This document shows, one piece after another, positions 1 through 24,198 of a stretch of 24,198 nt of DNA (positions are counted from its first letter, which is position 1; every line of letters starts with the position of its first letter). A program made the position numbers and the translations under genes. The stretch is from a virus. The DNA is taken from positions 1 through 24,198 of IMG/VR virus record IMGVR_UViG_3300009447_000373; one strand, given 5' to 3'. The notes below the pieces were generated by a model, which did no database searches, had not been told where the DNA came from, and saw only the letters and a program-made list of their open reading frames with translations.

Positions 1-382
1 CATTACCTAGTTCGGCATTTACATAATTAGAATTGCCATTTTGTTCAATATCAATAACACAATTATTACCATGGCAATCTAATCTTGCTGAGTTGTTATC
101 GCCTGTTTGCGAGACATTGTTTATTCCATTACCAGAACTCATCCATACACGCACTTGATTAGTGTCACCTGTTTGTGTATATGTAGTGCTTGTGTTATTA
201 CCACTTACTTGAGCTTTACTTGAATTTCCACCCAAACCAGTTATCTTGTTGTTAGCACCATCTTGAATAATAGTCATGTCTGTATTATCACCAACTTGCC
301 TCACATAAACCTCATTTGCCCAACAGTTACTGCTGGATAATGTTGATGCTATTATTAGTGCTTTCGCCCAACTTATATCCAT
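1..382 (-). CDS. Curlin-repeat protein, second copy (partial, runs off the left edge)
   Basis: An open frame starts with ATG at 382 and runs without a stop to base 1, giving at least 127 residues; the C-terminus lies outside the window. The first ~24 residues form a signal peptide (K6, hydrophobic ALIIASTL, ending near CWA-NE). The mature part has curlin-type repeats in which a Gln-x-Gly-Asp/Asn-x-Asn core recurs: QVGDN, QDGANN, QTGDTNQV, QTGDNN, QNGNSN. This matches the Q-x-G-x-x-N spacing of CsgA/CsgB amyloid repeats, which stack into a beta-solenoid. Two Cys (DCHGNNC) are unusual for a curlin. A GGGAG lies just upstream of the ATG. The start is inside the preceding FecR gene (56-base overlap in another frame), suggesting coupled translation. 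The amyloid role is inferred from repeat pattern and neighbours; whether it is a major or minor subunit cannot be told. Confidence 0.8.
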   Translation of the reverse strand, partial: MDISWAKALIIASTLSSSNCWANEVYVRQVGDNTDMTIIQDGANNKITGLGGNSSKAQVSGNNTSTTYTQTGDTNQVRVWMSSGNGINNVSQTGDNNSARLDCHGNNCVIDIEQNGNSNYVNAELGN

Positions 383-1451
383 AAATCTCCCAGTCCCCCT
401 GTTTGAGGTCTATAGTATAACCATAACCCTGATTTAATCTTAACTGCACAAAGTTTCCTTCATTATCATCTCTCCGCGAGAATACCCAATTAGGAGTTTC
501 GTTTAGTAGACCTATTCCTGTTAGTGGATCATAACCATATATATTTGCTTCTCTTTTTAGTAATAATGCATTTTGCATTGCTAGTTCATCTTGAAAGAAA
601 GCCATGAGTGCAGTATTAAGTTGATCTAGCATATCATATAATAAATCTTGTAATAGATTATCTGTTTCACTTAATGTTGTAATCCATATGCCTTCGATAG
701 AGTCAACTAGTGCATCATAATCAAGACCTTCATATTGTAAAAAATCTAATCCAAGAAAATCTGCGTCTGCTTGTTTTCTTTTTATTATCTGAGCTTCTTC
801 TACATAATAAGGATTCTTTTTGCGTAGTATCAATAATGAGTTTATCATTGATTCATCTAAGTCTAATAGTAAAGGTTTTGTGGGAGGAGACATTGAATTT
901 GAAGCAATGGTTGCTTGGAAGGCTTGATTGAGAATTACAAAACCAGCGTCTGTCTCTACTCTTATCTCTCCTGTATAACACATACCAGATGTATCACAAC
1001 TTGGTAATAGAGTTATCATACTTCCGCCAGCTTCGTCTATAACCATAACAAAGTCTGTACCACGTACACCAATAGTTGCAGATGGTGTTCTTATTCTAAC
1101 TCGTTGTCTACTATTCTTTGCTATCTGACCAGATGCATATCTTACAGTACCAAGACTAGCTTTAAGCCCTAATGAACCTGTACCAGTGTTTGGATCATAC
1201 ACAAAGTCATCTATAACTAACCGTGAATGTTTAGTTATATCAACCCGTGTATCGTCAATGAAATCAATACGCATAGAACTGTTGGTAGTGATAGCAGTAT
1301 CCAGCATTTCAATACCGACGCCGTTATCAACAGGAATTGAATCATTGTTTCTTTCAATTGCAGCATCACCCGAACCCTTAAATTGTGTAACCTCTCCGAT
1401 ATTAGCATATGTCGGAGAGGCTATAAATAATAATAATAAAAGCCTAATCAT
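327..1451 (-). CDS. Exported FecR-domain protein
   Basis: 374 residues. Residues 1-16 are a short signal peptide ending at TYA. Residues ~45-150 match a FecR domain: a beta-rich stretch with DDTRVDITKHSRLVIDDF, then GSLGLKASLGTVRY and the characteristic RTPSATIGVRGTDF (121-134). FecR domains usually sit in the periplasm or at the surface; classical FecR couples an outer-membrane transporter to a sigma factor, but no FecI-type sigma factor is here. The ~220-residue C-terminal half is unassigned, rich in Leu, Asp and Asn, and perhaps partly helical. Its ATG overlaps the stop of the upstream curlin gene (TAATG), and its 3' end overlaps the second curlin gene, so it is embedded between two curlin-like genes. 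A structural or assembly role in the curli block is more likely than signalling, but this is inference. Confidence 0.8.
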   Translation of the reverse strand: MIRLLLLLFIASPTYANIGEVTQFKGSGDAAIERNNDSIPVDNGVGIEMLDTAITTNSSMRIDFIDDTRVDITKHSRLVIDDFVYDPNTGTGSLGLKASLGTVRYASGQIAKNSRQRVRIRTPSATIGVRGTDFVMVIDEAGGSMITLLPSCDTSGMCYTGEIRVETDAGFVILNQAFQATIASNSMSPPTKPLLLDLDESMINSLLILRKKNPYYVEEAQIIKRKQADADFLGLDFLQYEGLDYDALVDSIEGIWITTLSETDNLLQDLLYDMLDQLNTALMAFFQDELAMQNALLLKREANIYGYDPLTGIGLLNETPNWVFSRRDDNEGNFVQLRLNQGYGYTIDLKQGDWEIYGYKLGESTNNSINIIQQ

Positions 1452-2185
1452 TAGTCGGACTGTGTAATATTAATATTTTGATTATCACCACTTGTGGTTA
1501 AGTCTATTGTATTATCATATATGCCGCTTTGATCAAACTTAACTGTATGGCCTCTACCTGTAGCATCAAAGTTAATTGTATGGCCGTTAAGATCACCATT
1601 GCCGGTAACATCAATATCCAATGTACTATCAATTGTTTCTAAGCTAGTGCTTCCATCAATAACAACTGTGATATCAGCACTCGTACCATTTACATCTGTA
1701 GTGATAATATTATCATCATCAGTAATAGTAAAGTTAATGGTAGCAGAACCAGCATCTGTTGTTTCACCAATATTGATTGTGTAATCTTGATTATCACCAG
1801 TTGCTGCAATGTTTAAAGTCACGTTACCACAGTTAGCTGCAGCAGTGCTAGAACATAGTAAATCAACTTCATTATTATCACCAGTGAATGTCCAAGTACC
1901 TGTGTAAGTGCTACCTAATATTTGAGCAGTGATTTTGTTCTGATTACCAGTTTGAGTTATGCTGAACGTCATATTGTCAGATGCATTACCCGCAGAACCT
2001 AATATCGCATCTTGATTACCCATGCCAGGAGATGTACCAATACTATTGTTTTGGCCATCTTGCACAATATCTAAGTCAAGTGTATCACCAACTTGCTGAA
2101 TATATATGTCGTTTGCGTTCATCACTGTTACTGGTACTACCATAAGAGCAGTACCTATAATGATAGTCTTTGTAAGATTTCTCAT
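1451..2185 (-). CDS. Curlin-repeat (CsgA/CsgB-like) secreted amyloid candidate
   Basis: 244 residues. Residues 1-24 form a signal peptide (TKTIIIGTALMVVPVTVMNA-ND). The mature protein is Asn/Asp/Gly/Thr rich, nearly Lys/Arg-free and organised as roughly eight to ten degenerate strand-turn repeats with curlin spacing: IQQVGDT, IVQDGQNN, ITQTGNQN, FTGDNNE, AATGDNQD, VTGNGD, FDQSGIYDN, TSGDNQNINITQ. Glutamines and asparagines recur at curlin core positions, while many repeats have lost the Q, so it is diverged from enteric CsgA. Two Cys lie near residues 111-119. An AAGGA lies 8 bases before ATG 2185, and the gene begins 11 bases after the csgG stop. Placed directly after csgF-csgG, the natural inference is that it is cargo of the CsgG pore. 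Amyloid formation is not shown by sequence alone. Confidence 0.82.
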   Translation of the reverse strand: MRNLTKTIIIGTALMVVPVTVMNANDIYIQQVGDTLDLDIVQDGQNNSIGTSPGMGNQDAILGSAGNASDNMTFSITQTGNQNKITAQILGSTYTGTWTFTGDNNEVDLLCSSTAAANCGNVTLNIAATGDNQDYTINIGETTDAGSATINFTITDDDNIITTDVNGTSADITVVIDGSTSLETIDSTLDIDVTGNGDLNGHTINFDATGRGHTVKFDQSGIYDNTIDLTTSGDNQNINITQSD

Positions 2186-2196
2186 GTGTCTTTCCT

Positions 2197-3003
2197 TTAT
2201 CCGCCGTTCTTAGGATCCTCTAAGAATGTCCAGAATTGTTTTGATTCTCCTTCATTAATCAATTCAATAACGCCAGCTTCAATTGCTGATCTAACTGCAT
2301 AATTAACTGGCTCATTCACGCTGTAGCCAGTTTCTGCTTCTATAAGTTTAGTGCCCATATCTAAAAATCTAAATACATCAGCACCGCTTCTATGACTTGC
2401 TATGGTCTTTTCTGTGGCAACACTTAGTAATACTTTACCTGTACTGACACTTACTAACCGCATAACAACAGTCACTGTATCGACTCTATAATCCATCTGA
2501 GCACCAATGCCCAAATACCTAGCTCCAGTTCCGCCTGTTGCAACACTTGAGTCGTATCCTACTATTCCACCTTCTAATATTAAACCTGCAAATACCATAG
2601 GCTTTAAAGGTGTAGGACCTTTAGCCAATTTCTTTTCATATATTTCTCTGGTATTTCTAACCAATTGTCTTTCTTTAACTAGATTATCTAAACCTACTCT
2701 TTCAACTACCTCAAACCATGTACCATATCCAACATCTTGTAGTGCCTTTATTACCCATACTTCGCCGCCTTGTGTAACAGCACTACTAAGATTAGAAGTG
2801 GTATCACTTGGTTTTCTCTGACCAGTCTTATCAGTAAAACCATATACAGCAATTGTCATCTTCTTACCATCCAACTGCTTATAGTTGGATATATCATTAG
2901 GCGAAACTTGAACAATAGGCTTTGCTTTCATCGGCGCAACTAAGTTAGGATCAGTACAGCCTGATAGTAATAATATAATTGCGGCAAGTAAAGAGTATTT
3001 CAT
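2197..3003 (-). CDS. csgG: CsgG-like curli secretion channel lipoprotein
   Basis: 268 residues. The N-terminus is a lipoprotein signal with lipobox LSGC (Cys16). In Escherichia coli CsgG is a nonameric outer-membrane lipoprotein whose 36-strand barrel exports curlin subunits. Family features are clear along the whole length: IAVYGFTDKTGQRKP (51-65), LKxxxVFAGLILEGGIVGYDSSVATGGTGARYLGIGA (133-168, first transmembrane hairpin), RLVSVSTGKVLLSVATEKTI (182-201), VFRFLD (210-215) and NEPVNYAVRSAIEAGVIELI (230-249). Length is close to E. coli CsgG (277). The constriction loop differs: by alignment from memory the enteric Tyr51 and Phe56 correspond to Ser66 and Leu72 here, with one extra residue. Its ATG overlaps the csgF stop (TAATG), so the two are probably translationally coupled. 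Function as a pore is well supported by homology; its substrate is inferred from neighbours. Confidence 0.93.
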   Translation of the reverse strand: MKYSLLAAIILLLSGCTDPNLVAPMKAKPIVQVSPNDISNYKQLDGKKMTIAVYGFTDKTGQRKPSDTTSNLSSAVTQGGEVWVIKALQDVGYGTWFEVVERVGLDNLVKERQLVRNTREIYEKKLAKGPTPLKPMVFAGLILEGGIVGYDSSVATGGTGARYLGIGAQMDYRVDTVTVVMRLVSVSTGKVLLSVATEKTIASHRSGADVFRFLDMGTKLIEAETGYSVNEPVNYAVRSAIEAGVIELINEGESKQFWTFLEDPKNGG

Positions 3004-3470
3004 TAGAAGTTAAATTCCCCTTCACCCGGAATGGTTATGGTAGTAGTACCATCATCATTTGCTATTGTTAATGTAATCTCACCAGATATAGGATCTTTAG
3101 TCCATTCTATAGTGCTGCCTTCAATTTCAGTAGTACCCGTTGTTGGACAAGTATTACCAGTGCAATCCGTAAACATACTATCAACCATTTGTTTACTTAG
3201 TGTTGCATAAATTCTTGATTCAAGGTTTTTAATAAACTTATTAAGTGTTGTGTTTTCTAGTTCTCTTTCTATTCTTCTTGCTTCTGACTCAGCTTTATCT
3301 TTACGATCCTGTGTTCGGTTATACTGTAACTGTTCTGTACTTAGAACATGACTAGAATACCCATTTCCACTAAATGATGGATTCTTAAATCTAAAACCTA
3401 ATTCAGCATTACTTTGTGTTGGGAGTAACACCAAAAGAATTAGGCTCAAGCTCAACTTTTTTATCTTCAT
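3003..3470 (-). CDS. csgF: CsgF-like curli pore accessory protein
   Basis: 155 residues from ATG 3470, chosen because it gives a clean signal peptide (MKIKKLSLSLILLVLLPTQS, cleavage after NA) and has AGGTG about 7 bases upstream; a start at 3521 would put a charged extension before it. The mature N-terminus ELGFRFKNPSFSGN aligns with the CsgF segment (FQFRNPNFGGN in E. coli) that plugs into the CsgG barrel and forms a second constriction. A charged helical region follows (about residues 45-85), then a C-terminal beta domain containing a CTGNTC pair and GEITLTIANDDGTTTITIPG, comparable to the C-terminal domain of CsgF. It is slightly longer than E. coli CsgF (138). It overlaps the preceding membrane-protein gene by 62 bases and the csgG start by one base. 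Confidence 0.88.
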   Translation of the reverse strand: MKIKKLSLSLILLVLLPTQSNAELGFRFKNPSFSGNGYSSHVLSTEQLQYNRTQDRKDKAESEARRIERELENTTLNKFIKNLESRIYATLSKQMVDSMFTDCTGNTCPTTGTTEIEGSTIEWTKDPISGEITLTIANDDGTTTITIPGEGEFNF

Positions 3471-3759
3471 CTTTAACACCTGTCGAATTAAATGTTTCAC
3501 TTTTACTTTGAAATTCAGCAACTTCTTTATTCATTCCTCTATGCTCTAGGACCATGGAAAGTTTACTGTTTAATCTAATCATATCATTATCAAGCATTCT
3601 GATTCTATCAACTAACTTAATTAATGTCATCATTGTCTCACCAATGACTGGATCAATTGTTTCTGTAACCCATTTCCATATAAAGAAAATAAAATAGCCC
3701 ATACCAACAGCAGACACAATAGGAAATCCGTAATCTGTTATTGCTTTGGTTATATCCAT
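3409..3759 (-). CDS. Small one-TM coiled-coil membrane protein, copy 2 (holin-like)
   Basis: 116 residues. It starts MDITKAITDYGFPI, has one hydrophobic helix (about 12-31, GFPIVSAVGMGYFIFFIWKW) and then an amphipathic, probably coiled-coil region with a polar charged tail (EDKKVELEP). It is a paralogue of the gene just upstream: both show MDI-x-x-x-I-x-D-x-GFPI at the N-terminus, a Gly-rich helix, and later a Leu-Asp/Asn rich segment. The layout (very short N-terminus, one TM, cytoplasmic helical tail) resembles BhlA/UviB-type holins, which is a resemblance of architecture only. AGGAG precedes the ATG, one base after the preceding stop. The 3' end overlaps csgF, tying it to the curli block. 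Function unknown; a holin or an inner-membrane partner of the secretion system are both possible. Confidence 0.72.
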   Translation of the reverse strand: MDITKAITDYGFPIVSAVGMGYFIFFIWKWVTETIDPVIGETMMTLIKLVDRIRMLDNDMIRLNSKLSMVLEHRGMNKEVAEFQSKSETFNSTGVKDEDKKVELEPNSFGVTPNTK

Positions 3760-3760
3760 T

Positions 3761-4039
3761 CTAATCTCTCCTTGCGTCTTCCTTACCTTCGTTGGCTGCT
3801 ATTCGATCAATGTTTGGTTTAACATTAAGAGCATAACTAAGTAAAGCATCAATTTTCACTAAATCATTATTCATTGTTTGTACCCTATTATCAAGGGATC
3901 CAATTATATTCTTTAAAGTTGTCACTGAATCAGTAACACTAGCTAAAATAAACTTTAGTGTAATAAAAACAAATACACCAGCTGCAATAGCACCACCAAT
4001 AGGAAAGCCAACATCTCCTATCAAATCTAATATATCCAT
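3761..4039 (-). CDS. Small one-TM coiled-coil membrane protein, copy 1 (holin-like)
   Basis: 92 residues. MDILDLIGDVGFPI is followed by one TM helix (about 10-32, GGAIAAGVFVFITLKFI), then a helical region with heptad-like hydrophobics (SVTTLKNIIGSLDNRVQTMN, then LVKIDALLSYAL) and a charged C-terminus (EGKEDARRD). It is the first gene behind the late-type promoter and its product is paralogous to the next gene product, so the pair looks like a tandem duplication that has since diverged. AAAGG precedes the ATG. One-TM proteins with this layout are common as phage holins, and an exported cell-wall hydrolase is encoded 1.5 kb upstream, but no family could be assigned with certainty. It may alternatively act with CsgG/CsgF. 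Confidence 0.72.
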   Translation of the reverse strand: MDILDLIGDVGFPIGGAIAAGVFVFITLKFILASVTDSVTTLKNIIGSLDNRVQTMNNDLVKIDALLSYALNVKPNIDRIAANEGKEDARRD

Positions 4040-4064
4040 ATCAAACCTTTCATATTTACTGTAC

Positions 4065-4072
4065 TATTTATA
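4065..4072 (-). promoter_or_regulatory. T4-type late promoter box for the curli block
   Basis: The minus strand reads TATAAATA, identical to the T4 late -10 box recognised through gp55 with the gp45 clamp. It lies 26 bases upstream of the first gene of the block (ATG 4039) and directly after a terminator hairpin, an arrangement that isolates the block from upstream transcription. The motif is short and AT-rich, so position rather than sequence alone gives it weight. No other minus-strand TATAAATA was noticed in the window. Confidence 0.65.
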
Positions 4073-4074
4073 AC

Positions 4075-4100
4075 AAAAGAGGAGCTAACCATGGCTCCTC
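4075..4100 (-). terminator. Rho-independent terminator after the small outer-membrane protein gene
   Basis: On the minus strand GAGGAGC (4100-4094) pairs perfectly with GCTCCTC (4085-4079) across a short loop, and TTTTGTTA follows. It lies 46 bases past the stop of the 4146-4514 gene and just before the late promoter box. Confidence 0.75.
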
Positions 4101-4145
4101 ACGTGCTTATTAAGTAAGCAACCCTATAACAATTTTAACTTTATA

Positions 4146-4514
4146 TTAGAAGTTGAATGTAGCGCCCATTGTCACATCACCAAATTCTAGGTCTGAGTTT
4201 GTACCAACTTCGGTGTAAGCGCGAAGCCCACCACCAATAGTATAACCAGCAGCAAAGTCAAGGCCAGTAAATGATTCTTTAGAAGCATCATTCAAAGACA
4301 TAACATCAAGTGTTGTGTCCACTGAGAAGTCCACACCAAAGGCATTAAGACCGGCTTTAGGAGTAAAATCCAATGCCCATAGTTCTGTGCCAGTTGTATA
4401 GTTCATATCAAGCTCGCCGCCAGCTGAGATGGTTTGACCACCAACATCTAGGTCTGCTGCTGATACTGTAGATGCCAACATAGTCATGGCAATTGCAATT
4501 GTAGTTATCTTCAT
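4146..4514 (-). CDS. Tiny outer-membrane beta-barrel-like protein
   Basis: 122 residues. Residues 1-19 are a signal peptide (KITTIAIAMTMLASTVSA-AD). The mature ~103 residues alternate polar and hydrophobic positions with many Gly and aromatic residues (GLDFAAGYTIGGGLRAYTEV, then FGDVTMGATFNF) and end in Phe, the classic C-terminal signal read by the BAM complex for outer-membrane insertion. At this size it could supply only about six to eight strands, much smaller than a porin, so it may be a small barrel or oligomerise. AGGA precedes ATG 4514. It sits between the phage tmRNA and its own terminator, separate from the curli block. Receptor masking, superinfection exclusion or permeability change are possible roles, all inference. 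Confidence 0.72.
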   Translation of the reverse strand: MKITTIAIAMTMLASTVSAADLDVGGQTISAGGELDMNYTTGTELWALDFTPKAGLNAFGVDFSVDTTLDVMSLNDASKESFTGLDFAAGYTIGGGLRAYTEVGTNSDLEFGDVTMGATFNF

Positions 4515-4554
4515 AGTTTTTTCCTATTCATAGAATGTTAATAATAATAAAAGT

Positions 4555-4582
4555 GCCACTTTTCTGTTGCTAGGTAAGTGGC
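4555..4582 (-). terminator. Hairpin at the 3' end of the tmRNA coding piece
   Basis: GCCACTT (4582-4576) pairs perfectly with AAGTGGC (4561-4555) over a 14-base loop and is followed by ACTTTTATTATTATT. It may be the post-tag helix of the mature RNA, the transcription end, or both. The T run is interrupted, so termination may be partial and the small outer-membrane protein gene could be read through. Confidence 0.55.
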
Positions 4583-4594
4583 CAACCCCCTGTG

Positions 4595-4639
4595 TTATGC
4601 CGCTAGGGCGTAACCAGATGGTGCGAAATTTTCATTTGC
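4595..4639 (-). other. tmRNA tag reading frame (ANENFAPSGYALAA)
   Basis: Resume codon GCA at 4639-4637, then codons for ANENFAPSGYALAA and stop TAA at 4597-4595. With the alanine carried by the tmRNA the added tag would be AANENFAPSGYALAA. It starts with the usual Ala-Asn and ends in ALAA, as in tags that direct proteins to ClpXP-type proteases. Confidence 0.92.
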
Positions 4640-4931
4640 ATTTAGTTTATTGATCTATACGCGATCATCCGGTAAACTCCACTTCACTACGACACCTGTC
4701 GATCCTAAAATATCAGCCCCATCAAAAACACACTACGGTTGCAACCTACTCCTGTTATTGATCAAATCCGCCAAGGAGTCACGGACATAATGTGTTTATG
4801 GTGGAGCTGTCGGGATTTGCACCCGAGTCCAGTATGCGTTCACGTTGCTTCAACGTTTACTAATTATATAGTATATAAAAGGCTAAAAATGCTAATCATA
4901 TATTATTTAATATTTTAGTGTCTCTTTTATG

Positions 4932-5501
4932 TTACACTGCTACTCCCATAATATCTCCTTGACCCCAGAGATGTTGATCCCAATCTTTTAATTGAGAATG
5001 TAGTTGATTCATTAGAACCTTTGTATTGAATTCTAAACTTTCAAGAGTACGATTATTGTCAATAGTATAGTCGGTCATCCATTGTTCAATACTCATACTA
5101 TCTTTTGCTTCAGGAGGTAGATGATCTGATCTATCAACCCAAATAGCATAATCAAATACACCAGAGTTTTTCATAGCAAAGAATTCTGCTTTATTTCTGA
5201 GGCCACAATAGATGTCATACTCATGAAACATTTCACGACCTAGTGTAGCGGGGTCTTCTGCATTATATTCACATATGGCATCATACCATTCTGCTCTATG
5301 ATTATGCCTATCAGTATAACATTCTTCCTCTAATTTATATCCATACTTATCTTTTAAATTATTAAAGATAAATTTCTTTGAGCAAAACTGACTACTACTC
5401 TCAAATGAGTAACCCATATTATCCCTTAGTATTTCACAAACAGTATCTTTCCCGTGTCTGCCATGACCTACAACAAGTAATTTTAATCTTTTCTTTTTCA
5501 T
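4932..5501 (-). CDS. dNMP kinase-like P-loop protein
   Basis: 189 residues from ATG 5501; a TTG 33 bases upstream would extend into the preceding gene and is less likely. Residues 2-7 are basic (KKKRLK), then LLVVGHGRHGKDTVCEIL carries a P-loop of the G-x4-GKDT type found in phage deoxynucleoside monophosphate kinases (T4 gp1 has GVKRSGKDT). Downstream are a conserved-looking REMFHEYDIYCGLRNKAEF stretch (the lid/base region) and AIWVDRSD, which resembles the family's strand before the base-recognition loop. Such enzymes phosphorylate dNMPs to feed phage DNA synthesis. It starts one base after the stop of the cell-wall hydrolase gene and is the last protein gene before the tmRNA. The specific substrate cannot be read from sequence. 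Confidence 0.7.
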   Translation of the reverse strand: MKKKRLKLLVVGHGRHGKDTVCEILRDNMGYSFESSSQFCSKKFIFNNLKDKYGYKLEEECYTDRHNHRAEWYDAICEYNAEDPATLGREMFHEYDIYCGLRNKAEFFAMKNSGVFDYAIWVDRSDHLPPEAKDSMSIEQWMTDYTIDNNRTLESLEFNTKVLMNQLHSQLKDWDQHLWGQGDIMGVAV

Positions 5502-5502
5502 A

Positions 5503-5964
5503 TCATTTCGCTTTGTAAAAAATGTGAGTGCCAATTTCGGCAGTCTTAATCATAAATTCTTCCTTAGCCCAGAAAGGATTTACATAGTCGGCATGGTAGT
5601 GATCTGCTCCACCAGTATTATCATTAGATTTATTAGACATAACTTCTATAGCAATAGCATATGCTAGTTTATATGCTTTTTTATCATCTGGAGTAGTATC
5701 ATCAAGTGTCCATGTCCAGCTGAATTGTTTATTAGCATATACAACATCACATATATTATCTGCATGTTTTGAACTAGCAACTCTATTCATTGTTACGTGA
5801 GCAACAGCATACTGTCCATCAATAGTTTGATTTCTTGCTTCATGATAAACATTTAAAGCAAGACACTCTTTAGCTTCTGCTCTTTCACCATTAAATATGC
5901 TAATACAAGAACCTAGACCAAGTAACATTGCTAATGTAAATGCGCCGGATAAGATATTTTTCAT
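5503..5964 (-). CDS. Exported SleB-type cell-wall hydrolase (probable endolysin)
   Basis: 153 residues from ATG 5964 (a GTG lies 6 bases further upstream). The N-terminus is a signal sequence (ILSGAFTLAMLLGLGSCISI); LGSC at 17-20 is lipobox-like, while cleavage after ERAEA is an alternative. The rest is a Hydrolase_2/SleB domain: ECLALNVYHEARNQ with the presumed catalytic Glu42, GQYAVAHVTMNRV, KQFSWT and ADHYHADYVNPFWA. The family cleaves peptidoglycan as a lytic transglycosylase or amidase. A signal sequence on a phage hydrolase implies export by the host Sec system rather than release through a large holin. It has its own promoter (5998-6026) and is followed at once by the dNMP kinase-like gene. 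Confidence 0.88.
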   Translation of the reverse strand: MKNILSGAFTLAMLLGLGSCISIFNGERAEAKECLALNVYHEARNQTIDGQYAVAHVTMNRVASSKHADNICDVVYANKQFSWTWTLDDTTPDDKKAYKLAYAIAIEVMSNKSNDNTGGADHYHADYVNPFWAKEEFMIKTAEIGTHIFYKAK

Positions 5965-5997
5965 ATTCACTACTCGTTTATTATGTCTGTTGATATT

Positions 5998-6026
5998 ATA
6001 TTAGCACATATAATATCAGATGTAAA
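5998..6026 (-). promoter_or_regulatory. Sigma70-type promoter upstream of the cell-wall hydrolase
   Basis: TTTACA (6026-6021), 17 bp spacer ending in TGTGC, then TAATAT (6003-5998). The -35 and spacer match the other promoters in the window, and the -10 is a variant. Confidence 0.6.
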
Positions 6027-6044
6027 GCATTATTTTAACTTTTT

Positions 6045-6248
6045 TTAAAGTTTTTTTATACCTAAAGACCAGTTTTCAGCTGCATCTTCAACATATCTAA
6101 TAGAGTTATTAGGAAAATCTTCAGTATCAAATAGTTCATCATTATTATCAAAGTATTTTATATAAGCTCTTTCATTCTTATAATCAAAATGAACTTCAGC
6201 TTTACCCTTATTGTCTTTAGAATAATATGTATTTAATTTACAGCCCAT
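6045..6248 (-). CDS. Small hypothetical protein
   Basis: 67 residues, not recognised. It is polar and acidic with many aromatic residues (HFDYKNERAYIKYFDNND) and a C-terminal segment RYVEDAAENWSLGIKKL, a short helix that looks like those ending other small T4-like phage proteins. No signal peptide or membrane segment. The ATG overlaps the thyX stop by 11 bases in another frame, so it is probably co-translated with thyX. The gene ends in an A/T-rich stretch and is followed by the hydrolase promoter. Confidence 0.65.
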   Translation of the reverse strand: MGCKLNTYYSKDNKGKAEVHFDYKNERAYIKYFDNNDELFDTEDFPNNSIRYVEDAAENWSLGIKKL

Positions 6249-6915
6249 CTGCTATAAACTCCTTTGTCATTGGAAATATGGTTGAAATATTTAGAGCAAT
6301 CTCACGTGCTAATTCTATATGTTCAAGTTGTGTTCCATTACCAGTTCTTAATTCAATGTAGTGTATCCATGATCTTAAGGTTGCATTAGCAAACAAACGT
6401 GATACTGTATTACCTTCTGGCAATACCGAACGTGCTTGTTCTTTAGCAATACCATTTTGAATTGCCCAGTTATAAGCTAACTTTGCTTCATGAATAATTT
6501 GGTGTTGTTTCATTCTCCATGCTCTTGCCAGTTCTCTATCTGTACTTGGAATAGAATTCTGTCTATTCTTAGTATCTTGCATACGTGCTTCACGAACAAC
6601 AAATGCTTCATCTTGATCTTGAGGATCTGCATACCTTTGACTGAATTCTTGAAAAGACATTGAGCGGTGCCGTAATAACTGCCTAGCAATATCACGTGTA
6701 GTTTCTATACCTAAGGTACAAGATACCATTTCCAATGGAGACCAATGTTTATGTTTGATAAGGTATCTAATAAGTTTCTCGGCAGTTTTAGTGTTCATCT
6801 CATTAGCAGGATTAGATACACGTGCACAATAACTAATAATATCTTGTGCATCTTTTAATCCACCTGCTAACAATTCACCTGATGGTTGAGGTGTTACTAC
6901 AGTCCATACTCTCAT
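6238..6915 (-). CDS. thyX: Flavin-dependent thymidylate synthase
   Basis: 225 residues. The ThyX signature is present as RHRSMSFQEFSQRY (82-95), with Gln in place of the more usual Asn before the Glu. ARVSNP (31-36) and NTKTAEKLIRYLIKHKHWSPLEM (41-63) match the N-terminal substrate and FAD region, and NATLRSWIHYIELR the C-terminal region with catalytic Ser/Arg. ThyX methylates dUMP to dTMP using methylene-tetrahydrofolate, NADPH and FAD. It sits four bases after gp41 and supplies thymidylate for an AT-rich phage genome. Many marine T4-like phages carry thyX rather than the T4 td gene. Confidence 0.96.
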   Translation of the reverse strand: MRVWTVVTPQPSGELLAGGLKDAQDIISYCARVSNPANEMNTKTAEKLIRYLIKHKHWSPLEMVSCTLGIETTRDIARQLLRHRSMSFQEFSQRYADPQDQDEAFVVREARMQDTKNRQNSIPSTDRELARAWRMKQHQIIHEAKLAYNWAIQNGIAKEQARSVLPEGNTVSRLFANATLRSWIHYIELRTGNGTQLEHIELAREIALNISTIFPMTKEFIADGL

Positions 6916-6919
6916 TGCA

Positions 6920-8287
6920 TTACTCCATTTTAAAATTATTGAATTTTTCTTGTGCTACTGTCTTATCAAATACTGGTCCATCTTGAACCATACCACCTGT
7001 AGGGTCACCTTCAGCATCCATCAATCGCATTCTTGATCTATCAATACCAATAACAAATCTCTTATTAGTGCTTACATCATTATAACGGTTCTTTAACTGT
7101 TTAACCATAACTTGACCTACAGCATCTAGTTCTTCTGTTGCTATAAGTGCAAACATTAAGTCAGCGGTAGCGGGTAGTCCAAAAGACTCGGACGTATCTT
7201 CAAGCCCAACATCCGAGTTACCAAAACCAGAACGTGTCGTTTGCGTTGCAGTGAAGACCGGTAAGTCGAACTCAACAGCAAGGCCACGTAGCTCCTCGGC
7301 AATAGCTTTAATATATGTATAAGAATTGATTGATCCTCCCATTGCTTTCATTCTGGATGATGAACAAATGTTAAGATAGTCAATAAAGATAATATCTGGA
7401 TTAAACTTTTTCTTTAACTTCAATTCATTTAATAATGCTCTGAAGTGTCCAGAGTGAGCTGAACCAGTTGGATATTCTTTAACAATAAGTTTACCATTTG
7501 TTTGTTTAGAAATGCGTGCAATCTTTTCTGAATACATTGATTTAGATAAAGTGTCTAATTGATCAATAGGTATATTTAAGATATTAGCATCTATACGTTC
7601 TGCTATTCTTTCTTCCGACATCTCCATAGTTATATAGAGTACATTCTTACCTTGAGTCATTGCAGCACCGGCTACGTGACACATTGCAAGAGATTTACCA
7701 ACACCAGTACCAGCAAGAATAACATTAAGTGATTTATTAGGGATACCACCCTTAGTGATAGTATTAAGCATATCAATATCAAATGGCATCTTTTCTTCAT
7801 CAGCATGATAGAAATCAAACCGTTTAGAGAAATCTTCAATATAATCGTGACCAATGTTAGTATCAAAACTTACACTTAATGCATCTGATAACAAATCTGG
7901 TAATGCATTCTTGGTTAGAGTTTGATGTTTGCCATCAATAATAGTAATTGATTCCATAATAGCATTATGTACTGCTCTATCTTGACACCACTTCTCTGTT
8001 TTATCTACTAACCATTCTTGGTCAATCTCTTCAACTTTAAATATTTCTGGTAGTATTTCTACTGCGTGATGGTAGTGCTCATCCGAGAAACCAGTTGCTT
8101 CATCTAATTCAATCTTAAAGGATTCAAGTGATGGCAGTCTGTTGTACTTTGCAACAAACTTACCAACTTCCTTGAATAGATTTTTATAAACACCCTCAAA
8201 ATATTCGGGCTTAACAAATGGCAATACTTTGCGCATATAGTTATCATCAACTAAAATGTTTCTTAATATTACCTGTTCAATGTTCAT
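6920..8287 (-). CDS. 41: Replicative DNA helicase (T4 gp41-like, DnaB family)
   Basis: 455 residues, near T4 gp41 (475). The N-terminal ~150 residues are the helical primase-interacting domain. The RecA-like motor follows with Walker A AGTGVGKS (192-199), a Walker B-type stretch IIFIDYLNICSS, then ATQTTRSGFGNS and a C-terminal motif KNRYNDVSTNKRFVIGIDRSRMRL. It unwinds DNA 5' to 3' on the lagging strand as a hexamer ring. AAGGGAAT precedes ATG 8287. The gene overlaps the small protein upstream by four bases (ATGA) and follows uvsX in the same run. Confidence 0.95.
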   Translation of the reverse strand: MNIEQVILRNILVDDNYMRKVLPFVKPEYFEGVYKNLFKEVGKFVAKYNRLPSLESFKIELDEATGFSDEHYHHAVEILPEIFKVEEIDQEWLVDKTEKWCQDRAVHNAIMESITIIDGKHQTLTKNALPDLLSDALSVSFDTNIGHDYIEDFSKRFDFYHADEEKMPFDIDMLNTITKGGIPNKSLNVILAGTGVGKSLAMCHVAGAAMTQGKNVLYITMEMSEERIAERIDANILNIPIDQLDTLSKSMYSEKIARISKQTNGKLIVKEYPTGSAHSGHFRALLNELKLKKKFNPDIIFIDYLNICSSSRMKAMGGSINSYTYIKAIAEELRGLAVEFDLPVFTATQTTRSGFGNSDVGLEDTSESFGLPATADLMFALIATEELDAVGQVMVKQLKNRYNDVSTNKRFVIGIDRSRMRLMDAEGDPTGGMVQDGPVFDKTVAQEKFNNFKME

Positions 8288-8604
8288 TCTGATTCCCTTG
8301 TAACAACAGTTTCTTCTTCAATAGACCTAACTAGTATGTCTGATAATACATCACCTACAGCTAATTGTAAATCAATATCTTTTGCACTTAGATCAGCATC
8401 TGGTGTTTCTATAATATCAAAGTCAAAAGACATAACTGGTTCTTCACCTTCACCACTAACTCTTAGTTGACCGAAACCAAACACAGTTTCTACATATGGA
8501 CCAGTTTTAAATCTAATAGCCCAGGCGTCATTATCGCCTGGGACCAATTCATAATCTACACCATCCTCGGGTACTTCACGACCTAATTGTTTATCAAATC
8601 TCAT
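8284..8604 (-). CDS. Hypothetical acidic protein between uvsX and gp41
   Basis: 106 residues, not assigned to a family. Strongly acidic; a beta-rich N-terminal half (GVDYELVPGDNDAWAIRFKTGPYVETVFGFGQLRVSG) is followed by an acidic helix (LQLAVGDVLSDILVRSIEEE). Its ATG overlaps the uvsX stop (TAATG) and its stop overlaps the gp41 start, so it is tightly coupled between recombinase and helicase. A role in recombination-dependent replication is guilt by location only. Confidence 0.7.
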   Translation of the reverse strand: MRFDKQLGREVPEDGVDYELVPGDNDAWAIRFKTGPYVETVFGFGQLRVSGEGEEPVMSFDFDIIETPDADLSAKDIDLQLAVGDVLSDILVRSIEEETVVTRESE

Positions 8605-9653
8605 TAAACTTCCTCAATTAATGAATCAAGATCAATCTCAGATTTATATCCAATGGTGAATTGACGTTTTATAAATTCTTTAAATTCTGTCTCAACCATA
8701 ATGCGATCCCAGAAATCAGACTTGAGTGTATCTGCCATACGTGATTTCTTTGTAAGGACTTCACCTGTAGAAGGATCAATACCTTCATACCAACCATTAC
8801 TTGGCTTCCTAGCAAATCCACCAGCAAGAGCAACTTCTAATAAACCAGAATACTGTTCTACGCCACCTTCCCATGATACTGAGATAGGAATTTTAGATTT
8901 CTCTTTAACAGACCGAGACTTTTCAATATTAACAACAAAGTCGTAACCAGTTACTTCAGTACCAGTTTTGTTCTGTCTTCGACCAATAATCCAAATATCA
9001 TTAGCTGAGTAGTATATACCTGAACCACCAGAAACAATAGCTTTAGGGAACAGACCCATTTCTTGATACGTGTGGTTAATAGCCAACATAGAAATATCTT
9101 TCATAGCCAGATAAGGAGTACACATACGGAACAAGCTTTTTAATTGTTTAGCACGAGACATATCTGCAACAGACTTCTCATTCTGAGCATCTTCCATTTC
9201 TTTCTTAGAGGCAAGGTTACCGATTGAATCTATAACAACAATAACATTATCTTTCTTATCTAAACCTTCTAATTGGTTTATAAGATCAAACTTTAATTCT
9301 TCTACATTGGTAATAGGTGTATGTAGAACACGTGAAGCATCAATACCAAATTGTTGAAAGTATGCTTGTGGTGAGCCAAACTCTGAATCGTAAAAGAGCA
9401 TTACTGCATCTTTATGTTTGTCAAGATATGCACTAGCCATTAGTAATGCAAATGATGTCTTAAAGTGTTTAGAAGGACCAGCTAGTACAGTTAGACCAGG
9501 TGAAAGACCTCCGTCAACAGAACCAGATAGTGCAACATTAATCATTGGCACTGGTGTAGAAACCATTTCTTTATTATTAAAGAAACCAGACTCCGAAAGA
9601 ATTTCAGTATGTTTCAACTTTGTATTCTTCTTGAGTTTATCCATTATACTCAT
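8604..9653 (-). CDS. uvsX: RecA-like recombinase (UvsX)
   Basis: 349 residues. The nucleotide-binding loop is the phage-type variant GPSKHFKTS (59-67), where the usual Gly before Lys is Phe, just as in T4 UvsX (GPSKSFKS). Other RecA features: AVMLFYDSEFGSP (after the first strand), VIVVIDSIGNLASKKEM (Walker B and loop 1), MLAINHTYQE and VSGGSGIYYSANDIWIIGRRQNK (loop 2 region). It forms filaments on ssDNA and carries out strand exchange for recombination-primed replication and repair. It overlaps the cytidylyltransferase gene by four bases (ATGA) and the next small gene by one. Confidence 0.96.
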   Translation of the reverse strand: MSIMDKLKKNTKLKHTEILSESGFFNNKEMVSTPVPMINVALSGSVDGGLSPGLTVLAGPSKHFKTSFALLMASAYLDKHKDAVMLFYDSEFGSPQAYFQQFGIDASRVLHTPITNVEELKFDLINQLEGLDKKDNVIVVIDSIGNLASKKEMEDAQNEKSVADMSRAKQLKSLFRMCTPYLAMKDISMLAINHTYQEMGLFPKAIVSGGSGIYYSANDIWIIGRRQNKTGTEVTGYDFVVNIEKSRSVKEKSKIPISVSWEGGVEQYSGLLEVALAGGFARKPSNGWYEGIDPSTGEVLTKKSRMADTLKSDFWDRIMVETEFKEFIKRQFTIGYKSEIDLDSLIEEV

Positions 9654-10087
9654 TTAGTTTTCCTTTTAATTGTGCAGACACGTTCTCTTAAATCACTTGT
9701 AGAAAATCGGTGTGTCCGACTGTTATAATATGTTTCAATGCCCAATTGACGACATTCATCTTTACCCGTAAAGTCTCTGTTCTTATATTCATCACCAAGT
9801 ATCCGAACATCAATTGGATACATGTTCATTATATCAAGTAAATCTTTTTCTGTACGGTAGATTAAAACTTCATCAACATAAGTAATTGCAGCAAGCTGTG
9901 CTTGTCTTTCTACTATAGTTTGAATTGGAGCATTCTTTTCTACTCTATCTATAGTTGGATCTATTTGTAAACAACAGATCAAATGATCACACTGTGACTT
10001 AGCTTCACGTAACATCATTACGTGACCAGCGTGAAGTAAATCAAATGTTGATGCGGTCATTCCTATCCGCATTGGCTTAGTTGACAT
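9650..10087 (-). CDS. Cytidylyltransferase-like nucleotidyltransferase (TagD type)
   Basis: 145 residues. GMTASTFDLLHAGHVMMLREAK contains the HxGH nucleotide-binding motif (19-22), and RFSTSDLRERV near the C-terminus matches the second signature (the R-x-x-x-ISTS-type motif). Length and order fit glycerol-3-phosphate cytidylyltransferase or the nucleotidyltransferase domain of HldE. These enzymes activate a phosphorylated polyol or sugar as a CDP or ADP derivative. It overlaps the epimerase end by 11 bases and the uvsX start by four, so it joins the sugar-nucleotide genes to the replication genes in one transcript. The substrate cannot be read from sequence. Confidence 0.85.
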   Translation of the reverse strand: MSTKPMRIGMTASTFDLLHAGHVMMLREAKSQCDHLICCLQIDPTIDRVEKNAPIQTIVERQAQLAAITYVDEVLIYRTEKDLLDIMNMYPIDVRILGDEYKNRDFTGKDECRQLGIETYYNSRTHRFSTSDLRERVCTIKRKTK

Positions 10088-11051
10088 TATAATAATCTTT
10101 GTACCAACTTACAAAGTTTTCGACACCAACAGACATAGGTGTTGTAGGTTTATATCCAAGTTTTCTAATCTTAGTAGTATCAGACCAAGTTGCATGTGTA
10201 TCTGCAGGGTGCATAGGGACTAACTCACGAATGGCTTCACGATCAAGGTTCTTTTCAATATTATCCACAAAGTCAACAAGCTTAACTTGTTCACCATAAC
10301 CAATATTAAATACTTCATTATAGCTTTCATCATGATTTGGATGTAAACCCTGTAGATTAGTATGTTCAAGAATAATTTTAATACCTTGTACAATATCATC
10401 AACATATGTAAAGTCACGGATCATATCACCATAGTTAAATAACTTGATTGGTTCACCAGCTACAATGTTTTTAGTAAAGTCAAATAGTGCCATATCAGGG
10501 CGACCCCATGGACCATAAACAGTAAAGAAACGAAGACCAACAGTCCGTGTAATTGAACTAGACATAAACTGTGCTTCATTAGTAAACTTAGTAAAGCCAT
10601 ATGGGTTTAATTGATAACCACATTTCTCGTCTTCTTTCCAAGGTAATTCATTACCAGCCATAGTACATGATGTAGAAGCATAAACAACTTGCTCAACACC
10701 AGCGGCATTACAAGCTGCGATTAGATTTTGAGTACCTGTTACATTATTATCAATGTATGTTTGTGGTTCTTCTAACGAGTGTCGTACACCAGCATATGCA
10801 GCAAGATGCATTACAATATCTGGTTTATGTTTATTCATAAATTCTGTGAGACCAGTCAAGTCTTTTAGATCGACATATGATACTTCAATACTACGTTCAC
10901 GCAAATTCTTTGCTCGAGCATTTTTTAGACTAACATCATAGTAGTGGTTAAAGTTATCAAAGCCAGACACTTGGTGTCCATCATCTTGTAGAGATTGTGC
11001 TAGGTGATAACCAATAAAACCAGCACAGCCTGTAATCATTACGTGAGTCAT
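10077..11051 (-). CDS. NAD-dependent sugar epimerase (UDP-glucuronate 4-epimerase-like)
   Basis: 324 residues, an extended short-chain dehydrogenase. The Rossmann motif is GCAGFIG (8-14). The catalytic set is YASTSC (124-129) and Y151-x3-K155 in NPYGFTKF, and RFFTVYGPWGRPDMALF is the substrate-binding stretch typical of the UDP-glucuronate 4-epimerase (CapI/WbpP-like) branch, as is FDNFNHYYDVSLK at 31-43. The reaction would be UDP-glucuronate to UDP-galacturonate. It directly follows the UDP-glucose dehydrogenase gene, which would make its substrate, but has its own strong promoter (11072-11100) and AAGGAG ribosome site. The 4-epimerase call rests on motif resemblance; UDP-glucose 4-epimerase is the main alternative. 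Confidence 0.88.
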   Translation of the reverse strand: MTHVMITGCAGFIGYHLAQSLQDDGHQVSGFDNFNHYYDVSLKNARAKNLRERSIEVSYVDLKDLTGLTEFMNKHKPDIVMHLAAYAGVRHSLEEPQTYIDNNVTGTQNLIAACNAAGVEQVVYASTSCTMAGNELPWKEDEKCGYQLNPYGFTKFTNEAQFMSSSITRTVGLRFFTVYGPWGRPDMALFDFTKNIVAGEPIKLFNYGDMIRDFTYVDDIVQGIKIILEHTNLQGLHPNHDESYNEVFNIGYGEQVKLVDFVDNIEKNLDREAIRELVPMHPADTHATWSDTTKIRKLGYKPTTPMSVGVENFVSWYKDYYNVN

Positions 11052-11071
11052 TTTTTTCTCCTTATAGGTTT

Positions 11072-11100
11072 ATTATAGCACATTATCTAAGATATGTAAA
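11072..11100 (-). promoter_or_regulatory. Sigma70-type promoter for the epimerase-uvsX-gp41 run
   Basis: TTTACA (11100-11095), 17 bp spacer ending in TGTGC (extended -10 TG), TATAAT (11077-11072). It overlaps the 3' end of the UDP-glucose dehydrogenase gene and lies about 20 bases before the epimerase ATG. Confidence 0.8.
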
Positions 11101-11911
11101 CAACTTTTTGTTCTTTTTCTCTATCATCTAACTCATATTGAGAACGTACATTATTGTTCTCTGCAATGACTAGCTTTAGAATAGAGAGATGATCTGTCCC
11201 AGCAAATGCTGATAGAGCATTTGTATCTTTGGGGAAACAAGCACCACCAAAACCACTGCGACCATCAGGACCAGGAACCTGAGTATGACTGTGACTAATC
11301 CTGGGATCAGTGCCAACAGCAGTAATAATATTATCGTAATCGGCTCCATGATTATCAATTAACTCCTTATATTGATTGAACCACATAACCTTTGTGGCTA
11401 GAAAACTATTGATACCATACTTTACAAAAGCGGCATCTTGTGCAGCCATCTTATATACAGGGGCTGGCTTACAACGGCTGAACTTATTATATAAATTTTC
11501 AAGTGTATCCACAGATTTAGCTTCACCACCAAATATATGCATAGGTGGGTTTACAAAATCTTCAAGAGCATTACGCTCAGTTAGAAATTCTGGATTGTAA
11601 ATAACTCGGCTATTCTTAGTGCTTAGTTCTTTTACAATACTAGGGATAACTGTTGACTTAATTACAATCAGACCAGTAGTTTTCTCAATAAGTTTATTAG
11701 TAACATCAACAACAATGGAGGCATCTATCTGACCATCAGCACCAAACGGTGTAGGAACACAGACAAACGAGACATCAACATCAGTCATATCGTCAACAGA
11801 ATTATTATAGAGAAATGGATCAATCAACTGGATCTTATTCTTTTTAGTATTAAAGCCATATTCGCATGCCTTACCGACATAACCATGACCAACGATAGCA
11901 ATCTTTTTCAT
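11087..11911 (-). CDS. Short UDP-glucose/GDP-mannose dehydrogenase family protein
   Basis: 274 residues from ATG 11911, chosen over a GTG at 11935 because AAAGG lies 8 bases upstream and the protein then starts MKKIAIVGHGYVG, the usual Rossmann start. NAD-binding GHGYVG is at 8-13; CVPTPFGADGQID (51-63), STVIPS, YNPEFLTERNALEDF, the catalytic-region Lys164 in FVKYGIN and the catalytic Cys225 in GFGGACFPKDTNAL are all present. The family oxidises UDP-glucose to UDP-glucuronate. The protein stops about 45 residues after Cys225, so the C-terminal UDP-binding domain of full-length enzymes (~390-440 residues) is missing. The following sequence is a promoter, so this is not a simple frameshift. Whether it is active alone is unclear. 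Confidence 0.87.
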   Translation of the reverse strand: MKKIAIVGHGYVGKACEYGFNTKKNKIQLIDPFLYNNSVDDMTDVDVSFVCVPTPFGADGQIDASIVVDVTNKLIEKTTGLIVIKSTVIPSIVKELSTKNSRVIYNPEFLTERNALEDFVNPPMHIFGGEAKSVDTLENLYNKFSRCKPAPVYKMAAQDAAFVKYGINSFLATKVMWFNQYKELIDNHGADYDNIITAVGTDPRISHSHTQVPGPDGRSGFGGACFPKDTNALSAFAGTDHLSILKLVIAENNNVRSQYELDDREKEQKVVYIS

Positions 11912-11949
11912 ATTTTTACCTTTCTTAGTACGCACTGTATATAGCGCAA

Positions 11950-12465
11950 TTAAACTTTCTGCGTACAGAACATAAGATCAATACCCTCAGCTTCTGCTTC
12001 TGCTGTTAAGTGAGTTTCTACCTGATGATTACGAGGTAGATCAATAGATACAGTGCCATTAGTTACTGGGCAAAAGTATTCTGAGTGTACACGTGGTACT
12101 GAGATACCATAAACATCAACACGAGTTTCATATGTAAAATCTTCTTTTAGATGAGTAATGATCTTACGATTAGTTGCTTCGCCTTTTGGATCGACACCAT
12201 ATGTACCGATACGTCCAGCCCAACCATTTGTTGATCCAGCTTTACCAATCTTGACTAAACTGTCGTTAACATACATACCATATACAATATCACCCATTGC
12301 TTTAAAGTCACGTGTTTCCATACCATCAGCTTTAGTGAAAACCAATTTCTCAAATGTACGAGAAGGTTTATCGTTGCTGATATTTGTGGTGTGATTAGCA
12401 ATTGTAAAGTAACCAAGATATGTACCGGCTTTTTTAATTTGAATTTCAATAGTAGGCTTAGGCAT
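11950..12465 (-). CDS. GIY-YIG-like protein
   Basis: 171 residues from ATG 12465 (GGAG 9 bases upstream). Residues 1-58 are unassigned. From about 59 there is a GIY-YIG-like pattern: IVYGMYV (60-66), LVKIGKAG (70-77), GWAGRIGTYG (81-90) with the expected Arg85, and QVETHL (148-153) with a candidate metal-binding Glu150. GIY-YIG domains are small nucleases found in homing endonucleases, repair enzymes and phage proteins of the T5orf172 type. Two Cys/His-containing stretches (HSEYFCP, MFCTQK) could be structural. It has its own promoter (12495-12523). No intron or split gene is seen nearby, so a homing function is not supported. The family call is from pattern only. Confidence 0.55.
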   Translation of the reverse strand: MPKPTIEIQIKKAGTYLGYFTIANHTTNISNDKPSRTFEKLVFTKADGMETRDFKAMGDIVYGMYVNDSLVKIGKAGSTNGWAGRIGTYGVDPKGEATNRKIITHLKEDFTYETRVDVYGISVPRVHSEYFCPVTNGTVSIDLPRNHQVETHLTAEAEAEGIDLMFCTQKV

Positions 12466-12494
12466 AATATAAATCTCCAAGTGTTATAAAGGGT

Positions 12495-12523
12495 ATTATA
12501 GCATAAAGAGAGGGCTTTGTAAA
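12495..12523 (-). promoter_or_regulatory. Sigma70-type promoter nested in a terminator hairpin
   Basis: TTTACA (12523-12518), 17 bp spacer ending in TATGC (extended -10), TATAAT (12500-12495). The -35 hexamer lies in the loop of the hairpin at 12507-12531. It drives the GIY-YIG-like gene. Confidence 0.8.
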
Positions 12524-12531
12524 CCCTCTCT
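12507..12531 (-). terminator. Hairpin after the 12539-12916 gene
   Basis: AGAGAGGG (12531-12524) pairs perfectly with CCCTCTCT (12514-12507), loop of 9 bases, 8 bases after the stop codon of the preceding gene. Only TTAT follows, so termination is probably weak or conditional. Confidence 0.6.
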
Positions 12532-12538
12532 GATTGAT

Positions 12539-12916
12539 TTATTTAAATTCTGATAATTTCATTGAGAAAGGAACTTTAGTTTCTAACCAAGCAATAGCTG
12601 CTTTAGGTGTATCAAATTCTTTTTCATCAGATGTGAAGCCATCTTGAACTTCAATCATATCATTGCCGTTGTTAAGAGCATTTTTCTTAACTCTTACAGC
12701 TTTAGTACCAAACTGCTGAGTAGCTTCTTTAACAGACAAACCAGTTTGCTTCCACTTAGGATCTTCATAAGAAGCAACCCAACCTATAGTTGCAACTTTT
12801 TCTAAGTAACAAGGTATAACTGAGTTAGTAGCTTTATAAAAGTTATCAAACTTAGTTGATGCAAATTCCATCATTGAGTTAAAAACATTTGTTTTGATTG
12901 TAGTAGTATTTGTCAT
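12539..12916 (-). CDS. Hypothetical protein
   Basis: 125 residues, not recognised. Polar, mixed alpha/beta, no signal peptide or TM segment. FTSDEKEFDTPKAAIAWLETKVPFSMKLSEF at the C-terminus includes an amphipathic helix. It is a single-gene unit: own promoter (12949-12977), AAGGA before ATG 12916, and a hairpin just after the stop. That isolation suggests a dose- or time-specific early product, such as a host-takeover protein, but nothing in the sequence shows a mechanism. Confidence 0.7.
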   Translation of the reverse strand: MTNTTTIKTNVFNSMMEFASTKFDNFYKATNSVIPCYLEKVATIGWVASYEDPKWKQTGLSVKEATQQFGTKAVRVKKNALNNGNDMIEVQDGFTSDEKEFDTPKAAIAWLETKVPFSMKLSEFK

Positions 12917-12948
12917 AATATAATTCCTTAGTTATTGTTTCTATAACT

Positions 12949-12977
12949 CTTATACTACAAACAAACACAGATGTAAA
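12949..12977 (-). promoter_or_regulatory. Sigma70-type promoter for the 12539-12916 gene
   Basis: TTTACA (12977-12972), 17 bp, TATAAG (12954-12949), about 33 bases before the ATG. Confidence 0.7.
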
Positions 12978-13023
12978 GTGTTTTCTTTACCTTTTTTAAC
13001 TTTTTTTGTATTTAATGCGATAT

Positions 13024-13041
13024 TGTAACATATTTGTTACA
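13024..13041. repeat. Short perfect inverted repeat
   Basis: TGTAACA (13024-13030) and TGTTACA (13035-13041) with a 4-base spacer, immediately after the stop of the small membrane protein gene. No T run follows on the minus strand, so it is a weak terminator candidate at best; it could be an mRNA 3'-end stabiliser. Confidence 0.4.
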
Positions 13042-13042
13042 C

Positions 13043-13240
13043 TTAATAGGCTGGTATTGCTAGCATAAGTGTAATCTGTACTATCCAAACTCCTAATGAT
13101 ATGCCTACGGCTCCTAATAACATTCCCTTTGCAATGTTAGATTTTGAATTTGTTAATACAATCCATGCTATTAAGACCATTGAATATATTAAAAATAAAT
13201 TTAATATTGGTGTTATAAGTGTTAGTAATACTGTAATCAT
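13043..13240 (-). CDS. Small two-TM membrane protein
   Basis: 65 residues with two predicted TM helices (about 3-28, LLTLITPILNLFLIYSMVLIAW, and 40-63, GAVGISLGVWIVQITLMLAI) joined by a short basic loop (TNSKSNIAKG). GGAG precedes the ATG. Follows a 41-residue basic protein gene by 21 bases. Not recognised. Its size and topology would suit a holin or a superinfection-immunity protein, but it lies among early genes, away from the cell-wall hydrolase. Confidence 0.6.
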   Translation of the reverse strand: MITVLLTLITPILNLFLIYSMVLIAWIVLTNSKSNIAKGMLLGAVGISLGVWIVQITLMLAIPAY

Positions 13241-13261
13241 AATTTACTCCATTTTTGTTAA

Positions 13262-13387
13262 TTATTTAGATTTTCTTAATTTACGCAGTTTAGAATATAA
13301 TCTTGTTGTTCTATCTTCAATAATACGCTTTAGTTCTCGTCTGCGTGTTCTTGCAGATTCAGATTTTTTAATTCGTTCAGCTTTCAT
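13262..13387 (-). CDS. Very small basic protein
   Basis: 41 residues. Its ATG at 13387 overlaps the stop of the primase-like gene (TAATG), and a GGAG lies 8 bases upstream of the ATG. The product is highly basic with Arg/Lys clusters (ARTRRRELKRIIEDRTTRL, then KLRKLRKSK) and is probably one helix. The junction, ribosome site and lack of alternative genes in this gap support it being real. A nucleic-acid or RNA-polymerase binding peptide is a guess from charge alone. Confidence 0.55.
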   Translation of the reverse strand: MKAERIKKSESARTRRRELKRIIEDRTTRLYSKLRKLRKSK

Positions 13388-14319
13388 TACATAACTCCAT
13401 TTTTATAGATATATTCTAAAGCACGGTCTGCTTCAGTTTCAAGTGGTCGATTATCATACCAGTTACCTGTTTCAAGATCAAATTGCTTACATAGTTCTGC
13501 AATCTCTTGAGCAGTGATAGGATAACCACGGTAAGTTGCATTACCTGCAATCTTTACCATTATGGCATACATCTTAGAATACCAACCTGTGGATGATATA
13601 GTAAGATATTCGGTTGCCAAATTCTTAGGCCAGAAAGGACAATCATGGTAGCTTGACCAAGTGTAATTAGTATTAGATAGTTTTTCTTTGCGATAAGATA
13701 AAACCTGATCTTTAAGCTCTTGCGGCAATCTATCTAAAAAATTCTTTGAATCTCTTTCTCTATTATATGGCCATTTTGCTATTAGTGCATCAACATCAAT
13801 AGGATTACCATTATTAACGAAAAAGAAATTGTTAGCGTCAGTGTAGTCAGCTGGTATATAATACATACGAGACACGTCTTTAGTCTGTGCATCTCCAATC
13901 GAGTTAAGCTCGGAATTGAGAGCATACCAGAAGTGACGTATTCTAGGTTCTTCAACCTCTGTTTCAAGATTGAATACAATTCTAAACTTAGGATGTAAGT
14001 CCGTACTTGAAGCAGTGCTATACACAACATAATCATAAGAACCAAAAGTTTCAGCCAGAGCATTTTCTAGGTTTCCTTCGAAGACATGATCATCAACATC
14101 AATAGCAGCCCAACTTGCCCAAGATAAAACATTTTTATTGGCTCTAGTAGTGCCAGTTTTATATACAGCTGGCGAAATAAGTTCAGCATCTTTCTTACCT
14201 TTCTTAGGTTGTTTACTTAGATTATAAAGAAGCGCAGTAAACTCAGACCAAGTATCCAACTTGAGTTTACGGTGCGTCTTATTATCATACTGACTTTTGA
14301 ATATGGTTAACTGGTACAT
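13387..14319 (-). CDS. Primase-polymerase (AEP)-like protein
   Basis: 310 residues. The middle part carries a pattern like the archaeo-eukaryotic primase/PrimPol fold: motif I WAAIDVDDH (70-78, D74 and D76 as candidate metal ligands), a motif II-like stretch YSTASSTDLHPKFRIVFNL (100-118, with His109, Lys111, Arg113), and a motif III-like DVSRMYYIPAD (148-158) where Asp148 and Arg151 precede the strand. The C-terminal ~120 residues include a helical region (AQEIAELCKQFD) that may be an accessory domain. No zinc ribbon is seen. A T4-like phage normally uses a DnaG-type primase (gp61), so this could be an extra primase or a nucleotide-binding derivative. It lies two genes downstream of the glycosyltransferase gene. 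The assignment is by motif spacing only. Confidence 0.5.
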   Translation of the reverse strand: MYQLTIFKSQYDNKTHRKLKLDTWSEFTALLYNLSKQPKKGKKDAELISPAVYKTGTTRANKNVLSWASWAAIDVDDHVFEGNLENALAETFGSYDYVVYSTASSTDLHPKFRIVFNLETEVEEPRIRHFWYALNSELNSIGDAQTKDVSRMYYIPADYTDANNFFFVNNGNPIDVDALIAKWPYNRERDSKNFLDRLPQELKDQVLSYRKEKLSNTNYTWSSYHDCPFWPKNLATEYLTISSTGWYSKMYAIMVKIAGNATYRGYPITAQEIAELCKQFDLETGNWYDNRPLETEADRALEYIYKNGVM

Positions 14320-14597
14320 TATACCTGATCTTCATCCATCCATCTAAGAAGTGTTGCTTCATTCTCACCACGAACTGGATAATATACGCCACGAGATTTC
14401 CTAGAAATACTTGGTTGTTCGATTAGATTTGCAAACTTACGAAAGTCTTCTTCAGTACGAAAAGCAATATTAATAGAACCATAGATGTCTAGGTCTTCTT
14501 GTTCAAATTCTGGCATGTCTTCCCAGTGAACTGAATCCCACTCGTCTTCTTGACCATCTAATACAAATAGATTAGATCCTTTATTGTTCTTACTCAT
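14319..14597 (-). CDS. Small acidic hypothetical protein
   Basis: 92 residues from ATG 14597 (GGAG about 10 bases upstream); a longer start would run into the glycosyltransferase frame. Very acidic N-terminal half (WDSVHWEDMPEFEQEDLDIYG), then NIAFRTEEDFRKFANLIEQ and SRGVYYPVRGE. It resembles a type of small phage protein with a W-x-x-MPEF motif and a C-terminal aromatic-Pro motif, but I cannot name a family with confidence. Overlaps the glycosyltransferase stop by 8 bases and the primase-like start by one base. Confidence 0.6.
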   Translation of the reverse strand: MSKNNKGSNLFVLDGQEDEWDSVHWEDMPEFEQEDLDIYGSINIAFRTEEDFRKFANLIEQPSISRKSRGVYYPVRGENEATLLRWMDEDQV

Positions 14598-15534
14598 AAT
14601 ATTTATTCTCCATATTTCCAAAGGTTGTTTTGTGTAAGGCATGTTGTTCTTTTGTAAGTGCCTTACGAACCATACCCATTTCGTTAATACCAGTTTTCTT
14701 TACATAGTCATCACGAAAGATTAGTTTATTCTTAGCAAAGCCGCTGTAGTCTACATGGTGATGCCACCGATTATATCTTTGAACCACCTCGGTAACATCT
14801 GGATGTTGCTCTTTAAGTGCTTCAGCAAATGTACGGCGATTATCTCCATCAATGTAAACATTATCTGTATTACCACCACCCATAACCAATGTAGTCATCT
14901 TACCACATAAGAATGTATTGAATAGAATAGTACAATGATCATCTTTAAGTATGCGGAGACTGAGATCAGTGTCTTCATTATATCTACCACGCCAGCGTAA
15001 ATCAATATCATTACGCAAAAGAATACAACTATAGATACGTGTATTTACAACATAAGGATTCTTTTTCTTTTGAGATGCCGGAACAAAGTATTGATAGTTC
15101 ATGCCAGACATTGCAACGTTCTTAAACCGATCAGTAAACTCTTCACATGCTCTAATAATATTACCAGATGTTACAATGGTTTTCTTATTACGGAGCAGAC
15201 GATAGAAGTGTCTAATGTTATCATCCATAATCCAGTGACGTTTTGCTCCAGATTCAATAGAATGTTCCCAAACAAAGTTACGAGCTGGAATAGAACCACC
15301 CATCCGACCAGACGCATCTGGAAAATTAAACTTAGGGTTTGTTCTAAAGTCACTTGGCATTACCAGAAGTTTATCTTCAGATATATTAGCCGCATAGGCA
15401 TCATGTTCTGAATCTTCAATAACAACTTTATATGGAACATTTATCTCATCTAATGTTTTAGAGGTGAGGCGTGATTCTGCTCTACCTTTAGATATAACAT
15501 AGATAGGATATTTTGGTTGGCTGTAGTCTGTCAT
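14590..15534 (-). CDS. TAGT-like glycosyltransferase (candidate DNA-modifying)
   Basis: 314 residues. The N-terminus PIYVISKGRAESRLTSKTLDE with VPYKVVIEDSEHDAYA, then GSIPARNFVWEHSIESGAKRHWIMDDN (metal-binding DDN 104-106), FKNVAMSGMNYQYF, RIYSCILL and WRGRYNEDTDLSLRILK (181-197) follow the layout of the TET-associated glycosyltransferase (TAGT) family, GT-A fold enzymes that some phages use to glycosylate hydroxymethylated DNA bases. No TET-type oxygenase, hydroxymethylase or DNA methyltransferase is in this window. It has a strong promoter and an AAGGAG ribosome site. Family assignment is from recalled motifs; another GT-A transferase acting on protein or glycan is the alternative. Confidence 0.68.
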   Translation of the reverse strand: MTDYSQPKYPIYVISKGRAESRLTSKTLDEINVPYKVVIEDSEHDAYAANISEDKLLVMPSDFRTNPKFNFPDASGRMGGSIPARNFVWEHSIESGAKRHWIMDDNIRHFYRLLRNKKTIVTSGNIIRACEEFTDRFKNVAMSGMNYQYFVPASQKKKNPYVVNTRIYSCILLRNDIDLRWRGRYNEDTDLSLRILKDDHCTILFNTFLCGKMTTLVMGGGNTDNVYIDGDNRRTFAEALKEQHPDVTEVVQRYNRWHHHVDYSGFAKNKLIFRDDYVKKTGINEMGMVRKALTKEQHALHKTTFGNMENKYYE

Positions 15535-15556
15535 AATCTCTCCTTAATATAATACT

Positions 15557-15585
15557 ATTATAGCACATTTTAATACTATTGTAAA
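15557..15585 (-). promoter_or_regulatory. Sigma70-type promoter for the glycosyltransferase run
   Basis: TTTACA (15585-15580), 17 bp spacer ending in TGTGC (extended -10), TATAAT (15562-15557). It overlaps the end of the MazG-like gene. Confidence 0.8.
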
Positions 15586-15875
15586 TCACTTTCTTTAATA
15601 AAAACACCATCAACCATTTTACCTTTACGGTCTTTTATATCATCATAGGCTACCTGTAGACATTCTTCCATAGATAACTTATTACGAGTAGCAATATTAA
15701 TAAGAACAACCATCATATCACCAATATCATCACGAATGTCTTTACCCTTACATATATTATCTGATAGTTCTCCAGCTTCCTGGATCAATTTCATATATTG
15801 ATCTTTATCTGTACTACCATCAATTAGGTTACGGTCTCTATGCCATTGGGCAATGTTCTCAACTATTAGTTTCAT
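15576..15875 (-). CDS. MazG-like NTP pyrophosphohydrolase
   Basis: 99 residues, an all-alpha NTP-PPase of the short MazG type. The metal-binding signature is visible as KLIQEAGELSDNI (29-41) with the E-x2-E pair and RDDIGDMMVVLINI with E/D-x2-D. MazG-type enzymes hydrolyse dNTPs or NTPs to monophosphates and, in marine phages, have been proposed to clean up nucleotides from host DNA or affect (p)ppGpp; the role here is not shown. It lies just after gp43 (23 bases), and its 3' end contains the next promoter. Confidence 0.9.
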   Translation of the reverse strand: MKLIVENIAQWHRDRNLIDGSTDKDQYMKLIQEAGELSDNICKGKDIRDDIGDMMVVLINIATRNKLSMEECLQVAYDDIKDRKGKMVDGVFIKESDLQ

Positions 15876-15898
15876 TAATCAATCCTTTATTAATTTTA

Positions 15899-18391
15899 TT
15901 ATCCAAAAAAGTCTTCTAGTGTCATTGTGTCTTCTACTGACCAACCGATAGCATCTAATATAGGCTTCAGTGGGTCTAAGAAAGTTTTATCGAATTGTTT
16001 ATCGTAGTCGATGTATTTATGTAGGCCCATTTCTTGAGGTAGATAGCTAGGGAAACCAATTACATTTTCTTTGATAGGGTTAGGTAGGCGCATATAACAG
16101 AATTTAATCTTTTCTCCATTCTGAATAACTCCATACCTCTTATCTAGCGCAAGCCCACGGATGGTATTATTGTACATAATAGCACCACGAACATGGATTG
16201 GACAACCTTTTTTATAAACTGTTCTATTATCAATCCAATCTGTAACATTACTCACACCACGTGGAAAGGATACTGCTTCTGGTCCAAGTGAATTGAATTC
16301 TTTACGGAAGTCAGAAATATATCTTTGAGTATCTGATTCAGTGCCGTTGATAATAACACCAAAGATTTCTTTAAACTTAGTACGAACAACCGCTGGTGTG
16401 GATGACTTGATAGCCTCAATACCCATAATCTTTAGTTTAGGCACATCATACTGTACACCCTCACTGTTATGAACATTTAGAATATATCTTTTCTTTGCAG
16501 TCCAGATACCACGATCAGCAATGACTTCTCTTTCCATAATCATACGTGAGTCAAAGGCATTCATCTTTTTGTACAACTGATCATATGATACAGCAAGAGT
16601 TTTGGTAAAATGTTCTTCACAGATTTTATCCAATGTTTTAACTGGATCTGTTGGATTAAGTTTATTAACCAAGTCTGAGAATGATATGTAAAGCGAATCT
16701 GTATCAATTGCAATCACATAATCTTTATCATTAGTTTTAAGTATCTTGTTCATTTCGGCATTGATTGCCTTCTCTGCCCATAAGATAGACAACTGGCCAG
16801 ATAATGTAATACCCTCTGCCATTCTTAGATCATAGTACCTAAAGTATCTGTTACCTAAAGCACCATACAAAGAGTTAAGAAGGATCTTAATAGACATCTG
16901 CTGATTCTCAAGTTGATTGATCTTTCTCTCATCTTCAACCGTAGGTGATTTCTCATACCTTTGCTTAGTTATAAGCATTTCTTTCTTGACTGCTTTACGC
17001 TCTGCATAGTAATCAACAATGATCTTAGGTAATACACCTTGCTTTTCTTTAGAATATTGAGAACCATTAGCCGCAACAGAATATTCACTTTCTGGTGCTG
17101 GTCCGTTTAGGTAACGATCTACTCCATGATCTAGTAATCCAGGCATAAGAGTTTCAGGAGACATATTATATTGAACAATAAGATTAGGGTATAGAGAGTT
17201 TAAATCAAATGATACAACCCAATCGTGAGAACCAACCATAGGATCTTTAACATAACCACCAGGATAAGCTTGCTTTGGCTTTTCAATATAAGGTGGAATA
17301 ACAATATTCTTTAGATTTAATTCACGATATATAATTGAATCCCATATGGCAGTAGTGCCAAAAGTATCTGATATGTTAACACCACCACGATAAGCCATAG
17401 TCATAACTAAATCAATTAGGCCCATCTTTTCATCTATACGTTGTACAACCTGAACATCTCTAATATTATAGTCAATAAACTTCTGATGATCATTTTTGTA
17501 TAACTCGTGTAAGCTGCCGTGTTCTTCATATGATAGCTTACGTTCGCCGAGAACAGTATGAGCAACATGATCTAAGGCATAGGATTCTTGAGTACCATAA
17601 CTATAACCAAACTTCTTAAATAGCTCAATATAATCTGCTTGCTGAATACCAACTAGTTCATAGCCTTGTTGTTCTCTACCCATAATCTTAGTATTACGTT
17701 CGTTGACCAAGTTCCAAGGAGACATTCTCTTGACAGCTTCGGCTGAACCAATTCTGGAAATACGATTGATTAGGTATGGAACATCAAAGAACCGTATATT
17801 CCAACCAGTAATAATGTCTGGTGGATTATCTGTCCAATACTTAATAAACTTTGTTAATAATTCTTCTTCGCTATCACACTTAATATATTGAATAATATCA
17901 TCACCCATATTAAGTTCAGTTTTCTCATGATCGTACTCACCTAGACCCCACACTTTGTAAATGCGAGATTTACTTGACTTGAGTGCAATTGATATAACTG
18001 GATATAATGCTTCTTCAGGTCTAGGGAAACCCTCTGATGAGGCAACCTCAATATCAAAGTTAACCACATTTACTTGTGATGGTCGAAACTTAATATCTTC
18101 AGGGAAGCGTTCTGTAATAAATTGTTGAATATAGTTTGTATTACCATATATTTTAAAACTATCTAAGTCCTTATACTTATCAAGGAATTCTTTAGCTTCA
18201 GACATTCTACTAAACTTCATTGGAGCCAGAGGCCAGCCATCAAGTCCTTTATGTGAAGGATTATCTTCACGTGATGTCACATATAAAGTAGGCTCAAACT
18301 TAACCCTTTTTGTTATTGCTGCTCCATTATCATTGTACCCTCTGTACAAAATGGAATTACCGTAACGATTTACGGAGGAATAAAATGACAT
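15899..18391 (-). CDS. 43: Family B DNA polymerase (T4 gp43-like)
   Basis: 830 residues (T4 gp43 is 898). The 3'-5' exonuclease motif I is NFDIEVAS (Asp113, Glu115, like Asp112/Glu114 of T4), with further exonuclease motifs GWNIRFFDVPYL and YNIRDVQVV. Polymerase motif A is SFDLNSLYPNLI, motif B the KILLNSLYGALGNRYFRY stretch, motif C AIDTDSLYIS. The C-terminus ends in LEDFFG, like the short hydrophobic tail with which T4-type polymerases bind the sliding clamp. GAAGGG precedes ATG 18391. It has its own promoter and a terminator upstream, so it is expressed separately from the clamp genes. Confidence 0.98.
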   Translation of the reverse strand: MSFYSSVNRYGNSILYRGYNDNGAAITKRVKFEPTLYVTSREDNPSHKGLDGWPLAPMKFSRMSEAKEFLDKYKDLDSFKIYGNTNYIQQFITERFPEDIKFRPSQVNVVNFDIEVASSEGFPRPEEALYPVISIALKSSKSRIYKVWGLGEYDHEKTELNMGDDIIQYIKCDSEEELLTKFIKYWTDNPPDIITGWNIRFFDVPYLINRISRIGSAEAVKRMSPWNLVNERNTKIMGREQQGYELVGIQQADYIELFKKFGYSYGTQESYALDHVAHTVLGERKLSYEEHGSLHELYKNDHQKFIDYNIRDVQVVQRIDEKMGLIDLVMTMAYRGGVNISDTFGTTAIWDSIIYRELNLKNIVIPPYIEKPKQAYPGGYVKDPMVGSHDWVVSFDLNSLYPNLIVQYNMSPETLMPGLLDHGVDRYLNGPAPESEYSVAANGSQYSKEKQGVLPKIIVDYYAERKAVKKEMLITKQRYEKSPTVEDERKINQLENQQMSIKILLNSLYGALGNRYFRYYDLRMAEGITLSGQLSILWAEKAINAEMNKILKTNDKDYVIAIDTDSLYISFSDLVNKLNPTDPVKTLDKICEEHFTKTLAVSYDQLYKKMNAFDSRMIMEREVIADRGIWTAKKRYILNVHNSEGVQYDVPKLKIMGIEAIKSSTPAVVRTKFKEIFGVIINGTESDTQRYISDFRKEFNSLGPEAVSFPRGVSNVTDWIDNRTVYKKGCPIHVRGAIMYNNTIRGLALDKRYGVIQNGEKIKFCYMRLPNPIKENVIGFPSYLPQEMGLHKYIDYDKQFDKTFLDPLKPILDAIGWSVEDTMTLEDFFG

Positions 18392-18418
18392 ACTAAACCC
18401 TTCAAGTTAATTAATTAC

Positions 18419-18447
18419 ATTATATATTGTTTTTGGCTTGATGTAAA
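18419..18447 (-). promoter_or_regulatory. Sigma70-type promoter for gp43
   Basis: TTTACA (18447-18442), 17 bp, TATAAT (18424-18419), about 28 bases before the polymerase ATG and just after the terminator at 18460-18484. Confidence 0.8.
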
Positions 18448-18459
18448 CCATTAAATGCT

Positions 18460-18484
18460 AAAAGGGGCAAATTAATTGCCCCTT
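18460..18484 (-). terminator. Terminator between the Hsp20 module and gp43
   Basis: AAGGGGCAA pairs perfectly with TTGCCCCTT (9 bp, 18484-18476 with 18470-18462, 5-base loop), followed by a short T run and AG on the minus strand. The stop codon of the 56-residue gene lies 24 bases upstream. Confidence 0.7.
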
Positions 18485-18507
18485 ATAATTGCTATTATAT
18501 TTTACAC

Positions 18508-18678
18508 TTAAAGGTCTTTAGTTTCTGTAAGCATTAAATATCTTGCTTCTTCATGGTAACCCATTCTAGCAAGTTCTGATGCTGCTCTTGCTTTTCCTAC
18601 TGATAGGAAGAAGCTGTTAAATCCACTAAAGAGTCCACCAACTGGTGCTAGGGCAAATTTCATTACTGATTCAGTCAT
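18508..18678 (-). CDS. 56-residue hypothetical protein paired with the DUF1127-type protein
   Basis: ATG at 18678 overlaps the stop of the upstream gene (TAATG). A hydrophobic, Gly/Phe-rich N-terminal part (VMKFALAPVGGLFSGFNSFF) is followed by a helix with Ala and Arg repeats (GKARAASELARMGYHEEARYLM). The second half reads like a relative of short alphaproteobacterial DUF1127-adjacent proteins, but this is only an impression. A terminator follows, so it closes the Hsp20 module. Clear junction and codon structure make it likely real; function unknown. Confidence 0.65.
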   Translation of the reverse strand: MTESVMKFALAPVGGLFSGFNSFFLSVGKARAASELARMGYHEEARYLMLTETKDL

Positions 18679-18908
18679 TAGAAACGTCTCCTTATATCGT
18701 CATGCTTATGATGAGCGACATTCCAGATGTCTCCACGACATAGACCAATATCAGTTAAGTCTGCATCAGATAGTTTATTCAACTCTCTAATAGTCTGCTT
18801 TGCTTCTGAAATTTCTTTGCGTGTTGATGAAAAGTCCTTTAAAAGTTCTATTAATGCTTTAATAGCATTTTGTAGAATGTTAGCTTGTGCTAATACGTGA
18901 TTTGTCAT
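18678..18908 (-). CDS. DUF1127 (YjiS-like) small protein
   Basis: 76 residues from ATG 18908 with GAGG 7-8 bases upstream; a longer frame start would run through the Hsp20 end and lacks a site. The C-terminal half carries the DUF1127 signature RELNKLSDADLTDIGLCRGDI (position about 42-62). DUF1127 proteins are short, basic, abundant in alphaproteobacteria, and some have been linked to RNA binding and phosphate or stress response. A phage copy beside a heat-shock gene suggests acquisition from an alphaproteobacterial host. It starts inside the hsp20 frame (29-base overlap). Confidence 0.78.
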   Translation of the reverse strand: MTNHVLAQANILQNAIKALIELLKDFSSTRKEISEAKQTIRELNKLSDADLTDIGLCRGDIWNVAHHKHDDIRRRF

Positions 18909-19329
18909 TGTGATTCCTCGTTTGACCAATATTGATTTTACGAGGACGCATTTCTTCTGGAATAACATACTTCAATTCAATTGCTAGTATCCCATCCTGA
19001 ATATCTGCTCCGTTTACATTTACATGTTCGGACAGCCTAAAGGTTCGTTTAAATTTCTTTGTCGAAATGCCACGATGGATAAATTCTCTCCCTTTAGAGA
19101 CATGTTCTCCCTTTACTGTCAAAGTTCTATCTTTAACTTCTACAGAAATTTCTTCTTTTGTGAAACCCGCAACAGCAAGTTCGATGAGGTATTCTTCATC
19201 ACCTTGTTTAATAATATTATGTGGAGGGTAGTGATCTTGAGCATGTTTAGCAGTGAACTCTAGTTCATTGAATAGATGATCAAAACCCACAAAAGATGAA
19301 CGTGGGAAAAGTGTGTGTAAGCCTGTCAT
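18880..19329 (-). CDS. hsp20: Small heat-shock protein (Hsp20/alpha-crystallin)
   Basis: 149 residues from ATG 19329 (AAGGAG 7 bases upstream; upstream in-frame codons have no site). The alpha-crystallin domain runs about 37-128: YPPHNIIKQGDEEYLIELAVAGFTKEEISVEVKDRTLTVKGEH, then KKFKRTFRLSEHVNVNGADIQDGILAIEL and the C-terminal RKINI motif used for oligomerisation. Small heat-shock proteins hold unfolding proteins for refolding. Marine T4-like phages often carry one, perhaps to help structural protein folding. The 5' leader holds an inverted repeat near its likely transcript start. The basic, Asn-rich tail after INI is longer than in many homologues. Confidence 0.95.
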   Translation of the reverse strand: MTGLHTLFPRSSFVGFDHLFNELEFTAKHAQDHYPPHNIIKQGDEEYLIELAVAGFTKEEISVEVKDRTLTVKGEHVSKGREFIHRGISTKKFKRTFRLSEHVNVNGADIQDGILAIELKYVIPEEMRPRKINIGQTRNHNDKSRISTS

Positions 19330-19361
19330 TGTTATCTCCTTTTGAGCAAGCAAGATTTTGT

Positions 19362-19394
19362 TGTGATCGGATCATTCCGCATCACAGTATTATA
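19362..19394 (-). promoter_or_regulatory. hsp20 leader: -10 box and inverted repeat
   Basis: A TATAAT (19394-19389) without a good -35 is followed directly by a near-perfect inverted repeat, TGTGATCGGA (19362-19371) and TCCGCATCACA (19376-19386): 10 bp stem with one bulged base and a 4-base loop, about 35 bases before the hsp20 ATG. It could be an operator overlapping the transcript start or a 5' RNA hairpin. Confidence 0.5.
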
Positions 19395-19401
19395 TATAAG
19401 G

Positions 19402-19818
19402 TTACTTATTTCCAATATTATATTTTGGACAAAGTTCCCATTTTACTTTTTCCTTAAAAGGAATTATTTTAATTTGTCTTAATTGCGCTAATGGTTCAAC
19501 AGTTTGGCCAGTAACTATAGTAACTAATCCCCAATCAGACATTAGTGTTGCAATAGTATTACGCCTAGCTAAATCGTTTTCTTCAAGATTTGATTTCTTA
19601 CCATCTAGTAAGAATAACTCTTTAAAGTGTACAATAAAGTATCTGCCTTGTTTATGTAGTATATGACAAGATTGGAATAGTTTATTATCTTTTCTACTAG
19701 CCACGCCTATACGAGTTAATGTTTCCCTAATCTTAAGGAAGTCATCTGGCTCATTTAGAGTTATCTCAAGCATATGCTTAGGAGTCCACTCTATAATTTT
19801 ACTTTCTTCTTTTTCCAC
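19402..19818 (-). CDS. regA: Translational repressor RegA
   Basis: 138 residues from a GTG start with AAGGTG upstream. From Met16, MLEITLNEPDDFLKIRETLTRIGVA, LFQSCHILHKQGRYFIVHFKELF, SDWGLVTIV and a C-terminus ending KYNIGN track T4 RegA (122 residues) closely. T4 RegA binds the start regions of early mRNAs and blocks their translation. A start at ATG 19773 would give 123 residues, matching T4, but has no clear ribosome site; the GTG start adds a 15-residue extension (EKEESKIIEWTPKH) not in T4. Overlap with gp62 is 20 bases if the GTG is used. The start is the only real uncertainty. Confidence 0.93.
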   Translation of the reverse strand: MEKEESKIIEWTPKHMLEITLNEPDDFLKIRETLTRIGVASRKDNKLFQSCHILHKQGRYFIVHFKELFLLDGKKSNLEENDLARRNTIATLMSDWGLVTIVTGQTVEPLAQLRQIKIIPFKEKVKWELCPKYNIGNK

Positions 19819-20197
19819 CCTTATTCACCTTATTATTTATTATAGTTAATTGTTCAGGTGATAACAGAGTCAAAGCTTGACGGGCTTTTGTATTACTATA
19901 CCCATAATATTCCTTGACAGATTCAATATCACTTTCAGTTTGAGCCTTAGCCCATTTAGAAAACCTTTTACGTTTTCTAATGATATTTATAAGAAAAGAA
20001 TATTGTAGTCTACTGTCTAGGTGGTGATGACGATTCATCTCATTAGCTGCAGCTACAGTATCAGGAAAGTAAGAAAGTGTACGATTGACCATGAAAGGTG
20101 AGTATTTCTTCTCAGCAATATCATCTACCATTATATCAAGTTTAGAAAAGTTTATAGAGTTACTATAATCAAATGGGCTCAGACCTTTAGCGCTCAT
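19799..20197 (-). CDS. 62: Clamp loader small subunit (T4 gp62-like)
   Basis: 132 residues from ATG 20197, chosen because GGAGGT, the best ribosome site in the window, lies 8 bases upstream. YSPFMVNRTLSYFPDTVAAANEMN (about 32-55) and RLQYSFLINIIRKRKRFSKWAK match the stretch of T4 gp62 with KDYSKFMVENALSQFP and RGKRYGKWAK. T4 gp62 (187 residues) partners the gp44 tetramer to load the gp45 clamp; this version is shorter at the C-terminus, which ends in a Lys/Arg run. It overlaps the glutaredoxin end by 11 bases and the regA start. Confidence 0.9.
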   Translation of the reverse strand: MSAKGLSPFDYSNSINFSKLDIMVDDIAEKKYSPFMVNRTLSYFPDTVAAANEMNRHHHLDSRLQYSFLINIIRKRKRFSKWAKAQTESDIESVKEYYGYSNTKARQALTLLSPEQLTIINNKVNKGGKRRK

Positions 20198-20450
20198 CTT
20201 CAATACCTCCATCCATTCCTGGCCAATCAATATGTTCCATCACATCTAATAATTTAGATGCTGTTACATCAGTAGATGGTCCTTTTTGTACATCTTTACC
20301 TTTATAGTAAAGTTGTGGATATGTTTTATGACCATCAGGTAAAGGGTGATTGTTTAATATTTCATATTGCATTTCCCACTCCTCTAACTTTTCTTTTAGA
20401 ATATGGCAATAAACACACTTATCTTTTGTAAATAATACAAGTTTACTCAT
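20187..20450 (-). CDS. Glutaredoxin
   Basis: 87 residues, thioredoxin fold. The redox motif CVYC (12-15) is at the expected place after the first strand (KLVLFTKDKC), and TYPQLYYKGKDVQ (43-55) provides the cis-Pro loop. T4 NrdC has a CVYC site too. Glutaredoxins reduce ribonucleotide reductase and thus feed dNTP synthesis. It lies between a DexA-type exonuclease and gp62, splitting the clamp-loader genes. An acidic C-terminal tail (GGIEDER) overlaps the gp62 start. Confidence 0.93.
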   Translation of the reverse strand: MSKLVLFTKDKCVYCHILKEKLEEWEMQYEILNNHPLPDGHKTYPQLYYKGKDVQKGPSTDVTASKLLDVMEHIDWPGMDGGIEDER

Positions 20451-20453
20451 GTT

Positions 20454-21038
20454 CTATCCTAACGCTATAGCTAAAGTTTGTAATCGCATAACATCCATTA
20501 CAATATCATGTTGAGGATCATGTGCGACAAACTGTTCTTCAAGACCTTCTGGTACAAATCCATTAGATAGACCAGAACCCCAAGCCATTCCATCAATAGT
20601 TGATCTAGTATCACGAATAGACCAATGAGGCCAAGGTACAACTTGATGGTATTGTAATGCAATATAATCAACAAAGATTGGATCAAAAGTATTACCTCTT
20701 GAATAAACTTTGCTTACAGAACCATTTATATTACTATTCAGCCAAGGTATTAGATCAGCCAATGGTTTATCGTGTTGACCAGGGATAAGTTGTTTCTGAG
20801 CAGACTCTGATTGTTGACCCCACCATTCTAAGGTATCTTGATCAATCTTACGTTTACCATTCTTTACTTGATCAGCTACATCAAACTTAATGTATCTTGA
20901 CATCTCAAGTAATTCGGTATATGAGTAAGCTGTCTTTTCAGTAAAGCGTTCTTCCTTAAACTCTAATAAAGCCAGACTAAGAACAACACCATTTACACGA
21001 TCTGTTGAAAGTGTTTCGAAATCAAATATAATAGACAT
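20454..21038 (-). CDS. dexA: DexA-like 3'-5' exonuclease
   Basis: 194 residues, DnaQ-like/Rv2179c-type fold. Exo I is IIFDFETLSTDR (metal ligands Asp6 and Glu8). TLEWWGQQSESAQ (67-79), RGNTFDPIFVDYI, WSIRDTRSTIDGM and GFVPEGLEEQFVAHDPQHDIVMDVMRLQTLA (Exo III, His-x4-Asp) track T4 DexA, which has STIEWWKNQSPEAR and FVAHDSIHDCAKDI. T4 DexA degrades single-stranded DNA, and may act on host DNA or recombination ends. Its ATG overlaps the gp44 stop (TAATG). Members of this family can also act on RNA, so the substrate is not certain. Confidence 0.85.
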   Translation of the reverse strand: MSIIFDFETLSTDRVNGVVLSLALLEFKEERFTEKTAYSYTELLEMSRYIKFDVADQVKNGKRKIDQDTLEWWGQQSESAQKQLIPGQHDKPLADLIPWLNSNINGSVSKVYSRGNTFDPIFVDYIALQYHQVVPWPHWSIRDTRSTIDGMAWGSGLSNGFVPEGLEEQFVAHDPQHDIVMDVMRLQTLAIALG

Positions 21039-21976
21039 TACGCAAACTCCACATTAGCCATTACTTCAGTCATACAAGCAACAACATTTAATTCATGATC
21101 TGCAACAAAGGCATTCTTATATTGATAATCAGCTAGAATAAGAACCAGTTGAGGTATAGATTGAGGAGATACTGTATTAGCCATATTGTCATAGATACCA
21201 CGGAAGATAGCAGAAGCATCTACATCAATATTATTAACAACCCATGTACGCATCTTCTTAAAATCTTTACCTTTCAGATGAGTCATTAGAACGTCATATT
21301 GATTGCCAGAGCCATCCACCCTACTGTTAGTAGTAAGAACCCCACTGTTTCCATGGCGTTGTGCTTCATTAAGTATTCTGCGCCAGTCCGGAGCGTATTT
21401 AAGTATAATATCAGCTGCATCTTTTTCATTATATTCAACACCTTCTGTTGTTAAGATTTTCTTTAATCTATCCATAAAGTTACCAGCTAGTGCTGCCATA
21501 TCTTTTTTGGAAGTATTAAATTCATATACACCACACCGAGAGTGCAGTGGTTCAATGATTCTATTCTTAAAATTACAAGTTAATATAAACCTACAGTTAT
21601 TAGAAAATTCTTCTATAAAACCACGTAATGCAGGTTGTGTTGACTGTGGGTTTAGATAGTCAGCCTCATCAAGTATAACTACTTTATATCCACCTTGCAA
21701 TGATATAGATGAGGCAAACTGCTTGATCTTACCACGCAAGGTTTCTATATTGCCTTCCTCAGAACCATTAACTAGGATATAATCCAAACCAAGTTCATTA
21801 CAAAGGGCTTTTGCTACAGTTGTCTTACCAAGACCAGCTGAGCCGGTAAAGAGCATATTAGGGACTTCACCGGTCTCAACTATCTTTTGAAAAGTAGCTT
21901 TTAAATCAGAAGGTAGAATTGTTTCACCAATTGTTTTTGGTCTATATTTTTCTACCCATAAAAAGTCATTAGACAT
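21038..21976 (-). CDS. 44: Clamp loader large subunit (T4 gp44-like AAA+ ATPase)
   Basis: 312 residues. Starts WVEKYRPKTI, typical of RFC/gp44. Walker A GSAGLGKTT (45-53), Walker B VVILDEADYL (99-108), Sensor 1 CRFILTCNFKNRI, SRC motif HSRCGVYEF (arginine finger), and Sensor 2 region PDWRRILNEAQ. Together with gp62 it opens and loads the gp45 ring at primer ends and, in T4, enables late transcription. GGAG precedes ATG 21976. Own promoter at 22003-22031. Confidence 0.97.
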   Translation of the reverse strand: MSNDFLWVEKYRPKTIGETILPSDLKATFQKIVETGEVPNMLFTGSAGLGKTTVAKALCNELGLDYILVNGSEEGNIETLRGKIKQFASSISLQGGYKVVILDEADYLNPQSTQPALRGFIEEFSNNCRFILTCNFKNRIIEPLHSRCGVYEFNTSKKDMAALAGNFMDRLKKILTTEGVEYNEKDAADIILKYAPDWRRILNEAQRHGNSGVLTTNSRVDGSGNQYDVLMTHLKGKDFKKMRTWVVNNIDVDASAIFRGIYDNMANTVSPQSIPQLVLILADYQYKNAFVADHELNVVACMTEVMANVEFA

Positions 21977-22002
21977 TCACATTCTCCATATTCAATAAAT
22001 TC

Positions 22003-22031
22003 ATTATATAATAATTAATAAAGATTGTAAA
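22003..22031 (-). promoter_or_regulatory. Sigma70-type promoter for gp44
   Basis: TTTACA (22031-22026), 17 bp AT-rich spacer, TATAAT (22008-22003), 27 bases before the ATG. Confidence 0.8.
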
Positions 22032-22034
22032 CAA

Positions 22035-22235
22035 CTATTCTTTATCATTAGCCTCAAATGCTTCTGATATAGATATGGCTTGAATGCACTGATCACGCAA
22101 TGTGCCAATTGTAGTTAGTTCTTCACCACGAAAACCACCACGTTGCACTACTGCATCAATTACTGCAACAGTACTGCGACCAATTTGAGCCATTAGTGTG
22201 TATGTTTCATCATGTTTATTATTTGTCTTAGTCAT
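22035..22235 (-). CDS. Small hypothetical protein
   Basis: 66 residues from ATG 22235, which lies one base after the gp45 stop with GGAG 6 bases upstream; a longer frame start inside gp45 is unlikely. Mostly helical: TYTLMAQIGRSTVAVIDAVVQRGGFRGEE, then LRDQCIQAISISEAFEANDKE. No TM, no recognised motif. Between clamp and clamp loader genes, so a role in replication or clamp handling is possible by location only. Confidence 0.65.
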   Translation of the reverse strand: MTKTNNKHDETYTLMAQIGRSTVAVIDAVVQRGGFRGEELTTIGTLRDQCIQAISISEAFEANDKE

Positions 22236-22236
22236 C

Positions 22237-22911
22237 TTATTCTCCGTATGTAGATGATTTATCAAGTGCAATCCAATATGAAATACCATATTCCTTATTA
22301 GTAAAATGCGAGATTAGTTTTGAAGATATAGCAACTTCATAGTCACCTGGCATAATCTTCAAGTTAGCAATATTAAGTATAAAGTTAAATGGTGTTGAAT
22401 CAAAGTCACCAGCAATATCAATTGTATATGCATTACAAGTTGCATTTTTACTATCAATAATTGATAAACTTAGAACACCATCTTTACCAGTAATAGACAC
22501 ATCAGTGTGGCCTAGTGTACTTGCAGCACGTTTAATTCTACTAAGAGTGTCAGCATCTAAAGCAAAGTTAACATCAGCTGTAGGCATATTTACATTCTTG
22601 CCAGGCTTTGTTAACATATCTGGATCTGAGTAAAAGTATTTTACTTTACTGCGACCAGACGAATCACTAACTGTAACAAAATCATTAGAGAAATTTAGGT
22701 TAGGAGTATCAACAAGAGATAGCACGCCTAGAAATTCATTTAGATCATATATGCCGAACTGCTGTGGAAACTCTTCACGAATAGCAGCAGTAGACATAAC
22801 ATTCTTTGCTTCAGATATAGTCTTAATAGTATTACCAGCCTCGATAACAATGTTGGAATTGATACCAGCATAGTTTTTAAGGATGGATAGTGTGTTTTCA
22901 GATAATTCCAT
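22237..22911 (-). CDS. 45: Sliding clamp (T4 gp45-like)
   Basis: 224 residues, like T4 gp45 (228). Two PCNA-like lobes: N-terminal LSENTLSILKNYAGINSNIVIEAGN and FGIYDLNEFLGVLSLVD, then SKVKYFYSDPDMLT, and C-terminal TLSRIKRAASTLGHTDVSITGKDGVLSLSII and SHFTNKEYGISYWIALDKSS, the latter matching the typical end of gp45. It encircles DNA as a trimer, gives gp43 processivity and in T4 is the activator of late transcription through gp33/gp55, which fits the late box found upstream of the curli block. GGAG precedes the ATG. Confidence 0.95.
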   Translation of the reverse strand: MELSENTLSILKNYAGINSNIVIEAGNTIKTISEAKNVMSTAAIREEFPQQFGIYDLNEFLGVLSLVDTPNLNFSNDFVTVSDSSGRSKVKYFYSDPDMLTKPGKNVNMPTADVNFALDADTLSRIKRAASTLGHTDVSITGKDGVLSLSIIDSKNATCNAYTIDIAGDFDSTPFNFILNIANLKIMPGDYEVAISSKLISHFTNKEYGISYWIALDKSSTYGE

Positions 22912-22939
22912 AATAATGGCTCCATGTTATAATATATTT

Positions 22940-22968
22940 ATTATAGTTCAATTGAAAGGAAAAGTAAA
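22940..22968 (-). promoter_or_regulatory. Sigma70-type promoter for gp45
   Basis: TTTACT (22968-22963), 17 bp, TATAAT (22945-22940), 29 bases before the gp45 ATG. Confidence 0.75.
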
Positions 22969-22973
22969 GCACT

Positions 22974-24198
22974 TTATTTAATTTCACTAAAGTTTTTTTC
23001 CTTAAAGAATTCAATCTTCCTTTCAAACTTTCCGTCTAGTATTTCACCCTTATGTGATATAACAAAGACATTAGTTTCTTCACCGAGTGTATAGATGATC
23101 TTCATTAGATTATCTACACCTTCATGATCTAAGCTTGAATCAAAAGTCTCGTCTAAGATCAGTAGATTTGTGGCTACAGAATTCTTCATCTTAGCAATCA
23201 TTCGCCAAGTAAAGAGTAGTGCCAGATCAATACGCTGTTTCTCACCCTCAGAGAATGAATCATATGAGAATTCGTCACGATGTCTTGATCTAATAGTCTC
23301 TTGGAAGTTTTCATCCAAGTTAAAGTGAACAAAGAAGTCTAGTGTTTGTAGGTATTGATTAACTAGCTTATTCATTACAGGTAGATACTGTTTGATAATT
23401 TTAGTCTTAATACCAGTATCTTTAAGCATCTCACTCATAGCAATATTATATGAAAGAGTTTCGTTTGATACTAGGCGGCTCTCAAAGGAAGATTCACGTG
23501 TATCATTTAATTGTTGTAGCTTATCTTTCTCAATAGAAATATCACCATCTTTGCCACGTATATTATCAATAGCTTTAGTTAGATTAGTGATAGTGTTTTG
23601 TAGTCTACCAATTTCCTTATTATTATTATTAATATCATTTTGTTTATTGGCAACTTTCTTAGCAATATCACTAAGAGATGAAAGAGTTTCTTCAACTTCA
23701 GTAGCTTGATCATTAGCTTGTGATAGTGCTGTATTAAGTTCACTAGCCTTACCTTTAGCCAATTCAAGTTTAGATGTTCTTAGATTATCATCTATATTCT
23801 GTTCACATGTAGGACAGCTTTCATTCTCTTCAAAGAATTTTGCTTCTTTAACAACAGTTCTAATCTGCTGGTTAAATGTAGCTTGATAATGAAGTAATGA
23901 TGTTTTCTTATCACTAGCTGCCTTAAGATCAGCTTGAAGTGTTTCTGATAATTCGGATACATCTTCGGATAGCATAGCATTTGTAAGTTGAATATTAACT
24001 ATACTTTCTTGAGATAGTACAACCTCTTCCTCTTTATCTTTTACTTGCTCATCACTTAGGTTCTCAACTTCTCTAATATACTTACGCTGTAGATCAATCT
24101 TTTCTTTTAATAGATCAATCTCATAAGTCACTTCACGGATCTTGTCTTTAAGTATAGCATTCTTTTCTTTGATAATAGAATTCATCTTAGAAAAGATA
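22974..24198 (-). CDS. 46: Recombination endonuclease subunit gp46 (Rad50/SbcC-like), 5' end missing
   Basis: The frame stays open to the right edge of the window (residues I-F-S-K precede the first Met, 24185), so this is the C-terminal ~408 residues; the N-terminal Walker A half lies outside. Long heptad coiled coil, then the zinc hook CPTC within FFEENESCPTCEQNID, a second coiled-coil arm, MLKDTGIKTKIIKQYLPVMNKLVNQYLQ, the ABC signature FSEGEKQRIDLALLFTWR, Walker B LLILDETFD and the His-switch VISHKGE. These match T4 gp46 (e.g. SEGEKARIDIALLFTW). With gp47 it resects DNA ends for recombination and host DNA breakdown. Confidence 0.95.
   Translation of the reverse strand, partial: IFSKMNSIIKEKNAILKDKIREVTYEIDLLKEKIDLQRKYIREVENLSDEQVKDKEEEVVLSQESIVNIQLTNAMLSEDVSELSETLQADLKAASDKKTSLLHYQATFNQQIRTVVKEAKFFEENESCPTCEQNIDDNLRTSKLELAKGKASELNTALSQANDQATEVEETLSSLSDIAKKVANKQNDINNNNKEIGRLQNTITNLTKAIDNIRGKDGDISIEKDKLQQLNDTRESSFESRLVSNETLSYNIAMSEMLKDTGIKTKIIKQYLPVMNKLVNQYLQTLDFFVHFNLDENFQETIRSRHRDEFSYDSFSEGEKQRIDLALLFTWRMIAKMKNSVATNLLILDETFDSSLDHEGVDNLMKIIYTLGEETNVFVISHKGEILDGKFERKIEFFKEKNFSEIK

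Follow-up and report, generated by a model that had tools for sequence, protein, structure and literature searches.

A phage-borne curli gene block, together with its counterparts in related phages, probably constitutes a late module for secreting a surface structure and anchoring it on the infected cell; this reading, reached by comparing genes, profiles and modelled folds, is given a probability of about 0.6. CsgG/CsgF, curlins, a FecR-domain protein, a phage-specific pair of small transmembrane proteins (TM1/TM2) and, in relatives, a CHASE2-adenylate cyclase (AC) form a single conserved module that has late boxes where its transcription units start. At slightly better than even odds, TM1/TM2, a FecR periplasmic anchor, and a FecR-sensing CHASE2-AC make up a dedicated surface-display cassette of large marine phages into which either a curli exporter with amyloid cargo or a LapA-like T1SS with an RTX/cadherin adhesin can be plugged, the two having been exchanged within one lineage.

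Since 2020, the proposals made for phage-borne curli have included lysis, uptake, sibling capture, and superinfection exclusion. The exporter swap offers a way to choose among them: the FecR domain and the cyclase stay constant, as mostly does the TM pair, and the two exporters are alike in placing an adhesive structure at the cell surface.

The curli block and its relatives

The window, meaning the whole stretch of DNA analysed, is a virus record of 24,198 bases from a T4-like marine phage. Seven successive minus-strand genes, with short overlaps or gaps between neighbours, occupy its left end (Table 1); an earlier note on this DNA had named the same seven genes, and all were recovered where it placed them. 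An exported SleB-type hydrolase is also encoded within the window, 1.5 kb upstream of the block.

Table 1. Genes and signals of the curli block, by position in the window
Feature	Position	Strand	Details
TM1	3761-4039	-	92 aa; first gene of the operon; phrog_18771; one TM helix, then conserved helix LDNRVQTMNNDLVKID...NEGKEDARRD
TM2	3409-3759	-	116 aa; TM1 paralogue (same PHROG); one TM helix and DRVRMLDNDMIRL-type motif
CsgF homologue	3003-3470	-	PF10614, E 3.8e-15
CsgG homologue, lipoprotein-type pore	2197-3003	-	PF03783, E 1.9e-50
Curlin-like cargo 1 (Cur1)	1451-2185	-	signal-peptide-like N-terminus; family profile matches bacterial curlins
Exported FecR-domain protein (predicted)	327-1451	-	PF04773, E 3.9e-9; curlin-like C-terminal strand motif
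Curlin cargo 2 (Cur2)	2-382	-	PF07012, E 1.6e-7; 3' end cut by contig end
T4-type late box TATAAATA	4065-4072	-	26 bases before TM1 ATG
Terminator-like hairpin	4079-4100	-	closes upstream unit, shortly before late box; consensus match only

A T8SS requires the outer-membrane lipoprotein pore CsgG, CsgF, and a curlin-repeat substrate. Profile searches found all three in the block, along with the FecR domain, and so bear out the earlier description of a secretion block that encodes both pore and cargo. With E. coli CsgG, whose structure is solved, the family profile of the phage pore aligns at an E-value of 5.6e-69, and the N-terminal lipobox region is included in the alignment. CsgF and Cur2 are recognized through their Pfam families. 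Cur1 has no Pfam curlin match and is recognized through a profile built from Cur1 and its phage relatives, which matches curlins adjoining csgG in alphaproteobacterial genomes (E 1e-16 to 1e-18). Cargo 2 of HTVC008M bears a PA14 domain.

CsgG, CsgF, and curlin-repeat proteins are thus common to the phage block and the bacterial curli system (csgBAC-csgDEFG), whereas CsgC, CsgD, and CsgE of the latter were not found among the block's proteins, within the part of the genome covered by the window and, for CsgE, by Pfam. PMC9599517 describes CsgE as likewise missing from alphaproteobacterial and phage versions, and for that reason CsgE is not taken here as defining a T8SS. Profiles of the phage FecR, AC, and TM1/TM2 proteins gave no match in the alphaproteobacterial csg loci sampled. 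A scan of bacterial genome contigs for relatives of the phage CsgG returned only seven loci; these are not counted as bacterial because most carry the phage-type module, and one MAG (G001) holds several phage copies.

The CsgG and CsgF matches of the window are significant, and the survey of gene neighbourhoods found the block kept in 82 viral loci; what the earlier note said would refute it is thus not the case. The order CsgF-CsgG-Cur1-FecR-Cur2-AC is fixed in viral loci of sufficient length, and dN/dS, mostly 0.03-0.25 across the block genes, denotes purifying selection. In the two nearest loci (L004 and L005), CsgG is 91% identical to that of the window and the gene order is the same; in L004, the AC gene comes after Cur2. 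According to their record annotations, HTVC008M and Melnitz also share the gene order of the window.

The gene set of the window belongs to a published kind (HTVC008M, Melnitz; PMC7029224, PMC9004378, PMC9599517). Its genes and their order are identical to those of the T8SS module of pelagiphages and methylophages (HTVC008M, Melnitz, and HTVC023P-type podophages), namely two small genes, CsgF, CsgG, curlin, FecR, curlin, and then CHASE2-AC. PMC7029224 reports csgF/csgG with hypothetical neighbours in pelagimyophages, and PMC9599517 reports CsgF, CsgG, CsgA/B, FecR, a second CsgA/B, and adenylate cyclase in podophages and myophages, preceded by one or two genes labelled histidine kinase. On one point the earlier note is out of date: the combination of cargo and FecR had already been described in PMC9599517 and in the HTVC008M and Melnitz annotations. 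What is new here is the late-box statistics, the kinase-free and module-linked nature of TM1/TM2, the fold likenesses of FecR, and the phages with a swapped exporter. The portions of PMC7029224, PMC9004378, and PMC9599517 consulted contain no description of late boxes on the curli operon or of the T1SS-swapped form, and no paper describing the latter was found in the literature searched. Three corrections to the published picture follow, all testable in cultured HTVC008M and Melnitz: small TM genes free of kinase, FecR as a likely structural anchor, and a predicted late-class expression.

Late signals and accessory proteins

The earlier note placed the block behind a T4-type late box, and the element before TM1 (Table 1) is significant only across relatives. 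The window alone contains 3 boxes against 4.7 expected, which is not above chance; its own count therefore proves nothing, and tests across loci and in HTVC008M were used. The test across loci covered 44 phage loci dereplicated by CsgG, the unit-first gene being TM1, or csgF where TM1 lies elsewhere. NATAAATA stands upstream of unit-first genes in 41 of 63 cases, where dinucleotide-shuffled sequence gives 4.2; for internal genes the count is just 2 of 164. AC is preceded by a late box as well (12/33; 2.0 expected). T4-type late transcription requires (N)ATAAATA before late, not early, genes, and in the HTVC008M calibration 8 of 28 structural genes have the box upstream, compared with none of 20 replication genes; the csgF box of this phage lies at -13, a spacing that several structural genes also show. 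The timing read from this motif suggests late-class expression of the module. T4-type late transcripts start about 5-7 bases past the box, so many module messages would be leaderless.

TM1 and TM2 each contain one hydrophobic stretch, and the helix is strongly conserved. The two genes are located at the operon head or form an opposite-strand pair beyond AC. Searching in reverse with TM1 recovered 80 loci. CsgG or CsgF accompanies it in 52 of these, and in another 19 the stretch fetched includes the cyclase but no CsgG/CsgF; the remaining 9, with neither exporter genes nor cyclase, come from short contigs or from the ends of contigs. In L153, a long locus, TM1, TM2, and AC are present with no exporter within 20 kb. 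Among 50,697 named phage records, TM1 occurs in six, which are exactly the HTVC008M and Melnitz records having this curli module; in a sample of 385 genomes from the class to which G001 belongs, it occurs in G001 only, a MAG with phage contigs. TM1 tracks the module rather than phages in general, and its match to a holin PHROG is weak (E 5.7e-4); both speak against a holin. TM1 is therefore better regarded as a module component than as a general phage holin, and the term "holin-like", applied earlier to the TM pair, is not supported. Membership of TM1/TM2 in the YvrJ or holin families was not accepted (Pfam E 0.07 or worse). Pfam gave no match to kinase catalytic domains at E<=1 in 18 TM1 members and none in TM2 of the window (92-116 aa). 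Judging from position, the published "histidine kinase" genes correspond to TM1/TM2.

The FecR protein begins with a signal-peptide-like sequence and a short N-terminal helix followed by a beta domain; Pfam assigns it the FecR domain alone, with no anti-sigma domain. In its AlphaFold2 model (mean pLDDT 77), the beta domain is followed by a helical middle of lower certainty and then by C-terminal beta structure. Against the PDB, Foldseek matched the model to the cell-surface signalling domain of PupR (6ovk, E 2.5e-4) and to 5ix9, a "cell surface anchoring domain" (63 columns, 1.2 A, E 0.049, probability 1.00); the latter anchors the ice-binding RTX adhesin of Marinomonas at its N-terminus. The phage protein therefore has the FecR-domain fold in common with FecR/PupR regulators but differs from them in lacking the anti-sigma domain, and it is likely to be a structural anchor rather than an iron regulator.

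The cargo proteins and FecR also share a C-terminal ending, [IVL]x[IVL]xQ(0-4), present in 36 of 37 FecR, 41 of 41 Cur1, and 23 of 34 Cur2 proteins (fewer than one expected in each) and in none of CsgF, CsgG, TM1, and TM2. This common motif suggests that FecR, Cur1, and Cur2 may interact or assemble alike. The FecR tail was also considered as a curlin homologue; the profile-profile comparison was not significant, and so the link between tail and curlins is confined to the short motif.

Exchange of the exporter in related phages

The full record of one 148-kb contig, G003, contains a TM1 locus but neither CsgF nor CsgG. Its gene order is a FecR-cadherin adhesin (1299 aa), a TolC-like protein, an LssB-type permease, HlyD, one small gene, CHASE2-AC, and TM2/TM1. 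Two further scans found 15 T1SS-type contigs, 13 of them distinct; TM1/TM2-type genes were detected in 9 of the 13, and CsgG is missing from all nine T1SS-type records tested. FecR and AC of the curli and T1SS modules are assigned to the same PHROGs (37870 and 35576). The adhesin of the T1SS-type phages has the FecR domain as its own N-terminal part; modelled at pLDDT 89, this domain has the same two PDB matches, 6ovk and 5ix9, with an rmsd to 5ix9 of 1.2-1.3 A across FecR models.

The swapped phages resemble the LapA-type RTX adhesin T1SS, with its N-terminal retention module (PMC6890996), in having TolC, HlyD, and an LssB-type permease, and in exporting a cadherin/RTX adhesin with a compact, 5ix9-like N-terminal domain. 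Terminal RTX repeats with a serralysin-type C-terminus are found in the adhesins of some members only. The swapped phages differ from the LapA-type system in that the N-terminal domain is FecR-type, no LapD or LapG was noticed, and the permease, a 250-aa TM part, is without its ATPase half. No ABC ATPase (ABC_tran) was found in G003 or G394, and of four records tested a single one has such an ATPase passing the family's cut-off, at a distance of about 14 kb from the module; given the truncated permease and the result for G003 and G394, the swapped exporter may need a host ATPase. The TolC of the swapped module was found in no named phage.

Matches to Gp23, Phage_sheath_1, and Terminase_6N are lacking in the T1SS-type contigs tested. 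A non-phage origin was nevertheless rejected, as the three longest contigs carry a T4-type DNA polymerase; on the strength of this polymerase, and of the phage-type nucleotide-metabolism and tail-spike proteins of G003, the T1SS-type records are taken to be partial contigs of large T4-like phages. The DNA polymerase of G003 shares 73% identity with its counterparts in the curli-type G004 and G008 and 64-66% with those in the other T1SS-type phages, which places both exporter types in one lineage. The polymerase tree is too poorly resolved to prove the number of exporter swaps: in none of 200 bootstrap trees does a single branch set the T1SS phages apart, but the starred branches force only one change.

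Function of the module and alternative readings

Late display of an adhesive structure is the simplest account of these observations, because two unrelated export machines of the outer membrane are found with FecR and the cyclase, and mostly with the TM pair as well, and either would bring such a structure to the surface. By its domain architecture and fold, the FecR domain would stay in the periplasm and tie the exported structure to the exporter in the outer membrane. Through its CHASE2 domain, the inner-membrane cyclase may sense the FecR-held structure across the periplasm, and TM1/TM2 may assist in the inner membrane. The selected outcome would be an infected cell coated late with an adhesive fibre or adhesin; the coat could keep debris, neighbouring cells, or particles close to the site of the burst, or shield the cell from other phages. 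Counting against display, PMC9004378 reports no clumping in Melnitz cultures.

A signalling or regulatory role centred on the FecR protein and the CHASE2 cyclase is unlikely. The CHASE2 and cyclase domains are real, the FecR fold is like that of PupR, and a FecR-domain gene of Sinorhizobium is a target of cAMP/Clr; against this, the FecR protein has a short signal-like helix at its start in place of an anti-sigma domain, the genes at the "HK" position encode only 92-116 aa with no kinase domain, and in T1SS-type phages the FecR domain belongs to an adhesin.

That CsgG, with CsgF, acts as a lysis or egress pore, timing lysis as a pinholin, a secretin-like gate, or a spanin substitute, is improbable. 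PMC9004378 discusses the Melnitz pore as a possible lysis regulator, and the upstream late box, the weak holin match of TM1, and the nearby SleB-type hydrolase would suit such a role. Under this proposal, however, the pore should be the constant part of the module, and it is not: relatives replace CsgG, CsgF, and curlin with a T1SS and its adhesin and keep FecR, the cyclase, and mostly TM1/TM2, so the proposal loses support. The exit route in place of spanins raised in the earlier note is disfavoured for the same reason. Cargo, FecR, and cyclase are moreover kept under purifying selection, and from established CsgG biology, depolarisation of the inner membrane is not to be expected of a pore that sits in the outer membrane.

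An ungated CsgG admitting nutrients or cofactors for phage replication, as proposed in PMC7029224 and PMC9599517, agrees with the lack of a CsgE gate among the block's proteins; it leaves CsgF, two cargo proteins, FecR, and replacement by an export-type T1SS unexplained and is very unlikely. Scarcely tenable is a passive hitch-hiker or decaying bacterial island with no function in infection, since the hypervariable region in which PMC7029224 places the phage csg genes is set against low dN/dS, a gene order kept in dozens of divergent phages, and the metatranscriptome expression of the module reported in PMC9599517.

The phage CsgG constriction

Compared with the E. coli sequence, the constriction loop of phage CsgG proteins is altered: wherever the loop was matched, leucine replaces the phenylalanine of the E. 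coli SNFS motif (38 of 38), and the tyrosine position is non-aromatic in most. CsgG of the window (2197-3003) is one example. OR851715.1, which is 1,499 bases long and bears the label Salmonella phage S.Kent 1-2-1, encodes a CsgG at 42% identity; it is probably a host csg fragment and not a phage.

Genes upstream of the curli block

The tmRNA gene of the window lies just upstream of the curli block, and the cultured phage Melnitz likewise carries a tmRNA near its own curli genes. The 122-aa protein gave no convincing match in Pfam or PHROG; its family occurs at 10 viral loci, close relatives of the window among them, and its C-terminal end resembles that of an outer-membrane barrel. The SleB-type hydrolase has an N-terminal export signal and is a candidate endolysin.

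Features of the window and related phages
Feature	Location	Strand	Characteristics
Permuted tmRNA gene, alphaproteobacterial-type	window 4552-4914	minus	Rfam RF04321, RF01849
122-aa protein	window 4146-4514	minus	signal peptide; aromatic C-terminal end
SleB-type cell wall hydrolase	window 5503-5970	minus	PF07486, E 8.2e-24
Type I secretion/adhesin module, IMGVR_UViG_3300030376_006203 (G003)	L193, L194, L163
Type I secretion/adhesin module, 14 contigs besides G003	L195-L202, L214-L221
Second curlin protein, HTVC008M	L002:10429-11754		N-terminal PA14 domain, PF07691, E 2.7e-6

Related modules and late boxes

In G003 and 14 other contigs, the type I secretion/adhesin module comprises a FecR-cadherin(-RTX) adhesin, TolC, an LssB-type permease without ATPase, HlyD, and a CHASE2 cyclase, usually with the TM1/TM2 pair of small one-TM proteins; it was not found in the named phages. 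At another relative locus (L153:10301-11541), three inserted genes separate TM1 from TM2; one product, of 278 aa, resembles on visual inspection a beta protein of the aerolysin type, and a small TM protein lies next to it.

In cultured HTVC008M, the PA14 domain of the second curlin is possibly the carbohydrate-binding tip of a fibre. The late box of this phage lies at a near-fixed -11 to -16 from the ATG of csgF, the CHASE2-adenylate cyclase gene, and the tape measure, end protector, neck, and baseplate genes, a spacing from which leaderless late messages are predicted.

Follow-up and report, generated by a model that had tools for sequence, protein, structure and literature searches.

The spacer of the two-piece tmRNA gene in marine T4-like phages is, in all likelihood, an exchangeable slot for nested small protein genes, which are swapped at the ends of the mature RNAs and in some cases give stopless messages; the virus sequence analysed here would hold a gene-free allele. 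The window, by which we mean the whole 24,198-base stretch, carries what is very probably a functional phage copy of an alphaproteobacterial-type two-piece tmRNA, supplementing host trans-translation with host SmpB and serving, in its spacer, as a site of exchange.

A two-piece tmRNA in the window

A complete circularly permuted (two-piece) tmRNA lies on the minus strand of the window at about 4861-4552, recognized by two Rfam models and by ARAGORN. RF04321 (tmRNA_permuted) matches 4861-4595 (−) with 95.6 bits (cut-off 47), covering model positions 1-213 end to end, and RF01849 (alpha_tmRNA) matches 4914-4552 (−) with 85.6 bits (cut-off 50), covering model positions 1-355 at full length. The permuted tmRNA called by ARAGORN spans 4893-4504 (−) and has the tag ANENFAPSGYALAA. 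The E-values of the two Rfam matches (1.1e-17 and 3.6e-22), together with compensatory changes in the T-stem, spacer stem and 3′ pseudoknot, rule out a chance match. A sequence-only reading had proposed a phage-encoded, permuted two-piece tmRNA of alphaproteobacterial type, to be checked by a covariance search with permuted tmRNA models; that search matched both pieces end to end, all three methods agree, and phage genes flank the locus. The reading placed the gene correctly at 4555-4860, although the strand is minus throughout, the coding piece extends to about 4552 and the spacer occupies 4721-4798. The gene has the following parts.

4799..4868 (−): acceptor piece, the first part of the gene, with the 5′ arm, GGAC; its 5′ end is approximate
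4810-4826 (−): T-arm of the acceptor piece, with a T-stem that covaries across relatives
4803-4809 (−): acceptor strand CAGCTCC, followed by A73 at 4802 and an encoded CCA at 4799-4801
4721..4798 (−): spacer (intervening segment), 78 nt, predicted to be removed on maturation
4552..4720 (−): coding piece, with the GGGGCUG acceptor 5′ strand, the tag frame and the 3′ pseudoknot; the RF01849 match reaches 4552
4595..4639 (−): tag reading frame from the resume codon GCA to TAA, encoding ANENFAPSGYALAA (ARAGORN)
4555..4587 (−): H-type pseudoknot 3′ of the tag, pairing GGU 4585-4587 with ACC 4573-4575 and GCCACUU 4576-4582 with AAGUGGC 4555-4561

The acceptor piece stands ahead of the coding piece within a single gene. 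GGGGCUG and CAGCUCC form an acceptor stem of seven pairs that includes G3-U70, and with the A73 discriminator and CCA this gives the molecule alanine identity, bearing out the earlier view that the G3-U determinant is kept. The tag begins at an alanine codon and finishes with a hydrophobic ALAA-type end and a stop; the intact tag previously read from the sequence is the one that ARAGORN calls, and the tags of relatives are identical to it or nearly so. Mature ends had been expected near 4799 and 4720, and the sequence fits both (a CCA end and a GGGGCTG start). The spacer ends, AAACACA (4791-4797) and TGTGTTT (4726-4732), are complementary as had been noticed, and in the predicted fold the spacer stem extends beyond these seven end pairs.

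Conserved structure in phage relatives

Among the matches listed, G3-U70 is present in 85/85 distinct phage two-piece tmRNAs. T-stem pairs 1 and 2 are unbroken throughout the 85 and take four different forms apiece, and covariation extends to the spacer stem. The parser that assembled this set demanded six of seven acceptor pairs, so acceptor pairing is partly selected; T-stem and spacer-stem pairing were not demanded. The mRNA-like region of the window tmRNA holds a pseudoknot that is equally well maintained: in 15 related coding pieces all 150 cells (15 sequences by 10 pairs) are paired, two-sided changes occur in six of the ten pairs, and none of 500 shuffles matched the covariation score.

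These data bear on the idea that the phage tmRNA is a host ssrA captured by recombination that persists unused. Its patchy distribution would fit, with tmRNA in 17 of 47 Melnitz-related contigs (PMC9004378) and absent near csgG in most relatives that we examined. Compensatory changes across divergent phages, together with its presence in several isolates, show selection on structure, and we consider an unused passenger very improbable.

Phage context of the tmRNA

The tmRNA lies between two groups of phage genes. On one flank are the dNMP-kinase-like gene and genes for a cell-wall hydrolase, ThyX, a DnaB-type helicase and a UvsX-like recombinase; on the other are genes for a small secreted-type protein, CsgF, CsgG, a curlin-repeat protein and a FecR-domain protein.

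4932..5534 (−): dNMP-kinase-like phage gene (weak assignment; PHROG 38514, 139), directly upstream of the tmRNA
4146..4514 (−): small secreted-type protein gene of no family, directly downstream of the tmRNA and common to tmRNA-bearing relatives
3003-3521 (−): csgF (Pfam CsgF, 56.2 bits)
2197-3003 (−): csgG (Pfam CsgG, 171.6 bits)

Positions 2-3521 of the window form a curli-like cluster (curlin repeats, FecR-domain protein, CsgG and CsgF) that is also present in Melnitz and HTVC008M, and for which the authors of the Melnitz study suggested a lysis-related pore (PMC9004378). The window CsgG is 60% identical to that of HTVC008M and 56% to that of Melnitz. Judged by sequence, the flanking cluster is the curli-type cluster of pelagimyophages and Melnitz.

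The window is the entire IMG/VR record of a metagenome virus and is possibly a fragment, which leaves room for the thought that the tmRNA comes from a piece of bacterial chromosome or from a chimeric contig. A bacterial fragment is excluded because phage genes lie on either side of the tmRNA and the locus recurs in independent contigs: L083 agrees with the window at 99.9% over 6.7 kb up to 4838, the junction is there in both L083 and L007, and the 4932..5534 gene is 100% identical in L083 and 94% in L007. A bacterial or chimeric origin thus deserves next to no credence.

Related tmRNAs in phages and Alphaproteobacteria

Phage two-piece tmRNAs are already known from Melnitz, Mosig and HTVC008M, and the window is a further case. 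The OM43 phage Melnitz was reported to carry one in 2022, in a study in which two-piece forms made up 53 of 133 unique phage tmRNAs, 50 of those 53 being aquatic (PMC9004378). The Melnitz SsrA (MZ577095-MZ577098) resembles that of the window in being a permuted alphaproteobacterial-type tmRNA of a T4-like phage with a csgF/csgG/curlin/FecR cluster and thyX nearby. It differs in its tag (ANDNYVPVDYALAA versus ANENFAPSGYALAA) and in its spacer, which has 142 nt and an unannotated ORF, whereas that of the window has 78 nt and no ORF. A glutamine riboswitch is reported in the Melnitz ssrA region but none was found in the window, where a search of 3900-6300 for a glnA-type riboswitch gave no riboswitch family match up to E=1. 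Mosig EXVC030M and HTVC008M, both T4-like phages of SAR11 (Pelagibacter), likewise have permuted tmRNAs with a T-loop of the UGCAAxx kind, but their tags (GEDNFALAA and ANFNEYALAA) and spacers (43 and 49 nt, respectively) are unlike those of the window.

The layout had also been taken to point to an alphaproteobacterial host. This argument is weak: the Melnitz ssrA groups with alphaproteobacterial and SAR11 ones, and its host OM43 (Methylophilales) is neither (PMC9004378), so tmRNA layout does not fix the host. We tried two other routes to the host and accepted neither. Low-GC alphaproteobacterial genomes of about 1.2-1.3 Mb, which we do not call SAR11, gave tags such as ANESYALAA, and the best match to the DNA polymerase was phage C48C1 at 59%, with no stated host.

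The two-piece tmRNA of Alphaproteobacteria (RF01849) shares with the window its gene order, G3-U70, a tag after the resume GCA and a 3′ ACCUxGCAACAGAA element. The spacers set the two apart. Most of those sampled from Alphaproteobacteria have 2-74 nt and no ORF, apart from a few that are filled with repeats, whereas ORFs recur in long phage spacers. In the 150 matches listed from 385 alphaproteobacterial genomes, the median span matched by the model is 219 nt and 3 spans are 280 nt or more, and the two longest bacterial spacers (115 and 165 nt) hold no ORF above chance (p = 0.90 and 0.99). Bacterial matches to a coding-piece pattern come from mixed phyla and are uninformative. Permuted tmRNA spacers have been reported with one tRNA-Ala and one repetitive element (PMC11915505); like the phage spacers these carry extra sequence in the intervening segment, but it is a single RNA gene and a repeat rather than recurrent protein genes. 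We found no report of protein genes in permuted tmRNA spacers in the open literature, outside which most subscription journals lie, and I did not find repeated spacer swapping with a small protein gene in close relatives described before.

Exchange of the spacer between close relatives

The variable and most unusual part of the window tmRNA is the spacer, a point that the sequence-only reading did not make. In alignments with relatives, identity reaches the CCA end and returns within the coding piece. The contig L007 is 97.5% identical to the window over 3339 bp up to 4795, and identity is back at 4727; between these points the spacers differ, with only some 15 nt in common at the 3′ end. On a finer scale, identity is 94% in the 100 nt upstream of the T-arm and 90% in what follows TAGGATCGAC; the window and L007 also differ in the T-arm itself and in the bases that open the coding piece. 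L449, L455 and L461 share 97.7% identity with the window over the 43 nt from the T-arm to the spacer start. Because its T-arm region matches these three and its flanks match L007, the window tmRNA looks mosaic. L007, L084 and L085 have a Shine-Dalgarno-led ORF in the spacer slot; the 78-nt spacer of the window holds no Shine-Dalgarno-led ORF and no gene. As read from these alignments, the window spacer is an exchanged, gene-free allele of a locus at which near-identical relatives carry a gene.

Two further sets of spacers were observed. L008, L438 and L439 contain one spacer ORF (95-100% identical) inside very different coding pieces (170 versus 137 nt, counted to where the conserved element ends), and this comparison suggests that the spacer moves independently of the surrounding RNA. 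L154, L176, L196, L220 and L457 have ORF-less spacers of 85-86 nt (TAAATGCACT..CCTGCTGCAACAGGAAG..) whose sequence is conserved while the tmRNA flanks differ; these are possibly a structured RNA of their own.

Protein genes in the spacers

We parsed at least 103 distinct phage two-piece tmRNAs, whose spacers of 25-332 nt (median 85) fall into at least 58 clusters (an approximate count); the relatives were drawn from marine viral contigs with two coding-piece patterns that favour the GACAGGT subtype, and the frequencies are not population estimates. Among the matches listed, 14 of 21 clusters of 100 nt or more have an ORF longer than in dinucleotide-preserving shuffles (p<0.05), as do 0 of 37 clusters below 100 nt. 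The ORFs start 7-38 nt into the spacer and extend to its end or close to it. In the five families with both types of change, omega is about 0.05-0.54: 0.05-0.06 for the MSDYKDL type, 0.10 for MDxKDK, 0.22-0.24 for MWIY, 0.12-0.38 for MFKW and 0.20-0.54 for MIKW. The MKNPLIRK type has three synonymous and no nonsynonymous differences, and the MKYC type, with one difference in all, is uninformative. By these substitution patterns, the spacer ORFs of relatives are under purifying selection and have the character of coding sequence.

Several spacer ORFs resemble genes found elsewhere. That of L469 shares 59% identity with a hypothetical protein of Melnitz, QZI94817.1, whose gene is directly upstream of the Melnitz ssrA. 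Stand-alone genes match the L446/L452 type in L459 (48% identity) and the L207 type in L184 and L112 (40-43%). The L463, L160/L465 and L112 types have no homologue in the isolate phage collection. The Melnitz spacer ORF (MZ577097 46096-46203; putative product MFKWLSKTRLVVITRDYFRERNRKADAKIPKYLSGT) lies under the SsrA annotation in all four Melnitz isolate genomes, and MZ577097 lists no CDS there; its presence in isolate genomes means that it is no assembly artefact.

The spacer frame reaches the coding piece without a stop in the Melnitz, L218, L463 and L188 types. These frames, and the way in which spacer ORFs begin near the start of the spacer and fill it, would suit a gene whose tmRNA halves act as processing sites that release a short spacer mRNA, stopless in some families, with product made mainly when trans-translation is limiting (ArfA-like). 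A stop is present in many spacer ORFs, and most spacers, that of the window included, are ORF-less, which makes such an expression platform distinctly improbable as the purpose of the gene.

Two spacers are unusual in other respects. In L112 (virus record G004, about 1630-1960) a 332-nt spacer apparently holds two overlapping ORFs, one of 72 aa and then a GTG-start frame that continues into the coding piece. L317 (PBDU01000009.1, 1340-1760), binned as Euryarchaeota archaeon SP339, has a two-piece tmRNA with a 76-aa spacer ORF; the protein is identical to that of viral contig L209, and cell-wall-hydrolase and gp59-like ORFs adjoin. L317 has the look of phage DNA that was binned by mistake with an archaeal MAG.

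Proposed function

We favour a working tmRNA that supplements that of the host. Host tRNA-processing enzymes would cut the phage transcript twice, at the CCA end (4799) and where the coding piece begins (4720), giving two RNAs that would remain paired and be charged by host AlaRS via G3-U70. During infection the charged RNA, with host SmpB, would then free stalled ribosomes and tag their products for degradation, on top of the tmRNA that the host supplies and to the presumed benefit of the phage. Host SmpB would be needed: a search that detected SmpB in 10 of 14 control genomes found none in eight phage records, made up of four virus records and the complete genomes of four related isolates, and the window has no evident one. 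The earlier proposal that the phage RNA might supplement or replace host trans-translation therefore survives in its first half, as the likeliest function, while host-independent replacement is unlikely. A changed tag had been suggested too; it does differ from the tags of sampled alphaproteobacteria, but the ALAA end is kept and an altered proteolytic fate is not indicated.

A phage tmRNA could instead chiefly titrate SmpB, or otherwise inhibit host trans-translation, as a decoy. A tag-less phage form consisting of the tRNA-like part only, related to that of DS6A, is reported to inhibit tmRNA (PMC11915505; PMC4131195), and the related phages are without SmpB. We think this unlikely here, as a decoy could do without the tag frame, the resume region and the 3′ pseudoknot, all of which are intact and conserved.

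For a supplementary tmRNA, the discarded spacer would tolerate replacement. Many relatives have a small protein gene there, led by a ribosome-binding site of its own; the window has 78 nt of non-coding filler. The spacer ORFs might be read before the precursor is cut or once the spacer has been released. If the precursor were cut first, a stopless spacer message would be nonstop and its product might itself become a substrate of trans-translation, an arrangement reminiscent of arfA that we offer as speculation.

The phage tmRNA itself is one more case of a known kind, and the spacer result weighs more. Spacer genes have been missed because annotation ends at 'SsrA', as in the Melnitz records. 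The locus also bears on reported 'archaeal' tmRNAs, since at least one Euryarchaeota-MAG contig (L317) looks phage. If our reading is true, protein genes are recurrently nested inside a tmRNA gene and co-expressed from the precursor of a ribosome-rescue RNA, which would tie trans-translation to small phage proteins, some of them stopless within the spacer, in a way that can be tested.
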